This document shows positions 1-64,000 of a stretch of 64,000 bases of DNA, piece after piece. A program made the translations under genes and the position numbers. Source of the stretch: Limnohabitans sp. (GTDB lineage Bacteria > Pseudomonadota > Gammaproteobacteria > Burkholderiales > Burkholderiaceae_C); assembly GCF_017848645.1 (NCBI RefSeq), contig NZ_JAFEIF010000036.1, positions 1-64,000 of the forward strand. The letters are read 5' to 3'. The notes beneath the pieces were generated by a model that was not told the DNA's origin, searched no databases, and worked only from the letters and a program-made list of their open reading frames with translations. The stretch's first letter is position 1. Every line of letters begins with the position of its first letter.

Positions 1-114
1 GGGGGCTGAAATTTCAAAATACGAAAAGAAAATCGGGCAAATCGTGAAGCGGGGCAACAGGGCCCCTCTGACGACGTGAGTATTTCAGCAGCCTGCTAGT
101 CAGGTGATTTATCA

Positions 115-954
115 TCAGAGCAACTCAGATGGGAGGGATAATTTGACTGAATCCAGAAGCAGTTTTCTTTTCGTTTGAATTTCGAAAGAGGGAGATGCGT
201 GTCTGCGATACACATAAAGGTAATCCAGAATCGCGTTGCTATCCTTGGCGCCGGTGCTGGAACCGCGTCTGTCTGTCGTGGCGTCGTCTACCTCGTAAAC
301 ATATGAGCAAGGCAGAGGCAAGTGAAAGGCCCATTGTCTTTTCAAGACTGCCAAAGTGAAGTCCCAGTCTTCATAGCCACGCATCGTGGTGTCGAATTCG
401 AGACCCTCTAGTATGTGACGAGAAAATAAGAAGCACGACATGTGAACCTGATTTTTTATGAATACTTCCTCGTTTAAAGCTTGGCTTAAATCCAAGTTGA
501 CTTCACCCAACTTGATGGGGCCTGTCGCGGGACGACTTTCCTTGATCACTGTGCAATTGAAATAACACACTGAATTTAGGACTGGCGGCATCCCTTTAAA
601 TAAGGCTTCTAAAAATCCAGGTTGCCAAGCATCGTCATCGTCGAGCAACATCACAAATTGACCGCTCGCCAGTTTTAAAGCAAGGTTTCTGCTTGCCGAT
701 GGACCAGCTACACCGTTTCTGCGGATATAGATGTCTCGAGTTCCTAGCAGGTCAGTGCAAACTTGGTCTGTTGCAGGGTCCTGCGCATCGGACACCACGA
801 TGATTTCCGTCCGGTCTCGATGCGCTTGTGCATTCAGCGATTCAAGAGCACGTCGTAGAAGTACTGGTCGTAAATGGGTAGGAATGATGATTGTGATGAT
901 GGGCAGACCCATTGCTGAGAACTGGGACAAAGTGGGTATAAATTCAAAGCTCAT
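115..954 (-). CDS. Family 2 glycosyltransferase
   Basis: A GT-A fold family 2 glycosyltransferase, expected to move a sugar from a nucleotide-sugar to an unknown acceptor in the cytoplasm. The protein shows the family's N-terminal strand and loop (IITIIIPTHLRP, about residues 19-30), a DDDD nucleotide/metal motif (LLDDDDAW, 103-110) and a YEDWDF segment (194-199) fitting the catalytic acidic region. The start lies 1 bp after the stop of the upstream methyltransferase, so the two are probably translationally coupled; an internal Met at residue 15 is an alternative start. The gene is AT-richer than the flagellar operon (20 of 60 bases are G/C at 421-480). Its place beside fliB and the flagellins suggests flagellin glycan synthesis, but that is inference; a surface-polysaccharide role is equally open. 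Confidence 0.85.
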   Translation of the reverse strand: MSFEFIPTLSQFSAMGLPIITIIIPTHLRPVLLRRALESLNAQAHRDRTEIIVVSDAQDPATDQVCTDLLGTRDIYIRRNGVAGPSASRNLALKLASGQFVMLLDDDDAWQPGFLEALFKGMPPVLNSVCYFNCTVIKESRPATGPIKLGEVNLDLSQALNEEVFIKNQVHMSCFLFSRHILEGLEFDTTMRGYEDWDFTLAVLKRQWAFHLPLPCSYVYEVDDATTDRRGSSTGAKDSNAILDYLYVYRRHASPSFEIQTKRKLLLDSVKLSLPSELL

Positions 955-955
955 C

Positions 956-1600
956 TCATAATCCTGGGGTTTGAGGCTTTGTGCACTCGAGACAGAGCGT
1001 TTCCATGATCCTTAGGGGTTTCATCGGTTCAATGGTCTGGATGTCTTCGAGCGTGCTGTCTGCATAAAGGGTTCGCTTGACATCCACGAATCCGACGTGC
1101 TCCACCAGCCACGTCAGTGATTCGAAATCGTAACCACATTTGTGTTCGTGGTTATGTAACATTCCCATGAATATTGAAGCATTGGACACATAAATTTTAG
1201 GGTCAAGTACCTTGCGGTATTCCTCAAAGAAAAAGCGATTTTTATTGACGTATGCGTTGATCCAGATTTCGAGATCTGGTACCAAGACGCGCATTCGTGC
1301 ACCGGGCGCGAGTACTCGATAGCACTCTTTTATGAAGCTAATTCCATCCACGTAAGAAAGGTGCTCCAGCAAATGGGAGTGATACACCAGATCTAGTGAG
1401 TCGTCCTCTGCAGGAATGCCATGGCGCAAATCAAAATTGAGCATGTAAGTGCCTTGAGTGCCATTGAGGTCCTTGTAAATGACGCCTTCTCCGAGATGCT
1501 GCCAAAAACCTATGTTTAAATATCCTGGATAAAAATCTGTTCCGCATCCAAGGTTGTATTTCTTGAAGGTTTGACACAGTTCTTTAAGTGTTTGATTCAT
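956..1600 (-). CDS. Class I SAM-dependent methyltransferase
   Basis: Predicted SAM-dependent methyltransferase of 214 residues. The SAM-binding motif I is degenerate but recognisable (YNLGCGTDFYPGYLNI, residues 15-30), followed by an acidic segment and the post-motif SLDLVYHSHLLEHL, then CYRVLAPGARMRVLVPD, a sequence typical of small methyltransferases in polysaccharide and flagellin-glycan loci. GGAG six bases before the ATG supports this start. It is followed after 1 bp by the glycosyltransferase, so the pair forms an operon. A sugar or sugar-peptide substrate is likely given the neighbour, but no substrate can be read from the sequence. Codon use is more AT-rich than in the flg genes, hinting at separate ancestry. 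Confidence 0.82.
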   Translation of the reverse strand: MNQTLKELCQTFKKYNLGCGTDFYPGYLNIGFWQHLGEGVIYKDLNGTQGTYMLNFDLRHGIPAEDDSLDLVYHSHLLEHLSYVDGISFIKECYRVLAPGARMRVLVPDLEIWINAYVNKNRFFFEEYRKVLDPKIYVSNASIFMGMLHNHEHKCGYDFESLTWLVEHVGFVDVKRTLYADSTLEDIQTIEPMKPLRIMETLCLECTKPQTPGL

Positions 1601-1696
1601 TTTTTACTCCATTAATGGTTTTCAATTGATTCAACATACTCCAGCTCGCTGGCTGAGAGTTAGGTTTTTTTTGTCGCAATTGTTAGTTTTTCTGCT

Positions 1697-1771
1697 TTAT
1701 CCTGGCTTGCGTTGGAGAGTCACGATTTGTAAAACATTTTGGCTTAGAGGGCGGGGGGCGGCGTGCATCAT
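1697..1771 (-). CDS. Possible 24-residue leader peptide
   Basis: A short ORF, absent from the track because of its length, beginning with two consecutive ATGs and ending at TAA 97 bases before the methyltransferase start. AAGGAG lies five bases before the first ATG, a better ribosome-binding site than most genes here have. The predicted peptide (start MMHAAPRPLS) has no recognisable domain. It may be a translated leader controlling the downstream pair, a small protein, or chance. The evidence is only the Shine-Dalgarno and position. Confidence 0.3.
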   Translation of the reverse strand: MMHAAPRPLSQNVLQIVTLQRKPG

Positions 1772-1936
1772 GGGTGCTCCTTGATTGGATATGAAACGGT
1801 AAAATTTTGCCGCTCCATTCGGTCAATACGCACATAAGCAGAAAACATGCCCAATTCAGTGATGTCGCAAGCTCGCTCAGGTTGTTCTGAATAAATCACC
1901 ACAGACGATGACGAATGTCGGCCTTTTGACGATTAC

Positions 1937-1953
1937 ATGGCCCAATAATTGCT
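1937..1953 (+). promoter_or_regulatory. Sigma-54-like promoter, fliB
   Basis: ATGGCCCAATAATTGCT has GG and GC at the required 10-nt separation and matches 11 of 14 constrained positions of the consensus YTGGCACGrNNNTTGCW. The predicted transcript would start about 20 bases before the fliB ATG. GG-N10-GC matches occur by chance, so this is tentative and leans on the full-consensus site at flgB. Confidence 0.4.
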
Positions 1954-1984
1954 TGGTGGTCCTCATTGATCACAGAGGCAGGAC

Positions 1985-3223
1985 ATGAGCAGCATTCATC
2001 TAACCAAAACAGTCCAATCCGTTCAACCCCGTTATGTCGGGCGTTTTTCATGCACAGGCTCAGCCTGTGAAGACACCTGTTGTTCAGGCTGGACGGTGGT
2101 GATTGATAAAAAAACCTTCAATGCCTATCGGCAAACCAAGCAGCCATTGCTCATGGAGCGGATGGCCACTCAGGTCAAGAGGATCAGGAGTCTGTCCAGT
2201 GATGTGAAATACGCCCGCATAGAAATGCAGGCTGAAACCCGAGATTGCCCTTTTCTGGAAGAAAGGCTGTGCAGTGTTCAGCGCGAATTGGGTGAGGACA
2301 AGCTATCGGACACATGTGCCACCTACCCGCGCAAAAGCCGCGTGTTGGGAGGGCAGCATCAACAAGCTTTGACTTTGTCCTGCCCAGAGGCGGCCAGGTT
2401 GGCACTTTTGGCACCGGATGCGATGGATTTCGTTGAGGTTTCTGGCAAGGTTCGTGTCGAGTCTGTGATCCAAATTCGCAGCAAGCAAGGCTTGTCGCCT
2501 GAAATGATGGAGTCGGTCAGCCTCTTTTGTTTGAAATTGATGAAAGTCAGCAGTCTGTCGCTTTGGCAGAAACTGGCCGCCTTGGGCGTTTTCATTGAGC
2601 TATTGACGGCAAGTTTGAAACGAGGCGGTCATGCAGGCGTGCCTGCTTTGTTGAAAGATTTCGATACGATGGTGTCAACGGGGGGCATTGCTGATGCCTT
2701 GTCGGCGATGTTGCCAGACTATGCCGTTCAGGCCACCGCCTTTTCGGGCTTGTGGCAAATCAAGACCAGTCGAAAGAACTCGGCGGTTCAGCGGTCTGTG
2801 CAGGCCATGGTTGCCAAAGGATTGGGCGCAGACCCCGTCACCAACCTGGTGACGCAGCAGCAATTGATTGACAACTACCGCTCTGGTGTTCAACGCTTGC
2901 CCGAGGCTCTAAAGCAGGCGCCCTACTTGTTGGAAAATTTCCTGTTGAATGAAATGTTCAGTGAAGGATTTCCTTTTGCCGAGGCAAGCCCTTATGAGCA
3001 TTTCCTGAAACTCGTGACTCAGTTTGGTTTGCTTCGGTTCATGTTGGCCGTGCAATGCAATGATGATGCCAAGTTGCCCGATGCTGAGCAGATGGCTCGT
3101 ACAGTTCAAGTTTTTAGCCGGAAATACCAACACGACGCAGACTTTGCCAAGCGCGTCAATGGCGCTTTGAAAAATTCTGGTTGGGATGCCCTGGAAAAAG
3201 TTTATCGGTTTTTGCGCACCTGA
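1985..3223 (+). CDS. fliB: Flagellin lysine-N-methylase FliB
   Basis: FliB methylates lysine side chains on the outer face of flagellin. The 412-residue protein opens with the family's cysteine signature (CTGSACEDTCCSGW, Cys23, 28, 32, 33), followed by further cysteines in DCPFLEERLC and SDTCATYPR, together resembling a metal or Fe-S centre. The length fits the family. The start is supported by a purine-rich GAGGCAGG upstream. The gene converges on the flagellin at 3288-4124, the usual genomic company of fliB. A sigma-54-like site precedes it, whereas one flagellin has a sigma-28 site, so the enzyme may be made earlier than its substrate. The methyltransferase and glycosyltransferase beyond it suggest flagellin here may carry more than one modification. 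Confidence 0.88.
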   Translation: MSSIHLTKTVQSVQPRYVGRFSCTGSACEDTCCSGWTVVIDKKTFNAYRQTKQPLLMERMATQVKRIRSLSSDVKYARIEMQAETRDCPFLEERLCSVQRELGEDKLSDTCATYPRKSRVLGGQHQQALTLSCPEAARLALLAPDAMDFVEVSGKVRVESVIQIRSKQGLSPEMMESVSLFCLKLMKVSSLSLWQKLAALGVFIELLTASLKRGGHAGVPALLKDFDTMVSTGGIADALSAMLPDYAVQATAFSGLWQIKTSRKNSAVQRSVQAMVAKGLGADPVTNLVTQQQLIDNYRSGVQRLPEALKQAPYLLENFLLNEMFSEGFPFAEASPYEHFLKLVTQFGLLRFMLAVQCNDDAKLPDAEQMARTVQVFSRKYQHDADFAKRVNGALKNSGWDALEKVYRFLRT

Positions 3224-3287
3224 TCACCGAGCAAGAAAGCGGTATCGCGGCGCGTGGCAACAACACCGGATGGCTGCTCAGTCCCGT

Positions 3288-4124
3288 TTAGCTGAGCAAA
3301 GCCAGTACGTAGTAAGGTTGCTGGTTGGCCTGCGACAGCATGGCTGTGCCAGCTTGGTTCATGATCATGCTGCGGGCTAATTCGGCTGTGGCTTGAGCGT
3401 AATCGGTGTCCATGATCCGACTGCGCGAGGCGCTGGTGTTCATGGATACATTGCTGGCGTTGTTGGCTGCATAGGCCAGACGATTCATCATCGCGCCCCA
3501 TTCGCTGCGCTCGCCGTCGATCTGCACCATGGCCTTGTCGATCAGGTCGATGGCGGCTGTGGCCTTGACTCGGGTATCAATGGCTGCCGTGTTGGCCAAT
3601 GCTGCAGCCACATCGGCGCTGTTCATTTCGGCCAGCGGCAAGGCGATGGAGTCGCTGCTGCTGGGCCCCACATGAAATTTCACCACCCCTAAGGTGCCGG
3701 CTTCTCCTTTGAGCAGCTTCATGCCGTTCCAACTGGTGTTTGTGACCGTGTTGGCAGTTTGTTGCTGCAGCTGCAAAAACTCTGCTTGGAGGGAGTCGCG
3801 TTCGCTTTGCCCGTTGGTGTCGTTGGCGGATTGGATGGCCAATTCCCGCATGCGCACCAACATGCTGGTCATTTCGCTGGTGGCCCCATCGGCTGTTTGC
3901 AACATGGAGATGCCATCGTTGGAGTTGCGCACAGCCATGTCGAGGCCCCGAATTTGGGCCGTCATTTTGTTGCCAATGGCCAAGCCGGCCGCATCGTCGC
4001 CAGCAGAGTTGATGCGCTGACCTGTGGCCAATTGAGCCGTCGACTTGTCCGTGGCCCGCTGATTGACGACAAGCGCTTGCTGGGCGGCAAGGGACTTGAC
4101 GTTGGTGTTAACGACGGTACTCAT
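3288..4124 (-). CDS. fliC: Flagellin (first copy)
   Basis: Filament subunit exported through the flagellar type III apparatus. The conserved D0/D1 helices are present at both ends (N-terminal STVVNTNVKSLAAQQAL and GQRINSAGDDAAGLAI; C-terminal SRSRIMDTDYAQATAELAR). At 278 residues it has only a small central outer domain. The C-terminus reads QQPYYVLALLS, departing from the more usual QxPQSVLxLL seen in its neighbour, so polymerisation behaviour may differ. AGGAG seven bases before ATG supports the start. I found no sigma-28 promoter in the 156-bp gap upstream, unlike the second flagellin, and a terminator hairpin lies in that gap, so this copy may be a minor flagellin expressed by read-through or an unrecognised promoter. 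It converges on fliB. Confidence 0.93.
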   Translation of the reverse strand: MSTVVNTNVKSLAAQQALVVNQRATDKSTAQLATGQRINSAGDDAAGLAIGNKMTAQIRGLDMAVRNSNDGISMLQTADGATSEMTSMLVRMRELAIQSANDTNGQSERDSLQAEFLQLQQQTANTVTNTSWNGMKLLKGEAGTLGVVKFHVGPSSSDSIALPLAEMNSADVAAALANTAAIDTRVKATAAIDLIDKAMVQIDGERSEWGAMMNRLAYAANNASNVSMNTSASRSRIMDTDYAQATAELARSMIMNQAGTAMLSQANQQPYYVLALLS

Positions 4125-4230
4125 GGAGGGGCTCCTGAAAAAGGCGGGCGGCCTTGCGGTGAGTGGCGTCTCGGTTTTTGGTCATCGTGTCGCAGCCGCA
4201 AAGTATTCGTGATCGGTTTGAACCCTTACG

Positions 4231-4256
4231 GCAAAAAGCCCGGATGGGCCTTTTGC
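4231..4256 (-). terminator. Terminator hairpin after second flagellin
   Basis: An inverted repeat with 11-base arms and one mismatch (GCAAAAGGCCC / GGGCTTTTTGC on the minus strand, 4-base loop) lies 25 bases beyond the stop of the 4281-5129 flagellin. A T run forms part of the 3' arm. It would end most flagellin transcripts before the next flagellin gene. Confidence 0.65.
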
Positions 4257-4280
4257 TCGTGCGGTTGCTCAAAGCGTCGT

Positions 4281-5129
4281 TTAACGCAGCAAAGACATCA
4301 CTGACTGTGGCGCTTGGTTGGCTTGAGCCAACATGGCGGTCGCAGCTTGCGAGATGATCTGCGTGCGGGCCAGCTCGGTGGTGGTTGCTGCGTAATCCGT
4401 GTCCAGAATTCGACTGCGCGAGGCGGCTGTATTTTGAGAAATATTGGCCAGGTTGTCAGCAGCGTAATTCAAGCGGTTGATGGTGGCACCGTAAGTAGAG
4501 CGCTCAGCATCGACCAATTTCAAAGCAGCGTCAATAGAGTCAATCGCTTTTGTTGCGTCGACTTGTGTGTCAACTTTCAGCGCGTCAACTTTAAGTGCAG
4601 CCGCATCCATGCCTTGTGCAGAGAAGTCAATTTCAATCAAAGCAGATGCACCCGTATTGGCGCTGACATGCAGTTGAGCCTTGCCAGCAGTTCCCACTTC
4701 GCTCGCGGCAGTGGATTTGAAAATTTGCATACCGTTCCACTGTGTGTTGTCGGCGATGCGTGTGATCTCTTCGGAGAGGGCGGTGACTTCAGATTGCAGG
4801 GCCGTGCGGTCATCGGTTGTGTTGGTGTCGGTAGCGGCCTGAACAGAAAGTTCACGCATGCGCTGCATCATGTTGGTGATTTCTTTGGTTGCGCCATCTG
4901 CTGTTTGGATCAAAGAAATACCATCGTTGGCATTTCGGACCGCTTGATTGAGACCGCGGACCTGGGCTGTCATTTTGTTGCTGATGGCCAAACCAGCGGC
5001 ATCATCGGCAGAGCTGTTGATGCGGCTGCCTGTTGACAGTTGTTCCATCGACTTGCTCAGGCTGCGGCTGTTAACCGTCAACGCATTTTGTGCGATGGTG
5101 GATTTGATGTTGGTGTTGATAACGGACAT
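4281..5129 (-). CDS. fliC: Flagellin (second copy, likely major)
   Basis: Filament subunit, 282 residues, with canonical D0/D1 ends (SVINTNIKSTIAQNAL, STGSRINSSADDAAGLAI; C-terminal SRSRILDTDYAATTTELAR and NQAPQSVMSLLR) and a small central domain containing several lysines that could be FliB targets. AAGGAG seven bases before the ATG supports the start. A sigma-28 promoter about 100 bases upstream and a terminator behind it make this a self-contained late gene. The untranslated leader contains an inverted repeat (GGCAGG/CCTGCC at 5164-5192) just before the ribosome-binding site, which could affect translation. It clearly differs from the first flagellin, so the two are not a recent duplication. 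Confidence 0.95.
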   Translation of the reverse strand: MSVINTNIKSTIAQNALTVNSRSLSKSMEQLSTGSRINSSADDAAGLAISNKMTAQVRGLNQAVRNANDGISLIQTADGATKEITNMMQRMRELSVQAATDTNTTDDRTALQSEVTALSEEITRIADNTQWNGMQIFKSTAASEVGTAGKAQLHVSANTGASALIEIDFSAQGMDAAALKVDALKVDTQVDATKAIDSIDAALKLVDAERSTYGATINRLNYAADNLANISQNTAASRSRILDTDYAATTTELARTQIISQAATAMLAQANQAPQSVMSLLR

Positions 5130-5234
5130 GGTCTAACTCCTTGGAGATTTATTTCAAAAGGTTGGCAGGGACCCGAAGGGAGTAGACCTGCCTGGTTTTT
5201 ACAGAAAATCTGAAGTGAATCTCTGTTACTTGAT

Positions 5235-5261
5235 GATTCGGAAGCAGTACAAAAAGCTTTA
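5235..5261 (-). promoter_or_regulatory. Sigma-28 promoter, second flagellin
   Basis: The minus strand reads TAAAGCTT, an 11-base spacer, then TCCGAATC, close to the FliA consensus TAAAGTTT-N11-GCCGATAA. The predicted transcript starts about 100 bases before the flagellin ATG. Confidence 0.75.
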
Positions 5262-5287
5262 GGGCTGGTTGCACTTTTTTTAAGATT

Positions 5288-5659
5288 TCAGGACTTCTCG
5301 TCCTTGAACAAGCCCTTCATGTTCTCCAGGTTGTTGGCGACGCGCAAAGCGACCTCACTGGGGATTTGGCGCACCACTTCACCGCTTTCGCGACTTTTAA
5401 CGGTGACCACAATTTTGTTGGCGACATCGTCCACCCGGAAGCTCAGATCGCGGCTGTTGCGGCGCATTTGTTGGTTCAAAACTTCCGTCGCCTCTTCCAA
5501 TGTGCGGCGGACTTGCTCGGGGTCAGACCGGCTCTCGGCTGCAGTCTTGGTTTCGACGGGGACTGGCGGGCGGACCTGCATATCCACAGGCAGCGCTACA
5601 GGCTTGGGGACTGGTTCCCCCGGGACGCGTGCTGCGTTGGCTTGAATGTCATTGCTCAT
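5288..5659 (-). CDS. flaG: Flagellar protein FlaG
   Basis: FlaG-family protein of 123 residues, associated with filament length or assembly in several Proteobacteria. The conserved C-terminal half is clear (LNQQMRRNSRDLSFRVDD, then IVVTVKSRESGEVVRQIPSE and a final helix); the N-terminal half is a proline-rich linker. The track ORF begins 16 codons earlier, but the internal ATG at 5659 with AAGGAC upstream gives the family's usual length. It lies between fliD and the flagellin and has its own sigma-28 promoter about 75 bases from the start, placing it with the late genes. Confidence 0.88.
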   Translation of the reverse strand: MSNDIQANAARVPGEPVPKPVALPVDMQVRPPVPVETKTAAESRSDPEQVRRTLEEATEVLNQQMRRNSRDLSFRVDDVANKIVVTVKSRESGEVVRQIPSEVALRVANNLENMKGLFKDEKS

Positions 5660-5746
5660 GGCTTGTCCTTGGTCTTGTCCCCGCTGACAGAACTGGCGAA
5701 TGGTCAACCGCCTGAGCGGATGACCAAAAGGGGATGTCGTGACTAG

Positions 5747-5773
5747 GATTCGGCCGAGGCGAGCAGAACTTGA
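5747..5773 (-). promoter_or_regulatory. Sigma-28 promoter, flaG
   Basis: The minus strand reads TCAAGTTC, an 11-base spacer, then GCCGAATC. The -10 is nearly the same as that of the second flagellin and the -35 is identical to that of flgM, so the sites support each other. Confidence 0.78.
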
Positions 5774-5784
5774 GGGTTTTTTGT

Positions 5785-5833
5785 AAAAAACGGCAAAAAA
5801 CAGCCGAAATCTGAATTTGGTGATGAAATTCAG
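5785..5833 (-). terminator. Tandem hairpins after fliD
   Basis: Sixteen bases beyond the fliD stop is a perfect 8-bp inverted repeat (CTGAATTT/AAATTCAG, 7-base loop, 5811-5833), followed by a small CGGC/GCCG hairpin and a run of six T on the minus strand (5785-5806). Together they make a plausible terminator separating fliD from flaG. Confidence 0.5.
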
Positions 5834-5849
5834 TCGGATTGAGGCGTTA

Positions 5850-7466
5850 TCAGCCGGTGTACGCCTTCATCATGCCTGCAAAGGTGCCTTTGAGTCCTTC
5901 GCGCATGCTGTTGCTGCTGCCGACGATGTTTTCCATGATGCTGAACTGGTTTGTATAACGGAGCATGAGTTTTTCCATGCGCTTTTCCAACTCTGACAGC
6001 TCTTCTTTGTACTTTGTGATTTGTTTGGTCGCGTTTTGGCTTTGGGTGTCGATCAGCCCGGTCGACAGCAGCATTTTTTCGATGCGGTTGATGGCGCCGC
6101 CTGCCAAGCCCGCTGGAGCAGTGCTGTATATGCTTTGGTTGTTGGTGCCAGCGCTGAACATGGTGGACACTTCGCCAAATTTATTTTGCAGAGCGTTGTC
6201 CAGCTTGGTCTCGTCGAGCGTGAGTTTTCCGAATCGGTCAATGCTCAGACCCACATCACGGGCCGCTTTGATGCTGGTGCCCGGGGTGCTGGAGTTGTTG
6301 ATGATGAAGCCCCGCACTTGAGAGCGAACCGATTGCAGCAGACTCTCGCCAGCCAGCACACCGCCGAATTCTTCGACTTCACTTTTGCTGTCACCCAGAA
6401 TTTTCAGGGTTTCTTCAAACTCGTTGTAGGCAGTGACCAAGCCCCTGATGTTGTCTTTGATCCCTGTGGTGTTGCGGTTCAGGTCCAGTCGCGCGGGGCC
6501 CGAGGTTTTGCTGTACAGGTCCAGCGTGACACCTTCGATCACGTCGCTGATGTTGTTGCTGCTTCGGGTGATTTCGAGGCCGTTCACACTGAAGCGTGCG
6601 TCGGTGGCGTCCTCCAGTGATTGATTAAAGAGCGGACTCTGAACAGGTTTGTTCGCAATCAAGGAGACTGTTCCATCGGGCCTTGTTGAGCCGACTGGCA
6701 GGACCCACTTTCCATCGCTGTCTTTGACCAGTGCCAAAGATTGCGTGGTGTTGTCGGCCATTAAGAAACTGGCGGTAACGGAGGTGGTGCTTGCTTCTGC
6801 GCTCACCACAAGAGGATCTGGCGTATCCGTTTGAATGGTGGCTGTGCTTGATGTGGTGCCGCTCATCGTGAAGCGATTGGCAAAACCCGTTTGGCCAGAC
6901 AGCACGATTTGGTGACCGCTGCCCGTGTTGATCAATTGGGCGTTCACGCCAAGTTTGGCACCATTGATGGCGCTCACAACATCGGCGGGAGTGGCCGCTC
7001 TGGCGACGCCATTGACTTGAGGGGCAACAAGAATGGGTTGAGCGGTGCCACCGGCAATGGAAAGATTGAGCGTGAAGGGGTTGCCGCTGTTGAGTGGGGT
7101 GTTCCGCTCCGGGAAAACGCTGCTGGCCGTGCGTTGCTCCAACGCCGTTTGCTGCACTTCAATGCTGTAGCTGCCAGCCTCGGCTGTGGTGCTGGCGGTG
7201 ATGCCGAATGATCCGGGCTGGGTGTTGGCCGGTTGTATCGAGCTGAAGTCGCTGGCGTCGTTGAGTTTGCCAAAGGCGGTTTTGAGCGTCGACAGGGCGT
7301 ATTTGACGGCGCTGTAACCCGTGATCTTGCCCTCGGACTTGGCGATTTGGGCTTCGATGCGTTCTTTGCGGGGCGTTTTTTCGGCGTCCACCAGGCTCTG
7401 GGCCAAGCTTTTCACATCGATGCCGGAGCCGGCGCCGAGGGTGTTGACAATGCTGCTGGTGGACAT
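5850..7466 (-). CDS. fliD: Flagellar filament cap FliD
   Basis: FliD (HAP2) caps the growing filament and guides flagellin insertion outside the cell. The 538-residue protein has the conserved N-terminus (GAGSGIDVKSLAQSLVDAEK) and the C-terminal coiled-coil region (KQITKYKEELSELEKRMEKLMLRYTNQFSIMENIVG), with a variable middle containing flagellin-hook IN-like segments. It is somewhat longer than the 468 residues of the E. coli protein. A strong sigma-28 promoter sits about 40 bases upstream. No clear Shine-Dalgarno is visible before the ATG, which is unusual for so abundant a class of gene. It follows flgL on the same strand. Confidence 0.94.
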   Translation of the reverse strand: MSTSSIVNTLGAGSGIDVKSLAQSLVDAEKTPRKERIEAQIAKSEGKITGYSAVKYALSTLKTAFGKLNDASDFSSIQPANTQPGSFGITASTTAEAGSYSIEVQQTALEQRTASSVFPERNTPLNSGNPFTLNLSIAGGTAQPILVAPQVNGVARAATPADVVSAINGAKLGVNAQLINTGSGHQIVLSGQTGFANRFTMSGTTSSTATIQTDTPDPLVVSAEASTTSVTASFLMADNTTQSLALVKDSDGKWVLPVGSTRPDGTVSLIANKPVQSPLFNQSLEDATDARFSVNGLEITRSSNNISDVIEGVTLDLYSKTSGPARLDLNRNTTGIKDNIRGLVTAYNEFEETLKILGDSKSEVEEFGGVLAGESLLQSVRSQVRGFIINNSSTPGTSIKAARDVGLSIDRFGKLTLDETKLDNALQNKFGEVSTMFSAGTNNQSIYSTAPAGLAGGAINRIEKMLLSTGLIDTQSQNATKQITKYKEELSELEKRMEKLMLRYTNQFSIMENIVGSSNSMREGLKGTFAGMMKAYTG

Positions 7467-7507
7467 GGGTGGGTTTTTCTGTGGAGGAAAAGAGGTTCTC
7501 GACTCAG

Positions 7508-7534
7508 GTATCGGCGGCGGGCCTCAAAACTTGA
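7508..7534 (-). promoter_or_regulatory. Sigma-28 promoter, fliD
   Basis: TCAAGTTT, 11-base spacer, GCCGATAC on the minus strand: seven of eight bases match the FliA -10 GCCGATAA, and the -35 is the TCAAGTTT variant. It lies in the 82-bp gap between flgL and fliD, with the expected start about 35 bases before fliD. Confidence 0.82.
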
Positions 7535-7548
7535 GCCGGGGCGCTCCA

Positions 7549-8463
7549 TCAACCCCGGATGTAATCAAAAAGTGACAGGCCGGAGATCTTGGCAAAGCTG
7601 CCCATGGCCGCCTCCATGCCCATCATTTCCTTGTTCATGCGGGCCACGGCTTCGGCGTAGTCCAGGTCTTCGATTTCAGACAAAGTGGATTTGATGCGCA
7701 GGGTGTTTTCGTCCAGCACATCGAGCTGGGATTGCACCACCACTTGGTCCGAACCGTTTTGCGCTTGTGACAGCGTCAGGCTGTTGTGCATCTGGGTGAT
7801 GTCGGCAATGCCTTGCTGAATTTTGCCGGTACGGCTGGTGTTGATGCCTTCGATCATTTGGTCCAGGGCATCAAAAAAACCCACAGCCTGGCCGTCATCG
7901 CGCACGACGCGGCTGAACACGTCGGTGCCCGCGCGGGTGAATTGCACTGTGCGCTCCACACCTGCAGGGATACGGGTTTGAGTCTGGTCACCTTGGTAGA
8001 CCACATTGCCGTTGGCGTCTTCGGCAAAGGCGGGGGTGTTGACCCGTGTGCCCGAAAACAAATAATTGCCACTGTTGTCGCGTGTGTTGCCAAGGCTCAA
8101 AAGTTGGTCGCGCAGGGCTTTCATTTCCACGCCAATGGCTTTGCGGTCGTCCGGGGCCAGGGTGTCATTGGCGGCCTGGATGCCCAGCTCTTTCATGCGG
8201 ATCAGGATGTCGTTGGAGGACGAGAGGGCGGTTTCTTCCGCGGTGTAGCGGCGCATGGCCACTTCAAGGGTGCGCATGTGGCTGTCTTGCCGCTGCACTT
8301 CGCCCTTGAGGCGCTGGATGGCCGCGGCTTGGTCGGGCGCGGCACTGGGCGCCAGGATTTGTTTGCCCTCGGCCATTTGCGCTTGTGTGGTGGCCAGTTT
8401 GTTCTGGATGGCGCTCATGCGCTCGGTGGCGCGATCAAACAGGAATGAGGTGGAAATTTTCAT
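7549..8463 (-). CDS. flgL: Hook-filament junction protein FlgL
   Basis: FlgL (HAP3) joins the hook to the filament. The 304-residue protein carries the flagellin-like N-terminus (MKISTSFLFDRATERMSAIQN) and C-terminal helix (DLDYAEAVARMNKEMMGMEA), and the length fits the family. It is the last gene of the flg operon, starting 17 bases after flgK. The final codons overlap a GC-rich inverted repeat just before the fliD promoter. Confidence 0.93.
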   Translation of the reverse strand: MKISTSFLFDRATERMSAIQNKLATTQAQMAEGKQILAPSAAPDQAAAIQRLKGEVQRQDSHMRTLEVAMRRYTAEETALSSSNDILIRMKELGIQAANDTLAPDDRKAIGVEMKALRDQLLSLGNTRDNSGNYLFSGTRVNTPAFAEDANGNVVYQGDQTQTRIPAGVERTVQFTRAGTDVFSRVVRDDGQAVGFFDALDQMIEGINTSRTGKIQQGIADITQMHNSLTLSQAQNGSDQVVVQSQLDVLDENTLRIKSTLSEIEDLDYAEAVARMNKEMMGMEAAMGSFAKISGLSLFDYIRG

Positions 8464-8480
8464 GAAAACGCTTTCCGAGG

Positions 8481-10985
8481 TCAGCGGACCTGCAAGATCG
8501 TGTCAAACAAAGCCATCGCCGTTTGCATGACTTTGGCATTGGCCTGGTAGGCCTGCTGAAAACGCACCAGGGCCGAAGCCTCTTCGTCCAGGCTCACGCC
8601 CGAGATGCTGTCTCGGGCCTCTTGCGCCTGCCGGTAGACCACTTGCAGGGCCTGGTCGGCAATGGCCGCTTGCCGTGCGACGTTACCGACTTGGTTCACG
8701 CGTTCGATGTAGGCCTCTGTGATGGTCAGGCCGCCGGGCATCAGTCGCTCGTCTTCCAGGGCTACCATGCGCAGCATGCTTTCGTTGTTGCCAATGCCAT
8801 CGCGGTTACCGTCGATGGTGAACTGGTCGCCCGATTTGGGGGCGGTGGAAAACTCCAGCTTCAGGCCCCGGTAGTTCAGGCTGGGCGTGGCCGACAGCGG
8901 GTCGGGGATGAGGCTGCGCTCGGCCAGCACGGTCTGGGTGCGGCTGTCGATGATCTTGTAGTCCTGGTCGCTGGTGAATTCGACCTGCAAAGCCGAGGCC
9001 CGCAGGGTTTGCTTCATGTCGCCTTGAATGTCTGCAAATTGGGCCGTGACCTGCACCGTGCTGGCAGGGTCGCCGGGCACCAGGCTGTTGTCGCTGACAA
9101 AAATCAGCAAATCATCGCTGGTGCTGCCTTTGACATGGAGGGAGGTGTCAAAGCCCAGGCGCTTGAGGTCTGCGGGTGTGCCTGTGCCCAGGCCCAGACG
9201 GACGTCGTCGGTGGTGTTGCCCGCTGGGCGGCTGAGCACCAGTTTGCCGCCCACGGCAGAGGCCAAGGTGCGGCTGCTGGCGGGCTCGGAGGCGGCGGCC
9301 GTGTTCAGCCAGTTGACCACTTTGGCAAGCGTCAGGGGACCGCTCAGGGCCGGCAGGGCCTGGCCGTTGAGGGACAACGCACCCGCAGCCAAAGAATCGG
9401 GCGAGTCCACAAAGGTTTGCCCTGTGAGTTTTGCGGTGTTTTTCAGGGGGGCCAAGGCTTCGCCCGAGGTCGAGTCAAACTGTTGCTCCAGTCCGACCTC
9501 GGCGATCGCCCCCATGAAAATGTCCATGCCCAAATAGGTGTCGGGGGCCACGCCATTGATTTGCGCAGTGCTGTAAGTCGCGCCCGCTTCCATGCCGTTG
9601 GCGGTTTTGAGCAGCAGGGCCTGCTGCGACGCGTTCAAGGGGCTGCCCAGCAAGTGGCGACCATCGCGCGTGAGCACCTGCAGGTTTTGGCCGGGGCCGG
9701 GGGCGTGCAGGGTCAGCGACAGGTCTTGTGTGCCGATCGGGATCAGACCCAAAGAGGCTACGCCTTGGCTGGCCTCGATGTTGACGCCGATGGTGGCGAT
9801 TTGTGGTGCCTTGGCTTGCGACAACTCGCCGCGCAGCTGGCTCGGGCCCAAAAATTCGGGTGCTGCATAGCGGATGCGGGCTTGGGCCGTGCCGCTGTTG
9901 AGCGGATCGTCGATCACGCGGAACTGGCCGGCTGCGGCGATGCGGTTGGCGTCTTGCACCAGCAGCGTCATACCGGCTGCCTTGCCGCTGGGGGCCGGCA
10001 CAAAGCCGAACAAGTCGCCGCCCAGCTGGCCTTCGGCATCCAGGCCATCGCGGTGCACTTGGTTGATCTGAGTGACTAAGGTGCTGGCCAGGTCGTTCAT
10101 CGAGTAGGCGGCCGGGTTGAGCACCTGTTCCCTGAAGTTCATCACCCCGCCAATCTTGCCGCTGGTGATGCTGGACATGGTTTCGGGTGTGCCGTAGGCG
10201 TCCAGCATGAATTCGAGTTTGCCCGGCTCGATGGTGGAGTCGCCCACACTGATGGCGCGGGCCGTGGTTTTGCTGACCAGGATGCCTTGGTCCAGCGTGT
10301 CGCCCACGCTGACGGTGACGGCGCCGTTGGGCTCAAAACGGGTCTTGATGGCCACCAGGCCAGACAACTCGCGCAGGAGCAAGTCACGCTGGTCCAGCAA
10401 CTCCGAGGGCTGCTTGTCGGCCGAGGTGTGTTTGGCCAATTGTTTGTTCATCAAAGCCAGCTGGCTGGTCAGCGCGTTGGCCTGGCCCACATCGGTTTCG
10501 ACCGACTGGCGTGTCTCGTTGTCCATGATCTCGAACTGCCCGGCCAATTGCCGAAAGCGGGCGGCCAGGCCATCGGCATCGCGCAAGAAGATGCTGCGCG
10601 AGACCACCGATGCGGGGTCGCTGGAGAGGTCGCGGGCCGATTCAAAAAATCGGTTCATGGCCGTGGTCAGGCCAATGCTTTCATCACCCATCACATCGAT
10701 CAGGCGGTTGACGTAGGACAGCAGGGGCTTTTGGCTTTGCAGATCGCTGTTGCTGTTGCGCAGGTTGGACTCGACAAAAGCGTCGTACTGGCGCTGCACC
10801 GCGTCAAAGCGGGCACCCGTGCCCAGGTAGCTGCCGCCCATCTGGCGCGGTTGGTTGGCCGCCAGCGACACGTCCTGGCGGGTATAGCCGTCGGTGTTGA
10901 CGTTGGCGATGTTGTTGGACACTGTGGCCAGGGCGCGCTGGTACGCGGTGACGCCCGAGCTGCCGATGCTGAGCAAGTCACTCAT
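8481..10985 (-). CDS. flgK: Hook-filament junction protein FlgK (enlarged)
   Basis: FlgK (HAP1) sits between hook and FlgL. The conserved N-terminus (LLSIGSSGVTAYQRALATVSNNIANVNTDGYTR begins at residue 4; quoted core SNNIANVNTDGYTR) and C-terminus (EEASALVRFQQAYQANAKVM) are intact. At 834 residues it is far longer than the roughly 550 of the enteric protein; the surplus lies in the surface-exposed middle and contains repeated beta-rich segments. The start overlaps the flgJ stop by four bases (ATGA), so the two are translationally coupled. Confidence 0.94.
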   Translation of the reverse strand: MSDLLSIGSSGVTAYQRALATVSNNIANVNTDGYTRQDVSLAANQPRQMGGSYLGTGARFDAVQRQYDAFVESNLRNSNSDLQSQKPLLSYVNRLIDVMGDESIGLTTAMNRFFESARDLSSDPASVVSRSIFLRDADGLAARFRQLAGQFEIMDNETRQSVETDVGQANALTSQLALMNKQLAKHTSADKQPSELLDQRDLLLRELSGLVAIKTRFEPNGAVTVSVGDTLDQGILVSKTTARAISVGDSTIEPGKLEFMLDAYGTPETMSSITSGKIGGVMNFREQVLNPAAYSMNDLASTLVTQINQVHRDGLDAEGQLGGDLFGFVPAPSGKAAGMTLLVQDANRIAAAGQFRVIDDPLNSGTAQARIRYAAPEFLGPSQLRGELSQAKAPQIATIGVNIEASQGVASLGLIPIGTQDLSLTLHAPGPGQNLQVLTRDGRHLLGSPLNASQQALLLKTANGMEAGATYSTAQINGVAPDTYLGMDIFMGAIAEVGLEQQFDSTSGEALAPLKNTAKLTGQTFVDSPDSLAAGALSLNGQALPALSGPLTLAKVVNWLNTAAASEPASSRTLASAVGGKLVLSRPAGNTTDDVRLGLGTGTPADLKRLGFDTSLHVKGSTSDDLLIFVSDNSLVPGDPASTVQVTAQFADIQGDMKQTLRASALQVEFTSDQDYKIIDSRTQTVLAERSLIPDPLSATPSLNYRGLKLEFSTAPKSGDQFTIDGNRDGIGNNESMLRMVALEDERLMPGGLTITEAYIERVNQVGNVARQAAIADQALQVVYRQAQEARDSISGVSLDEEASALVRFQQAYQANAKVMQTAMALFDTILQVR

Positions 10986-11446
10986 GGCTTATCTCCGAGC
11001 TTGAAGCCGCTGGGGCGCTCCAGGCGGTAGGCCTCCACAGCGGCGGGCTTGAGCTGCATGGGCTCGCGTGCCGGGTTCAGGGGCAGGGCGGGGGCGCTCA
11101 GGCTCATGGGTTGGCGCTGGCGCAGCGCGTCTTGCGTGCTCATGGCCTGGGCCTGGTTCATTTGGCGCTCCATCATGTCGGCCAAACCCATGCCGCCACG
11201 TTTGGCCATGCTCAGCGACACTTCCTTGTCCATCAGGTCCTGGTACATCTCCATGTTGCCGCCTTCGACCAGATCGCTTTTTTCGATCGAGTCGCGCATG
11301 GTTTTCATCATCTGCTGGATGAAATACGCCTCGAACTGCTCGGCGGTTTTGCGCACCGCTTTGCTGGGGTCGCGTGCGGCATCGCCCTTCAACTGCGTCA
11401 GGGCGTTGAAGTCCAGGTAAGAGCCGGAAGCGTTGATGTCATTCAT
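10982..11446 (-). CDS. flgJ: Rod-assembly protein FlgJ, rod-binding domain only
   Basis: Scaffold that caps the growing rod in the periplasm. The 154 residues hold the rod-binding domain (KTAEQFEAYFIQQMMKTMRD, then EMYQDLMDKEVSLSMAKRGG), but the C-terminal muramidase domain of the approximately 310-residue enteric FlgJ is missing, with no frameshift: the ORF ends cleanly and couples to flgK. Single-domain FlgJ proteins are known in other bacteria and need a separate peptidoglycan hydrolase. A good candidate, a LysM/transglycosylase, lies at 19132-20283. Confidence 0.92.
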   Translation of the reverse strand: MNDINASGSYLDFNALTQLKGDAARDPSKAVRKTAEQFEAYFIQQMMKTMRDSIEKSDLVEGGNMEMYQDLMDKEVSLSMAKRGGMGLADMMERQMNQAQAMSTQDALRQRQPMSLSAPALPLNPAREPMQLKPAAVEAYRLERPSGFKLGDKP

Positions 11447-11480
11447 GGCGGGTGCTGCGCGTTACAGGGTTTCAAGCCGT

Positions 11481-12605
11481 TCAGATGATGATCAGCTCGG
11501 CGCGCAGGCTACCGGTGCTTTTGAGGGCTTCGAGGATGGCGATCAGGGCCGAGGGTGTGGCCCCGACCTGGTTGACCGCGTCCACCACTTGGCGCAAGTC
11601 CACGCCGGGCTGGAACAGGAACATCGGGTTCTTGGGCTCGGTCACAGCAATTTCAGCGTTTTGCACCGGGGCTGTCTGGCCCAGACTCAGGGGGTTGGGC
11701 TGCGAGACTTCGTTGGTTGCGGCAATGGCCACCGAGATGGTGCCGTGCGCCACAGCGGCGGCGGTGACGCGCACGTTGCGGCTGATGACCACGGTGCCGG
11801 TGCGCGAGTTGACCACCACGCGGGCTGGCGGTTCGCCGGGCACCACATCCAGGTTTTCCACCAGGCTCATGAAGGCCACACGCTGGGACATATCGGCCGG
11901 CGCACGGATGGCCAGCGACATGCCGTCGAGGGCGCGGGCCGTGCCTTCGCCAAAACTTTTGTTCACGGCGTTCACAATGGCCGTGGTGGTGGTGAAGTCC
12001 GACTCACGCACGTTCATGACCACATGGTCAGAACTTTCAAACGGGGTTTCGACCATGCGCTCGACCGTCGCGCCGTTGGGCACGCGCGACGAGGTGGGCA
12101 CACCAATGCTGACCTTGGAGCCTGCGGCATTGGCGTCGATGCCGGTGGCCGTGAGGGCACCTTGGGCGATGCCATACACCTCGCCGTCCACGCCGCGCAG
12201 GCTGGTCAGCAGCAAGTTGCCGCCGCGCAGGTTGCTGGCCTTGCCGATGGCCGAGACGTTGATGTCAATTTTTTGACCGGGCTTGGCAAACGGGGGCAGC
12301 TCGGCGGTCACCATCACGGCGGCCACGTTTTTGATGTCGATCTTGCCGGCGCTGGCGCCTTGTTCGAAGTCCGACAGCGGACCGTCCAGGCTCACGCCCA
12401 TGCGGCTGAGCATGGACTTCATGCTTTGCGCGGTGAAGGACACATCGGCCCCGTCACCCGTGCCTTGCAAGCCCACCACCAGGCCGTAACCGATAAGTTG
12501 GTTGGTGCGGCCTGCCGCCACGCTGGCCAGGTCTTTGACGCGGTCAGCCCAGGCGCTGGCGTTCAGGCCGAGCAGCAAGACGAGGGCAAAGAGGGTGGAT
12601 TTCAT
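11481..12605 (-). CDS. flgI: Flagellar P-ring protein FlgI
   Basis: Forms the periplasmic P ring around the rod. A Sec signal peptide (MKSTLFALVLLLGLNASAWA, residues 1-20) is followed by the highly conserved start of the mature protein (DRVKDLASVAAGRTNQLIGY) and the downstream GLQGTGDG and TPSALIAILEALK motifs. The length of 374 residues is normal. FlgA, needed for its assembly, is encoded at 20331. It lies 34 bases upstream of flgJ and 25 bases downstream of flgH. Confidence 0.96.
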   Translation of the reverse strand: MKSTLFALVLLLGLNASAWADRVKDLASVAAGRTNQLIGYGLVVGLQGTGDGADVSFTAQSMKSMLSRMGVSLDGPLSDFEQGASAGKIDIKNVAAVMVTAELPPFAKPGQKIDINVSAIGKASNLRGGNLLLTSLRGVDGEVYGIAQGALTATGIDANAAGSKVSIGVPTSSRVPNGATVERMVETPFESSDHVVMNVRESDFTTTTAIVNAVNKSFGEGTARALDGMSLAIRAPADMSQRVAFMSLVENLDVVPGEPPARVVVNSRTGTVVISRNVRVTAAAVAHGTISVAIAATNEVSQPNPLSLGQTAPVQNAEIAVTEPKNPMFLFQPGVDLRQVVDAVNQVGATPSALIAILEALKSTGSLRAELIII

Positions 12606-12630
12606 AAAAGGTCTCTTGGGAGGCTATGGC

Positions 12631-13359
12631 TCAGAAGGGCCAGATCTTGAGCAAGGCTTTGGTGCCCCAGCCCGTTTTGGCGACAGCGGCCATGTCGCCC
12701 GTGCCACGGTAGGCAATTTGGGCATTGGCCAGACGGCGCGACTGCACCATGTTGTTGGGTGAGACATCGTCGGGGCGGATGATGCCGCTGACCTGGATGA
12801 CCTCGGCGCCTTCGGTCAGGGCCAGTTGTTTTTCACCGCGCACCATGAGGTTGCCGTTGGCCAGCACCTCGACCACGGTGACCGACACCGCGCCCGTCAA
12901 GCTGGCGCTTTGGCCTGCTGTACCCACGCCACTGCTTTTGATGCTCGATTCGTTCAGGTTGATGCCATTGAGCACCCCCCCGAGCGTGGTGCCCAAAATT
13001 TTGGTGGGCAGAGCGAGGTTTTGGACCTTGGACACCAGGCCACTGGGGATGACATTGTTTTCTGCATCGCGTGAGACGCTGCCTTTTTGTTCCCGGCCTG
13101 CCCGTGTTGACTCGTCGAGCATCACGGTGATCAGGTCGCCCACGCGGTAGTTGCGGCTGCGGCCAAAAAAGTTGTCGCTGTGCCGGCCGTTGTAAATCGC
13201 ACCTGTGGCTTGGCGTGATTTTTCGACGACCACGGGCATGACGGGGGCGAATTCGGGGGAATGCGCCAAGGGGGCAGGGGGCGTGGCGCAACCGACCAAA
13301 CCCAAGGCCAGCATAGTCGGGCCCAACAGGCGTGTGGTGAAGGCGGTCAAAGGTGTCAT
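12631..13359 (-). CDS. flgH: Flagellar L-ring lipoprotein FlgH
   Basis: Outer-membrane lipoprotein forming the L ring. A lipoprotein signal ends at the lipobox LVGC with Cys24. The mature protein has the family's SDNFFGRSRNYRVGDLITV and SGIIRPDDVSPNN motifs and ends with KIWPF-type residues usual for FlgH. It lies between flgG and flgI in the conserved order, seven bases after flgG. Confidence 0.95.
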   Translation of the reverse strand: MTPLTAFTTRLLGPTMLALGLVGCATPPAPLAHSPEFAPVMPVVVEKSRQATGAIYNGRHSDNFFGRSRNYRVGDLITVMLDESTRAGREQKGSVSRDAENNVIPSGLVSKVQNLALPTKILGTTLGGVLNGINLNESSIKSSGVGTAGQSASLTGAVSVTVVEVLANGNLMVRGEKQLALTEGAEVIQVSGIIRPDDVSPNNMVQSRRLANAQIAYRGTGDMAAVAKTGWGTKALLKIWPF

Positions 13360-13366
13360 GGCGTAC

Positions 13367-14152
13367 TTACATGTTGTTGTTCAGGAAGCGCAGCATGCCG
13401 TCCACGGCAGAGATGGCTTTGGAGTTGATTTCGTAGGCGCGTTGGGTCTCGATCATGTTGACCATTTCTTCGACCACGTTCACGTTGGACGCTTCCAATG
13501 CGCCTTGCATCAGCTGTCCCGCACCGGCCTGGCCAGGCTGCGAGACGATGGGTGCGCCGCTGGCGGCCGTTTCCTTGAGCATGTTCTGACCAATGGCTTG
13601 CAAGCCTGCGGGGTTGGCAAATCGTGCAATCTGGATCTGGCCCAGCACCTGGGCGCCGCCGCCTGCAGCCGTCTCGACCGACACGGTGCCGTCCTGGCCA
13701 ATCGAGATGCTGGCCACGTTGGGGGGGATGTTGATGGCGGGCTGCAGTGGTGCGCCATTGGCCGTGACCAACTGGCCTGTGGCAGACAACTTGAAGCTGC
13801 CGTCGCGTGAGTAGCCAATCGTGCCGTCAGGCTGAGCGATCTGGAAAAATCCATCGCCTTGCACCGCCATGTCGAGCGCGTTCTTGGTGGTCACCAAGCT
13901 GCCTTGGGTGTGGGTTTTTTCGGTAGCCACGATGCGCACACCCGTGCCCAGCATCAAGCCCGTGGGAGCTTGTGCGTCGGCGCCCACTTGGGCGCCGGGC
14001 TGGCGCAGGTTTTGGTAGAGCATGTCCTCGAAGCTGGCGCGGTCGCGCTTGAAGCCCGTCGTGTTGACGTTGGCCAAGTTGTTCGAGATGACCGACATGC
14101 GCGTTTGCTGCGCATCGAGGCCGGTCTTGGCAATCCACATTGAGGCATCCAT
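13367..14152 (-). CDS. flgG: Distal rod protein FlgG
   Basis: Builds the distal rod that passes through the P and L rings. The 261-residue protein shows the canonical N-terminus ([20 protein letters not shown]), the VQGDGFFQI motif and the C-terminal [19 protein letters not shown]. Size and sequence are ordinary for the family. Spacing to flgF is 19 bases. Confidence 0.97.
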
Positions 14153-14171
14153 GGGGCTCTCCTGTCAGGTG

Positions 14172-14933
14172 TTAAGCGGCTTTCATCATGGAAGCGCCGG
14201 ACTCGTCGAGCCCCTTCATTTCCTTGATGATGCGAATCTGGGTTTCAAAACTGCGTGAGTGATCGATCAAGCGGGTCATGGCCTCAATGGCGCTGACGTT
14301 GCTTCCCTCCAGGGCTTGCGGAATCACTTGGGGCAGTTGTTGAGTCAAAGCAATGTCCGTGCCATCGGGTTTTTCCGACACCTTGAACAATCCATCCGGA
14401 CGTCGTCCCAAACTGACGCCTGTCACATCGCGCAAGCGCAAGCGGTCGATCAACACATCGGCAGCGGGGCCGACCTGGGCCGGGTCGCGGGCATAGATGC
14501 TGCCGTCCGGGTTGATGCTCACCATCAGACCCGGCGGGATGGTGATGGGGCCGCCTTCGCCCAACACCAGGTGGCCGGAGCCGTTTTCCAGCTGGCCCTG
14601 GATGTTCACTTTCATGTCACCCCGGCGTGTGAATGCCAGGTCGCCATTGGGGGCCTGCACGGTCAGCACGGTGCTGTTCGCCATGGCCACATCCATGGGG
14701 CGGCCGGTGGCCATGATCGGACCGGGGTCCATGCGGATCAAGTCGCGCGAAATGGTCTGGGCCTGGTAGCGGGTATCAAAGCCCGCGCCCTCGACCTTGA
14801 CCGATTGCAGTGCCACGTCGTAACTGCTTTTGAAGCCCACGGTGGACACGTTGGCCAGGTCGTTGACCAGCACCTGGCGTGCCGTGGCCTGCTCTTTGAT
14901 GGTGGCGTTCGAAGTAAAGACAAGGCGGTCCAT
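14172..14933 (-). CDS. flgF: Proximal rod protein FlgF
   Basis: Proximal rod component. Begins MDRLVFTSNATIKEQA and carries the rod signature VLVNDLANVSTVGFKS plus the C-terminal IEAMTRLIDHSRSFETQIR. Length (253) is typical. The divergence from other rod proteins (DLANVST rather than NNLANVNT) is normal for FlgF. It lies between flgE and flgG. Confidence 0.94.
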   Translation of the reverse strand: MDRLVFTSNATIKEQATARQVLVNDLANVSTVGFKSSYDVALQSVKVEGAGFDTRYQAQTISRDLIRMDPGPIMATGRPMDVAMANSTVLTVQAPNGDLAFTRRGDMKVNIQGQLENGSGHLVLGEGGPITIPPGLMVSINPDGSIYARDPAQVGPAADVLIDRLRLRDVTGVSLGRRPDGLFKVSEKPDGTDIALTQQLPQVIPQALEGSNVSAIEAMTRLIDHSRSFETQIRIIKEMKGLDESGASMMKAA

Positions 14934-14974
14934 GGCGGGGCTCTCTGGGGTTCAGACGGGGGTGTTTCAGCGCA

Positions 14975-17359
14975 TCAAGAACGGATGTTGATGATGGCGC
15001 TGGTCATGGTGGAGCTGGTTTCAATCGCTTTGGCGTTGGCTTGGAAGTTACGTTGGGCTGTGATCAAGTCCACCAGCTCCTGTGTCAAATCCACGTTGGC
15101 GCGTTCTGTTGCACCAGCACGAATCGTGCCGAAACCAGCGGAGCCGGCTTCACCAACCTTGGCAACACCTGAGGTGGCTGAGGCCAGGTAACTGGCGTCA
15201 CCCACCTGACGCAGGCCAGAGGGGCTGGAGAAGTTGGCTAAGACGATCTTGCCCAGCGAGTTCTGCGAGCCGTTGGAATAAGTGGCGTTGACCAGACCGT
15301 CCACGCCAATGTCCAGGCCCATCAGCTCGCCCTCGGGGGCGCCGTCTTGCGCTTGCGAGAGCACCGCAAAGGAGCTGGAGTACTGGGTGGATTGGGTGAA
15401 GTCGATCGACATGGTCAGCGCACCCTTGCCGCCTTGCAAGAAGGCGGTTTCAAAACCCATGGGCTTGATGGGCGAGACGGGTTTACCGGTCAGGTCAAAG
15501 GTCAGCTCGCCACGGTCGAGGAACACGGGCCACCAGTCGTTTTTGGTGTTCAGGTCCGAGATGTCTTCGGTTTGCTTGCCGTTGCGCACGTACTGCAGGG
15601 CACCGTTGTCGGCGTACTGGGCCAACTTGATCCACTGGGTGGTCTGACCGAAACGCATTTCTGTGTTGCCCAGACCCCAATCGGGGTGGCCGGTCACCTG
15701 AATGGAAGCGGCATCGCCCGTGGTTCCAGTGCTGAAGACCAATTGCTTGGCCTTGGCATCCCATTTCACGTCCACACCCGCCACTTCTCGTTTGCTGACC
15801 GGGTCCACGATGGTGTTGATTTTTTCTTTCAGCTTGGCCGCCAGGGTTTCCATCGAGTAGTTGCCGGTGTCGACGTTGATTTTGGCGGTGATACCGTCCA
15901 CCGACACGGTGAAGTCGTTGTTGGCCTCCACCAGTGCGACGTTGCCTGAGGTGTTGATGGTGAGCGTGTCGCCGGCCAGCACAGCGGGGTAGCTGGGTTT
16001 GCCGCGCTGGGCAGCTTCCAGCGAGCTGGGGGTTTGCAACACGCCCACGCCTGCATCGATCTTGACGCCCAACAAGTTGCTGGACAGAGACTCACTCGGT
16101 GTGGCCGTAGAGGTTTCCAGGCGGATGTTGGAGGCGTCACCCGTGGTGCCCGAGTTGAAGGTGAAGCGGCCGGAGTCGGGGTTGAAGCCCACGGTGATGC
16201 CGTAACGCGCGTTGACTTTGGGGTCGACTTCGGGTGTCAATGGATCGTCTGGGGTGTCGGCCAGCTTGCCCATCACGTTGTTGATCTCGATTTGCAGGTT
16301 GCGCGCCAGCGTGGCGGGATCCTGGTCAGCAGCGGTCAAGGTGTAGTTGATGACGGTGAGTGGAGAGTCGTCCACCGACAACTTGAAGCCCATGGTGTTG
16401 CCCACCTTGAAGTCGGTGGGCGTGGCCGTGGGGCTGGTTTTGTAAAAGCCCGAGGCGACATCAAAGTGCGTGCTGTTGATGGTGTCGCCCACGGCCGGTG
16501 CGGGGGAAGAGTTGCGCACATCGGTCAGCTGGTCCAGGGTGTACATGGCCACTGTGCCGCTGGGTGGGGTGACCGAGGGGTCAGACTTGGGGCGGATGTC
16601 GCCGTATTTGTTGACGAACAGCTCCGAGCCGGTGCTGTTGGAGGCTTGCTGCAGCGCAGGCTTGACCTGGGTGTCGCCCACAAAGAACTCGGTTTGCCAC
16701 TTCGAGAAGGGGCTGCCCGGGCTGGCGTTCTGGGTCTTGGTGTAGTAGACGGTGGCCAGGTAACCGTTGCCGCCGCTGTCGTACACCGTCAGCGCTGTGC
16801 TTTTGTTGTAAGTGGCGGGGTTGCTGCGGTCAAAGTCGCCCAGGATCACGGGTGAATCGGCCGGCAGGTTCAGGCCCAGTTGGATTTTGGTGGTTTCTTT
16901 GGCTTCACCCGATGTCTTGGGCGGGATCACCAGCGGCGACAGGCGCTCGAGATCGGCCTTGCCGGACGAGTCCACCGAGGCGGCCAGCAGGCGTTGGCCT
17001 GTGGAGTTGACCACGTTGTTTTGGTCGTTCAGCGTGAAGGAGCCGTTGCGGGTGTAGATGTCCTGCAGGCCGTCGGGTGTCTTGAGCGGGAAGAAGCCAT
17101 CACCCGTGATGGCCAGGTCCAGCGAGTTGCCCGAGGTGGAGATGTTGCCCTGGCTGAATTCCTGGCTCACTTGCTTGAGCGAGACGCCCTGGCCGATGTT
17201 GCTCGACGACTTTTGCAGTGGCGAGGTGGAAAAGATGTCGCCAAAGTCGGCCCGCGAGCGCTTGAAGCCCGAGGTGCCCACGTTGGCGATGTTGTTGGAG
17301 GTGACGGCCAACTGCGCGGTGGCTGAGTTCAGTCCGGTGAGCGAGGTATAGAACGACAT
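14975..17359 (-). CDS. flgE: Flagellar hook protein FlgE (enlarged)
   Basis: Hook subunit, 794 residues, about twice the enteric FlgE (402). Ends are canonical (MSFYTSLTGLNSATAQLAV, NNIANVGTSGFKRSRADFG; C-terminal VDLTQELVDLITAQRNFQAN). The ORF track starts 87 codons too early: the true ATG is at 17359, giving the standard hook-protein N-terminus. The extra mass lies in the exposed centre, where two related modules can be read (about residues 324-414 and 482-555), each ending in a near-identical turn, FNSGTTGDAS and FSTGTTGDAA. This suggests an internal duplication. flgD, encoding the hook cap, is 44 bases upstream. Confidence 0.95.
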   Translation of the reverse strand: MSFYTSLTGLNSATAQLAVTSNNIANVGTSGFKRSRADFGDIFSTSPLQKSSSNIGQGVSLKQVSQEFSQGNISTSGNSLDLAITGDGFFPLKTPDGLQDIYTRNGSFTLNDQNNVVNSTGQRLLAASVDSSGKADLERLSPLVIPPKTSGEAKETTKIQLGLNLPADSPVILGDFDRSNPATYNKSTALTVYDSGGNGYLATVYYTKTQNASPGSPFSKWQTEFFVGDTQVKPALQQASNSTGSELFVNKYGDIRPKSDPSVTPPSGTVAMYTLDQLTDVRNSSPAPAVGDTINSTHFDVASGFYKTSPTATPTDFKVGNTMGFKLSVDDSPLTVINYTLTAADQDPATLARNLQIEINNVMGKLADTPDDPLTPEVDPKVNARYGITVGFNPDSGRFTFNSGTTGDASNIRLETSTATPSESLSSNLLGVKIDAGVGVLQTPSSLEAAQRGKPSYPAVLAGDTLTINTSGNVALVEANNDFTVSVDGITAKINVDTGNYSMETLAAKLKEKINTIVDPVSKREVAGVDVKWDAKAKQLVFSTGTTGDAASIQVTGHPDWGLGNTEMRFGQTTQWIKLAQYADNGALQYVRNGKQTEDISDLNTKNDWWPVFLDRGELTFDLTGKPVSPIKPMGFETAFLQGGKGALTMSIDFTQSTQYSSSFAVLSQAQDGAPEGELMGLDIGVDGLVNATYSNGSQNSLGKIVLANFSSPSGLRQVGDASYLASATSGVAKVGEAGSAGFGTIRAGATERANVDLTQELVDLITAQRNFQANAKAIETSSTMTSAIINIRS

Positions 17360-17403
17360 GCTGAAGGGCTCCTGTTTGAATGGGGGTGTTGGGTGGCGGT
17401 TGT

Positions 17404-18093
17404 TTAGATGCCGACGCGTTTGACGTCGGTCAACAGCATGGTTTTGCCGCCGTCGACTTCGACGCTGACGCTGCCGTCGGCCGGGTTGCTGGAGATGGCG
17501 CGCACGGTGGACAAGGTGCTGACCGGAACAGGGACACTCTTGCCATTGACCACGGCGGTGGCGCTCAGGCGGTACAAACCGCTGGGCACGGGGTTTTCTG
17601 CAGCGTCCTTGCCGTTCCACGAAATCGGGGTGGTGCCGGGCGTTTGTGGTCCTGCGGTCAGCTCTTGCACGAGGCGACCTTGGCTGTCGAACACGCTGAC
17701 CTGAACGCCGCTGGCGCCCATGGGCAGGTCGATGCTGCCATCGATGGCGCCGCCCGAAGTCAGCTGGGTGGGTGTGTCGGTCACGGCCACTTTTTTACCA
17801 ATCAGTGAGGCGCTGCCCAGCATGCGCTCGCCCGACATGGAGGTGACGAATTTGTCCAGCGAGCCCTGCATGTTGGTCAGCGCTTCGAGCTGCGAGAACT
17901 GGGCCAGCTGGGCCACAAAAGCTTCGTTCTTCACGGGCTCCAGCGGATTCTGGTTTTGCAGCTGCGCAGTGAACAAGGTCAGGAAATCCTGCTTGCCCAT
18001 GTCTTCGCTGGTTTTTTTGGCGGCGTCTTTCACGTCTTCGTAGCGCGAGACGTTTTTGAGCAGGCTGGACGATGTCACGTTAGGTGTGGCCAT
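17404..18093 (-). CDS. flgD: Hook-capping protein FlgD
   Basis: Scaffold that caps the growing hook. N-terminal motif GKQDFLTLFTAQLQNQNPLEP and FVAQLAQFSQLEALTNMQ are conserved; the C-terminal half has the FlgD Ig/tudor-like folds (VQVSVFDSQGRLVQEL, ISWNGKDAAENPVPSGLYR). Length 229 is usual. It follows flgC by 14 bases and precedes flgE. Confidence 0.95.
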   Translation of the reverse strand: MATPNVTSSSLLKNVSRYEDVKDAAKKTSEDMGKQDFLTLFTAQLQNQNPLEPVKNEAFVAQLAQFSQLEALTNMQGSLDKFVTSMSGERMLGSASLIGKKVAVTDTPTQLTSGGAIDGSIDLPMGASGVQVSVFDSQGRLVQELTAGPQTPGTTPISWNGKDAAENPVPSGLYRLSATAVVNGKSVPVPVSTLSTVRAISSNPADGSVSVEVDGGKTMLLTDVKRVGI

Positions 18094-18107
18094 GGGGTGC
18101 TTTCAGG

Positions 18108-18533
18108 TCAGGCCTTGGAGATGTCCAGCGTGCGCATCATCAGTTGACGCGCCGTGTTGATCACTTCGACGTTGTTTTGGTAGGAGCGTGCGGCGGCCAT
18201 CATCTCGACCATTTCGGTGACTTCGCTCACGTTGGTCTGGTAGACGTAACCGTCCTTGTCGGCCAGGGGGTTGTTCGGGTCTGACACGCGCCGTGGCGGG
18301 GCGGTGTCATCGGCCATGCGGTCGATCTTCACGCCGCCCACGTAGGGAGCACCGTTGTGAGTCATCTGTGAATCCATCAAGGCCTTGAACACCGGGCGCT
18401 TGGCGCGAAAAGCATCTTGCTCGGTGGTGGCCACGGTGCCTGCGTTGGCCAGGTTGGAGGCGGTGGCGTTCATGCGGGTCAGCTGCGCGTTCAGCGCTGT
18501 GCCTGCAATGCCGAAAATATTGTCCATGGCCAT
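18108..18533 (-). CDS. flgC: Proximal rod protein FlgC
   Basis: Proximal rod component, 141 residues. N-terminus DNIFGIAGTALNAQLTRMNA and C-terminus EMVEMMAAARSYQNNVEVIN are the standard rod-protein zippers. Two ATGs two codons apart are possible starts. Only two bases separate it from the flgB stop, so the two are cotranslated. Confidence 0.95.
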   Translation of the reverse strand: MAMDNIFGIAGTALNAQLTRMNATASNLANAGTVATTEQDAFRAKRPVFKALMDSQMTHNGAPYVGGVKIDRMADDTAPPRRVSDPNNPLADKDGYVYQTNVSEVTEMVEMMAAARSYQNNVEVINTARQLMMRTLDISKA

Positions 18534-18535
18534 GT

Positions 18536-18925
18536 TCAGTCTCCTCTCAAGGCTTTGCGCACGCTGCTCACGCGGCTTTCCAGAAAGTTCAGCGTGGCCT
18601 GGTAGTCGGCGGCGGCTTTACCGTACTGGGCTTGTTCCACGCTCATCTCGACGGTGTTGCCGTCAAAGGCGGTGTTGAACGGTGTGCGGTAACGCATGCC
18701 ATCGGCATCGATTCCCTGGCCCACGGCAAAGTGGCCCTGGCTGGTGGTGGTCATGGCGCTGCCTTGCTGTTGCGTCTCTTTCATGACGGCCTTGAAGTCG
18801 ATGTCCCGCGCTTTGTAGTTGGGCGTATCGGCGTTGGCGATGTTTTGCGCCAACACTTCAAGGCGGCGGCTTTTGACTTGCAAAGCTTGTTCATGCACGC
18901 CGAGTGCCTGGTTTAACAAATTCAT
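18536..18925 (-). CDS. flgB: Proximal rod protein FlgB
   Basis: First gene of the hook-basal-body operon; a proximal rod protein exported by the flagellar secretion system. The track start is 11 codons early; the ATG at 18925 with CAGGAG nine bases upstream gives MNLLNQALGVHEQALQVKSRR, the family start, and a 129-residue protein of normal size. The motif NIANADTPNYKARDIDFK is conserved. A full-consensus sigma-54 promoter lies about 90 bases upstream, implying activation by an enhancer-binding protein rather than a FlhDC-type sigma-70 promoter. Confidence 0.95.
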   Translation of the reverse strand: MNLLNQALGVHEQALQVKSRRLEVLAQNIANADTPNYKARDIDFKAVMKETQQQGSAMTTTSQGHFAVGQGIDADGMRYRTPFNTAFDGNTVEMSVEQAQYGKAAADYQATLNFLESRVSSVRKALRGD

Positions 18926-18986
18926 CTGGACTCCTGTGGTCGCGGGTTCGATGGTCAAGGTCCGTCAATTTTTTGACGAGGGGTGC

Positions 18987-19013
18987 TCAAGTTGAGCGGC
19001 TTGTGGTCGATAG
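18987..19013 (+). promoter_or_regulatory. Sigma-28-like promoter on the strand opposite flgB
   Basis: TCAAGTTG, 11-base spacer, GTCGATAG on the plus strand. The -35 matches the fliD and flgM boxes at seven of eight positions and the -10 is the same type as that of flgM (GTCGATTC). It points away from flgB, into the 3' end of the transglycosylase gene on the antisense strand, with flgA as the next gene in its own direction. It covers the predicted start region of the flgB sigma-54 promoter. Function is not established. Confidence 0.5.
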
Positions 19014-19014
19014 C

Positions 19015-19031
19015 TGCAAAAGCCGTGCCAA
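19015..19031 (-). promoter_or_regulatory. Sigma-54 promoter, flgB operon
   Basis: The minus strand reads TTGGCACGGCTTTTGCA, matching all 14 constrained positions of YTGGCACGrNNNTTGCW. Transcription would start near 19004, giving flgB a leader of about 80 bases. This is the strongest promoter match in the window. Confidence 0.85.
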
Positions 19032-19068
19032 GTCAATTTGTGGTCTTTGGAATTAGACCGATTTGCCC

Positions 19069-19130
19069 TTGCCGCTCAGAGCGGCAATTTGCCGTCAGCG
19101 GCAATGGCTGGCGGCCAGCCATTGCCGCTG
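19069..19130 (-). repeat. Two hairpins between transglycosylase gene and flgB
   Basis: A perfect 16-bp inverted repeat (CAGCGGCAATGGCTGG and its complement, 3-base loop, 19096-19130) begins one base beyond the transglycosylase stop. A second perfect 8-bp repeat (TTGCCGCT/AGCGGCAA, 19069-19087) follows. Both share the GCGGCAA word. No T run follows, so this is either a factor-assisted terminator, an mRNA-stabilising end, or a REP-like repeat. It lies about 40 bases before the flgB promoter and would separate the two units. Confidence 0.7.
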
Positions 19131-19131
19131 C

Positions 19132-20283
19132 TCAGCGCAGCGCGTTGGGCGCGGCGGTTGGCAAGGCCGCAGGAAGCGTGCTGGCCACTTCGTCGTACAG
19201 GCGGGTCATGCCCCCCTTGCCCAATGCGCCGAGCACAGGGGCGGCTGCGTTACGGGCGGCTTGGGGCAGCAGGGCATTGGTCAAGGTGTGCAGTCCCGCC
19301 AAAATGGAATTGCGCGTGATGGGGCCTCGTGTGTCTTGCCCCACATGCAGATAGCGCGCCTGTGGCCCGGCAATGGGCAAGGGTGCATCGGGCCGTGTTT
19401 CTTGCCGCGCTGCCGGGGTCAGCACCGTCAGGTACAAATCGTCCAGACCGATGGGGGGGCCTTTGACGCGCAGACCGGCTTGAGAGAAATAGCGGTCCAC
19501 CAGGTCCAGTTGCTGCAGCAAGCCCATGCCCAAAATCGCGCGCGGGTTGTCTTTGAAGCCCACTGCGGCGGCCCCCCGGTTGGGGCCATTGCAAAACTGG
19601 ATGATGCCGTGGCAGTTGCCGTTGCTGGCCTGGGGGTTCATGCCGCCGCTCTCCATCAGGCTCAGGCGGGCAAAGTCATCGGGCTGAAAGTTGTAGCGAT
19701 CGGCCAGGGCCAGGACCCGGTCCTTGACAGCGCTCACCTCGGCGGCAGGCACAAAACCCTTGGCCACGGCCCGCTCCAGTGTTTTGTCCAGCACCGGGTG
19801 CTGGCCGGTGCTGGCCGAGTGGCTGGCCCAGGCGGCCGGACGGCTGGCCAACGCATTGGCCGTCAGGGGGGGCGGACTGGCCAGTTGCGCCACCGATTGG
19901 GCGCTGCGCGGACTCAAGTCCAGGGGCCCGGGCGTCTCGCTGCGGGCAAGAGCGGGCATCTGCAGGCTGGAGAAATCGATTTTTTGCCCCGTCAGGATCA
20001 GGTTCGGGTTGTCAATCTGGTTGCGTGCTGCCACCTGGTGCGCCAGGCGCATGGCCTGCTGCTCGGTGATGGGCTGCTGGTTTTGCCGGTAATGGGCCTT
20101 GACCAGACCGATCAAGGTGTCACCTTCCTGCGCTTGGACCCTGCCACTGCGCGGGGCCACATCGGCCAGCATCTGGCCAAAGGCCCCCGCGCGGCCTGTC
20201 GCAGGCGCCAGCGCCCCGCTGCCCGAAGGGGCAGGGGGGCTCAGCGCAGGCAGGCTGGGCAAAGGGGTCAACAGGTTGCTCAT
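19132..20283 (-). CDS. LysM and lytic-transglycosylase protein, probable flagellar peptidoglycan hydrolase
   Basis: A 383-residue protein with a LysM-like segment (about residues 48-103, EGDTLIGLVKAHY ... NLILTGQKI) and a C-terminal soluble-lytic-transglycosylase-like fold (about 185-330). The likely catalytic glutamate is E211 in LSLMESGGMNPQASN, followed by the GIIQF loop equivalent to the GLMQ motif. No signal peptide is evident, so export could be through the flagellar apparatus, as for FlgJ. It lies on the flgB strand, between flgB and the divergent flgA, and FlgJ here lacks its muramidase domain, so this protein probably opens the peptidoglycan for the rod. A sigma-54-like site lies about 97 bases upstream, inside the flgA start region. 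Confidence 0.75.
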   Translation of the reverse strand: MSNLLTPLPSLPALSPPAPSGSGALAPATGRAGAFGQMLADVAPRSGRVQAQEGDTLIGLVKAHYRQNQQPITEQQAMRLAHQVAARNQIDNPNLILTGQKIDFSSLQMPALARSETPGPLDLSPRSAQSVAQLASPPPLTANALASRPAAWASHSASTGQHPVLDKTLERAVAKGFVPAAEVSAVKDRVLALADRYNFQPDDFARLSLMESGGMNPQASNGNCHGIIQFCNGPNRGAAAVGFKDNPRAILGMGLLQQLDLVDRYFSQAGLRVKGPPIGLDDLYLTVLTPAARQETRPDAPLPIAGPQARYLHVGQDTRGPITRNSILAGLHTLTNALLPQAARNAAAPVLGALGKGGMTRLYDEVASTLPAALPTAAPNALR

Positions 20284-20307
20284 GTCGTTGGCAGGTAGTT
20301 CTGGGGG

Positions 20308-20324
20308 CTGGTCTCGTTTTTGCT
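20308..20324 (+). promoter_or_regulatory. Possible sigma-54 promoter, flgA
   Basis: CTGGTCTCGTTTTTGCT has GG and GC correctly spaced and a good -12 (TTTGCT) but a poor -24 core, 10 of 14 positions. If real, transcription starts near 20335, so flgA would use the ATG at 20340 or later rather than 20331. Confidence 0.25.
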
Positions 20325-20330
20325 TGGTAG

Positions 20331-21149
20331 ATGGAAATCATGAACACTGTCAAAACTTTCACACCTATGAAACCCTCCATGCAAATGCTGTGCCGACTTC
20401 TGGACCAGGTCACGATCCGTGGCCTCTGGCTCGGGGCGGTGTTCTGTTTGAGCAGTTGGACGGCCGTGGCGGCCATACCGGTCATATCGGCCACGCCTGC
20501 AGCAGCCCTGCAAAAAGCGGTGGTCGACTGGGTGGCGCAAACCCAATCGGTGGCGGCCGAATCGGTCGTGCTCGCCCCCATGGACCCACGCCTTCAGGTC
20601 AAGGCCTGCGCCAGCCCTCTGGCCATGGATTTGCCCTTTGCCAGCCCCGATACCATCCGCGTGCGCTGCGCCCAACCGACCTGGCAGTTGTATGTGCGAG
20701 TGTCCGTTGCTGGGCGTGTGGCGGCACCGTCCGGCCAGGCCAAGGCCGAATCGGCACCGGTTGAGAAACGCCAGGTGCTGGTGGCGGCTGTCCCTTTGCA
20801 GCGCGGCATGAGCTTGACCGAGGCTCATGTTCGGCTGGCCCCTGTCGATACATCGGGTATGCCCGCCAATGTTCTTGAGCAAGTTTCCCAAATTCTGCAC
20901 AGTGAGGTGGTGCGCGATGTCCGCCCCGATACCCCTTTGCGCAGTCAGGACATTCGGCCTACCGTGCTCGTCAAAAGGGGCCAGATGGTGCTGATGTCGA
21001 TCGGGCAAGCCCAGGGGTTTCAGATCTCGGCCCGGGTAGAAGCACAGCAAGACGGTCGCTACGGCGAGCAAATCAAGCTCAAAAACCGCGATTCCGGGCG
21101 TATGCTCACGGGTTTGGTCAAAGGTCCCAACCAGGTGCAAGGCCTTTAA
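20331..21149 (+). CDS. flgA: P-ring assembly chaperone FlgA
   Basis: Periplasmic chaperone for P-ring (FlgI) assembly. A hydrophobic export signal is present (RGLWLGAVFCLSSWTAVAA) and the C-terminal SAF-like domain reads VAAVPLQRGMSLTEAHVRL through RDSGRMLTGLVKGPNQVQ, the standard FlgA ending. At 272 residues it is longer than enteric FlgA (219) because of an extended N-terminal domain. The start is uncertain: ATGs at 20331, 20340 and 20367 all precede the signal and none has a clear ribosome-binding site. The gene is divergent from the transglycosylase across 47 bases. Confidence 0.92.
   Translation: MEIMNTVKTFTPMKPSMQMLCRLLDQVTIRGLWLGAVFCLSSWTAVAAIPVISATPAAALQKAVVDWVAQTQSVAAESVVLAPMDPRLQVKACASPLAMDLPFASPDTIRVRCAQPTWQLYVRVSVAGRVAAPSGQAKAESAPVEKRQVLVAAVPLQRGMSLTEAHVRLAPVDTSGMPANVLEQVSQILHSEVVRDVRPDTPLRSQDIRPTVLVKRGQMVLMSIGQAQGFQISARVEAQQDGRYGEQIKLKNRDSGRMLTGLVKGPNQVQGL
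20380..20396 (-). promoter_or_regulatory. Sigma-54-like promoter, transglycosylase gene
   Basis: The minus strand reads TCGGCACAGCATTTGCA, 12 of 14 constrained sigma-54 positions with correct spacing. Predicted start near 20369, about 86 bases before the transglycosylase ATG, a leader length like that of flgB. It lies within the 5' coding region of flgA. Confidence 0.5.
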
Positions 21150-21192
21150 TTCGCCAGATCATGAAATTCATGAAAATAATCACCTGTTGGGC

Positions 21193-21219
21193 TCAAGTTC
21201 TAGAATCAGCTGTCGATTC
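21193..21219 (+). promoter_or_regulatory. Sigma-28 promoter, flgM
   Basis: TCAAGTTC, 11-base spacer, GTCGATTC, about 55 bases before the flgM ATG. The -35 is identical to that of flaG. FliA-driven flgM is the classical negative feedback on late flagellar genes. Confidence 0.8.
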
Positions 21220-21273
21220 TGTATGCGAGCGAGGTCTCAGCTCATTGAACAGAGACCAGAAAAGAGAACCATC

Positions 21274-21576
21274 ATGACTGATCCCATCTCTAGTTTTCGC
21301 CGGGTTGCCCAAATGGACTCGTCCAATCGCCAAGTGTCTGCGAGGGCCCAGGAGCGGGCGTCTGACGCTGCGCCCGAAGGCCTCGCCAAGGTCTTGGCAC
21401 CCCAGACCGACGAAGTCAAACTGAGCGCCGTTGCGCAAAAAGCCATGCAAGAGCCAGAATTCGACCGGGCCAAAGTCGAGGCCATCAAACTCGCCATTCA
21501 GCAGGGTCAATACCCTCTGGATACGCGCCGCATCGCCGAAAATTTCCTGGCCATTGAAAAAATGATCAAGGAATGA
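21274..21576 (+). CDS. flgM: Anti-sigma-28 factor FlgM
   Basis: Binds and inhibits sigma-28 (FliA) until exported after hook completion. The ATG at 21274 (MTDPISSFRRVAQ) with AAAGAGAA upstream gives 100 residues, the normal size; the track ORF runs 29 codons too far upstream, through the sigma-28 promoter. The C-terminal sigma-binding half (DEVKLSAVAQKAM ... VEAIKLAIQQGQYPLD) is conserved and the N-terminal half is Arg/Ala-rich and probably disordered. flgN follows after seven bases. Confidence 0.93.
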   Translation: MTDPISSFRRVAQMDSSNRQVSARAQERASDAAPEGLAKVLAPQTDEVKLSAVAQKAMQEPEFDRAKVEAIKLAIQQGQYPLDTRRIAENFLAIEKMIKE

Positions 21577-21583
21577 ATCCGGT

Positions 21584-22021
21584 ATGAGCCCCAGCCCAAC
21601 ACTGCCTGAGCTGAGTCCTCCAAACGGCACGATGGACGCCTTGCTCGCCCATGCGCCGGCGGATACGGCACGCCTGGCCGAGTTGCTGGCGCTGGAGTTC
21701 GAGGTGTTGAAAGCCCGTAATATGGAGGGCTTTGAGGCTTTGCAGGAAGAAAGAATTCAAGTTTTGCAGCGCTTGTCCCAAGTCGCCCAATGGGCGGCAG
21801 GTCTGGAGTCGGTGCCCGTGCTGTGGCAAAACCTCCAAGCCGAACTGCTGCAGTGCAAACAAGACCATTTGCGCAATATCCAGCTGCTCCAGCGACAGTT
21901 GCAAGCGGTCAAAGGTGCTTTGCAAGCCCTTCAAGGCGAGTCGGCTGCCACGGTCGATCTTTATGACCGCCTCGGTCAAGTCTCACGTCGCCACAAATCC
22001 AGCCCTTTTCTGGATGCCTGA
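21584..22021 (+). CDS. flgN: FlgK/FlgL export chaperone FlgN
   Basis: Cytoplasmic chaperone that delivers FlgK and FlgL to the export gate. The 145-residue protein is almost entirely helical (ARLAELLALEFEVLKARNMEGFEALQEER, quoted core LLALEFEVLKARN) and ends in a basic stretch (RLGQVSRRHKSS), as in FlgN. It is seven bases after flgM, the usual pairing, so it shares the flgM sigma-28 promoter and possibly read-through from flgA. Confidence 0.87.
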   Translation: MSPSPTLPELSPPNGTMDALLAHAPADTARLAELLALEFEVLKARNMEGFEALQEERIQVLQRLSQVAQWAAGLESVPVLWQNLQAELLQCKQDHLRNIQLLQRQLQAVKGALQALQGESAATVDLYDRLGQVSRRHKSSPFLDA

Positions 22022-22067
22022 TCTTCTGCCCCATCGGGTTTGAGTTGTTCCCAGACCTGGTTCGCAC

Positions 22068-23432
22068 TCACTTGGAAGCGCGACCGGCCGAAGGGGACCA
22101 AGGCGTGAAAGCCACGGCCGCAGCCGTCACCACGCCATACAGCAGCATGGCCAGCGCCACCAGCCCATAAAAATCGCCCGCTGTGCCCTGGTGTTGCGCC
22201 AGCCACCAGCCCGCACCCGCCACCAACACCAGCCGCACCGTGCCGGCCAGCACCGGGCCAATGACCTGGCCTGCACCTTGAGATGCGAAGTACAGCGTCA
22301 GGCCCAGGCCAAAGAAAGGGAAGGCCGGGCCGGCCGTCACCAGATATTGCCGCGCGTAGGCCAGCACCGCCTCGTCTTGCGTGAACAGGCGCGCCCACAG
22401 ATCCGGCGCCAGCGTGACCACCGCACCGATCACTGCCAAGTTCAGGGCCGACACGCCAGCGGCCACCCAGGCCACGCGCCGCGCCCGCGCCACCTGGCCG
22501 GCGCCCATGGCCATGCCCACCATGGGCACAGCGGCCACGCCAATGCCAAAAGCGATCGGGATCAGCAAAAACTCCAGCCGCTGGCCGATGCCGTACCCGG
22601 CCAGTGCTTCGGTGCCCAGTTGCGCCAGCAGGCCGGTAAAAATCAGGATCGCCAGCACCGACTGCACCGGCGACAAGCAGGCCACCGCCCCCACCCGCAG
22701 GATGTCGACGAACAAAGCGCGCTGCAGCACAAAGCCCTGCAGGTGCAGCGTCAAGCGCCCCTGGCTGCGGACCAGGTACCACAGGAAATACAATACGCCT
22801 GCCGCGGTGGCCAGGATGTGGCCCAGCGCTACCCCCACCATGCCCAGGGCCGGCACGGGCCCGGCCCCCAGCGACAGCGCACCGCCCAGCACAATTTGCA
22901 AACCGGCGGTGGCCACCAGTGCCAACGAGGGCGCGCGCATGTTGCCCGTGCCCCGCACGATGGAGGCCAGCGTGTTGAGCAGCCAGACCAGGACGGCCCC
23001 GGCAAACAGCACTTGGCCGTATTGCACCGCCTGCAGCTGCACCGCACCCCGCCCGCCCAGCAGCGCGTAAAAGTCAGGGCCCCAGAGCAAAAAGAGGGCG
23101 CTGTAAATCAGGCCCGCACCCAAGCCAATGAGCAAGGCGTGTTGCACCAGGCTGTGCGCACGCACCAGGTCCGAAGCGCCCAGGGCTCGGCTGATGGCCG
23201 CCGACACGCCCCCGCCCATGGCCCCGGCCGACATCATCTGGGTGAGCATGGCAAACGGGAACACCAGGGCCATGGCTGCCAGCGGTGTGGTGCCCATGCG
23301 GCCCACGTAATAGGTTTCGGCCACGCCCACCAGCACCGTCATCACCATGGCCAACACATTGGGTGCAGCCAGGCGCAGCAAGGTGGGCAAGATCGGGGCC
23401 GTGAGCAGCCTTTGCAAATCAGGTGTGCTCAT
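22068..23432 (-). CDS. MATE family efflux transporter
   Basis: Inner-membrane multidrug/toxin antiporter of the MATE superfamily. The 454 residues contain about 12 hydrophobic segments arranged as two related halves; typical motifs are AAPNVLAMVMTVLVGVAETYYVGRMG near the start (core VAETYYVGRMG) and the SIVRGTGNM loop. The drug or metabolite exported cannot be told from the sequence. It converges on flgN and starts eight bases after the small hypothetical gene upstream, so those two are probably cotranscribed. Confidence 0.9.
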   Translation of the reverse strand: MSTPDLQRLLTAPILPTLLRLAAPNVLAMVMTVLVGVAETYYVGRMGTTPLAAMALVFPFAMLTQMMSAGAMGGGVSAAISRALGASDLVRAHSLVQHALLIGLGAGLIYSALFLLWGPDFYALLGGRGAVQLQAVQYGQVLFAGAVLVWLLNTLASIVRGTGNMRAPSLALVATAGLQIVLGGALSLGAGPVPALGMVGVALGHILATAAGVLYFLWYLVRSQGRLTLHLQGFVLQRALFVDILRVGAVACLSPVQSVLAILIFTGLLAQLGTEALAGYGIGQRLEFLLIPIAFGIGVAAVPMVGMAMGAGQVARARRVAWVAAGVSALNLAVIGAVVTLAPDLWARLFTQDEAVLAYARQYLVTAGPAFPFFGLGLTLYFASQGAGQVIGPVLAGTVRLVLVAGAGWWLAQHQGTAGDFYGLVALAMLLYGVVTAAAVAFTPWSPSAGRASK

Positions 23433-23439
23433 GTTGTGT

Positions 23440-23787
23440 TCAATCCAGAGGGCTTGGCTGGACTGGGGCAGGCGCTTGCAAGAGCTGGTCCATGGGCCAC
23501 TGCAGCAGCTCGGCCAGGCGGCAGACCACCCAGCGCGCCTCGCCAGGCGTGACCACGGCGGGCGCGGTCAGCAGGCCGGCTTCGCATTGCGCCAGCACCA
23601 GCTCTTCGGTGATGCCGAGGGTGAACTGCATGTTGGCGGCTTTTTCCGTCAGCAGGTTGGCCAGGTCTTCGCACAGCTCGTAACGGGCGGCCAGATCCCG
23701 CTGGCCCAGCGTGGGCTTGATCTTGCCGGGCGGCACGTACAGGGCCATGAAGGAGGCGGGGATGTCGATCTGGAATTCTTGGGTCAT
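23440..23787 (-). CDS. Conserved hypothetical protein, 115 residues
   Basis: Small cytoplasmic protein without transmembrane segments or a recognised catalytic motif. It reads as a compact helical protein (ARYELCEDLANLLTEKAANM, then WVVCRLAELLQWPMDQLL). I recall similar short proteins in Comamonadaceae, sometimes labelled as chaperone-like without clear basis, so I assign no function. It is eight bases upstream of the MATE gene on the same strand. Start at 23787 is the first ATG. Confidence 0.65.
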   Translation of the reverse strand: MTQEFQIDIPASFMALYVPPGKIKPTLGQRDLAARYELCEDLANLLTEKAANMQFTLGITEELVLAQCEAGLLTAPAVVTPGEARWVVCRLAELLQWPMDQLLQAPAPVQPSPLD

Positions 23788-23934
23788 GGTGTAGCAGGCG
23801 TTCTGGGTGTGAATTAACGCACAGACGCAGCGACCCTGTTTTTTTAAATTGGTGGCGACGCCGGTTTTTGGGTGCTTCTGTCGCGGTGGACGGAGCCGGG
23901 GCCGGCGCTTTGTCCCACTTTAAAAGGAATCTCT

Positions 23935-24411
23935 ATGCGAAACACCTTGTCTGCCTTGACCCTTGCTGTGCTGGCGCTGTCTGCGGGCCTTGCTTTGGCG
24001 CAAGACCCTGGTGGACCGAAAACCCGTGAACAGGTGCGCGCCGAGTTGATGGAGGCGATCCGCACGGGCGACATGCCTGCCAACGACGAGACCGGACGCA
24101 TGCTCAATGAGGTCAACCCGTCAGCCTACCCGCCCAAAGTGGTAGCACCTTGCAAGACGCGCGAGCAAGTGCGTGCCGAATTGGCCGAGGCGCGGCGCAC
24201 GGGCAATATCCCGTCCACGGACGAGAGTGGCTGCCTGCTCAACGAAATCAACCCGTCGGCTTACCCGCCCAAGCCCGTTGTGCCATGCAAAACCCGCGAG
24301 CAAGTGCGCGCCGAACTGGACGAGGCCAAGCGCACCGGCAACATGCCTGCCCCTGACGAAAGCGGCTGCATGCTCAGGGACATGTACCCGGATTTGTACC
24401 CCAAGAGATAA
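23935..24411 (+). CDS. Exported protein with three 45-residue DUF4148-like repeats
   Basis: A 158-residue exported protein. The ATG at 23935, with AAAAGGA upstream, opens a clear signal peptide ending LALA before QDP; the track start is 21 codons early. The mature part is almost wholly three tandem repeats beginning KTREQVRAEL (residues 29, 74, 119), each continuing with EAxRTGxMPAxDExGxxLNExNPSAYPPK; the third is shortened and diverges at its end. The motif resembles DUF4148. Four cysteines occur, one in each linker and one in the SGC of repeats two and three, suggesting two disulfides in the periplasm; repeat one has Arg instead of Cys. Function unknown. Confidence 0.82.
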   Translation: MRNTLSALTLAVLALSAGLALAQDPGGPKTREQVRAELMEAIRTGDMPANDETGRMLNEVNPSAYPPKVVAPCKTREQVRAELAEARRTGNIPSTDESGCLLNEINPSAYPPKPVVPCKTREQVRAELDEAKRTGNMPAPDESGCMLRDMYPDLYPKR

Positions 24412-24484
24412 ATCCAGCATCCAGCACGCTGCCTCGTGAACGCCAGCTCATTGGAGGCAAGATAGCGTCGCAGCGTGCGCAGGC

Positions 24485-24823
24485 TCAGACTTTTTTGACA
24501 AATCCGCTTTTGAGTTGCATGGGACCGAAGCCATCGATTTTGCAATCGATGTCGTGGTCACCATCAATCAGCCGAATGTTTTTGACTTTGGTGCCCACTT
24601 TGACAACGGCCGACGAGCCCTTGATCTTCAAGTCCTTGACCAAGGTGACTGTGTCGCCGTCTTGCAGTGCATTGCCGTTGGCGTCTTTCCAGACTTTGAC
24701 TCCTTCGGTGGGGGCGGTTTCGGCCGGGTTCCATTCATGGCCACAGCTGGGGCAAATCAGCAAATCACCATCGAGGTAGGTGTATTCGTCGTGGCATTGG
24801 GGGCAAGGGGGGAGGGTGCTCAT
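24485..24823 (-). CDS. yjdM: YjdM (PhnA-like) zinc-ribbon protein
   Basis: Small 112-residue member of the YjdM/PhnA family. The N-terminus has a zinc ribbon (Cys7-x2-Cys10 and Cys24-x2-Cys27, CPQC and CPSC) followed by the family's [25 protein letters not shown] and the KSGFVKKV ending. Despite the old PhnA name it is not known to act in phosphonate breakdown; its role is uncertain. It stands alone between the repeat protein and chrA. Confidence 0.93.
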
Positions 24824-24918
24824 GGGGTGTCTGCGGCTTCAAAGCTCGCCATTGTCGTCTTTTCAAAGCGGCGTTCAAACACGACCGGGCGGCGCATTCT
24901 GGCCCTGACGCGCAGGGC

Positions 24919-26286
24919 TCAAACCAGCAGCTGCCACACCAGCCCCAGCGCCGTGCACAGGCCCAGCAGTTTGAACACGCTCAGCTTTTTGCGAATCAAC
25001 AGCCAAGTGGCCAGTACAGTCAGCGCGATGGCGCCCAAGTCGGGCAGCATGTGCCAGCCCCCGGGCAACCAGGTCTGGCGTGCAAACACGCCCGCCAGGT
25101 GCACGATCACGCCGATCACGGCCGCCATGATGCCTTGCAGCGGTCCAGTCAGCGAGGGCATGTGGCGTGTCGACTCGACCAGGGGGCCGCCCGCCAAAAT
25201 GAATACAAAGGACGGCAGGAAGGTGAACCACGTCACCACGCAGGCCGCCACAATGCCGCCCAGCACAGGGTGACCGAACAAGGCCTGGCTGTGCCCACCC
25301 AAAAAGCCCACAAAGGCGACCACCATGATCAGCGGCCCAGGCGTGCTCTCGCCCAAGGCCAGGCCATCCATCATTTGGGCCGCGCTCAGCCAGCCGTACT
25401 GCACCACCGCCGCTTGTGTCACAAAGGGCAGCACCGCGTAAGCGCCACCAAAGGTGAGCAAGGCCGCTTGCGTGAAAAACCCACCCATGTGCGTGAGCGT
25501 GTGGCCCAGCCCGAACGCCAGCGCGATCAGGCCCAGGCTCAGCGCCCACAAGCCCACCCCCAAGGCCAAGGCACGCACCAGGCGTGGGTGGCTGTAGTGC
25601 GTGTGCGCGGGGGCGGGCGTGTCGTCGTCCAGCCAGGCGGTCGGGTGAGGTGTGGTTGGCGCTGCGCCTTGGTCAGGCGCTGGGACAGAGGTTTCGTGTG
25701 TCGGTGTGGTCCCTGTGGCCTGGCGCGACATGTGATAACCCGTGGCCGCTGCCAATCCAATGATCAAGGCGAAGGGCAGACCCCAGAGCATGCCGAGCAA
25801 GGAAAAAATGGCCAGCGCCCACAACCAGCGGGCCTTCAGGGTGCGCAGGGCCAGGCGGTGCGCCGCTTGCAGCACCAGCGCGGTCACGGCGGGCTTAAGG
25901 CCCCAGAGCAGAGCTTGGCCCCAAGGGTGCTGGCCCCAGGCGGTGTAGGCCCAGCTCAGCACCATCAGCAGCACCAATGAGGGCAGCACAAACAAGGCTC
26001 CTGCTGCGATGCCGCCGCGGGTGCCGTGCATCAGCCAGCCGGTGTAAGTGGCCAGTTGCTGCGCCTCGGGGCCGGGCAGCAGCATGCAGTAGTGCAGTGC
26101 ATGCAGGTAGCGTTTTTCCGAGATCCAGCGGCGGCGCACCACCAGCTCTTCGTGCATCAGCGCGATTTGTCCGGCCGGGCCGCCAAAACTGATGCAGCCC
26201 AACCAGAACCAGAACTTCAGGGCTTCACGCCAGGTGGGCTGGGCACCGCCGCTGTCCTCAGGCGGAGCGTGCGGGGTGCCGCTCAT
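24919..26286 (-). CDS. chrA: Chromate transporter ChrA
   Basis: Inner-membrane CHR-family transporter of 455 residues, the long two-domain form that exports chromate. The two halves each have the signature: FWFWLGCISFGGPAGQIALMH with LPGPEAQQLATYTGW in the first, and FTQAALLTFGGAYAVLPFV with ESTPGPLIMVVAFVGFLGG in the second. A hydrophilic linker of about 50 residues, rich in Thr/Pro/Asp, separates them. The ORF track starts at a TTG four codons upstream; the ATG at 26286 overlaps the upstream gene's stop (ATGA), so the pair is coupled. Chromate resistance is the family's best-known role; other oxyanions are possible. Confidence 0.92.
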   Translation of the reverse strand: MSGTPHAPPEDSGGAQPTWREALKFWFWLGCISFGGPAGQIALMHEELVVRRRWISEKRYLHALHYCMLLPGPEAQQLATYTGWLMHGTRGGIAAGALFVLPSLVLLMVLSWAYTAWGQHPWGQALLWGLKPAVTALVLQAAHRLALRTLKARWLWALAIFSLLGMLWGLPFALIIGLAAATGYHMSRQATGTTPTHETSVPAPDQGAAPTTPHPTAWLDDDTPAPAHTHYSHPRLVRALALGVGLWALSLGLIALAFGLGHTLTHMGGFFTQAALLTFGGAYAVLPFVTQAAVVQYGWLSAAQMMDGLALGESTPGPLIMVVAFVGFLGGHSQALFGHPVLGGIVAACVVTWFTFLPSFVFILAGGPLVESTRHMPSLTGPLQGIMAAVIGVIVHLAGVFARQTWLPGGWHMLPDLGAIALTVLATWLLIRKKLSVFKLLGLCTALGLVWQLLV

Positions 26287-26672
26287 GGCGCACCCCAACG
26301 TTCGCGAAAGGCCTGTGCAAAGCCGTGTGTGCCGCTCAGGCTCAAACTCAGCGCCATGGGGTGTGTCAAAAGCTGCGACAGCTCGGCCGCGTCCAAGTGA
26401 ATTTGGCCCTGTTGCGCATCGAACACCAGACGGACATCTTGAGCGGCTTGGCTGCCAGGGTGACGCGTGGCTTGCAGGTCAAAGTCCCAATGTGCGCCGT
26501 CCTCCAGCGGGCCGGGGCCTTGTGCATCGAAGCCATGGGCCCAGGCCAGCACCTGTGCCACCTCGTGCAGCAAGGCGCTGTTGTGGCGCGGCTGCGGTTG
26601 CGCCAGCGCGTCCCAGCACACCACACCCTCGGTGTCTTCACTGCAGTCAAAGTCCAGCAATTGCAAATCCAT
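26283..26672 (-). CDS. Hypothetical protein coupled to chrA
   Basis: A 129-residue acidic soluble protein with no recognised domain. It starts MDLQLLDFDCSEDTEGVVCWDALAQP and has several His, Trp and Asp residues, but no clear metal motif. The stop overlaps the chrA ATG, so it is almost certainly cotranslated with chrA; a cytoplasmic accessory role is possible but unproved. Confidence 0.65.
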   Translation of the reverse strand: MDLQLLDFDCSEDTEGVVCWDALAQPQPRHNSALLHEVAQVLAWAHGFDAQGPGPLEDGAHWDFDLQATRHPGSQAAQDVRLVFDAQQGQIHLDAAELSQLLTHPMALSLSLSGTHGFAQAFRERWGAP

Positions 26673-26747
26673 CGGCCATGTCCTTTCCGGCGTTGTCTTT
26701 CCAGCTGCCCGATTGTCGCTGCCACAGGCGCTGATTTGGCAGATGGC

Positions 26748-27809
26748 TCACACGGTGGCGATGGGCGTGGCGGGCGAGCCAATGGCCCCGGGCAGCCGCA
26801 GCGGTGGCGCAGTCAGCAAAAAGCGGTGGCGGCCGTGCTCGCGCAGCCAGTTGGCCAAGGGCGTGAGGTGCCAGATCTCGCCCAGGTGCACGCCCAGCTT
26901 GAACAGACAATGCTCGTGCAAGGGCAAAGCCGCGCAGCTGCCGGGCCGGGGTGTGGCGGGCAAGCCCTCGACCGCGTAGTTGTCGGCGATCAGCGCCACC
27001 AGGCCCGTATCGGTGATCCACTGCAGCAGCCGCTCGTCGCGTCCTTCCAGCACGGCGCACGAGTTTTCCACCGCATGCGGGTTGGGTTGTTTGTTCATCT
27101 CCAGCAGCATCTGGGCAAAGCCCGTGTGCAGGCACACCATGTCGCCGGGCTCCACCACCACGCTGTCCTTGCGCATGATGTCCATCAGGAGGTCGTGACC
27201 CACCCGCACCCGTTCGCGGCCCAGGTGGGCATGCAGGTCGATCATCACGGCGCGGCCTTGCACGCAGCGCTCGGACATCTTCTCGATGCCCAAGGCTTTG
27301 GCAGAAGAGGTCGATTCGCGGGCGATCTCCGGAAAACCAAAAATGCCAGCCCCCGATCCACTGCTGGGCCCCACCACATCGGTGCCTGCGCGAAAGCCGT
27401 TGTAATACACCGGCTCGGGCACACCGTCGCCATTGGCGTCGAACATCGAGCCCACATGGGCCAGGCTGTCCCACTGGGTGCTGTACTGCAAGTGCATGAT
27501 CACCAGGTCGTCGCAGACCACATCGGTGCAAACCGGGTCGTCACACCACAGCTGGTAGTTCATGTTGGGCTTGTCGCCGCGCAAGGTGGGGCGCAACACA
27601 GGTGGCTGCCTGCGGGGGTTGAGCACGTTGCCGCCTGGGAAATCCAGCGGCAGGCTCAGGTTGAAGGTTTGCCCCGTGCGCACCTCTTGCATGCCTTGCA
27701 GCACTTTGTTGGGCGTCAAAAGGTTCATGCGACCGCATTGGTCATCGGGCCCGAAGTCGCCCCAGTTAGAGCCCGGCGGGCGGTGTTTCCAGCGGGGAGA
27801 AGAAGACAT
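26748..27809 (-). CDS. Cyclase family protein with altered metal motif
   Basis: Member of the PF04199 putative cyclase family, which includes kynurenine formamidase. The ATG at 27809 with CAGGAG upstream gives 353 residues; the track starts ten codons earlier. The N-terminus has the family's DDQCGRMNLLTP segment. The metal-binding motif HxGTHxDxxxH appears as QYSTQWDSLAH, keeping the Asp and last His but replacing the first two His by Gln, so the metal site and reaction may differ from kynurenine formamidase. Substrate unknown. It lies alone between the chrA pair and a DMT permease, all on the same strand. Confidence 0.8.
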   Translation of the reverse strand: MSSSPRWKHRPPGSNWGDFGPDDQCGRMNLLTPNKVLQGMQEVRTGQTFNLSLPLDFPGGNVLNPRRQPPVLRPTLRGDKPNMNYQLWCDDPVCTDVVCDDLVIMHLQYSTQWDSLAHVGSMFDANGDGVPEPVYYNGFRAGTDVVGPSSGSGAGIFGFPEIARESTSSAKALGIEKMSERCVQGRAVMIDLHAHLGRERVRVGHDLLMDIMRKDSVVVEPGDMVCLHTGFAQMLLEMNKQPNPHAVENSCAVLEGRDERLLQWITDTGLVALIADNYAVEGLPATPRPGSCAALPLHEHCLFKLGVHLGEIWHLTPLANWLREHGRHRFLLTAPPLRLPGAIGSPATPIATV

Positions 27810-27946
27810 GCCAGACTCCTGTGATGACGGCCCAAGCACAAGATGCGTGCTGTGCGTGGCTCACATCTTGTGCGCTGGACGGCGCGCTTTGTGTCACCGA
27901 TCTGACTGCGAGCAGCTTGAATTCAACCAGGTCTGGTCTGGGTCGA

Positions 27947-28837
27947 TCACTGAAGGCCCTGGCCTTGGAACTCGCGCCACAGCAAATACAGGCCGCTGCC
28001 CACCACCACCACGGCGCCCAGCACCACGGCCACGTCGGGCACCTGGCCAAAGACCAGCCAGCCGAGCACGGTCATGTAAAGGATCTGCTGGTACAAAAAC
28101 GGCCCCAGTACCGCTGCCGAGGCATAGCGGTGCGCCACGGCCACAAAGTAGTGGCCAATGCCGCCACACAAACCTGCCAAGGCCATCACCGACCACTCCA
28201 GCAGCGTGGCCGGTTGTTGCCATTGCCACAGCGCCACGGGCGTGAGCACCAAGGTGGCCACCACCGCCGAGGTCAGCTGCGTCGTGGCCGGGTTTTCGCT
28301 GCTGGCCAGGTAGCGCGTCATCATGTTGAAGAGCGCGTACAAAATGGCATTGAGCGCCGAAAGCAAGATGGCCGGGTGAAAGCCTTGGCTGCCCGGGCGG
28401 ATGATGACCAGCACGCCGGCAAAGCCCACCGCAATGGCCAGCCAGCGCTTGGCGTCCAGCCGCTCGCCCAGCCACCAGGCCGACAGCAGGGCGATCAAAA
28501 CCGGCACGGAAAACTGCATGGCCCCGGTCTCGGCCAGCTGCAAATACTGCAAGGCCCAGAAGTTCAGGCCGGTCATGGCCGCCAGCATCAAGCCGCGCAG
28601 CAGCTGCAAACGCGGGTGCCGCCAGCGCAGCAAATCGCCTTTGACCGACGGGGCAAACACCGCGATGGAAAACAGCGAATGCGTGAGAAAGCGCATCCAC
28701 ACCACCTGCATCACCGGCAAGGTGAGCACCAGCCACTTGGCCGAAGCATCGAGCACCGCAAACATCAAGGTGGTGACCGTCACCAGCGCAATGCCGATGC
28801 GGCGGTGCCGGGCGCTGTCGCTGAAAAGCTGGCTCAT
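27947..28837 (-). CDS. EamA/DMT family permease
   Basis: Inner-membrane drug/metabolite transporter, 296 residues with about ten hydrophobic segments in two EamA repeats (VTTLMFAVLDASAKWLVL and, in the second half, ALNAILYALFNMMTRYLA). An SDR gene ends 25 bases upstream on the same strand, so the two may be cotranscribed. The substrate cannot be inferred. Confidence 0.88.
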   Translation of the reverse strand: MSQLFSDSARHRRIGIALVTVTTLMFAVLDASAKWLVLTLPVMQVVWMRFLTHSLFSIAVFAPSVKGDLLRWRHPRLQLLRGLMLAAMTGLNFWALQYLQLAETGAMQFSVPVLIALLSAWWLGERLDAKRWLAIAVGFAGVLVIIRPGSQGFHPAILLSALNAILYALFNMMTRYLASSENPATTQLTSAVVATLVLTPVALWQWQQPATLLEWSVMALAGLCGGIGHYFVAVAHRYASAAVLGPFLYQQILYMTVLGWLVFGQVPDVAVVLGAVVVVGSGLYLLWREFQGQGLQ

Positions 28838-28861
28838 GGGCTGGGTCAGATGCCGCCGGGC

Positions 28862-29629
28862 TCAGCGTTTGGGCGGTGTCTCCAGCCCGCCCGTGTAAAA
28901 GCGGTTGAAGGTGGGGGAGATGACCAATTCGTTGATGCAGGTGCGAGCGGGCATCTGCGCCACAAACAGGATGGCCTGGCCCATGTCCTCGGTCTGCACC
29001 ATCAATTCGCGTTGCTCGGCAGACGGCGGCACGGGCCGCTTGTCCAGAATGGGCGTGGCCACTTCGCCGGGCAAGAGGGACGTGGCGCGGATGCCGTGTG
29101 TGCATTCCTCCATGTTGATGGACTCGGTCAGGGCCAGCACGGCTCGTTTGGTGGCGTTGTAGGCCGGGCCAGTGAGCTTGGATGCGTAAAGACCCGCCCA
29201 AGACGACACGTTGATGATCAAGCCGCTTTGCTGCTGGCGCATGGCGGGCAGAACCGCGTGCACGCAATAAAACAGGCCCGACAGGTTGATGGCCACCACA
29301 TCGTCCCAAGCCTCGGGCGTGACCACGTCGAAATTGCGTTGCGTGGCATTGGTGCCCGCGCTGGTCACGAGGATGTTGATGCGCCCATGCCGGTCCAGAA
29401 TCTGCTGCGCGGCCGCCTTGACGGCGTGCTTGTCGGCCACGTCCAGCAGCAGGGCCTCGGCACTGCCCAGGGCTTGCAGCGCCGCCAAAGCGCTGGCGTT
29501 GGTGGCGGCGTTGCGGCCCGAGATCACCACATGGGCCCCGGCCTGGGCCAGCGCCATGGCGCCTGCGAGCCCAATGCCGCTGCCCCCGCCAGTGATCCAG
29601 GCGATTTGGCCTTTAAGGGATGGGGTCAT
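28862..29629 (-). CDS. Short-chain dehydrogenase/reductase
   Basis: NAD(P)-dependent SDR oxidoreductase, 255 residues from the ATG at 29629, preceded by AGGAG; the track ORF is 16 codons longer. The Rossmann motif TGGGSGIGLAGA, the catalytic Ser and Tyr-x3-Lys (SSWAGLYASKLTGPAYNATKRA, core YNATK) and the C-terminal substrate region are present. It is upstream of the DMT permease on the same strand; the substrate is unknown. Confidence 0.9.
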   Translation of the reverse strand: MTPSLKGQIAWITGGGSGIGLAGAMALAQAGAHVVISGRNAATNASALAALQALGSAEALLLDVADKHAVKAAAQQILDRHGRINILVTSAGTNATQRNFDVVTPEAWDDVVAINLSGLFYCVHAVLPAMRQQQSGLIINVSSWAGLYASKLTGPAYNATKRAVLALTESINMEECTHGIRATSLLPGEVATPILDKRPVPPSAEQRELMVQTEDMGQAILFVAQMPARTCINELVISPTFNRFYTGGLETPPKR

Positions 29630-29856
29630 GGAGGGCTCCTGTTCAAGTGCTGGATGGGGACTGCCCGAGTGGGCCAATGCGGCCCATGGGGCACGCCGTG
29701 CCTGTATTTAAGCAGCCTTTGCGGGCTGGCCTGCTGCTCAGGTGACAAGGGGTGGTCAAGCGGGTAGGGCCCATTGTCCTGAACCGGCCCTCGATCCGGC
29801 CCGGGTATGAACATTCAGTTTGCGTATGATCCACGTTCCGAATGGATGGACAGAAC

Positions 29857-30309
29857 ATGAGCAATTTTGCAGCCCAGTTGAAAACCGAGATTTCTCGCAT
29901 CGCCAAAAAAGAATCGCGCACACAAGCGGCGGTTCTGAAAAAGGCCCAAACCACCCACCGCGCCGAGATCGCTGATCTCAAAAGGCGCATCGCCAGCCTG
30001 GAAGCGGTGGTTCGCCGCTTGGGCAAAACAGCCGCTCGGCCCATCGCGCCCCCTCAAGAAGAGGACGAGGCCCAGGGCCTGCGTTTTCGGGCCGATGGCT
30101 TTGCGTCCTTGCGCAAGAAATGGGGTTTGTCGGCGGCGCAGATGGCCTTGTTGCTGGGGGTGTCCAACCAGTCCGTCTACCACTGGGAGACGGGCAAGTC
30201 CAAGCCCCGCGCGGCGCAGCTCCAGGCCATCGCGGCCGTACGCAAGCTGGGTAAAAAAGAGGTGGCGGCGCGGCTGGCGCAGCACGCCACTGAGCCGGCC
30301 GAGGCTTGA
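29857..30309 (+). CDS. Helix-turn-helix (XRE-like) regulator
   Basis: A 150-residue DNA-binding protein. The N-terminal two-thirds is a charged helix, probably coiled coil (EIADLKRRIASLEAVVRRLG), and the C-terminal part is an XRE-type helix-turn-helix (LSAAQMALLLGVSNQSVYHWETGKSKP). The ATG at 29857 gives MSNFAAQLKTEIS, a start common to this group; the track adds five codons. It precedes the acetamidase gene by about 110 bases, but a regulatory link is only a guess. Confidence 0.82.
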   Translation: MSNFAAQLKTEISRIAKKESRTQAAVLKKAQTTHRAEIADLKRRIASLEAVVRRLGKTAARPIAPPQEEDEAQGLRFRADGFASLRKKWGLSAAQMALLLGVSNQSVYHWETGKSKPRAAQLQAIAAVRKLGKKEVAARLAQHATEPAEA

Positions 30310-30324
30310 GGATTTGAGTCACCC

Positions 30325-30338
30325 AAGGGCTAGCCCTT
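30325..30338. promoter_or_regulatory. 14-bp perfect palindrome upstream of acetamidase gene
   Basis: AAGGGCTAGCCCTT lies 15 bases after the XRE-gene stop and about 80 bases before the acetamidase ATG. It could be an operator or a weak terminator; no T run follows. Confidence 0.25.
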
Positions 30339-30418
30339 ATTGCCCCTGTTTGGGCTTCTGATCAAAATGAGTTGCATGCTGGGCATGGCCCGTGTCTCAT
30401 TTCATCCGGAGCAAATTC

Positions 30419-31417
30419 ATGGACTGGTTAGACCTATCGATCATGCGCCTGCGCGGTGTCGCGCAAGGCCGCACGCCTGAAACCCATTCACTCACGGAAG
30501 CCCTGCAGGGCAAATACCACTACACCATCGGCCCCTATTCAGACCCGGTGTTGAAGGTGCGGCCTGGCGACTGCATCGTGGTGGAAACCCGAGACGCTTT
30601 TGAGGGGGCCATCAAGACCGAGCAAGACCTGCCGTCTCGTGTGTTGACCATGCCCTTTGTCAACCCGCAAAACGGCCCCATCATGGTCGAAGGAGCGGAA
30701 AAGGGCGACGTCATCGCGGTGCACATCAAGTCCATCCGCCCGCGTGGCCCCAACCCCCGAGGCACCTGCTGCATGATCCCGCAGTTTGGTGCCCTCAGCG
30801 GTACATCCTTGACCGCTTTGCTCTCCGATTCATTGCCTGAAATCGTCCGCAAAATCGATGTCGATGAAGACGGTGTGTATTGGAGCAAACGCGTCACCTT
30901 GCCCTACAAACCGCACATTGGCACCTTGAGTTGCTCGCCCGAGATCGACTCCATCAACACCCTCACACCCGATGCCCACGGCGGCAACATGGACCTGCCC
31001 GACATGGGGCCGGGCAGCATCACTTATTTGCCGGTGCAAACAGCGGGCGGCAGGCTCTTCATTGGCGATGCCCATGCCTGCCAGGGCGATGGTGAGGTGT
31101 GTGGCACGGCTGTGGAGTTTGCCAGCACCACCACCATCGAGGTGGACCTGATCAAGGGCTGGCAAATCGATTGGCCACGGCTGGAAAACGAAGCCGTCAT
31201 CATGGCCATTGGCAGTGCACGGCCGCTCGAAGATGCCACCCGCATCGCTTACCGCGAGTTGGTGTTGTGGATGGAGGCTGAATATGGCTACGACCGCTGG
31301 GACGCCTACATGATGCTCAGCCAATGTGGTCAGGTTCGGCTGGGCAATTTTGTCGACCCCAAATACACCGTGGGTGCGGCCATCACCAAAAAATACCTCG
31401 CGCCTGAGGGCGTTTGA
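30419..31417 (+). CDS. Acetamidase/formamidase family protein
   Basis: Member of the FmdA/AmdA amidohydrolase family, which releases ammonia from small amides. The 332-residue protein (ATG at 30419, GGAG upstream) shows the family core GDVIAVHIKSIRPRG, HGGNMDLPDMGPGSITYLPV and GRLFIGDAHACQGDGEVCGTAVE. It is shorter than the approximately 410-residue formamidase, so the amide hydrolysed is uncertain. An SDR gene follows on the same strand after about 55 bases, suggesting a small catabolic unit. Confidence 0.85.
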   Translation: MDWLDLSIMRLRGVAQGRTPETHSLTEALQGKYHYTIGPYSDPVLKVRPGDCIVVETRDAFEGAIKTEQDLPSRVLTMPFVNPQNGPIMVEGAEKGDVIAVHIKSIRPRGPNPRGTCCMIPQFGALSGTSLTALLSDSLPEIVRKIDVDEDGVYWSKRVTLPYKPHIGTLSCSPEIDSINTLTPDAHGGNMDLPDMGPGSITYLPVQTAGGRLFIGDAHACQGDGEVCGTAVEFASTTTIEVDLIKGWQIDWPRLENEAVIMAIGSARPLEDATRIAYRELVLWMEAEYGYDRWDAYMMLSQCGQVRLGNFVDPKYTVGAAITKKYLAPEGV

Positions 31418-31473
31418 GCGCCATCAACACAGCGCGTTGTGCTGCCAATTTTTTCAACTGAAAGGGGAACCCC

Positions 31474-32235
31474 ATGGATTTAGGACTCAAAGGCCGCACC
31501 GCTTTGATCACGGGCGGCACCAAAGGCATTGGCCAAGCCATTGCACAAACCTTGGCCGCCGATGGCGCGCACGTGGCCATTTGTGCCCGCAATGCAGCCG
31601 AGGTGGAGCAAAGCGTTCAAGAGTTGGCCCGCCATGGCGTCAAGGCCTTTGGCCGCGCTGTGGATGTGGGCGATGGCGCAGCTTTGCAAGCCTGGGTGAC
31701 GGATGCGGCCGCCGCTTTGGGCGGCATCGACATTGTGGTGGCCAACGTCAGTGCCCTGGCCATCAGCAACGATGAGAACGGTTGGCAACAAGGCTTTCAG
31801 GTGGACATGATGGGCACGGTGCGCTTGGTCAATGCCGCCATGCCTTTTTTGGAGAAAAGCAGCCACGCCTCCATCGTCACCATCTCCAGTGTTTCAGGTC
31901 GGGAGATCGATTTTGCGGCGGGCCCTTACGGCGCTTTCAAGGCCGCCATCGTGCACTACACCCAAGGTCTGGCTTACCACTTGGCGGGCAAGCACATCCG
32001 CGCCAACAGCGTATCGCCAGGCAACACCTATTTCGCGGGCGGTGTGTGGAATCAGATCGAGGTGGGCAACCCTGAGCTGTTCAAACAAGCTTTGGCCATG
32101 AACCCGACAGGCCGCATGGCCACGCCCCAGGAAATCGCCAATGCCGTGGCTTTCCTGGCCAGCCCGGCGGCCAGTTTTGTGACGGGCACCAACTTGGTGG
32201 TGGATGGTGCCTTGACCAAAGGCGTTCAGTTGTGA
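31474..32235 (+). CDS. Short-chain dehydrogenase/reductase
   Basis: SDR of 253 residues with the cofactor motif TGGTKGIGQAIA (residues 14-25), NVSA region, and catalytic SSVSGREIDFAAGPYGAFKAA (core YGAFK). RBS AAAGGGG supports the ATG. The C-terminal EIANAVAFLASPAASFVTGTNLVVDGA is typical of 3-oxoacyl-ACP-reductase-like SDRs. It probably forms an operon with the upstream acetamidase-family gene. Substrate unknown. Confidence 0.9.
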   Translation: MDLGLKGRTALITGGTKGIGQAIAQTLAADGAHVAICARNAAEVEQSVQELARHGVKAFGRAVDVGDGAALQAWVTDAAAALGGIDIVVANVSALAISNDENGWQQGFQVDMMGTVRLVNAAMPFLEKSSHASIVTISSVSGREIDFAAGPYGAFKAAIVHYTQGLAYHLAGKHIRANSVSPGNTYFAGGVWNQIEVGNPELFKQALAMNPTGRMATPQEIANAVAFLASPAASFVTGTNLVVDGALTKGVQL

Positions 32236-32240
32236 ATGCG

Positions 32241-32270
32241 GGCTTGGGCTGACGGGCGGCCCAAGCCTTT
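32241..32270 (+). terminator. Terminator after the SDR gene
   Basis: A perfect 9-bp stem (GGCTTGGGC / GCCCAAGCC, 9-base loop) followed by TTT, immediately beyond the SDR stop. It separates the rightward unit from the converging aldo/keto reductase gene. Confidence 0.6.
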
Positions 32271-32336
32271 CAGGCTCTTACAATATGGTCCTTGGGCTGA
32301 GGGCCTGCAACTTCTGGCCTGCAAGACCGCGCGTTT

Positions 32337-33377
32337 TCAGTGACGCCCTTCGTTTTGGTTGTAGCGCATGATGCGCCCGTGTCGGCCTTCTTTGTCGCGC
32401 TCGATGTCGTAGCAGTCGCCAGCAGGTCCGGTGCGCCGTGCCAGCAAGGGGGTCAAAAGGGCGTGGTCCTGCGCATCGAGGCGCAAGGCTTCAATGCGTT
32501 GCGTGGCTGGCAGGTGGCGCGTTGAGGTGAAGCCCATGATGGCGCTGCCCACTTGGGGGCGGTCAATCACCCAGCGCGTGGCCACATCACCCAGGCCCAC
32601 ACCATGGCGCGTGGCGATGGCCTGCAAGGCTTGCAGCAGTTCCTGAAACAGGTCCCAGCCGCCAAAATCTTCGATGATCAGTTTGTACTTGGTGTGTGAG
32701 CGGTTGGCCAGAGGCTCCGTGGGCTCGGCTTGGTTCAGCCAGGCATCGCTGAGCAGGCCGCCAGCCAAGGTGCCGTAGCACAGCAGTTGCAGACCGCGCT
32801 CCTTGCACAGCGCGACCAGGCCTTGGTCGGGGCGGCTGTCCAGCAAGGAGTACTGCACTTGCGTGCTGACCAGCGGAATGCCCGCGTCCAGGATTTCGCG
32901 GGTCACGGCGGTGTTGAAGTTGGTCAGACCCAGGTGCGCGATTTTGCCTTCGCGGCGCAGATCGCTCAGGATGCCCAAGGCTTCGACATAGCCCGGTTGG
33001 GCCAGGTTCCACCAGTGAAACTGCACCAGGTCCAGCTGCGCCACGCCCAGGCGTTCCAGTGAACGGTCGATGATTCCGGTGAGGTAGGCGCGGTCGCAAG
33101 ATGTCAGCCGGTCGTAGTCGGGCACACATTTGGTGTGTACCTGAAGCTGGGTTGCCAGTGCGGGGTGTTCGCGCCGAAACCGGCCAATCAAGGCTTCCAC
33201 GCCGATGTAGTGGTCAGCGCAGTCAAAGGTGGTGAGACCGGCCTCTACGAAGGCGGCCATGTCTCGCACGGCTTGCGCCTGATTGACCTCACCGTGGCCG
33301 CCCGCCAGGTGCCAGCAGCCTTTGATCAGTCGGGACGCACGGTAATTCGGTGCCAGCTCGGTGGTGGAAATGCTCAT
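32337..33377 (-). CDS. Aldo/keto reductase
   Basis: NAD(P)H-linked oxidoreductase with the (beta/alpha)8 aldo-keto fold, 346 residues from the ATG at 33377. The track ORF is 36 codons longer. The catalytic tetrad is readable as Asp and Tyr in FDCADHYIGVE, Lys in HTKCVPD, and His in VQFHWWN. The ATG overlaps the stop of the TIGR04076 gene by four bases, making it the last gene of the dctQMP operon. It probably acts on the sugar- or acid-like compound imported by that transporter; this is inference from operon context. Confidence 0.88.
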   Translation of the reverse strand: MSISTTELAPNYRASRLIKGCWHLAGGHGEVNQAQAVRDMAAFVEAGLTTFDCADHYIGVEALIGRFRREHPALATQLQVHTKCVPDYDRLTSCDRAYLTGIIDRSLERLGVAQLDLVQFHWWNLAQPGYVEALGILSDLRREGKIAHLGLTNFNTAVTREILDAGIPLVSTQVQYSLLDSRPDQGLVALCKERGLQLLCYGTLAGGLLSDAWLNQAEPTEPLANRSHTKYKLIIEDFGGWDLFQELLQALQAIATRHGVGLGDVATRWVIDRPQVGSAIMGFTSTRHLPATQRIEALRLDAQDHALLTPLLARRTGPAGDCYDIERDKEGRHGRIMRYNQNEGRH

Positions 33378-33745
33378 GGGGTTTTGTCGGGGTCGTGTGA
33401 AGGGTTGGCCAAAGGCTCTGCGGTGACGGCCGCGTGGTTGAACGACCGAGTGCCGCAGCGCTTGATGACAAAGCGGGCCTTGCAATTCGGATCGGGGCAG
33501 GCCACGCGGGCGTCTGTGCTCATCCAGTCGTTGGGGTGGCAGGGGCGTTGCTTGGCAGGCAGGATGGGCAGCAGCGCCGCCAGGGTGTAGATGGACCAGC
33601 TTTGCCCCGGCGGAAAATGCAGCTGCTCACCATGCAGCTCGAAGTGGTCGCCGGCTTTGGCCTTGCACCAGCAAGGACCATCGCCTTCCCACTCCACCCG
33701 CAGGTCGAACAATTCAAATTGGTCGTTGCCTGCGGGCGGGCTCAT
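33374..33745 (-). CDS. TIGR04076 family protein
   Basis: A 123-residue protein of the uncharacterised TIGR04076 type: an N-terminal DLRVEWEGDGPCWCKAKAGDHFEL, a mid TLAALLPILPAK and a C-terminal CPDPNCKARFVIKR. Cysteines in GPCWCK and CPDPNC could bind metal. The ATG at 33745 overlaps the dctP stop, and its own stop overlaps the aldo/keto reductase ATG, so it is cotranslated with both. The track start is 34 codons early, inside dctP. Function unknown; the tight coupling suggests a role in metabolism of the TRAP substrate. Confidence 0.78.
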   Translation of the reverse strand: MSPPAGNDQFELFDLRVEWEGDGPCWCKAKAGDHFELHGEQLHFPPGQSWSIYTLAALLPILPAKQRPCHPNDWMSTDARVACPDPNCKARFVIKRCGTRSFNHAAVTAEPLANPSHDPDKTP

Positions 33746-34782
33746 TTGGTCACGCCCAACTCGCGCGACACGCTGGTGATGAGGCCACGGTACTCGTCCA
33801 GCGCTTGTTTGGCGGCAGGCGATTTCTTGCCAGCCTCTGCCAGCCATTCGTCCTGCACAAAAGCCAGCTTGGTGCGCAGCTCTTGCAGCAGGGGGCCTTG
33901 CACGGGTGTCACCTTGACCCCGGCAGCGGCCAGTTGGCGGTCGGCGTCGTCTTCCTTGGCCTGCCAGACGGTGGCAAAGCGGCGAACCATGGCCTCACCC
34001 GAGAGCTTTTCAATGGCTGCGCGGTCGCGCGCCTCCAGTGCTGCCCACTTCGCGGCGTTCACCACCACGAACTGGCTGGAATGCGCAAAACCGCCCGGCA
34101 CATACGACGCCGTGGGCATGTGCTGGGTCATCTTGAAGGCCACCACGGTTTCCTTTTGCTGGAACATGCCCTGGATCACGCCTCGCGAGATTTGCTCGTA
34201 AGCTTCGGACAGCGGCGAAGAGATGGGCGTCATGCCGAGCGAGCGGGTGATTTTTTCGACCGTGGTGCCGGGCACACGGATCTTGATGCCACTGACCGCG
34301 TTCATGGAGGTCAAGGCATTGGCCTTGGTGAACAGCTGGTAGGAGCCATTGGTCCAAAGACCCAGCAGCACCGTGCCCTCGTGTTCGTTGGCTTGTGCAA
34401 AGTGCTTTTGGTAGGTGCGCCAGTAAGCCAGCGAGTTGACCACCGCGTGGTCGGTCGTGAAAGGCAGCTCGCCCATTTCGGTGAACTTGAAACGGTTGGG
34501 CGTGTAGGCATGCACGCTGAATGCAATGTCGGCCACGCCGTTTTTGACCAAGTCAAAGTGAGCTGGCGGCGCACCCAGTGCGGGCAGCACCTGAATCTTG
34601 ACCCGCCCTTCGGTGGCCTTTTCGACATCGGCGGCCCAGGGCTGGATCATTTCGGTGACCACGTGGTGGGTCGGTGGCAGCCAGTTGGAAAAGCGCCAGA
34701 CGGTTTGGGCTTGCGCTGCCAGGGCGAGACTGCCCAGCGCAGTGATGAGCAAGGACTGGCGCAGAAAACGAGGGGTGACCAT
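33742..34782 (-). CDS. dctP: TRAP transporter solute-binding protein DctP
   Basis: Periplasmic binding protein of a tripartite ATP-independent transporter. A signal peptide (LLITALGSLALAAQAQ) precedes TVWRFSNWLPPTHHVV, typical of DctP. Family features include the SGIKIRVPGTTVEKITRSLG segment with the substrate-carboxylate-binding Arg. The ATG at 34782 gives 346 residues; the track start is 28 codons early. It lies 55 bases after dctM and overlaps the TIGR04076 gene. The carried compound is probably an organic acid, but no specificity can be read. Confidence 0.92.
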   Translation of the reverse strand: MVTPRFLRQSLLITALGSLALAAQAQTVWRFSNWLPPTHHVVTEMIQPWAADVEKATEGRVKIQVLPALGAPPAHFDLVKNGVADIAFSVHAYTPNRFKFTEMGELPFTTDHAVVNSLAYWRTYQKHFAQANEHEGTVLLGLWTNGSYQLFTKANALTSMNAVSGIKIRVPGTTVEKITRSLGMTPISSPLSEAYEQISRGVIQGMFQQKETVVAFKMTQHMPTASYVPGGFAHSSQFVVVNAAKWAALEARDRAAIEKLSGEAMVRRFATVWQAKEDDADRQLAAAGVKVTPVQGPLLQELRTKLAFVQDEWLAEAGKKSPAAKQALDEYRGLITSVSRELGVTK

Positions 34783-34837
34783 GGGAAAGCTCCTTGGGTT
34801 GAGGGTGTTGGAGGGGACGAAGGATTTTTGAAAAGAA

Positions 34838-36127
34838 TCAGGTGATGGAGGGCAGCCACAGCGCAAGGGCGGGCACAGCGAGCAAGATGCCCAAGCGAAT
34901 CACGTCTGCCGCCACAAAGGCGCTGGCCCCGCGAAACACCACATTCAGCGGGACCGATGGAATCTGGCTGGCGAGCATGTACACGTTCATGCCCACGGGT
35001 GGGGTGATCAGTGCCACCTCGATGAGGGTGACGATCAGCACACCGAACCAGATCGGGTCGATGCCGTAGCTGACCACCAGGGGAAACACAATGGGCAGGG
35101 TCAGCAACAGCATGGACATGCTTTCCAAAAAGCAGCCCAGCACCAAATACATGGCACAAATGATGAGCAGGAACTGCATGGCCGACAGGTCCATGCCCTG
35201 AAACACGCCGCCCAACCAGGGCGTGAAGCCCGAGATGGTGATGTACTTGGACAAGACCAAAGCCCCGATCAGAATGAAAAACAAGCTGGTGGTGGTGACG
35301 GCGGTCTCGCGCAGCACCTGCACCAACATCTTGCGGGTCAGTCGCCCGCGTGCCAGCACAATCGCAAAGGCACCCGCAGCGCCGATGCCCGCCGCTTCAG
35401 TCGGGGTGAACCAGCCGCCGTAAAGCCCGCCAATCACCAGACCGAACAACAGGGCCACACTGCCGATGCCGCGCAAGGAATGCAGGCGTTCTGTCCAAGT
35501 GCTGCGCTCGCCTGCCGGGCCCGATTCGGGGTGACGCCAGGTGTAGACCATGACCGCGCCCACGTACAACAAGGCCCCCAACAGGCCGGGCAGCACACCG
35601 GCGATGAACAGCTTGCCGATGTCGGTCTGGGTCATGATGCCGTAGACCATGAGGGCCACGCTGGGCGGAATCATGATGCCCAAAGTCCCGGCCGAGGCGA
35701 TGCAGCCCGTGGCCAGCGCATCGCTGTAGCCGTAACGCTTCATCTCGGGGTAGGCCACACGCGTCATGGCCGCTGATGTGGCCAGGCTGCTGCCACAAAT
35801 GGCCGCAAAACCCGCGCAGGCCAGCACGGTGGCTATCGCCAGGCCGCCACGCAGATGCCCCACAAAACGGTAGGTGGCGCGGTACAACTCGCGCGAGATG
35901 TCCGCTTCGTTGATCAGGTTGCCCATCAGGATGAACAAAGGCACCACCGTGAGCGAATAGTTGTTGACGGTGCTGAAGGCCGTTTCACCGACCATGAACA
36001 AGGTGGGGCTCCAACCCAGGACACTCAGGCAGCCGACCACGCCCGTGACCAGCATGGCCACGGCAATGGGCACTTCGAGCGCAATCAGGGCCAGCATCAC
36101 GGCCAGTGCGATCAAGGTGGCGGTCAT
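34838..36127 (-). CDS. dctM: TRAP transporter large permease DctM
   Basis: Large membrane subunit of the TRAP transporter, 429 residues with about a dozen hydrophobic segments. The start at 36127 (MTATLIALAVMLALIALEVP) overlaps the dctQ stop by four bases. Typical DctM sequences are VPLFILMGNLINEADIS, FAAICGSSLATSAAMTRVAYPEM and TLGIMIPPSVALMVYGI. It works with DctQ and DctP using a sodium or proton gradient. Confidence 0.95.
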   Translation of the reverse strand: MTATLIALAVMLALIALEVPIAVAMLVTGVVGCLSVLGWSPTLFMVGETAFSTVNNYSLTVVPLFILMGNLINEADISRELYRATYRFVGHLRGGLAIATVLACAGFAAICGSSLATSAAMTRVAYPEMKRYGYSDALATGCIASAGTLGIMIPPSVALMVYGIMTQTDIGKLFIAGVLPGLLGALLYVGAVMVYTWRHPESGPAGERSTWTERLHSLRGIGSVALLFGLVIGGLYGGWFTPTEAAGIGAAGAFAIVLARGRLTRKMLVQVLRETAVTTTSLFFILIGALVLSKYITISGFTPWLGGVFQGMDLSAMQFLLIICAMYLVLGCFLESMSMLLLTLPIVFPLVVSYGIDPIWFGVLIVTLIEVALITPPVGMNVYMLASQIPSVPLNVVFRGASAFVAADVIRLGILLAVPALALWLPSIT

Positions 36128-36621
36128 GGAGCGATCCCGACACGTCGCTTGGACCAAAAGACCATCACCGCAGAAAGCGCCATGCTCACCGCCCCAAATC
36201 CGGCCACCCACGACAAGGGCACTTCGATGTAGGGTGCCCGGTCACCCGCTGCGCCGACACGCAGCATGTATTGAAACAATGCCCAGGCCAGATAGGCCAA
36301 AGCCAGGCAGGACAGGATTTTGCGCAGTTCGCGCAGCACGCGCGCCAGGCCCTTTGGCGCACTTCGCCACATTTGCAAAATGCCAGCGCGCACATGGTCG
36401 TCCTGCGCGGTCACCAGGGGCAAGGTGGCATAGACCAGCAAGCCCATGAGCAAGGCCGTCAATTCGTAAGCCCCGGTGATGGGGCGGCCTGCGATGCGCA
36501 AAACCACATCCAGAAAGGCCACAGCGGCCATGGCCGCGAGCACCCATGAGGCCACATGGACAAACCACAAAGCGGGTCGCGGTGCTGCTGCGGGCAGGGG
36601 TTCGGATGGGGCTGATTTCAT
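36124..36621 (-). CDS. dctQ: TRAP transporter small permease DctQ
   Basis: Small four-helix membrane subunit (165 residues) of the TRAP transporter. Typical segment: FLDVVLRIAGRPITGAYELTALLMGLLVYATLPL (core RIAGRPITGAYELT). It is the first gene of the operon dctQ-dctM-dctP-TIGR04076-aldo/keto reductase. A palindrome lies ten bases upstream of its ATG, between it and the divergent GntR gene, so GntR probably controls it. Confidence 0.92.
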   Translation of the reverse strand: MKSAPSEPLPAAAPRPALWFVHVASWVLAAMAAVAFLDVVLRIAGRPITGAYELTALLMGLLVYATLPLVTAQDDHVRAGILQMWRSAPKGLARVLRELRKILSCLALAYLAWALFQYMLRVGAAGDRAPYIEVPLSWVAGFGAVSMALSAVMVFWSKRRVGIAP

Positions 36622-36630
36622 GCGTTCACC

Positions 36631-36648
36631 ATAATGTGATCACATAAT
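36631..36648. promoter_or_regulatory. Palindrome between dctQ and gntR, probable operator
   Basis: ATAATGTGATCACATAAT is an 18-bp near-perfect palindrome (12-bp perfect core ATGTGATCACAT) in the 70-bp divergent gap. FCD-type GntR regulators bind such short symmetric AT-flanked sites and often control a divergent neighbour. Confidence 0.6.
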
Positions 36649-36691
36649 ACGGCATGCCTCTTGAATAAAGCAAGCGTGGATATACTGCCCC

Positions 36692-37432
36692 ATGGCCCGA
36701 CCCCGACGTGATGCCCCCAGTCCAGAATCCTTGCGATCCCCGATGCCGGTGTTGCGTCCGGTCTCGCGCGACTCGGTGCAGGATCGCATTTATGCCGAAC
36801 TCTCAGACGCCTTGATTTGCGGTCGCCTGCAGGGCGGGCAAACCCTTCAGATCAGGGACTTGGCCGAGGCCTTTCACACCAGTGTGATGCCCGTGCGCGA
36901 GGCCTTGCGGCGCTTGGTGGCCGAGGGTGCTTTGGAGTCCGCAACGCAGCGACCCGTTCGTGTGCCACACCTGTCGGTTCAGCGACTCGACGATATCCAC
37001 CAGGCCCGGCTTTTGGTGGAAGGGCACGCGGCTGAAATGGCGGCCGTGCGTGCAGATGATCATTTGTTGGCCGCACTTGAATTGGCCGATGCCGAGTTTT
37101 CACGCGCGCTGCAAACGGGTGATGTCGAGGCCGAATTGCAGGCCAATCGGCGCTTCCATTTCACGCTGTATGAGGCGGCTCAGTCACCCACATTGCTGTC
37201 CATGATTCGCAGTTTGTGGCTGCAAAGCGGTCCTTATGTGCGGGTGGCCGTGGCCCATCACAAGCCCGAGCAGGGCGCACCACGGACTTTGCACCACCAT
37301 GGCCTGATGCAGGCATTGGCCCAAGGAGACGCGCAAGCCGCTCGACGGGAACTGGAGGCTGATCTGGATTGGGCCTGGCGCTTGATGCAAGGCCAAGTGG
37401 GCCAACAGGCAGAGGCATCTGGCCCCATGTGA
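36692..37432 (+). CDS. GntR family regulator (FCD type)
   Basis: Transcription regulator of 246 residues. N-terminal winged helix-turn-helix (RIYAELSDALICGRLQGGQTLQIRDLAEAFHTSVMPVREALRRLVAEG, core TSVMPVREALRRLVAEG) and C-terminal FCD ligand domain (ARLLVEGHAAEMAAV ... NRRFHFTLYEAA ... LHHHGLMQALAQGD), with His residues suited to metal/acid binding. TATACT at 36681-36686 is so close to the first ATG that a start at 36743 (MPVLRPVSRD) is possible. Divergent from the TRAP operon, which it likely regulates. Confidence 0.9.
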   Translation: MARPRRDAPSPESLRSPMPVLRPVSRDSVQDRIYAELSDALICGRLQGGQTLQIRDLAEAFHTSVMPVREALRRLVAEGALESATQRPVRVPHLSVQRLDDIHQARLLVEGHAAEMAAVRADDHLLAALELADAEFSRALQTGDVEAELQANRRFHFTLYEAAQSPTLLSMIRSLWLQSGPYVRVAVAHHKPEQGAPRTLHHHGLMQALAQGDAQAARRELEADLDWAWRLMQGQVGQQAEASGPM

Positions 37433-37442
37433 AGCGCCCAGT

Positions 37443-37471
37443 AAAAAGCCCACCTTTTGGGTGGGCTTTTT
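37443..37471. terminator. Bidirectional terminator between gntR and tRNA-Asn
   Basis: A 12-bp perfect stem AAAAAGCCCACC / GGTGGGCTTTTT with a five-base loop. T runs occur on both strands, so it can stop the rightward gntR transcript and the leftward tRNA transcript. Confidence 0.85.
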
Positions 37472-37483
37472 GCTTTGTTGATT

Positions 37484-37559
37484 TGGCTCCTCAACCTGGG
37501 CTCGAACCAGGGACCTACGGATTAACAGTCCGGCGCTCTACCGACTGAGCTATTGAGGA
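37484..37559 (-). tRNA. tRNA-Asn (GTT)
   Basis: The 76-base minus-strand sequence starts TCCTCAATAGCTCAG, forms the D arm, an anticodon loop CTGTTAA with GTT anticodon, the T arm GGTTCGAGCC, and ends in an encoded CCA. The acceptor arms TCCTCAA and TTGAGGA pair perfectly. It closely resembles E. coli tRNA-Asn. Confidence 0.97.
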
Positions 37560-37638
37560 ACAGCTTTGAATTATAGAGCGATTTTTAGTCTGTTTTGAGA
37601 GGGGCCGCAGATTTTTTGAAAATCATGCAGCCCTGGTT

Positions 37639-39849
37639 TCAGAAGCTGGCCTTGACCGCCACACGCAGTGTGCGCGGTGCGCCTGCATACAGGTAGTAGT
37701 GGCCATATTGCTTGGGCGACTCGCGCCAGTAACGGCGGTCGGCCAGGTTGTCGATGGCCAGCGTCCACTGCGTGCGCGTGCCATGGATGCGCGTGTCGTA
37801 ATGTGTGGCCAAGTCGAGCGTGGTCCAGGCGGGCAGTTGGATGACGCCATCCTCGGTGACGCGGCGTGTGCCTTCGTGGTTCAAGCGCAAGCTGCTGCGC
37901 AGACCGGGGACGCCTGCGAAGCGGTATTGCCCCATGGCGCGCAAACTCATGCGCGGCACGTTCAGGGCACGTTGGCCGTTCACGCTGGGGTCAATCTCAG
38001 CCGCTTGACGCTTGGCATCGGTCCAGGTGGTGGCGATGTCCCATTGCCATTGCGCCTGGGTCAGGCCTGCCGACAACTCAAGGCCTCTGTGGCGGGCTTG
38101 GCCGTCGATTTTTCGGGTGCAGGTGTTGGCCTCGTCGCAAGCGCCTTCGTCGCCCGCCACGGGGCGGGTGATGTCAAACCAGCTCGCTTGCCAGCGCGTG
38201 CGTGCCCATTGGCCTTTGACGCCGATCTCAAACTGCTCGCTGCGCAGCGCGGGCAGGGCTTGTCCGGCGTTGGTGTAGCGGCTGCGGTTGGGCGCGACGT
38301 CGGTTTCAATGCCTTCGCCGTAGCTGCCGTAGACCAGGTAGGCGGGCGTGATCTGGTGTGTCAGGGCCAGCCAGGGGGTGTTGAAGCTGCGCACGTCTTG
38401 CACCGCGCGGCTGCCATCGGTGCGCTCGCTGGCGCGGTTCAGGCGTGTGTGGCGCAAGCCTAGCCACAGGGCGGTTTGCGCGCTCAACTCGATGCGGTCG
38501 CGCAGAGCGATTTCGGTGGTGTATTCGCTGCGCTGGGTGTTCAGGTCACCGGGTGTGGGCTGGGCCTCGGGGCTGTCGGATGTGCCGTCGATGTTGCCCG
38601 TGCCCGCCCAGTTATAGGCTTGCATGGCCGAGGGGCGGTCCAGCAAGCGGCTGCGCATGATGCTCAGCCCCAGGTGGTGGCGCAGACCGGCCAGTTGCGC
38701 GGAGCCATGGAGTTCGCTTTGCAGCGCATCGCTGCTGCGGCGTTCGTTGTCGCTGCGGTAGTCGTAGAGGTCAAAGCCGCCGTTGCTGCAGTACTTGTCG
38801 CCAACCCAGTCGCCACTGGGCGTGGTGCAGCCAAAGGCATAGCTCAATCGGTCGTCGGTGCGCAAGCGTTGTGCGCCGTATTGCGTGGTCCACAACCAGC
38901 CGCCGTCGAGGTTTTGCTTGAAGCGCAAGCTGCCCGTGGTGCCCGCAAAAACGCCGGGCACCGACCAAACCTGTCGCGTGATGTTGCGCTGGCCATCGAC
39001 GGTGGCTGGCAGGGAGGGCACACCGTTGAGCGGGTCGGTCGCATTGGCCAACAAGCTGTATGCGTTCACGCCCATTTGCTGGCGTTCGCTGCGCTCGATT
39101 TCCCACTCCAAGCGGCTGTCAGGCGTGAGCCGCCAGTCCATGGCCAAGGCGAAAAGGTGGCGGTGGCCTTCGGTGTTTCGGATGTACGGGTCCAGGTTTT
39201 CATAGGCGGCGTTGAAGCGGTAGCCCAGTGCCTGGTCCTGGCCAAAACGGCCGCCCAGGTCCAGCGCGATGCTGCTGCTGTGGCCCGGGCCGAAACTGGC
39301 GCTGACATCGCGCACGGTGGTGTTTTGGGCCGAGGGCGGGCGTTTGACCACGTAGTTGACCAAGCCGCCCGGGGCGCTGGTGCCCGCCTGAATGCCGCTG
39401 GTGCCTTTGAACAACTCGATGCGTTCCTTGTTGTCCATTCCAATCATGGTTTCGGCCGAGATCGGCAAGCCTTCGCGGCGGTAGTTGTAGCGGTTGTCCA
39501 GCGTGTAGCCGCGCACGCTCAGGCTGTCCCAATAGGCGGGCGAGTTGTAGCTGTCGGCCACGCTGGCATGGAGGCGCAAGGCATCCGACACGCGTTGCGC
39601 ACCGATGTCTTGTAGGGTTTGCCGATCGATGGTGACGGCGCTGAATGGCGCCTGGCGCAGCGGCACATCGCCAAAGCCGCTGACCTGTGAGGGCGCGGTG
39701 TCGGTGATGGTGATGTCGGTCAGGCCTTGTGCGGCGAGCCCGGTGGCGCTCAAAAGTGCGATGGCGCTGGCAACGTGGGTGGCGCGACAAGCCAGGCGGC
39801 CGGTAGACCGGCGCGAGCGAGATGAAAAGATGGGCGAAAAAAATGCCAC
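37639..39849 (-). CDS. TonB-dependent outer-membrane receptor, TPP-riboswitch controlled
   Basis: Outer-membrane active transporter of 736 residues: signal peptide (to about residue 40, SATGLAAQG), plug domain (VSDALRLHASV ... SLSVRGYTLDNRYNYRREGLPI, LFKGTSGIQAGTSAPGGLVNYVVKRP) and a C-terminal beta-barrel ending in LRVAVKASF, the terminal Phe being the usual barrel signal. Sequence resembles siderophore receptors, but a TPP riboswitch lies just upstream, so thiamin or a precursor is the more likely cargo. The start is GTG at 39849 with GAAGGA upstream. No other thiamin gene is next to it. Confidence 0.9.
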   Translation of the reverse strand: MAFFSPIFSSRSRRSTGRLACRATHVASAIALLSATGLAAQGLTDITITDTAPSQVSGFGDVPLRQAPFSAVTIDRQTLQDIGAQRVSDALRLHASVADSYNSPAYWDSLSVRGYTLDNRYNYRREGLPISAETMIGMDNKERIELFKGTSGIQAGTSAPGGLVNYVVKRPPSAQNTTVRDVSASFGPGHSSSIALDLGGRFGQDQALGYRFNAAYENLDPYIRNTEGHRHLFALAMDWRLTPDSRLEWEIERSERQQMGVNAYSLLANATDPLNGVPSLPATVDGQRNITRQVWSVPGVFAGTTGSLRFKQNLDGGWLWTTQYGAQRLRTDDRLSYAFGCTTPSGDWVGDKYCSNGGFDLYDYRSDNERRSSDALQSELHGSAQLAGLRHHLGLSIMRSRLLDRPSAMQAYNWAGTGNIDGTSDSPEAQPTPGDLNTQRSEYTTEIALRDRIELSAQTALWLGLRHTRLNRASERTDGSRAVQDVRSFNTPWLALTHQITPAYLVYGSYGEGIETDVAPNRSRYTNAGQALPALRSEQFEIGVKGQWARTRWQASWFDITRPVAGDEGACDEANTCTRKIDGQARHRGLELSAGLTQAQWQWDIATTWTDAKRQAAEIDPSVNGQRALNVPRMSLRAMGQYRFAGVPGLRSSLRLNHEGTRRVTEDGVIQLPAWTTLDLATHYDTRIHGTRTQWTLAIDNLADRRYWRESPKQYGHYYLYAGAPRTLRVAVKASF

Positions 39850-39930
39850 GACGTTATTCCTTCAACGTTATGGCAGGTCGGCTGACTGGGAACGTCATGC
39901 GGCCGAAACCGGACGCCGTTCTTTTGACAA

Positions 39931-40013
39931 GCTTCCCTGCGCGAGGATTACCTCAATCAGGTTCAAAGGGACTTTCTCAGTCGATGGCCTTGCAGCCACC
40001 AACACCCCTAGCG
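39931..40013 (-). ncRNA. TPP riboswitch (THI element)
   Basis: The minus strand carries the conserved THI-box segments: CTAGGGGTG at the 5' side, GACTGAGA, then CCCTTTGAACCTGATTGAGG, TAATCC and GCGCAGGGAAGC. These are the pyrimidine- and pyrophosphate-sensing parts of the thiamin pyrophosphate aptamer. It lies 81 bases before the GTG of the TonB receptor, so thiamin pyrophosphate should reduce receptor expression. Confidence 0.92.
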
Positions 40014-40046
40014 AATGCGCCGCAGGATCGCGGCGCGGTGTGGATT

Positions 40047-41084
40047 CTAGGCGATGCCCAAACGCTGGTGCAGCAGCGTGGACGTTGTCGTGTATTGCAG
40101 CAGGGTCTTTTCCTCGGGCCGCATCAGGGCCACGGCACCGAAGGCGGCCAGCGTGGCTTCGTGGAAGCCGCAGAGGATGAGTTTCTTTTTGCCGGGGTAG
40201 GTGTTGATGTCACCCACCGCAAAAATGCCGGGCTCCGAAGTCCCGAAGTTCTCGGTGTTGACCACCAGTTGTTTGCGCTCCATGGCCAGGCCCCATTGCG
40301 CCACGGGCCCCAATTTGGGCGACAGGCCCAGACAGGTTTGCAGCACATCCAGGCTCAGCCATTCGGCTTCGCCTTGCGGGTTGAGCAGTTCCAGCGCTTG
40401 CAGGCGGCCAGCATCGGTGCGCAGACCTGTGGGCTGACCGGCCACAAAGCGCATGCGGCCCCCGCTGCAGGCTTGGCGCATTTGCGCGGTCAAGGCCGGG
40501 TCGGCGCTGAACTGATCGCGGCGGTGCAGCAACGTGACGCTCGCGGCGGCTTGCGGTCCTTGGCACGCATCCAGGCAGGTTTGCAAAGCGCTGTCGCCGT
40601 CGCCCGCCACCACCAGGTGCTGGCCTGCCCAGCTCTGGGGCGAGGGGTGTTCGGCAAAAACTTGTGTGCCTTCAAAAGCCGCCAGGCCATCGAGCACCAT
40701 GCGGCGCGGCACAAAAGCACCTACGCCCGCAGCGATGAACAGGGTGGTGGTGCGAAACGTCTGGCCTGCGCTGGTGGTCACCAGCAGGCGCTGATCGGGC
40801 AGGCGCTCGATGCTGCCCACTTGCTGGCCCAGGTGAAGGGAGGGTTTGAAAGGGGCGATTTGTTGCTGCAGGCGCTCGATCAGTTCGAGGCCGGTGCAAA
40901 ACGGGATGCCCGGGATGTCGTAGATGGGTTTTTGGCCATACAGTTCGGCGCATTGGCCGCCCACATGGGGCAGGGCGTCGACGACATGGCTGTGCACCCC
41001 TTGCAGGCCCAACTGAAAGACCTGAAACAGGCCCACGGGGCCTGCGCCAATGACCAACGCGTCGGTGTCGATGGGGGTGGTCAT
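40047..41084 (-). CDS. Thioredoxin-reductase-like ferredoxin-NADP reductase
   Basis: FAD/NADPH enzyme of 345 residues resembling the thioredoxin-reductase-type ferredoxin/flavodoxin-NADP reductases (YumC type): FAD motif VIGAGPVGLFQVFQLGLQG, HVVDALPHVGGQCAELY, NADPH motif VVAGDGDSALQTCLDA, and a C-terminal GIFAVGDINTYPGKKKLILCG. The redox CxxC of thioredoxin reductase is absent. The ATG at 41084 is used; the track ORF is 20 codons longer. fdxA, a possible partner, is 64 bases upstream on the same strand, separated by a terminator. Confidence 0.9.
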   Translation of the reverse strand: MTTPIDTDALVIGAGPVGLFQVFQLGLQGVHSHVVDALPHVGGQCAELYGQKPIYDIPGIPFCTGLELIERLQQQIAPFKPSLHLGQQVGSIERLPDQRLLVTTSAGQTFRTTTLFIAAGVGAFVPRRMVLDGLAAFEGTQVFAEHPSPQSWAGQHLVVAGDGDSALQTCLDACQGPQAAASVTLLHRRDQFSADPALTAQMRQACSGGRMRFVAGQPTGLRTDAGRLQALELLNPQGEAEWLSLDVLQTCLGLSPKLGPVAQWGLAMERKQLVVNTENFGTSEPGIFAVGDINTYPGKKKLILCGFHEATLAAFGAVALMRPEEKTLLQYTTTSTLLHQRLGIA

Positions 41085-41100
41085 GGGGGCGGCTTGCGAT

Positions 41101-41140
41101 AAAAAAGGGCCGAGAATTTGGGCCGAATGGTTCGGCCCTT
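41101..41140 (-). terminator. Terminator after fdxA with two alternative hairpins
   Basis: Minus strand: AAGGGCCGA pairs with TCGGCCCTT followed by six T, a good terminator. A competing perfect 8-bp hairpin GGGCCGAA-CCA-TTCGGCCC uses the same first arm. Located nine bases past the fdxA stop. Confidence 0.6.
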
Positions 41141-41148
41141 GCAAAGCT

Positions 41149-41478
41149 TCAGCGGATCAGCTCGGCCAGCTTGCCGGTCTTGTCTTTCCATTCGTCGGCG
41201 TTGGGCATGGGGGTTTTGCGCTTGGTGATGCTTTTCCAGCCGGGCAAGAGGGCCAGCTCGGCGTTCAGCTTCGTCATGTGCTGCTGGTCGGCGGGCAGGT
41301 CTTCCTCGGCAAAGATGGCGTTCACGGGGCACTCGGGGATGCACACGGCGCAGTCGATGCACTCATCGGGGTCGATGGTCAGAAAGTTGGGGCCTTCGCG
41401 AAAGCAATCCACAGGGCAGACGTCCACACAGTCGGTGTATTTGCACTGGATACAGGATTCGGAAACAACGTGGGTCAT
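41149..41478 (-). CDS. fdxA: 7Fe ferredoxin FdxA
   Basis: Ferredoxin with one [3Fe-4S] and one [4Fe-4S] cluster: [18 protein letters not shown] then [13 protein letters not shown]. The Azotobacter-type FdxA tail (about 60 residues with KSITKRKTP) gives 109 residues, the normal length. Electron carrier for reductive enzymes; the reductase gene is directly downstream and the sulfate-reduction cluster is upstream. Confidence 0.95.
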
Positions 41479-41620
41479 GATGGACTTGGAGTGAAGGAGT
41501 TTTGCGCAGCCAAACCACGCAGAGCATGCATTTTAAGGGGGATTCAGGGGCGCCCGGGCCCCCGGCTGGCGGTGTCTATGAGGCCAGCAGGGCTTTGGGC
41601 TGCAGATCAGAGGGGGCGTT

Positions 41621-42883
41621 TCAGTTGACCAACACGGCCCCCGAGGTCTTGTGGCTGGCCGTGTCTACCAGCACCAGCGCGCCCAAAATGCGCGATTGGG
41701 CAAAGGGCAGGGTGGCCAGCGGCTCTTGCAGGGCCAGCGTGACATGGCCGATGGCGTTGGGGGGCAGTTCGGTGGCATCTTCCTCGGCCAGGGTGTTCAC
41801 GTTCAGGCGGTGCACCACGCGCTGCACCCGGGCCTTGACCCAGCGGTGGCCGTGCAGCGCCCAATAAAGGCGGCCTGCCACCAGCGGTTCGTCGTCCATC
41901 CAGGCGATGGTGGTGCTCAGCTGGCGCTGGCCTTCGGGGCTGCCGTGTTCGGCCAGCAGCCAGTCGCCACGCGACACATCCACCTCGCGGTCGAGCACGA
42001 TGCCTGCGCTGTGGCCTGCGGCTTTGTTTTGCGGCTGGCGGGTGGCCGACAGTACTTGGGACACCACGGCGGTTTGGCCGCTGGGGAAGACCTTGACGGT
42101 CTGGCCTGGCTCGACGCTGCCGGTGGCCACGCGGCCCCAGAACACGCGGCGGCCCTGGGTGGTGACGCCGGAGTCATGAAACTTTTCGACCCACTGCACC
42201 GGGAAGCTGAAGGCCACATCGGTCTCTGCTGACGTGACCGGCAGGTCTTCGAGGATGCTGAGCAGGCTGGGGCCGGTGTAGCCGCACCAGTCGGTTTGGT
42301 CATGGTTCTCGGTGGTCACCACGTTCCAGCCCTTGAGGGCCGACACGGGGACCATGGCGGTGACTGTGATACCTGCTTCTTTGGCAAATTTTTCCAAAGC
42401 GCCCGCAATGTTTTTGTAAGCCACGGCGGCATCGGCCACGGCGTCGAGCTTGTTGATGGCGAACACGATGGACGGCACGCGCAGCAGGTTCACCAGCAGC
42501 GAGTGGCGGCGGGTTTGCGGCAGCAGTTGCAAATTGGGGTTGGCCCAGTCGAGCTTGATGGCGTCGACCAGCACCACGGCAGCGTCAGCGCTGGATGCGG
42601 CCGTGACCATGTTGCGGGTGTACTGCTCGTGGCCGGGTGCGTCGCCGATGATGAATTTGCGCGCGGAGGTGTTGAAGTAGCGGTAGGCCACGTCGATGGT
42701 GATGCCTTGCTCGCGCTCGGCGCTCAAGCCGTCGGTCAGCAGGGCCAAATCGGTTTCACCCGAGCGTTGCACGCCTGCCAGGTGGTCTTGCAGCACGGCC
42801 TTGGTGTCCACCAGCAGGCGGCCAATCAGCGTGCTCTTGCCGTCGTCCACCGAGCCGCAGGTGATGAATTTCAGTGCGTTCAT
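41621..42883 (-). CDS. cysN: Sulfate adenylyltransferase GTPase subunit CysN
   Basis: GTPase half of ATP sulfurylase, driving sulfate activation to APS. EF-Tu-like with P-loop GSVDDGKS (residues 10-17), switch DVAYRYFNT, DAPGHEQYTRNM and NKLD. There is no fused APS kinase, consistent with direct APS reduction by the CysH here. ATG overlaps the cysD stop by one base (TAATG), so both subunits are cotranslated. 420 residues, typical for an unfused CysN. Confidence 0.96.
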   Translation of the reverse strand: MNALKFITCGSVDDGKSTLIGRLLVDTKAVLQDHLAGVQRSGETDLALLTDGLSAEREQGITIDVAYRYFNTSARKFIIGDAPGHEQYTRNMVTAASSADAAVVLVDAIKLDWANPNLQLLPQTRRHSLLVNLLRVPSIVFAINKLDAVADAAVAYKNIAGALEKFAKEAGITVTAMVPVSALKGWNVVTTENHDQTDWCGYTGPSLLSILEDLPVTSAETDVAFSFPVQWVEKFHDSGVTTQGRRVFWGRVATGSVEPGQTVKVFPSGQTAVVSQVLSATRQPQNKAAGHSAGIVLDREVDVSRGDWLLAEHGSPEGQRQLSTTIAWMDDEPLVAGRLYWALHGHRWVKARVQRVVHRLNVNTLAEEDATELPPNAIGHVTLALQEPLATLPFAQSRILGALVLVDTASHKTSGAVLVN

Positions 42884-43812
42884 TAAAAGTACCCGTCTTT
42901 CTTGCGTTTTTCCATCGAAGCCTCGGACGTCTTGTCGTCCATGCGCGTGGCCCCGCGTTCGCTCACATCGGCGGCCAGCGTTTCGATCACGATCTGCTCA
43001 GGTGTAGAGGCCGTGCTCTCCACCGGGCAGGTGCAGGTGATGTCCCCCACGGTGCGAAAACGCACATCGCGCACCACCACTTCTTCGCCGTCTTTGGGCG
43101 GTGTCAGCGCGGTCACCGGCACCAAGAGGCCCCGGCGGTCCACCACTTCACGTTTGTGGGTGTAGTAGATCGAGGGCAGCGCAATGCGTTCGCGGGCGAT
43201 GTATTGCCACACGTCCAGCTCGGTCCAGTTGCTGATGGGGAACACGCGAAAGTGCTCGCCGGGCTGTAATTTGTGATTGAACAGCGTCCACAGCTCGGGC
43301 CGCTGGGCCTTGGGCTGCCATTGGCCAAAGCTGTCGCGGTGGGAAAAGATGCGTTCCTTGGCGCGGGCTTTTTCTTCGTCGCGGCGGGCACCGCCAATCA
43401 GCGCGTCAAAGCTGAACTCTTCAATCGCTTCGAGCAGCGTGACCGACTGGTGCACATTGCGGCTCTCGCCCGGGTGGGCCAGGCGCACGGTGCCGCGTTT
43501 CATCGAGTCTTCGACGCTGCGCACGATCAGCTCGGCCCCCAGTTCCTGGGCGCGGGCGTCGCGGAAGTCGGTCACTTCCTTGAAGTTGTGGCCGGTGTCG
43601 ATCATGAGCAGGGGATACGGAATGCGCCCCGCTCCGAAGGCTTTTTCGGCGCACTTGAGCATGACCAGCGAGTCCTTGCCGCCCGAAAACAGCAGGGTGG
43701 GGCGCTCGAAAGCGGCGGCGACTTCGCGCAGGATGAAGATGGTTTCTTCTTCCAGCGCGTCCAGGTGGGCATTGCTCAGGGTGTGCAATTCGGTTGGGGT
43801 GGTGGCGGTCAT
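42883..43812 (-). CDS. cysD: Sulfate adenylyltransferase subunit CysD
   Basis: Catalytic ATP-PPi-hydrolase-type subunit of ATP sulfurylase. Motifs: LLFSGGKDSLVMLKCAEKAF (PP-loop SGGKDS), IDTGHNFKEVTDFRD, and the C-terminal ERGATRMDDKTSEASMEKRKKDGYF typical of CysD (core MDDKTSEASMEKRK). 309 residues is normal. Partner of the overlapping cysN. A palindromic repeat separates it from cysH upstream. Confidence 0.97.
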   Translation of the reverse strand: MTATTPTELHTLSNAHLDALEEETIFILREVAAAFERPTLLFSGGKDSLVMLKCAEKAFGAGRIPYPLLMIDTGHNFKEVTDFRDARAQELGAELIVRSVEDSMKRGTVRLAHPGESRNVHQSVTLLEAIEEFSFDALIGGARRDEEKARAKERIFSHRDSFGQWQPKAQRPELWTLFNHKLQPGEHFRVFPISNWTELDVWQYIARERIALPSIYYTHKREVVDRRGLLVPVTALTPPKDGEEVVVRDVRFRTVGDITCTCPVESTASTPEQIVIETLAADVSERGATRMDDKTSEASMEKRKKDGYF

Positions 43813-43836
43813 GTTGGGTTTTTCGTCAAGGTCTTT

Positions 43837-43910
43837 GTAGGTCGGTGGCTTTAGCCCCGACGTTGTGGGTCATTTCAGGCAGCATGTCGGGGCTGAAGCC
43901 GCCGACCTAC
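43837..43910. repeat. REP-like palindrome between cysH and cysD
   Basis: Two 25-base arms (GTAGGTCGGTGGCTTTAGCC... and its complement) differ at only two positions and are separated by 24 bases. The repeat nearly fills the cysH-cysD gap. The GTAGGTCGG...GCCCCGAC word looks like a dispersed bacterial palindromic repeat. Confidence 0.75.
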
Positions 43911-43916
43911 GGGGAT

Positions 43917-44672
43917 TCAGTGTTTGACGTGCAGCCCACATTCCTTGGCCGCTTCGTCCTCCCACCACCAGCGCCCGGCGCGGAATGCTTCGCCCAGGCT
44001 GATGGCGCGGGTGCAAGGGGCGCAGCCGATGCTTGGGAAAAACTGGTCGTGCAGCGGGTTGTAGTCCACCTGGTTCGTGGCGATGTAGTGCCACACGTCA
44101 CCCCAGGTCCACCTGGCCAGCGGGTTGAACTTGGCCAGGTTTTTGGAGGCTTCTTCGCTGGTGTCGAGCAGGGGCACTTCGGCGCGGGCGTTGGATTGCT
44201 CTTGGCGCAGTCCGGTGATCCAGGCGCGTTGGCCCGTCAAGGCGCGGGCCAGCGGCTCCATCTTGCGGATGCCGCAGCAGGCCTTGCGCAAGTCCATGCT
44301 CTGGTACATCGCATCCTGACCCTTTTCACGCAGGAACTGGATCACAGCTTCCTGCTCAGGGCGGAACACATGGATGGGCGCACGCGAATGCGCCTGCGTG
44401 CGTTCCAGCAGCGCAAGGGTTTCGGCGTGCAGCGCGCCGGTTTCCAGCACAAAGACCGGGATGTCGAGTTGCAGATGGTTGATGAGGTGGGTGATCACCA
44501 CGTCTTCTGCGCCCAGGCTGGAGGCTTGGGTCACGGGCGCAAATTGGGCGGCAGCGCGTTGCAGCAGCGCCTGCGTTTCGGCCAGCTTGGCGGCAAAGTC
44601 AGGGCTGGCTTTGGCGTGCAAATCCGTGGCTTTGGCCGGGGCGGTGCGCGCAGAGAAAAGACTGGAGGTCAT
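43917..44672 (-). CDS. cysH: Assimilatory APS reductase CysH
   Basis: Reduces adenylyl sulfate to sulfite. The 251-residue protein (ATG 44672) has the PP-loop region SSLGAEDVVITHL and two cysteine pairs, KACCGIRK and IGCAPCTR, which ligate a [4Fe-4S] cluster in APS-type enzymes; PAPS-type enzymes lack these. This fits the absence of a CysC kinase. The last residues, ECGLHVKH, contain the catalytic Cys. It lies between the two REP-like palindromes in the cys block. The track start is 21 codons early, in the repeat. Confidence 0.94.
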   Translation of the reverse strand: MTSSLFSARTAPAKATDLHAKASPDFAAKLAETQALLQRAAAQFAPVTQASSLGAEDVVITHLINHLQLDIPVFVLETGALHAETLALLERTQAHSRAPIHVFRPEQEAVIQFLREKGQDAMYQSMDLRKACCGIRKMEPLARALTGQRAWITGLRQEQSNARAEVPLLDTSEEASKNLAKFNPLARWTWGDVWHYIATNQVDYNPLHDQFFPSIGCAPCTRAISLGEAFRAGRWWWEDEAAKECGLHVKH

Positions 44673-44688
44673 GGCAATGATTCTTTTG

Positions 44689-44756
44689 TAGGAGCCCATC
44701 CCGTCGGCGATGGTGCGTGGTCCATTGCGGCCCATCGCCCACGGGGTGGGCTCCTA
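44689..44756. repeat. REP-like palindrome between DUF934 gene and cysH
   Basis: Arms TAGGAGCCCATCCCGTCGGC... and ...GGTGGGCTCCTA pair over about 25 bases with two mismatches and a 17-base loop. A different family from the repeat on the other side of cysH. It occupies almost the whole gap upstream of cysH. Confidence 0.75.
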
Positions 44757-44763
44757 AAGGGTT

Positions 44764-45141
44764 TTAGGCAGCCTTGGCAAATGGGGGTTCTGTGCCGACA
44801 GCCGAGCCTTGGTAGAACCCGGCAAAGCGCTCGAACTGGCGCTGCGCCGCCGAGGCGTCCACCCCTTCGCGCAGCACGGCCACGTCAAAACCAGTGCGCT
44901 GCATCTGCACCAGCTGGTCGATCAGCACATCGCCGGTGGCGCGCAATTCGCCCGCAAAGCCCAAACGGCGGCGCAACAAAAAGGCCTGGCTGTAGGCGCG
45001 GCCGTCGGTGAATTTGGGGAATTGCAGGTCGATGCGCGTGATGCCGTTCAGATCGAGGGTGCGAGGGTCGGCGTCGTTGGCCAGTGTGATGACCACAGGC
45101 GATTCAACACCTTGGTGTTCTTGGGCGGAAATGATTTTCAT
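44764..45141 (-). CDS. DUF934 protein linked to sulfite reductase
   Basis: A 125-residue protein of the DUF934 family, regularly found beside cysI in Proteobacteria that reduce sulfite without CysJ. Family core: LDLNGITRIDLQFPKFTDGRAYSQAFLLRRRLGFAGELRATGDVL (core FPKFTDGRAYSQAFLLR). No cofactor motif is visible. It starts 18 bases after cysI. It is thought to be accessory in sulfite reduction, but its biochemical role is unproved. Confidence 0.92.
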   Translation of the reverse strand: MKIISAQEHQGVESPVVITLANDADPRTLDLNGITRIDLQFPKFTDGRAYSQAFLLRRRLGFAGELRATGDVLIDQLVQMQRTGFDVAVLREGVDASAAQRQFERFAGFYQGSAVGTEPPFAKAA

Positions 45142-45159
45142 GGTCGGTTTTCCCGGTTT

Positions 45160-46962
45160 TCAGGCGGTGGTTTCCTCGGCGGGGTGACGAGCGGCGTTGG
45201 CGGCGGCTTTGAACGGGTCTTGGCCGACGCGGCGCAGGGTGTCGATGAAGGCTTCGGCCTTGTGGCCTTGGCTGGTGCGCAGGGCTTTGTAGGTGTCCAA
45301 AATCGCTTCGATCACATCAGGCACTTCAAACGACGAGAACGAAGGGCCGACCACCTTGCCCGCCACGGTGGGGCCTGACAGCGCTTTGCCGTCCGAGCCG
45401 CCCAGCGTGACCTGGTACCACTCCTTGCCGTCTTTGTCCACGCCCAAAATGCCGATGTGGCCCGAGTGGTGGTGACCACAAGAGTTGATGCAGCCGCTGA
45501 TGTGGAAGTCGATGTGACCCAGGTCGTTCAGCTCGTCCAAGTCTTGGTAGCGCTCGGTGATGGCGGCGGCCAAAGGCAGGGAGCGGGCATTGGCCAGGGC
45601 GCAGTAATCGCCGCCGGGGCAGGCGATCATGTCGGTCAACAGGCCAATATTGGGCTGGGCCAGGCCCAGCGCTTTGGCTTCGAGCCACAGAGCGTGCAGC
45701 TGGTCCAGGCGCACCCAGGGCAGCACCAGGTTTTGGGTGTGGGTCACGCGGGCTTCGCCAGCGGAGTATTTGGCCACCAGCGCCGCAGCGGCATCGAGCT
45801 GGTCGGCGGTGGCGTCGCCCGGCGCTTGGCCCGTGCGCTTGAAGGACAAACTCACGGCGCGCAGGGCTGGGTTTTGGTGGGGCTTGACGTTTTGCGCGAT
45901 CCAGCGGGCAAAGGCTGGCGTTTTGGCCGATTCGATGCTGACATCGGCTTCGGCCTTGGCGGCCCATGACGCATCGTTTGGCAGGTTCAACGCAGGCGCG
46001 GCAAAGCAGGCGGCCACGCGGTCGAACTCGGCTTGCGGGATGGTGTGCAGGCCGCCGTCCTTGACCAGAATGTCCTGGTACTCGGCCTCGACTTCGTCAA
46101 AGTAACGTTGACCTTCGGCTTTGACCAAAATTTTGATGCGGGCTTTGTAGATGTTGTCGCGGCGGCCCCAGCGGTTGTAGACGCGGATCACGGCTTCGAG
46201 GTAATTCATGATCTGGTTCCAGGGCAGGAACTCGCGGATCTGCGTGCCCACCGTGGGCGTGCGGCCCATGCCGCCGCCCACCAGCACCTTGAAGCCCACC
46301 TCGCCTGCCGCGTTCTTGACCATCTGCAGGCCCACGTCGTGCCAGCCAATGGCGGCGCGGTCTTCCGCAGCGCCGGTGATGGCGATCTTGAATTTGCGGG
46401 GCAAAAAGGCGAACTCGGGGTGCAGCGTGCTCCACTGGCGAATCAGCTCGGCGTAGGGGCGTGGATCGACCACTTCGTCCACCGCTACACCGGCCAGCTC
46501 GTCGGTGGTGGTGTTGCGGATGCAGTTGCCGCTGGTCTGGATGCCGTGCAGGTTCACGCTGGACAAAAGGTCCATCACGTCGGCCGATTTGGACAGGGGA
46601 ATCCAGTTGAACTGCACGTTCTGGCGGGTGGTGAAGTGGCCGCAGTTGGTGGTCAGCTTGGGGGCCAAGCCGGCGATTTTGTCTTGCGTGGCCTGGGCTT
46701 GGGCCAGCAGGGCGGCGTCGGGCGTGTCGTATTCCCGGGCAATTTGGGCCAGCACTTGGAGCTGGGGGGCCGAGATTTCGCCATAAGGCACGGCCACACG
46801 CAGCATGGGGGCGTAGCGCTGCACGTACCAGCCGTTTTGCAGGCGCAGGGGCTTGAACTCGTCGGCGCTCAGCTGGCCTGCCTGAAAGCGCTCGAGTTGG
46901 TCGCGGTGCTGTGCGGCGCGGGCGCGCACGAACTGTTTGTCAAATTCGGTGTATCGGTACAT
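45160..46962 (-). CDS. cysI: Sulfite reductase hemoprotein CysI (nitrite/sulfite reductase family)
   Basis: Six-electron reduction of sulfite to sulfide. The 600-residue protein has the two ferredoxin-like halves (NCGHFTTRQNVQFNWI and its repeat THTQNLVLPWV) and the siroheme/[4Fe-4S] cysteines in CPGGDYCALA and CINSCGHHHSGHIGI. It is closer to the ferredoxin-type NirA/CysI family than to the flavoprotein-dependent enzyme, and no CysJ is nearby, so FdxA and its reductase could supply electrons; this is inference. It leads the unit cysI-DUF934-cysH-cysD-cysN. Confidence 0.94.
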   Translation of the reverse strand: MYRYTEFDKQFVRARAAQHRDQLERFQAGQLSADEFKPLRLQNGWYVQRYAPMLRVAVPYGEISAPQLQVLAQIAREYDTPDAALLAQAQATQDKIAGLAPKLTTNCGHFTTRQNVQFNWIPLSKSADVMDLLSSVNLHGIQTSGNCIRNTTTDELAGVAVDEVVDPRPYAELIRQWSTLHPEFAFLPRKFKIAITGAAEDRAAIGWHDVGLQMVKNAAGEVGFKVLVGGGMGRTPTVGTQIREFLPWNQIMNYLEAVIRVYNRWGRRDNIYKARIKILVKAEGQRYFDEVEAEYQDILVKDGGLHTIPQAEFDRVAACFAAPALNLPNDASWAAKAEADVSIESAKTPAFARWIAQNVKPHQNPALRAVSLSFKRTGQAPGDATADQLDAAAALVAKYSAGEARVTHTQNLVLPWVRLDQLHALWLEAKALGLAQPNIGLLTDMIACPGGDYCALANARSLPLAAAITERYQDLDELNDLGHIDFHISGCINSCGHHHSGHIGILGVDKDGKEWYQVTLGGSDGKALSGPTVAGKVVGPSFSSFEVPDVIEAILDTYKALRTSQGHKAEAFIDTLRRVGQDPFKAAANAARHPAEETTA

Positions 46963-47290
46963 GGTTTTTCTGGTCGCAAAAAGCAGGTTTCAAAATGCTG
47001 GGGCGCTCGCGCCATTCCAAGCTGGGGTTTGACGCGCATCGCAGGCCTTGCGTTGTGTCGCCACCTTGGTTGTCCGCCAAGGGCTTGGGATGGGCGTGAC
47101 TGTAAAGGTGCTTTATGCCAAAACCAACGATTTATTTGTTGGGTATATATGCTTTTGGCTTATATGGGCGTGTCAGGGCACGAAGGCGCTTGGAGACAAG
47201 GCGCTTGGGCAACATCCAAAAAGTTCTGCGCCCATCCAGAAGGGCGCACGCGCAGGCAAGACACCCTGCGAGCGGGTGACGGGTTCGGGT
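46963..47290. other. Intergenic region upstream of cysI
   Basis: No gene in 328 bases. An AT-rich block (47105-47165) contains several TATA and TTTGG words on the cysI strand, for instance TTGGTT with TACAGT at 17-bp spacing, and is the likely cys promoter and LysR-type (CysB) target region. I could not fix a specific operator. The right part is the 3' flank of the DMT permease. Confidence 0.4.
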
Positions 47291-48178
47291 TCAGCGCTTG
47301 CCGCGGCCGAAGGCCTTGATGGGGTTGAAGCCCGTCAACAAGGCAGAGGCCATCAAGATGAACAGCACCCCGGGCAGCATGCCTGCGGTCAGTGGCTCGC
47401 CCAAAAACAGGGCGCCCCAGGTCACGCCAAAAAGCGGAATCAAAAAAGCCGACGAGGTGGAAGCGCTGGCCGGTATGTCGCGCATCAGGCGCATGCTGAT
47501 CCAGTAGGTGAAGCCCGAGGTGACCGCGCCCAGAACCAACAGGGCCAGCAAAGCGGGCATGCCCACCGCCTGGCTGGGGGCGGTGGCAGCGGCTGCGGGC
47601 ACCAGCACCAAGGCGCTTGTCAGGTGCACCACCGCCGAGGCGGGCAGGGCGTGGTGGGCCAAGGTGGCACGCTTCATGAAGATGGCCCCAAAGCCGTAAC
47701 AGGCCGCTGCCACCACACAGGCCAAGGCGGCCAGCACCACGTCCAGGCCCGGGTTCACCGGCCCCAAACTCAGCAACAAAGTCACGCCCAGCAGGCCCAG
47801 CACACAACCCACCCCTTTGCTGGGCGTGAACCTTTCCTGGGCCAGCATGACCCCGGCCAAGACCCCAAACATGGGGGCCGTGGCGTTGAGCACAGCCGAA
47901 TACCCGGCCGGCAAGACCAACCCGGCCCAGTTGTACAAAACAAAGGGCACCACCAACGTCAAGATGCCCAGCCCAGTGAGCGATCGCCAGTGTTCGCGGG
48001 CCGGCCAGGCTTGGCGCGTCCAGCGCATGATGGCGCTGAGCACCAGCGCCGCCAGGGCGCACCGCAGACATGCCATGGCCACAGGTCCAAAAGCCGGGGC
48101 GGCCACGCGGATGAGCGGAAACGAGCCGCCCCAAACGGCCGACAAAAGAACAAGTTGGGTGAATTGGCGTCCGTTCAT
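47291..48178 (-). CDS. EamA/DMT family permease
   Basis: Inner-membrane permease of 295 residues with about ten hydrophobic segments. Starts FTQLVLLSAVWGGSFPLIRVA, the first EamA helix, and has PMFGVLAGVMLAQERFTPSKGVG in the first half and FGVTWGALFLGEPLTAGML in the second, typical of the RhaT/EamA group. Ends with basic residues (GRGKR). Substrate unknown. Divergent from the ABC binding-protein gene. Confidence 0.9.
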   Translation of the reverse strand: MNGRQFTQLVLLSAVWGGSFPLIRVAAPAFGPVAMACLRCALAALVLSAIMRWTRQAWPAREHWRSLTGLGILTLVVPFVLYNWAGLVLPAGYSAVLNATAPMFGVLAGVMLAQERFTPSKGVGCVLGLLGVTLLLSLGPVNPGLDVVLAALACVVAAACYGFGAIFMKRATLAHHALPASAVVHLTSALVLVPAAAATAPSQAVGMPALLALLVLGAVTSGFTYWISMRLMRDIPASASTSSAFLIPLFGVTWGALFLGEPLTAGMLPGVLFILMASALLTGFNPIKAFGRGKR

Positions 48179-48322
48179 GGCCTAGTCATTATCGGTGGGT
48201 GGCGGTTTGGGCTTGGGGTCTTTTGGGGTCGCGCGCACCAAGGTTTTTGGATGTCTCTCAGGCGACAGTTTGACGTGTGGCTGTTACAGTCGCTTCCTTG
48301 CTCCATTGACCCCTAGGACCCG

Positions 48323-49522
48323 ATGATGAAACGCCTGATTGCCACTGGCTTGCTGAGCGCAGCCGCCACCACTGTTTTGGCCCAGACCCCGATCAAAATT
48401 GGGGAGATCAACAGCTATTCGGCCATCCCGCAGTTCACCCAGCCCTACAAACAAGGCTGGCAGCTGGCCGTGGAACAGATCAACGCCAAAGGCGGCCTGT
48501 TGGGCCGCAAGGTCGAAGTCATCGCTCGCGACGATGCGGGCAAGCCCGACGAGGCCTTGCGCCACGCGATTGAGCTGAGCTCCAAAGAGAAAGTGGACAT
48601 CCTGGCCGGGGGCTTTTTGTCCAACGTGGGCCTGGCGCTGGCCGACCATGCGGCCAAAAACAAGCGCTTGTTCATCGCCAGCGAGCCCTTGACCGACGCC
48701 ATCGTCTGGGAAAAAGGCAACCGCTACACCTTCCGCCTGCGCGCCAGCACCTACATGCAAGCGGCCATGCTGGTGGAAGAAGCGGCCAAGATGCCCGCCA
48801 AGCGCTGGGCCACCATCGCGCCCAACTACGAATACGGCCAAAGCGCGGTGGCCAACTTCAAGGCCTTGCTGCAAGCCAAGCGCCCGGACATCGAGTTTGT
48901 GAGCGAGCAGTGGCCCGCCCAAGGCAAGATCGATGCGGGCAGCACCCTTACGGCCACCATGGCCGCCAAGCCCGATGCGATCTTCAATGTGACCTTTGGG
49001 GCCGATCTGGCCCGCTTGGTGCGTGAGGGCAACCAACGCAATGTGTTCCCCAAAACCCCGGTGGTGTCCATGTTGTCGGGCGAGCCCGAGTACCTGGAGG
49101 TGCTCAAGGACGAAACGCCCAAGGGCTGGATCGTGACCGGCTACCCCTGGGACCAGATCGACACGCCCGAGCACGCCAGCTTTGCCGCCAATTACTACAA
49201 GAAATTCAACGAAAACCCCAAGCTCGGCTCGGTAGTGGGTTACGCCACCATGCAGTCGATTTTTGCGGGCATCCAAAAGGCCGGCAGCGTGGACAACGAG
49301 AAACTGGTGGTCGCCATGCGTGGCCTGAAGTTCAGCACGCCCTTTGGCCCGGCCGAGTACCGCGCGATTGACCAGCAGTCGACCATGGGCGCGTATGTGG
49401 GCAAGCTCGATCAGCGCGGCGGCAAGGGCACCATGGTGCAGTGGCGCTATGCCGACGGTAAAAATTATTTGCCCACCGACGCCTATGTCAAGGCGCGACG
49501 CCCCGCCGATGCGATGAAGTGA
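48323..49522 (+). CDS. ABC transporter branched-chain-type substrate-binding protein
   Basis: Periplasmic binding protein of the LivK/Peripla_BP_6 type, 399 residues. A signal peptide ends TVLAQ before TPIKIGEINSYS. Family features: GGLLGRKVEVIARDDAGKPDEA, and a WATIAPNYEYGQSAVANFK hinge region. No permease or ATPase gene adjoins it, so it must share transporter parts encoded elsewhere or have a sensory role. AGGA precedes two in-frame ATGs. The ligand is unknown; such orphan proteins are common in Comamonadaceae. Confidence 0.9.
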   Translation: MMKRLIATGLLSAAATTVLAQTPIKIGEINSYSAIPQFTQPYKQGWQLAVEQINAKGGLLGRKVEVIARDDAGKPDEALRHAIELSSKEKVDILAGGFLSNVGLALADHAAKNKRLFIASEPLTDAIVWEKGNRYTFRLRASTYMQAAMLVEEAAKMPAKRWATIAPNYEYGQSAVANFKALLQAKRPDIEFVSEQWPAQGKIDAGSTLTATMAAKPDAIFNVTFGADLARLVREGNQRNVFPKTPVVSMLSGEPEYLEVLKDETPKGWIVTGYPWDQIDTPEHASFAANYYKKFNENPKLGSVVGYATMQSIFAGIQKAGSVDNEKLVVAMRGLKFSTPFGPAEYRAIDQQSTMGAYVGKLDQRGGKGTMVQWRYADGKNYLPTDAYVKARRPADAMK

Positions 49523-49592
49523 GGCGGGTTGGCGTCAGCGCCTGAAATGGATTCATCCCCGGGGTCAGGGTTTGGCCGCCCGGGGTGACCTT

Positions 49593-51047
49593 TCAAGGGC
49601 GGGCGGGTGCAGCCCTCACGCTTTCCTGCAGGACCTCGGAGACCCTGCGCACCTGGATCTGGGGCGGAAGGTTTTCCCGGACTTTGTAGTTCTGGGCCCG
49701 CTCTTGTGACCGGAACGGTCCGGTGATCACCAAAAACCGGCCACCCGTGGCCGCGCTTTTGCGCATGAGCACGCGAGCATTGGCCAGCTCGGCCCGCGTT
49801 CGGATCAGGCTTTGGGCCTGTGTGGCGGTTTGAAAGGTGCCATGTTCCAGAACGAAGAACTCGGGTGATTGCTGGGCCAACCAGCGCACGCCCCGCAGGG
49901 CCACGTCTGGCAATTCGGCGGTGTTGTCTGCAGGCACAGACGTGGGTGGCAGGGCCGCGGGTTCGGCCGTTGCGGTGGATGCCACCCGTTCTGCGGCCTG
50001 GCTCGGCGCTGTGTTGGCAGCGGTCGGATCGGTTGGCTGGGGGGCCGATGTCGAAGGCACTGGGGGTGCTTCCAGCGCAGAAGCCTGAGGCGCAGCCGGT
50101 GAAGCATCAGGTGCAGAAGCCGCTTCGGTAGCAGGTACCGCCGCAGGTACAGGCCGCTCAGCTGCCAAGGATGGTGCCGACTTGGGGGCTCCAAAGTGAA
50201 GCCATGTGCCCCAAGCGGCCAGGACCAACACGGCCGCCCAGCCCAACCATGCCAAGCGCTTCGGGGGTTGGACAAGTGAAGGGTTTGTGGGGCCAGAGGG
50301 GCTTGTAGGAGCCTGGGGCATTGCTGTGGGCGCTGCCAGGATGGGGTCTTCGGCAAGGGCAACAGTTTCGGCTGGTTTTGCAAGTACAACCGGTTCGACT
50401 GCTGCGGCAGGCACAACAGGTTCTGTGGGTGCAGCGGGCTCGGCAGGCGGAAAAAAAGGCTCGACAGGCTCAAAAAAAGGCTCTATCGGTTCAGCAGGCG
50501 CAACAGTTGCCACAGGTGCCACAGGTGCCACAGGTGCGGGCTCCGCCGTCCACTGTGAGTGGGGCTGGGCGGGGTTCATGCTGGCGAGGGCCGCACTGTT
50601 TTGCCCACCTGGCTGCTCCAGGCACAGCAGCACCCAGCGCCAACACAAGCCAGGCAGGTGGCGGGTGAGGTCTTGCAACATCTGCACATCGGAGGCGGGC
50701 AGATGTTCGGCATGGGTGACGATGGCAATTTGCCTGGGCAAGCCGGGGGACGATGGTGCTTGCATCGCCTGGGTCAGCCCCAATTCCGCGATGCCTTGGT
50801 TGATGTGGCTGAGCAACGCCAGGCGCTGATCCCCTGTGAAATGTTCCACCACAACAGCAGGTGCTTGGCTGCGCCACAAGGCTTCCAAGGACTGGGCTGC
50901 ACGCGCCATGGCCTCGCTGTCCTGGCTCCAAATGATCAGGTTTTGATCATCTTTTAAAACGACCTGGCCCAGATCCTCCAGCGCAGCTGCGGGTTCTTGC
51001 GGCCGGGAGGGGGCAGATGGGCTGGGGTGAGACGGGCCAGGGAGCAT
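49593..51047 (-). CDS. DamX-like SPOR-domain membrane protein
   Basis: Three-part protein of about 484 residues. A cytoplasmic N-terminal part (NLIIWSQDSEAMARAAQSLEALW ... IAIVTHAEHLPASDVQMLQDL) resembles the ATPase-like half of DamX/ExeA proteins with a Walker-B-like strand but no Walker A. A Pro/Ala/Glu-rich linker follows with short tandem repeats, then one transmembrane helix (LGWAAVLVLAAWGTWLHFG), a long Ala/Pro-rich periplasmic linker and a C-terminal SPOR-like domain (FFVLEHGTFQTATQAQSL ... RFLVITGPFRSQERAQNYK). SPOR domains bind glycan at division septa. The start (51047 or 51116) is uncertain; no ribosome-binding site is clear. Confidence 0.75.
   Translation of the reverse strand: MLPGPSHPSPSAPSRPQEPAAALEDLGQVVLKDDQNLIIWSQDSEAMARAAQSLEALWRSQAPAVVVEHFTGDQRLALLSHINQGIAELGLTQAMQAPSSPGLPRQIAIVTHAEHLPASDVQMLQDLTRHLPGLCWRWVLLCLEQPGGQNSAALASMNPAQPHSQWTAEPAPVAPVAPVATVAPAEPIEPFFEPVEPFFPPAEPAAPTEPVVPAAAVEPVVLAKPAETVALAEDPILAAPTAMPQAPTSPSGPTNPSLVQPPKRLAWLGWAAVLVLAAWGTWLHFGAPKSAPSLAAERPVPAAVPATEAASAPDASPAAPQASALEAPPVPSTSAPQPTDPTAANTAPSQAAERVASTATAEPAALPPTSVPADNTAELPDVALRGVRWLAQQSPEFFVLEHGTFQTATQAQSLIRTRAELANARVLMRKSAATGGRFLVITGPFRSQERAQNYKVRENLPPQIQVRRVSEVLQESVRAAPARP
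50500..50535. repeat. 9-bp tandem repeat inside the SPOR-protein gene
   Basis: GCCACAGGT occurs three times in tandem after a related GCAACAGTT; an approximately 20-bp repeat with A7 tracts lies just before it (50451-50491). They encode APV and EPxEPFF units. Nine-base units keep the frame, but the A7 runs could slip. Confidence 0.7.
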
Positions 51048-51166
51048 TGGAAACTGAATGTTGCGTAATGGATCCCCGATTAAACACCAAGCAAGCGGGC
51101 CCCTTGGTCGCCCCATCGGCGAGTTTGTCGCTCAAAGCAGCGCACACCCTGCGCCAGGGCGGCGGC

Positions 51167-52792
51167 TCAGGTGGGCAGCAGGGCGGCAGCGTCTGCGGGC
51201 ACGCCCCAATGCCCCGCTTGGCTGGCATGCCAGAACTCGGCAAAGGGGCTGGGCAGTGGCTGGGCCCCCGCCTCACCGCGCAAGAGCTGACCGGTTGCCA
51301 GCGTGTCGATGCTCGAAGCCAGGGTGCGGGCCTGTCCGTCGGCATTGCGCAACATGAGGTGTTTGGGCGTGATGTCGCCCGGTTTTTGCAGACCCGCTGC
51401 GCCCACCAGGTCGGCCAGCGCATGCAAAGTGTTGGCATGGAAGTAATACACCCGCTCGGCCTTGTCGGTCACCACGATGGCGCGCTGGCGCACCGGGTCT
51501 TGTGTGGCCACGCCGGTGGGGCAGTGGTCGGTGTGGCAGCTGCGTGACTGGATGCAGCCCAGGGCAAACATGAAGCCCCGTGCCGAATTGCACCAATCGG
51601 CCCCAAGCGCCAAGCAACGTGCGATGTCAAAGGCCGAAATCACTTTGCCCGATGCGCCAATCCGGATCCGATCGCGCAGACCCGCGCCCACCAAACTGTT
51701 GTGCACCAAGCGCAACCCATCGCGCAGCGGCATGCCCATGTGGTCGGCAAACTCGATGGGGGCAGCGCCCGTGCCGCCTTCGGAGCCATCGACCACGATG
51801 AAGTCCGGTGTTTGGCCGGTTTCCACCATGGCTTTGACCACCGAAAACCATTCGGCCGGATGGCCCACGCACAGCTTGATGCCCACCGGCTTGCCGCCCG
51901 AGAGTTCGCGCAGTTGCCCCACAAAACCCAACAACTCCAGCGGGGTGCTGAAGGCCGAATGTCGGGCCGGAGAGACGCAGTCCTGGCCCATGGGCACGCC
52001 GCGCGCTTCGGCAATCTCGGGGCTGACTTTGGCCTTGGGCAAAACCCCGCCATGACCGGGTTTGGCCCCTTGAGAGAGTTTCAGCTCGATCATCTTGACC
52101 TGCGGCGAGCGGGCCTGCTCGGCAAAGCGAACGGGATCAAAACGGCCCTCTGGGGTGCGGCAGCCAAAATAACCCGAAGCAATCTGCCAGATCAGATCAC
52201 CCCCGGGCTCGCGGTGGTGCCGGGAGATGCTGCCTTCACCGGTGTCGTGTGCAAACTGCCCCATTGCCGCGCCCTTGTTGAGGGCCTTCACGGCATTGGG
52301 CGACAAGGCCCCGAAGCTCATGCCAGAAATGTTCAGCAGTGACAGCGCGTAAGGCTGCTGGCATTGGTGTGCACCCACCTCGACTCTGAAGCTGGCCGGG
52401 TCCAAGTGTGTCGGTTGCAGGGAATGCGTGACCCACTCGGATTGGGCGGCGTACATGTCCTTGATGCTGCCAAAGCCGCGCTTGTCGTTTTGCACCTTCG
52501 AGCGGGCGTAGACCATGGCCCTCTGATTGCGCGAAAAAGGCAGTTTCTCCTCGTCGTCCTCCAGAAAATACTGCCGGATTTCCGGGCGTATGTACTCCAT
52601 GCCATAACGCAGCCGACCCGTGAGCGGGTAGTTGCGGCGTACGGCTTGTTTGGTTTGCTTGAAGTCCAGCCAGCCCAGCACAAACAGCAGACCAAAACTG
52701 CCGCTGACCCAGATCGAATAGGGCCATGCCACCAACGCGGCGGGTGCCGTCACCAGCCAAGGCAAATACCTGGAAAAAGACTGTTGGGCCAT
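51167..52792 (-). CDS. Membrane-anchored FMN-binding glutamate-synthase-family protein
   Basis: A 541-residue protein matching the central/FMN domain of glutamate synthase (PF01645) without the amidotransferase domain. An N-terminal hydrophobic hairpin (LPWLVTAPAALVAWPYSIWVSGSFGLLFVLGW) anchors it to the inner membrane. Core motifs: MSFGALSPNAVKALNKGA, GEGSISRHH, KPGHGGVLPKAKV, DGSEGGTGAAP, and a cluster-type CIQSRSCHTDHCPTG. The ammonia-channel GltB partner domains are missing, so it is not a complete glutamate synthase; the reaction is not known. It lies 120 bases upstream of the SPOR protein gene on the same strand. Confidence 0.88.
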   Translation of the reverse strand: MAQQSFSRYLPWLVTAPAALVAWPYSIWVSGSFGLLFVLGWLDFKQTKQAVRRNYPLTGRLRYGMEYIRPEIRQYFLEDDEEKLPFSRNQRAMVYARSKVQNDKRGFGSIKDMYAAQSEWVTHSLQPTHLDPASFRVEVGAHQCQQPYALSLLNISGMSFGALSPNAVKALNKGAAMGQFAHDTGEGSISRHHREPGGDLIWQIASGYFGCRTPEGRFDPVRFAEQARSPQVKMIELKLSQGAKPGHGGVLPKAKVSPEIAEARGVPMGQDCVSPARHSAFSTPLELLGFVGQLRELSGGKPVGIKLCVGHPAEWFSVVKAMVETGQTPDFIVVDGSEGGTGAAPIEFADHMGMPLRDGLRLVHNSLVGAGLRDRIRIGASGKVISAFDIARCLALGADWCNSARGFMFALGCIQSRSCHTDHCPTGVATQDPVRQRAIVVTDKAERVYYFHANTLHALADLVGAAGLQKPGDITPKHLMLRNADGQARTLASSIDTLATGQLLRGEAGAQPLPSPFAEFWHASQAGHWGVPADAAALLPT

Positions 52793-53057
52793 GGGAACTC
52801 CTGCAATGCTGCCCGCCTGTCAGGGCGACGCGGGTGGGTGGATGAAGCAAAGTGCTGCCATGGTGAACGAATTGGCTGATTTTGTACAGGGTATTGCTAC
52901 TAATGATGTTTAAGATAAAAATTTTGATTTATTCAAAATAAATGTGTAATTTAAAATGAGTGACTGACGGATGAGGTGAAAGGGATTCGCAAAGAGATCG
53001 AGGAGGCGTGCCAAAGCCAGGCGGTTCCCAACCTCAGTGGCGCGAAGATCCAGGCTC
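52793..53057. other. AT-rich gap upstream of the glutamate-synthase-like gene
   Basis: A strongly AT-rich stretch (52880-52965) contains a perfect repeat ATTTATT-CAA-AATAAAT (52927-52943). It lies about 135 bases before the minus-strand gene at 52792 and is a likely promoter or binding region for it. No convincing gene was seen. Confidence 0.35.
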
Positions 53058-54212
53058 TCAAGCCTTGACAAATCGCTCGGCCGCCAAGTGCTTGGACAAG
53101 GCGGCTGGCAGGGGGTGCGGTTCGTTGTTCAGCTGCGTGGCGATGAGTTCACCACACAACACGGCCAGGCTGATGCCGCGCGCGCCCATGCCGGTGCTCA
53201 GGCACAGGCCTGGCAGGCGGGCGCGGTCTATGGGGCCGACCGCAGGCAGGCGGTTGGGCAAGGTGCAGCGCACGCCGGCCCAGCCCTGAACCCGGCCCGG
53301 CTCAAACTGCCCGGCCATGGCCTCGCCCAAAGCGGGCAGCAGCGTGGCCAGGCGCACTTGGTTGGCGGCGTGGTCTTCTTCGCGCACAGGGGCTTGCTGG
53401 CAGTTGCGCTCAAAGGTGGAGCCAATGAACCAGCCCGGCAGCCCCTCGGGTGTGGGCACGCCGCTGATGAAGCTGCCGTGGCCGTTGACCGGAAAAGGCG
53501 GCAGCAGCTGGCGCTGGGCCTCGTTCAAGTCGGCCCTATGGCCAAAACTGACTTGCCCGCGCAAGGGGTTCAGCGGCACGGCAAAACCGGGCAGCGGCTG
53601 CAGCAAAGCCAAGCTGTCAAAGGCGCTGGCCACGATCAGCCAAGGGGCTTGGCCCAGGGTTTGGCCTTGCGCATCGGTCACGGCCCATTCATCGCCGCGA
53701 CGCTCTATGCTCTGCACCTGCTGGCTCCAGCGCACCTGCACACCCGGGGTTTGCAGCTGCGCGGCCACCAGTTGCCTAGGCCGAATCCAGCCCGCCTGAG
53801 CGTGCCAAAGCGCGGGCGAGTCGGGTGGCAGGCCTGCAGCGGCCACTTGCGCCGCAGTGGCCGGGGTGCTGTGGTGCTCGGGTGAGTTGGGCGGCAGGCG
53901 GCGTTTGCCCGCCAAGTTGTGTTCCAGAACGCCAGTCAGTGCCCAGTCGGTGCCGTTGTGCAGCAGGGCCTGGGCGCGCTGCAGCGTGGCCTGAACCCCC
54001 GCACGCGTGATGCGCGAGAGCACGTTGTCGTCGGGTGAAACATGGGGCGCGGCCAAACCGGCGGGCAGGCCCGACGCACCGGCCCCCAAGCTAGAAGCCT
54101 GGTCGAGCACCGTGACCGACCAGCCCCGCACGGCCAAGCTGTGCGCCACGGCCGAGCCTGACAGGCCAGCGCCGATCACCAGCGCATGGCGGGTGTCGGG
54201 TGGCAAGCTCAA
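53058..54212 (-). CDS. mnmC: Stand-alone MnmC-type FAD oxidoreductase domain
   Basis: Resembles the C-terminal half of MnmC, which removes the carboxymethyl group at U34 of certain tRNAs to form 5-aminomethyl-2-thiouridine. FAD motif ALVIGAGLSGSAVAHSLAVRG near residue 10, GASGLPAGLAAPH, and the C-terminal GWAGVRCTLPNRLPAVGPI are MnmC-like. The methyltransferase half is absent; the ORF begins right at the Rossmann fold. The start appears to be TTG at 54212 with no good ribosome-binding site, so the true start is uncertain. Upstream in frame there is a stop before yggX. A generic D-amino-acid-oxidase-like function cannot be excluded. Confidence 0.78.
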   Translation of the reverse strand: MSLPPDTRHALVIGAGLSGSAVAHSLAVRGWSVTVLDQASSLGAGASGLPAGLAAPHVSPDDNVLSRITRAGVQATLQRAQALLHNGTDWALTGVLEHNLAGKRRLPPNSPEHHSTPATAAQVAAAGLPPDSPALWHAQAGWIRPRQLVAAQLQTPGVQVRWSQQVQSIERRGDEWAVTDAQGQTLGQAPWLIVASAFDSLALLQPLPGFAVPLNPLRGQVSFGHRADLNEAQRQLLPPFPVNGHGSFISGVPTPEGLPGWFIGSTFERNCQQAPVREEDHAANQVRLATLLPALGEAMAGQFEPGRVQGWAGVRCTLPNRLPAVGPIDRARLPGLCLSTGMGARGISLAVLCGELIATQLNNEPHPLPAALSKHLAAERFVKA

Positions 54213-54248
54213 GGGATCAAAAAGTTGGGGAACAAGCGCAGTTGGGCA

Positions 54249-54524
54249 TCAACCCGCTGCAGGCGGCACATAGCCCTGAGCCGCGTCGGCGCCGTCACCG
54301 AAGAAATGGTTTTCCATTTGGCGGGCCAGGTACTGGCGGGCGCGCAAGTCGGCCAGGTTCAGTCGGTTTTCATTGACCAGCATGGTCTGGTGCTTGAGCC
54401 AGTCGGCCCAAGCCTGCTTGCTCACGCCTTCCCAGATGCGCTTGCCCAGCTCGCCGGGGTAGGGCGGAAAATCCAGACCCTCTGCTTCTTTGCCGAGTTT
54501 GATGCATTGAACGGTGCGTGCCAT
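54249..54524 (-). CDS. yggX: Oxidative-damage protection protein YggX
   Basis: Small cytoplasmic protein of 91 residues linked to Fe(II) handling and protection of Fe-S proteins. Conserved sequence: [30 protein letters not shown] (core [18 protein letters not shown]) and [19 protein letters not shown]. The ATG at 54524 gives the family length; the track ORF adds 28 spurious codons. It is divergent from fpr, with a 23-bp palindrome between them; both genes belong to the oxidative-stress response in E. coli. Confidence 0.95.
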
Positions 54525-54564
54525 GGTGGTGTCTTGCCTTGATGAATCTTTAGAAGCGCTGGTT

Positions 54565-54587
54565 ATACGGATATAGAATTTCCGTAT
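54565..54587. promoter_or_regulatory. Palindrome between yggX and fpr
   Basis: ATACGGA-N9-TCCGTAT, a perfect 7-bp inverted repeat with an AT-rich centre that also contains a -10-like TATAGAAT. Located 41 bases before yggX and about 137 before fpr. A shared oxidative-stress or Fe-S-responsive regulator is plausible. Confidence 0.45.
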
Positions 54588-54605
54588 TTCCAGATGGGAG
54601 CGGTT

Positions 54606-54651
54606 CACACGACAATGCGGGTTGACCCGTTTTCGTGTGGCCGGACAGGCC
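54606..54651 (+). promoter_or_regulatory. Structured 5' leader of fpr
   Basis: CACACGA (54606-54612) pairs with TCGTGTG (54633-54639), and inside it CGGGT pairs with ACCCG, giving one long two-part hairpin. GGCC-N5-GGCC follows at 54639-54651. It would lie in the untranslated leader of fpr. Whether it is regulatory RNA or a site for dimeric protein is unknown. Confidence 0.4.
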
Positions 54652-54723
54652 GTAACTGTAGCAAGCTTTCAGCATCCCCCCGGGGCTTTGGGTCTCTTGA
54701 CTCCCAACACACAGCAATACCAA

Positions 54724-55500
54724 ATGAGTGCATTTCTTGAAGAACGCGTTTTGAGCGTTCACCACTGGACCGACCGCCTGTTCAGCTTCACCACAACCCG
54801 TGACCAGGCTCTGCGCTTCTCCAACGGCCACTTCACCATGATCGGCCTGCGCGGCGACAACGGCAAACCGCTGCTGCGTGCTTACTCGATCGCCAGCGCC
54901 AACTACGAAGAGCACCTGGAGTTCTTGAGCATCAAGGTGCCCGATGGCCCGCTGACCTCCCGGCTGCAACACATCCAGGTGGGTGACACCATCGTCGTCG
55001 GCCGCAAACCCACCGGCACCTTGCTGTGCGACTACTTGTTGCCCGGCAAAAACCTGTACCTCATGGGCACAGGCACGGGCTTGGCACCCTTCATGAGCAT
55101 CATCCGCGACCCCGAAACCTATGAGCGCTTTGAAAAAGTGATCCTGGTGCACGGCGTGCGCCAGGTCAATGAACTGGCCTACCACGACTACATCTCGAAA
55201 GAGCTACCCGCCCACGAGTTTCTGGGCGAGATGGTCAGCCAGCAACTGCTGTACTACCCCACCGTGACCCGCGAGCCCTACAAAAACCAGGGCCGCGTGA
55301 CCGAGCTCATGGAGAACGGCAAGCTCTTTGCCGATCTGGGCCTGCCCCCGCTCAATCCCGAAACCGACCGCGTCATGATTTGTGGCTCGCCCGAAATGCT
55401 CAAAGACCTCAAGCGCATTTGCGAAGAGCGCGGTCTGAAAGAAGGCAACACCAGCACGCCCGGCGCTTTCGTCATCGAGCGGGCTTTTGCAGACGCCTGA
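54724..55500 (+). CDS. fpr: Ferredoxin-NADP reductase Fpr
   Basis: FAD enzyme of the plant-type/bacterial subclass, 258 residues. FAD motif RAYSIASANYEEHLEFLSIKV (core RAYSIAS), NADP region LMGTGTGLAPFMSI, and the bacterial ending GAFVIERAFADA. The ATG at 54724 matches the family N-terminus (EERVLSVHHWTDRLFSF); the track's upstream extension is a TTG start. No clear Shine-Dalgarno precedes it. A second, unrelated ferredoxin reductase is encoded at 40047-41084. Fpr supplies electrons in oxidative-stress repair. Confidence 0.95.
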   Translation: MSAFLEERVLSVHHWTDRLFSFTTTRDQALRFSNGHFTMIGLRGDNGKPLLRAYSIASANYEEHLEFLSIKVPDGPLTSRLQHIQVGDTIVVGRKPTGTLLCDYLLPGKNLYLMGTGTGLAPFMSIIRDPETYERFEKVILVHGVRQVNELAYHDYISKELPAHEFLGEMVSQQLLYYPTVTREPYKNQGRVTELMENGKLFADLGLPPLNPETDRVMICGSPEMLKDLKRICEERGLKEGNTSTPGAFVIERAFADA

Positions 55501-55584
55501 AGCCCGCAGGGCTTTGTGAACCCGCTCGCACACACCTGTACCGACACGGGGGCACAATGCCCCCTTGTTTTTTGAAGAGACCCC

Positions 55585-56091
55585 ATGAAACTGTCCGAGA
55601 TTTCTCCCCAGCGCTGGATGCTGCTGATCGCCTTGTCGGGCATCGGCATGCTGGTGTTTGGCCTTTATTTGCAACACGTCGTGGGCCTGAACCCTTGCCC
55701 CATGTGCATCGTGCAGCGCTATGCCCTGATCGGCGTGGTCGTGCTGGCCTTGGTCGGCTGGCGCTTGCGTGGCTGGGCCTTGGCGGTGTCGGGTTTGCTG
55801 TTGACGCTCTCGGCCGGTTTTGGTGCTTTCACGGCGGCTCGCCAAAGCTGGTTGCAGTGGTATCCGCCCGAAGTCGTGACTTGCGGGCGCGACTTTTACG
55901 GCATGGTCGAAAACTTCCCGTTAAATCGCGCCATCCCCATGATCTTCAAAGGCAGCGGCGACTGCAGTAAGGTGGACTGGACCTTTCTGGGCGGCTCGAT
56001 CGCCAATTGGTCCTTCGTCTGTTTTGTGCTGTTTGGCCTCTTGGGTTTGTGGGTGGCCATCCAGTCTCGCCGCCCGGCTCAGGCCGCATAA
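55585..56091 (+). CDS. dsbB: Disulfide bond protein DsbB
   Basis: Inner-membrane quinone-linked oxidase that re-oxidises DsbA. The 168 residues hold four hydrophobic segments and two periplasmic cysteine pairs: Cys38-Pro-Met-Cys41 (NPCPMC) and Cys100/Cys127. Its 3' end overlaps that of the converging Lrp gene by 13 bases, so transcripts may interfere. Confidence 0.94.
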   Translation: MKLSEISPQRWMLLIALSGIGMLVFGLYLQHVVGLNPCPMCIVQRYALIGVVVLALVGWRLRGWALAVSGLLLTLSAGFGAFTAARQSWLQWYPPEVVTCGRDFYGMVENFPLNRAIPMIFKGSGDCSKVDWTFLGGSIANWSFVCFVLFGLLGLWVAIQSRRPAQAA

Positions 56092-56552
56092 CTGAGCGGC
56101 ACCGCTGTGGTGAATTTGAGCTCTTCCATGGCAAAGCTGGAGCTCACATCGGACAGCGGCACCGCCTGAATGAGCCGCTTGTACACCTGGTCGTAAGCGG
56201 CAATGTCGGGTACCACCACTTTGAGCAGGTAGTCCACATCGCCGCTCATGCGGTGGGCTTCGACGATTTCGGCAATGCCGTGCACCGCAGCGCGAAACTT
56301 TTCCAGCCAGGGCACATCGTGCTCTCGTGTGCGCACCGACACAAACACCGTCACGCCCAGGTTCACCTGGTGCCGGTCCACCAGGGCCACTTGCCGGGCC
56401 AAAATGCCCAACTCCTTGAGCCGTTGCACCCGCCGCCAGCAAGGTGTGGGCGTCAGGTGCACGGCGGCGGCCAACTCGTTGACGGGCCAGTCGCTGCGCT
56501 CTTGCAGCAGGTCGAGGATTTTCCGGTCAATGGCATCAAGTTTGTGCTTCAT
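56079..56552 (-). CDS. Lrp/AsnC family regulator
   Basis: Transcription regulator of 157 residues. Start MKHKLDAIDRKILDLLQERSD with helix-turn-helix ELAAAVHLTPTPCWRRVQRLKELG, then the RAM ligand domain (VSVRTREHDVPWLEKF ... GDVDYLLKVVVPDIAAYD). The track ORF is 34 codons too long. Divergent from the amino-acid racemase gene across 113 bases, so it may regulate that gene. It overlaps dsbB at the 3' end. Confidence 0.94.
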   Translation of the reverse strand: MKHKLDAIDRKILDLLQERSDWPVNELAAAVHLTPTPCWRRVQRLKELGILARQVALVDRHQVNLGVTVFVSVRTREHDVPWLEKFRAAVHGIAEIVEAHRMSGDVDYLLKVVVPDIAAYDQVYKRLIQAVPLSDVSSSFAMEELKFTTAVPLSYAA

Positions 56553-56665
56553 GGCCGGATTGTAGAAAAGCATTCCAAAAACTGGGTATTTCGAGGCAAA
56601 AAAAGCAATTGCATGCTGTCTGTTTGGTGGCAAACTTCTGTTTTCAATCGACAAAGATGGATGGC

Positions 56666-57355
56666 ATGAAAAAAATCGGTCTGATCGGGGGCATGAGCTG
56701 GGAGTCCACCGCCCTGTATTACCAGCACATCAACCGCGAAGTGGCGCGACGCCGTGGCGGACTGCATTCGGCGCCCTTGCATTTGGTCAGCCTGAATTTT
56801 CAGGAAATTGCCGACCTGCAAAAGCAGGGCGACTGGGCGCGCATGACCGAGATCCTGCAAACGGCGGCCCGCCAGCTCGAGCACAGCGGGGCCGAGGCCT
56901 TGCTCATTTGCACCAACACCATGCACCGCATCGCGCCGCAAGTGCAAGCGGCCTGTGCTGTGCCTTTGCTGCACATTGCCGACGCCACGGCCGACGCCGT
57001 GCTGGCCGCCGGTTTGAGCCAAGTGGGCTTGCTGGGCACCCGCTTCACCATGGAGCAAGCCTTCATGCGCGACCACCTGGCCGCTCGCGGCATTCAGTGC
57101 CTGGTGCCCGAGGAGGCGGGGCGAGCCGAAGTGCACCGCATCATTTTTGAAGAACTGTGCCGGGGCCAGGTGCTGGCCGCCTCACGCCAGAACCTGATCG
57201 CGCAGGTGCAGCAGCTGGCCGCACTTGGCGCGCAAGGCGTGATCCTGGGCTGCACCGAGCTGACCATGAGCCTGCAGCCTGGCGATGGGGGTTTGCCTGG
57301 CTTTGACACCACGGCCTTGCACGCCATGGCCGCCGTGGATTTTTGCCTGTCCTGA
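56666..57355 (+). CDS. Aspartate/glutamate-family racemase
   Basis: Cofactor-independent amino-acid racemase, 229 residues from the ATG at 56666 (an ATG at 56657 is also possible). N-terminal MKKIGLIGGMSWESTALYYQ matches the YgeA/aspartate racemase group; the two catalytic cysteines are Cys82 (ICTNTMH) and Cys196 (GCTELT). Having both cysteines fits true aspartate/glutamate racemases. Divergent from the Lrp regulator and nine bases before the amidotransferase gene. Confidence 0.9.
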   Translation: MKKIGLIGGMSWESTALYYQHINREVARRRGGLHSAPLHLVSLNFQEIADLQKQGDWARMTEILQTAARQLEHSGAEALLICTNTMHRIAPQVQAACAVPLLHIADATADAVLAAGLSQVGLLGTRFTMEQAFMRDHLAARGIQCLVPEEAGRAEVHRIIFEELCRGQVLAASRQNLIAQVQQLAALGAQGVILGCTELTMSLQPGDGGLPGFDTTALHAMAAVDFCLS

Positions 57356-57364
57356 GGTGCGCGC

Positions 57365-58213
57365 ATGTGTCAACTGATGGGCATGAGCTGCAACAAACCT
57401 GCGGCCACCACGTTTTCATTCACCGGCTTTTCGGCCCGTGGCGGCCTGACCTCTGACCACATTGACGGCTGGGGCATCGCTTTTTACGACGGTAAAGGCT
57501 GCCGGGTTTTTCAGGACGACCAACCGGCCAGCCATTCCCCTTTGGCCGATTACGTGAGGCGCCACCCCATCAAGTCCAAAGTGGTGGTGGCGCATGTGCG
57601 CAAAGCCACGCAAGGGGATGTGCAGTCGGCCAATTGCCACCCGTTTCAACGCGAATGGCTGGGCCGCACCTGGGTGTTTGCGCACAATGGCGATCTGCGC
57701 GACTTCCAGGCCCCCAGCGGCTGCCAGGACATGCCCGTGGGCAGCACCGACAGCGAGCGCGCGTTTTGCGCCATCATGAGTCACTTGCGCAGCCACTTCA
57801 AAGACCGCCTGCAGCCGCCCGAATGGCCCGAGCTGGCCCCGGAGCTGGCCCGCATCACCTCCGAGCTGGCGGGGTATGGCAACTTCAACATGCTGCTCAG
57901 CGATGGCCACGCCCTGTATGCCCATTGCTCCACCAAGTTGCACCTCTTGACCCGGCATCACCCCTTTCCCCATGCGCGCTTGGTCGACCGCGACATGAGC
58001 CTGGACCTGGGGCCGCTGAACGCCGAGGGCGACATCATGAGCTTGCTGGCCACCGAACCCTTGACGCTGGACGAGCCCTGGCAAGCTTTGCGCACGGGCG
58101 AGTTTGTCGCGGTGGTGGGTGGCCAGGTGGTTTGGCAAGAGGTTCACTCCGGCACGCGGGCTTTTCCCGTGGCCTTGCCGATCACCGGACTGCGGGAGTC
58201 AACCCCCGCTTGA
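57365..58213 (+). CDS. Class II glutamine amidotransferase (YafJ-like)
   Basis: N-terminal-nucleophile amidotransferase of 282 residues. Cys2 (MCQLMGMS) would be the nucleophile after Met removal; other motifs are GWGIAFYD, VVAHVRKATQGDVQSANCHPF and FAHNGDL, all typical of the class. It is a single-domain YafJ-type protein with no acceptor domain, so its true role is unclear. Nine bases after the racemase gene, probably cotranscribed. Confidence 0.92.
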   Translation: MCQLMGMSCNKPAATTFSFTGFSARGGLTSDHIDGWGIAFYDGKGCRVFQDDQPASHSPLADYVRRHPIKSKVVVAHVRKATQGDVQSANCHPFQREWLGRTWVFAHNGDLRDFQAPSGCQDMPVGSTDSERAFCAIMSHLRSHFKDRLQPPEWPELAPELARITSELAGYGNFNMLLSDGHALYAHCSTKLHLLTRHHPFPHARLVDRDMSLDLGPLNAEGDIMSLLATEPLTLDEPWQALRTGEFVAVVGGQVVWQEVHSGTRAFPVALPITGLRESTPA

Positions 58214-58335
58214 AGAGCTGACGAGCGGGCTTGTTGACCTGATGAGCGGGCACGAGGACCTGGCCAGCGAACTTGTAGCCTGGCGGCTCTGTGGCCATTC
58301 GCGGTGACAATACCGGCACTTCTTGATGCCTCTGC

Positions 58336-60807
58336 ATGTCTGCCCCTGTTCACACCCTCGTTAGCCCTTCGGTTGACTCACCCATTCCACCGCCCGTGCC
58401 CCATGTGGTGCTGGTCATCACCAAAGGCGAAGCCGGTGGGGCGCAAACGCATGTGCTGGAGCTGTGCCGCGCCCTGCAAGGCCGGGTGCGCTTCACCGTG
58501 GTGATTGGTGGCAACGACACACACAGCGTGCTGGGCCAGGCCCTGAAGGGCTTGGGCATCGCTGTGCTGGCGCTGCCAAGTTTGCAAAATTCGCTCAACC
58601 CCCTGAAGGTGCTGGCCTCGGTGCGGGCCTTGCTGGCGCATGTGCGCGTGCTGCAGCCCGATGTCATCCACGCACACAGCGCAGTGGCGGGGGTGATCGC
58701 ACGCCTGGCGGGCAAGCTGCGGCAAATTCCGGTGGTCTACACGGTGCACGGCTTTGGCTTCAAGCCGCAAGCGCCTTGGCTGATCCGCACCAACGCCTGG
58801 CTGGCCGAGGCGGTGCTGGCCGCCTGGACCACGCGCATGGTTTGTGTGTCGGCCTACGAAAAAGAATTGGCCGCGCGTTTGCCCATGCCGCCCGAGCGGG
58901 TGAGCGTGGTGCACAACGCGCTGGCCGATGTGCCCTGGCGCAGCGACATGGGCGCCCAACCGCCGCGCCTGGTCATGGTGGCCCGCATGGCCGCGCCCAA
59001 GCGGCCCGATGTTTTGATCGAGGCCCTGGCCCTGCTGGCACCACTTGGCCTGCAGCCGGGCACCCGGATTTTGGGTGGCGGGCCGGACCTGGCCCGCCAC
59101 CAACAAGCCGCCGCCGCTATGCCGCACATCCGGCTGGAGGGCGATGTGAGCGACGTGGCCGAGCGCCTGGCGCAGCACCAGATCTTTGTGCTCTTGTCCG
59201 ACCACGAGGGCCTGCCGATTTCCATTTTGGAAGCCATGCGCGCGGGCATGGCGATCGTGGCCACGCGTTTGCCTGGCATCGAAGAAATGCTCACACACGA
59301 GCAAAGCGCCTGGCTGGTGCCCAACAGCCCGCAGGCCGTGGCCGATGCGCTGCAGACCCTGCTGGCCGATGCGCCCTTGCGACAGCGTCTGGGCCAAGCG
59401 GCACGCGCGCGCTACGAGGCGCAGTTTCAGCCCCAGGCCATGGCCGAGCCGGTGCTGGCCATTTACCAGCAAGCGCCCTTGATGGACACCGCCCGTTGGC
59501 CCATGACGCGCCCGCGCCGCCACACCCAGCAACTGGCCTCGCAGCAAGCGCACCGCCAAAGCGCCCACTTGGTCTGGAGCCTGCTGGGCTTGGCGATGAT
59601 CGGCCTGGCCTACGCCATCAGCCAGGCGCTGATGGCCAGTGGCCTGGCCACGGTGGACTTTGGCCGCACCGTGCTGGCCAGCCTGGTGCCTTATGCGCTG
59701 GCGGCGCACCTGTTGTACCGGGGGGCGCACGTGCCTGCGGCCGAGCGCGGCCCGCTGCTGCTGGTCACCACCGGCTTGCCGTTTTGGCTCACGCCCCTGG
59801 CTTTTGCCTTGCTGCAGCAGCCCTATTCACGCGGCGCTTTGCTCTTGACCTATGTGCTGAGCACCTTCTGGTTTTGGCTGGCCGACCAGTGGTTTTTGCG
59901 CCACCGCCCCTGGCGTCTGGTGTACCAGGACCCGCGTGTGCCCGGCCTCTTGGCCCCTTGGCTGCCCGAGCCCAGCGGCCAGGGCCTGCCGCGCATCCGT
60001 TTGCTGCCCTGGCCCGAGCAGGGCATGCCACCTGGCACGGCGCTGGCGTGTGACGGCGCGGTCGTGCCTTCAGCCCCACCGAGTCCCGAGCGCCACCGCT
60101 TTTTGACCGCGCTCAAGCTGCAGCACATTCGCCTGTACAGCCCCGAAACCTTGCAGCAAAGCCTGACCGGGCGCATGTCGAACGAGACCTTGCAAAACGA
60201 GCTGTGGCAAACCGATGGCAACCCGGCGTACGACCTGGCCAAGCGCCTCATCGATGTGAGCGTGGTGCTGGCCTTGCTGCCGCTGTGGCTGCCACTGGCG
60301 CTCTTGGTGGCGGTGGGTGTCAAGATCGACTCGCCCGGCCCGGCCTTGTTCAGCCAGCGGCGCACCGGCATGCATGGCCAAAGTTTCCGGATCTGGAAGT
60401 TCCGCAGCATGCGCCACGAAACGCAACTCGCCCCCCAGTTCGCGCAGGCCAACGACCCGCGCATCACCCGATTTGGGCATTGGATTCGCCGCACCCGGCT
60501 CGATGAAATTCCGCAGCTGTTCAACGTGATCATGGGTCAGATGAGCCTGATCGGCCCGCGCCCCGAGCAAGACGGTTTTGTGCAGCAGTTTGCCGAACTC
60601 ATGCCCAGCTACCCCTACCGCCACCTGGTGCGCCCCGGCCTGACCGGCTGGGCCCAGGTGCAGCAAGGCTATGCGGCCAGCGCCGATGAAACCGCCATCA
60701 AACTCAGCTACGACCTTTACTACATCACGCACTACAGTCTGGCCATGGATTTGCTGATCGTGTTCAAAACCATCCAGACCGTGCTGACCGGGCGCGGTGC
60801 GCGCTGA
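58336..60807 (+). CDS. Fusion: family 4 glycosyltransferase and polyprenyl-phosphate sugar-phosphate transferase
   Basis: An 823-residue two-enzyme protein. Residues about 20-385 form a family 4 glycosyltransferase (VITKGEAGGAQTHVLELCRAL; SDHEGLPISILEAMRAGMAIVA). A membrane part of four hydrophobic helices (about 410-530) follows. Residues about 630-823 form a bacterial sugar transferase (YDLAKRLIDVSVVLALLPLW, SPGPALFSQRRTGMHGQSFRIWKFRSM, RLDEIPQLFNVIMGQMSLIGPRPE) that loads sugar-1-phosphate on undecaprenyl phosphate. No stop or frameshift separates them. It starts the exopolysaccharide operon; the next gene begins eight bases after its stop. Confidence 0.9.
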   Translation: MSAPVHTLVSPSVDSPIPPPVPHVVLVITKGEAGGAQTHVLELCRALQGRVRFTVVIGGNDTHSVLGQALKGLGIAVLALPSLQNSLNPLKVLASVRALLAHVRVLQPDVIHAHSAVAGVIARLAGKLRQIPVVYTVHGFGFKPQAPWLIRTNAWLAEAVLAAWTTRMVCVSAYEKELAARLPMPPERVSVVHNALADVPWRSDMGAQPPRLVMVARMAAPKRPDVLIEALALLAPLGLQPGTRILGGGPDLARHQQAAAAMPHIRLEGDVSDVAERLAQHQIFVLLSDHEGLPISILEAMRAGMAIVATRLPGIEEMLTHEQSAWLVPNSPQAVADALQTLLADAPLRQRLGQAARARYEAQFQPQAMAEPVLAIYQQAPLMDTARWPMTRPRRHTQQLASQQAHRQSAHLVWSLLGLAMIGLAYAISQALMASGLATVDFGRTVLASLVPYALAAHLLYRGAHVPAAERGPLLLVTTGLPFWLTPLAFALLQQPYSRGALLLTYVLSTFWFWLADQWFLRHRPWRLVYQDPRVPGLLAPWLPEPSGQGLPRIRLLPWPEQGMPPGTALACDGAVVPSAPPSPERHRFLTALKLQHIRLYSPETLQQSLTGRMSNETLQNELWQTDGNPAYDLAKRLIDVSVVLALLPLWLPLALLVAVGVKIDSPGPALFSQRRTGMHGQSFRIWKFRSMRHETQLAPQFAQANDPRITRFGHWIRRTRLDEIPQLFNVIMGQMSLIGPRPEQDGFVQQFAELMPSYPYRHLVRPGLTGWAQVQQGYAASADETAIKLSYDLYYITHYSLAMDLLIVFKTIQTVLTGRGAR

Positions 60808-60815
60808 GCCTGCCC

Positions 60816-61949
60816 ATGCCCACGTCCATCCCTCGCCAAGTTTTGTTGTTGACCGAAGAGTCCGGTGTGGGCGGGGTGCAGACCACGCTGCATTGGCTCG
60901 AATCGGGTTTGGCCGCGCGCGGCTGGCAAGTCACGCGGCTGCCGGTGCGGCGCGGCCGTCCCTCGCTGTGGGCCTGCTGGCAGGCGGCGCGGCGGGCACA
61001 GGTGCTGGTGGCCTCCAACAATTTCCGGCCAGCCTATGCGGCGGTGGCCTTGGCTTGGTTGGCCCGCAGGCCCAGCGTGGTCTGGGTGCACGGCCCTTTG
61101 CAGGAGGTGCTGCAGCAGGCCGGGGCCTCGCGCCTGAAAACCGGCTGGCTGCGCACGGTGTACACAAGGGCCAGCCAACTGGTGTGCGCCTCACAGACCT
61201 CGTGCGACAGCTTGGTGCGCGTGATGACAGATGCTGAGGGCGAGGCCGCGAGTGCCGTCCAGTCCCGCCTGCGCGTGATCCGCAACCCGGCGGTCTTGCC
61301 CGGTGCGGGCCAAGATGACGCCGCCATGCCCGCCACCAAGTCCGCCAGCGAGGTGATCGCTTTGGGTTTCGTCGGCCGTTTGTCGCCTGAAAAACAGCCT
61401 TTGCAATTGCTGCCCATGCTGCGCCTTTTGCCTGCCGTCTGCCAACTGCATGTGGTGGGCGATGGCGAGTTGATGGGGGCCATGCGCAGCGCCGGGCAAG
61501 ACCTGCTGGCCCAAGGCCGCTTGCACCTGCACGGCCAGCAAACCGTGAGCGCACAGACCTACCGGGCCTGGCGGGCCACGGTGCTGTGCTCGCGCTATGA
61601 GGGTTACCCCATGACGGCGCTGGAGTCGCTGGCCTGCGGCGTGCCCTGCGTGAGCACGCCCATCCCCGCGATGCAGGAAATGCTGGGCACGCAGGCCCCG
61701 CTCTGGTTGGCACACGATGAAAGCCCCGCTGCGCTGGCCGAGGCGGTGCAGCGCTGCCTGGCGCAAGCGCCGGCTGATCGGCAAGCGGCCATCGACCACT
61801 TGCAGCAACTGCACCGCCTTGAGACCTTTGTGCAGGCTTGGGACGAGCTGCTCACGCGGCTGCTGCACAGAGCTGGGCAGGGGCCAAAAAAGCAAGCCTT
61901 GAAGCTGGAAGCTTCGCGCGTTGAGCCGCCTTCGGGAGGCCGGTCGTGA
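60816..61949 (+). CDS. Family 4 glycosyltransferase
   Basis: GT-B fold glycosyltransferase, 377 residues. N-terminal LLLTEESGVGGVQTTLHWLE and C-terminal donor-binding motif SRYEGYPMTALESLACGVPCV with the E-x7-E pattern. Probably adds a sugar to a lipid-linked precursor in the cytoplasm. It starts eight bases after the fusion gene; the next gene's GTG overlaps its stop. Sugar unknown. Confidence 0.9.
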   Translation: MPTSIPRQVLLLTEESGVGGVQTTLHWLESGLAARGWQVTRLPVRRGRPSLWACWQAARRAQVLVASNNFRPAYAAVALAWLARRPSVVWVHGPLQEVLQQAGASRLKTGWLRTVYTRASQLVCASQTSCDSLVRVMTDAEGEAASAVQSRLRVIRNPAVLPGAGQDDAAMPATKSASEVIALGFVGRLSPEKQPLQLLPMLRLLPAVCQLHVVGDGELMGAMRSAGQDLLAQGRLHLHGQQTVSAQTYRAWRATVLCSRYEGYPMTALESLACGVPCVSTPIPAMQEMLGTQAPLWLAHDESPAALAEAVQRCLAQAPADRQAAIDHLQQLHRLETFVQAWDELLTRLLHRAGQGPKKQALKLEASRVEPPSGGRS

Positions 61950-62878
61950 TCACCGTTCACTTTGTGCACGGCGCACGTTCCTATTTACCCGAGCTGGCCG
62001 CTTACCAGGCCCACATCGAAGGCCTGGGCCACGCCGTGCAGATGCACACCCAAGCCCACACCGTGCCGGGTGACGCCCGGGCCGTGTGGTGGATTTGCGG
62101 CCGCGTGCCGAGTGACCAAGCCCGGCGCTTCAAAGGCGCGGTGCAGGTGCACGAATACGCCTCGGCCAGCGTGGCCCCCTTGGCCTGGCTCAAGGACCGC
62201 ATCAAACAGTGGCAGCACCCGGTGCCCGACTTTCGGGTGTTCCAAAGCGAGTGGGTGCGACAGCGCATGGGCTTTGGCGACAACGCGCCTGGCGCTGTGC
62301 CCTACGCCCTGCGGGACATGGGCGTGCCCGACGCTTTTTTCATGGCGCAAGCGCTGCAGCCACCCGATTTTGATCTGGTCTATCTGGGCGAGATGAGCCG
62401 TTTATTGCACTTTGTGCCGCTGCTGCACACCCTGAGGCAAGCGCGGTTGAGCTTGCTGCTGGTGGGCGATGTGCCCCCGGCTTTGCAAGCGCGCCTGGCC
62501 ACGCTGGGCCACATTCAGAGCACCGGGCGTGTGCCGCAAGACCAGGTGCCTGCGCAACTGCTGCGAGCCCGTGCGGGCCTGAACCTGATGCCCGATGTGC
62601 TGCCGCTGTCTGAGCAAACCTCCACCAAGATGCTGGAGTACCTGGCGCTGGGCTTGCCCGTGATCAGCAACCCCTATGCCTGGGCGCAACGCACCGCGCT
62701 GGCCCATGCCGGGCGGGTGCAATTGCTGGACGTGCAGGCCACAGCCGCGCAATGGCAAGCGGCCGTAAAAGCACTGCCCCAGCGCCAGACCGATCGCCAA
62801 CACCTGCAGTCCTTGTGCTGGTCGCAGCAGCTGCAAGGCTTGCCGGTGTGGGCCGCCTTGTTTGGGGCTGACAGATGA
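61946..62878 (+). CDS. Glycosyltransferase (GT-B, family 4/1-like)
   Basis: A 310-residue glycosyltransferase-like protein. The C-terminal half has the donor-site pattern (LVYLGEMSRLLHFVPLLHTL, TSTKMLEYLALGLPVISNPYAW), while the N-terminal half is shorter than usual. Start is GTG at 61946 with GGGAGG upstream, overlapping the previous stop; its own stop overlaps the next ATG. Part of the polysaccharide operon. Confidence 0.78.
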   Translation: MITVHFVHGARSYLPELAAYQAHIEGLGHAVQMHTQAHTVPGDARAVWWICGRVPSDQARRFKGAVQVHEYASASVAPLAWLKDRIKQWQHPVPDFRVFQSEWVRQRMGFGDNAPGAVPYALRDMGVPDAFFMAQALQPPDFDLVYLGEMSRLLHFVPLLHTLRQARLSLLLVGDVPPALQARLATLGHIQSTGRVPQDQVPAQLLRARAGLNLMPDVLPLSEQTSTKMLEYLALGLPVISNPYAWAQRTALAHAGRVQLLDVQATAAQWQAAVKALPQRQTDRQHLQSLCWSQQLQGLPVWAALFGADR

Positions 62879-64000
62879 AGCGCTGGAACTTGTTGCAGTC
62901 CTTGCCCCGCGCCACCGCACCCGCTGCCTTGGGCAGCCTGGTGTCGTTGGCGGCCCAGGGTTTTTTGGCGCTGGTGCTGTTTCGGTTGTTCAGCCCCGAA
63001 GAGGTGGGGGTGTTTTCTGCCACCAGCCAACTGGCCTTTTTCTGGGCCAGCCTGGCGCTGGCGCAAAGCCCTTTGAGCCTGCTGGCCGAGCGCCACCAGG
63101 AGCCCCGCGCCGCCGCTCGCCGCGCCTGGCGGCAAAGCGCTTGGCGCTTGTTGTGGCTGGCCCCAGTGGCGGCGCTGGGGGCGTTTTGGTCGGGTTTGGG
63201 CGATGCAGCGCAGGTCTGGGCTTGGGCCGCCGCCTTGGGCCTGACGCAACTGAGTTGGCTGCTCGCGCAAAGCCTGACCTTGCGGGTGGGCAGCCGCTGG
63301 TCCATGGGCTTGGTGCGCATGGTGCCGCCCGTGCTGGCCGCTGCTGCGGCGGTGCTGGGGGTTGTGCTTTTTCCCGAACGTGGAGAGGGCCTCGAATTGC
63401 CCGTGCTTTTGGTGTCGGCCTGCTTGGGCTATCTGGCTGGGGCCCTGTGGATGCGGCTGGCTTTTCAACCAGCGTCTCCTGTTGGTGTGGCTTTGGCAGC
63501 CGTTGCAGGCAGCGACTTGCAGCCCGCCCAGAACGCTGCGCCGACTTCTTCAGACCCGCGCAGCGCCCGACTCAAGATGCTGCACACCCTCACCGACGGC
63601 CTGGCTGCCACGGCACTGGCGCTCAGCTGGCCAGCGCACTACGGCGCACAAGAAGCGGGCTGGATGCTGGCGCTGCTGCGCATCTTGAGCTTCATCCCGG
63701 CGCTGGTGCACACGGCTTGGGCGCAGGTGGTGCTCAGCAGCGATACCCCAGTTCGGCTGCGCCCGCTGCAGGTGGCTTGGGCCGCATCGGCGCTGGTGCT
63801 GGGCGTAGGGGGCTTGGCCCAGTTGGCGCTGACATGGGGCTGGCTCGACGCGCGTTGGCAAGGCCTGTCGGCCTATGTCTGGCCTCTGGTGCTGTGGCAA
63901 ACGGCCGCCTGCTTTGTGGCCGCACATGCGCACCTGCCCTTCCAAAAAGGCCTGGCTGTCCAACACGCGTGGCTGTGTGTGGCCATGAACGCGGGCTTCA
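62875..64000 (+). CDS. Polysaccharide flippase-like membrane protein (partial)
   Basis: Not in the ORF track because it runs off the window. The ATG at 62875 overlaps the previous stop (ATGA) and the frame stays open to base 64000, giving 375 residues. It begins MKRWNLLQSLPRATAPAALG, with the pattern of long hydrophobic helices and short loops of Wzx/MVF-type flippases (AAQGFLALVLFRLFSPEEVGVFSATSQLAFFW, core LFRLFSPEEVGVFSATSQLA). A flippase fits an operon that makes lipid-linked oligosaccharide. The C-terminus is missing; assignment is from topology and context. Confidence 0.75.
   Translation, partial: MKRWNLLQSLPRATAPAALGSLVSLAAQGFLALVLFRLFSPEEVGVFSATSQLAFFWASLALAQSPLSLLAERHQEPRAAARRAWRQSAWRLLWLAPVAALGAFWSGLGDAAQVWAWAAALGLTQLSWLLAQSLTLRVGSRWSMGLVRMVPPVLAAAAAVLGVVLFPERGEGLELPVLLVSACLGYLAGALWMRLAFQPASPVGVALAAVAGSDLQPAQNAAPTSSDPRSARLKMLHTLTDGLAATALALSWPAHYGAQEAGWMLALLRILSFIPALVHTAWAQVVLSSDTPVRLRPLQVAWAASALVLGVGGLAQLALTWGWLDARWQGLSAYVWPLVLWQTAACFVAAHAHLPFQKGLAVQHAWLCVAMNAGF

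Follow-up and report, generated by a model that had tools for sequence, protein, structure and literature searches.

Interleaved and oppositely directed sigma-54 and putative sigma-28 promoters at the flgB operon of Limnohabitans and its sister genera

The turning down of early hook genes after completion of the hook is only partly understood, and the answers known to us all act in trans, by way of FlgM, FleN or small RNAs. In the flgA/flgB region of Escherichia coli and Salmonella a single FlhDC site, working with sigma-70, serves both directions. The flgAMN and flgB operons of these organisms diverge, and flgM additionally has a class-3 promoter of its own (PMC4183435). E. coli also contains FliA sites away from gene starts or inside genes, many of which, including most of those inside genes, yield no detectable RNA, and among its intragenic or antisense sites one, at hypD, has a detected antisense RNA (PMC4183435). 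In the Listeria excludon, which involves mogR and flagellum export genes, an alternative sigma factor gives rise to a long mRNA that is antisense to flagellar genes (PMC7154746), and in Campylobacter the FliA-dependent small RNAs CJnc170/FlmR and CjNC1/CjNC4 restrain sigma-54 flagellar genes (PMC4626219; PMC11187230).

The locus considered here lies in a 64,000-nucleotide window, i.e. the whole stretch of Limnohabitans sp. DNA that was analyzed (contig NZ_JAFEIF010000036.1, positions 1 to 64,000). Members of this genus are common and abundant freshwater bacteria. On the contig flgN, flgM and flgA share one strand; the opposite strand carries a transglycosylase-like gene and after it flgBCDEFGHIJKL, fliD, flaG and the flagellin gene (Table 1). 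In the 45-bp segment 18987-19031 a sigma-54 site on the minus strand and a sigma-28-type site on the plus strand are interleaved and point in opposite directions. The first-pass annotation had described such overlapping, opposed motifs at flgB, and direct reading of the sequence bears out its motifs, coordinates and geometry. The sigma-54 site displays the invariant GG and GC (the latter at 19017/19016), precedes the start codon of flgB (18925) by approximately 105 bp and is kept in all close relatives. The genome encodes RpoN, FliA and FlgM, as well as several sigma-54 activators, one of them within a fli cluster; with both rpoN and an enhancer-binding activator present the site can be classed as a sigma-54 promoter. 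Its predicted transcription start is at about 19004, with a melted region of about 19015-19001. The opposed site has its -35 box (TCAAG) at 18987-18991 and its -10 box (GTCGATAG) at 19006-19013, separated by a spacer of 14 bp, and its predicted start at about 19020 falls between the -12 and -24 elements of the sigma-54 promoter and heads away from flgB. As the annotation had stated, this site covers the sigma-54 melting region, its entire -10 box lying in DNA that the sigma-54 polymerase would open, and therefore the two promoters would not be usable at once. It follows from this geometry that the FliA and sigma-54 holoenzymes cannot occupy the shared DNA together, entailing mutual exclusion when both are present. 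The gene order likewise agrees with the annotated direction, which is antisense to the putative transglycosylase gene and toward flgA.

Table 1. Coordinates of promoters, repeats and genes around flgB in the window
Feature	Coordinates	Strand	Sequence or basis
flgB, first gene of the rod/hook operon	18536..18925	minus	ORF and relatives
FleQ-box-like palindrome	18964..18977	none	GTCAATTTTTTGAC; about +27 to +40 of the sigma-54 transcript
Short inverted repeat around the -35 (CTTGA) box	18985..18997	none	GCTCAAGTTGAGC
Sigma-28 (FliA)-type site	18987..19013	plus	TCAAG-N14-GTCGATAG
Sigma-54 promoter of the flgB operon	19015..19030 (read 19030-19015)	minus	TGGCACGGCTTTTGCA, full match to TGGCAC-N5-TTGCW
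GCGGCAA/TTGCCGC inverted repeats	19065..19130	none	upstream of the sigma-54 site; like repeats in relatives
LysM/lytic-transglycosylase-like gene between flgA and flgB	19132..20283	minus	ORF, 383 aa
flgA sigma-54-type promoter	20309..20324	plus	TGGTCTCGTTTTTGCT; kept at flgA in relatives
flgA	20331..21149	plus	ChapFlgA, E 5e-27
flgM sigma-28 promoter	21193..21219	plus	TCAAGTTCTAGAATCAGCTGTCGATTC
flgM, anti-sigma-28 factor	21274..21576	plus	Pfam FlgM, E 8e-11

Sigma-28 (FliA) promoters are defined by a -35 box of the form TMAAG and a GYCGATAA-like -10 box at a fixed spacing, with transcription beginning about 7 nt beyond the -10 box. We scored candidate sites with a matrix derived from 53 distinct flgM and fliD sites of Limnohabitans and the sister genera, from which all flgB sites were excluded. 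With this matrix the flgB antisense site scores 19.7, like a true class-3 promoter, against a 99.9th percentile of 13.6 for Markov-shuffled sequences; none of 7100 shuffled upstream regions reached its score, and the best sense-strand score across 71 flgB loci was 6.5. Within the 22-kb flagellar part of the window four sites score at least 19 (those at flaG, fliD and flgM and the flgB antisense site), compared with one in 101 kb of non-flagellar sequence of this genome. The same sigma-28 form is found upstream of the expected class-3 genes flgM, flaG, fliD and fliS, and both boxes and the spacing of the flgB antisense site equal those of the independent flgM promoter. A chance match can be rejected on the basis of the score relative to shuffles, the conservation of the site and its rarity elsewhere. 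By its boxes, its 14-bp spacing and its recurrence in 69 of 71 loci the site belongs with the sigma-28 promoters; recognition of the plus-strand element by sigma-28 is, as far as sequence can tell, well supported, and FliA probably binds and initiates there, although the many E. coli FliA sites without detectable RNA (PMC4183435) counsel caution.

The 71 loci comprise the flgB upstream regions of Limnohabitans and four sister genera, in which the scores of the antisense site range from 9.9 to 23.1. Poor conservation of the sigma-28 motif would have counted against the annotated arrangement; instead, both motifs are kept across the genus and its sister genera. The two loci without the site (L217 and L240) indicate that it is not indispensable. 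After near-copies were collapsed at 85% identity the two main groups retained 16 and 10 sequences, in which the -35 box carries 2.0 and 1.8 bits and the -10 box 1.45 and 1.64 bits, as against approximately 0.8 bits in the spacer and flanks. One clade shows TAAAG, the form typical of E. coli, in place of TCAAG at the -35 box. Beyond these genera the site is mostly absent, both from 20 further flgB loci of the same family and from 14 loci of other families of the order, and other orders and gammaproteobacteria mostly lack it as well. Three gammaproteobacterial flgB loci (L313, L333 and L339) have the full sigma-28 consensus on the same strand. In one of these, from an uncultured gammaproteobacterium (L339), TAAAG-N14-GCCGATAA lies exactly across the flgB sigma-54 site in the opposite direction, in the 230 bases that precede the match at 2501-2884, with flgAMN directly divergent; this is apparently an independent case of the opposed overlap. 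Separately, Limnohabitans FlgB is nearer to gammaproteobacterial FlgB proteins (Thioalkalivibrio, Methylobacter and Stutzerimonas, with up to about 50% identity) than to those of most of its own family (about 40%), and these identities suggest a horizontal origin of the flagellar cluster.

The position of the sigma-28 unit relative to the sigma-54 site is variable. Of 66 loci, 41 have the two sites 17 bp apart and 25 have them 14 bp apart, while the internal spacer of the sigma-28 unit is always 14 bp. In a sister genus the unit lies 60 and 70 bp downstream of the sigma-54 site (L216 and L212, respectively; L278 is similar), and in a long-branched outlier (L218) it lies upstream of it. All these arrangements share the direction of the unit, away from flgB. 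As the unit moves relative to the sigma-54 site it cannot be part of the sigma-54 consensus, and we reject the idea that it is an extension thereof. Furthermore, the sigma-28 motif adjoining the TTGC element recurs at flgB only, and none of the remaining sigma-54 sites of the examined flagellar contigs has an overlapping sigma-28 site, so that a general trait of sigma-54 flagellar promoters is rejected as well. To judge from these alignments the sigma-28 element is independent, and its overlap with the sigma-54 site is common, not obligatory.

Based on these observations we consider it reasonably probable that what lies on the plus strand is a true FliA promoter kept by selection, which is intertwined with the sigma-54 promoter of flgB and whose late transcript would run toward the transglycosylase-like gene and flgAMN. 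In the window the site faces the opposite-strand 1.1-kb transglycosylase-like gene, and beyond it flgA, flgM and flgN. The intervening gene shows weak similarity to one lytic transglycosylase structure (E 3.5e-4) and no match in Pfam. It is absent from the locus in about 10 Limnohabitans genomes, where the site faces flgA directly at a distance of about 250 nt; in 9 of 10 of these, matches elsewhere in the genome are confined to its N-terminal LysM region (31-40% identity). The tree suggests that presence and absence of this gene changed several times within the genus.

These directly divergent genomes raise the possibility that the site is an ordinary class-3 promoter driving flgA-flgM-flgN with a long leader, its overlap with the flgB promoter being incidental to a compact intergenic region which the transglycosylase-like gene entered or left. 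The gammaproteobacterial loci with the full consensus on the same strand upstream of flgB are in line with this, in particular the uncultured representative in which the site spans the sigma-54 promoter and flgAMN diverges. However, flgA has its own conserved sigma-54 promoter, which in the second group takes the canonical form TGGCATCTTTATTGCA, and flgM has its own sigma-28 promoter, which is kept in almost every genome where flgM is within reach and contributed to the training of the matrix. As both genes are thus provided for, their expression alone does not call for the antisense site, and a requirement for it in flgA or flgM expression is disfavored. Moreover, the site persists despite the intervening 1.1-kb gene in the majority of genomes and in every sister genus for which sufficient sequence was available. 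We therefore regard an exclusive role as an flgAMN promoter as unlikely. With respect to the flgA promoter itself, it occupies the short stretch that separates flgA from the transglycosylase-like gene, and its predicted start suggests that the true flgA start codon (ATG) may be downstream of 20331. A further sigma-28-like site, with a score of 16.4, is seen inside flgA (20825-20851) on the flgM-facing strand.

A different alternative denies the sigma-28 nature of the site, and reads ATCGAC-N14-CTTGAG as a sense-strand or leader element, made up either of half-sites for an activator or of a hairpin in the RNA whose conserved loop is CTTGA. Most lineages do have a stem around CTTGA: the arms of this repeat differ between lineages and are often still paired, and over 19 distinct loci the mean fold z-score is -1.7, with 12 of the 19 below -1. 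The repeat may fold into a hairpin where the flgB leader begins and so add its own constraint to the -35 box, and part of the conservation of that box could be owed to it. Also on the side of this alternative, a FleQ-like box adjoins the site. The dyad agrees with the published FleQ consensus, GTCAAT-N2-ATTGAC (PMC10723142), as may be compared with the FleQ box proposed for Pseudomonas putida, GTCAaAAAAtTGAC (PMC6120874), and it is kept in close relatives, with the form TGTCGG..CCGGCA in the second group. The identical palindrome is present once more at 12264-12277, within the flg operon (between 11.4 and 12.7 kb). Against the leader element, transcription from the sigma-54 promoter is predicted to start downstream of the ATCGAC half in the overlapping lineages, so that the whole unit cannot be part of the RNA there, and a leader-RNA element alone is accordingly disfavored. 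Nor does the sigma-28 unit track the change of the dyad from GTCAA to GTCGG, and its identity in boxes and spacing with the independent flgM promoter also speaks for sigma-28; a non-sigma-28 element is hence very unlikely.

Least likely of all, by a little, is that FliA gives rise to a short RNA, antisense or otherwise small, which ends at the GCGGCAA/TTGCCGC hairpins and works in trans. For this there are precedents in Campylobacter (PMC4626219; PMC11187230), and a strong hairpin is formed by a perfect 17-nt inverted repeat with a 1-nt loop (19096-19130) directly after the transglycosylase-like gene ends. It is opposed by the lack of a T-tract behind this hairpin on the plus strand, by the poor conservation of the region beyond the promoter except for the repeats, and by the fact that the plus strand from 19020 to flgA has no intrinsic terminator above chance, whereas such an RNA would be expected to end in one. 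The GCGGCAA/TTGCCGC repeats are possible activator sites or a terminator of the upstream gene.

Returning to the interleaved FliA promoter, we envisage that early in assembly the sigma-54 polymerase and its activator would act at the flgB promoter. Upon completion of the hook FlgM would be exported and FliA freed, and the FliA polymerase would then take the same 45 bp and keep the sigma-54 polymerase out. The late transcript initiated in this way would be antisense to the transglycosylase-like gene and perhaps continue into flgAMN, in keeping with a plus strand that has no intrinsic terminator above chance from 19020 to flgA; we rate such read-through as just short of an even prospect. The geometry fits a transcript that is possibly excludon-like. 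A physiologically relevant down-switch of flgB is a more tentative proposal, and the upstream position of the unit in the long-branched outlier, which would not occlude flgB, counts against it. Taken together, these steps would amount to an assembly checkpoint in cis, in which freed FliA, through both occlusion and transcription of the antisense strand, shuts off the rod/hook genes as well as the transglycosylase-like gene and feeds flgAMN. We regard this full scheme as somewhat doubtful; if true, one site would turn the early class off while the late class comes on.

Each part of the arrangement is of a known kind, namely sigma-54, sigma-28 and antisense promoters and divergent flgA/flgB regions. 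For their combination, a conserved sigma-28 promoter opposed across the sigma-54 promoter of the hook operon, we found no description in the open-licence literature, a scope that leaves subscription papers and preprints outside. A conserved late-sigma promoter set in cis against a middle-class promoter would, if true, constitute a minimal feedback switch in a genus abundant in freshwater. Were the site only a promoter of flgAMN, it would still represent interleaved sigma-54 and sigma-28 divergent promoters maintained over several genera. The likeness to E. coli and Salmonella lies in the divergent flgAMN and flgBCDEFGHIJ operons and in the class-3 promoter of flgM itself; unlike in those systems, flgB of Limnohabitans uses sigma-54, the opposed site is of the sigma-28 type, and an extra gene usually lies between the operons. 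The E. coli intragenic FliA sites are similarly antisense to genes, but they lie inside genes and are mostly without known effect, whereas the Limnohabitans site is intergenic, lies on a sigma-54 promoter and is kept across genera. With the Listeria excludon the locus would share a long transcript, from an alternative sigma factor, that is both antisense to flagellar genes and mRNA of the opposite operon; however, the Listeria system is a SigB stress switch, while that of Limnohabitans is a proposed FliA assembly checkpoint, whose predicted start moreover overlaps the opposing promoter. As with the Campylobacter small RNAs, late sigma-28 output would feed back on middle sigma-54 genes, but those RNAs reach other loci in trans through base pairing, whereas in Limnohabitans the effect would be exerted in cis at the flgB promoter.
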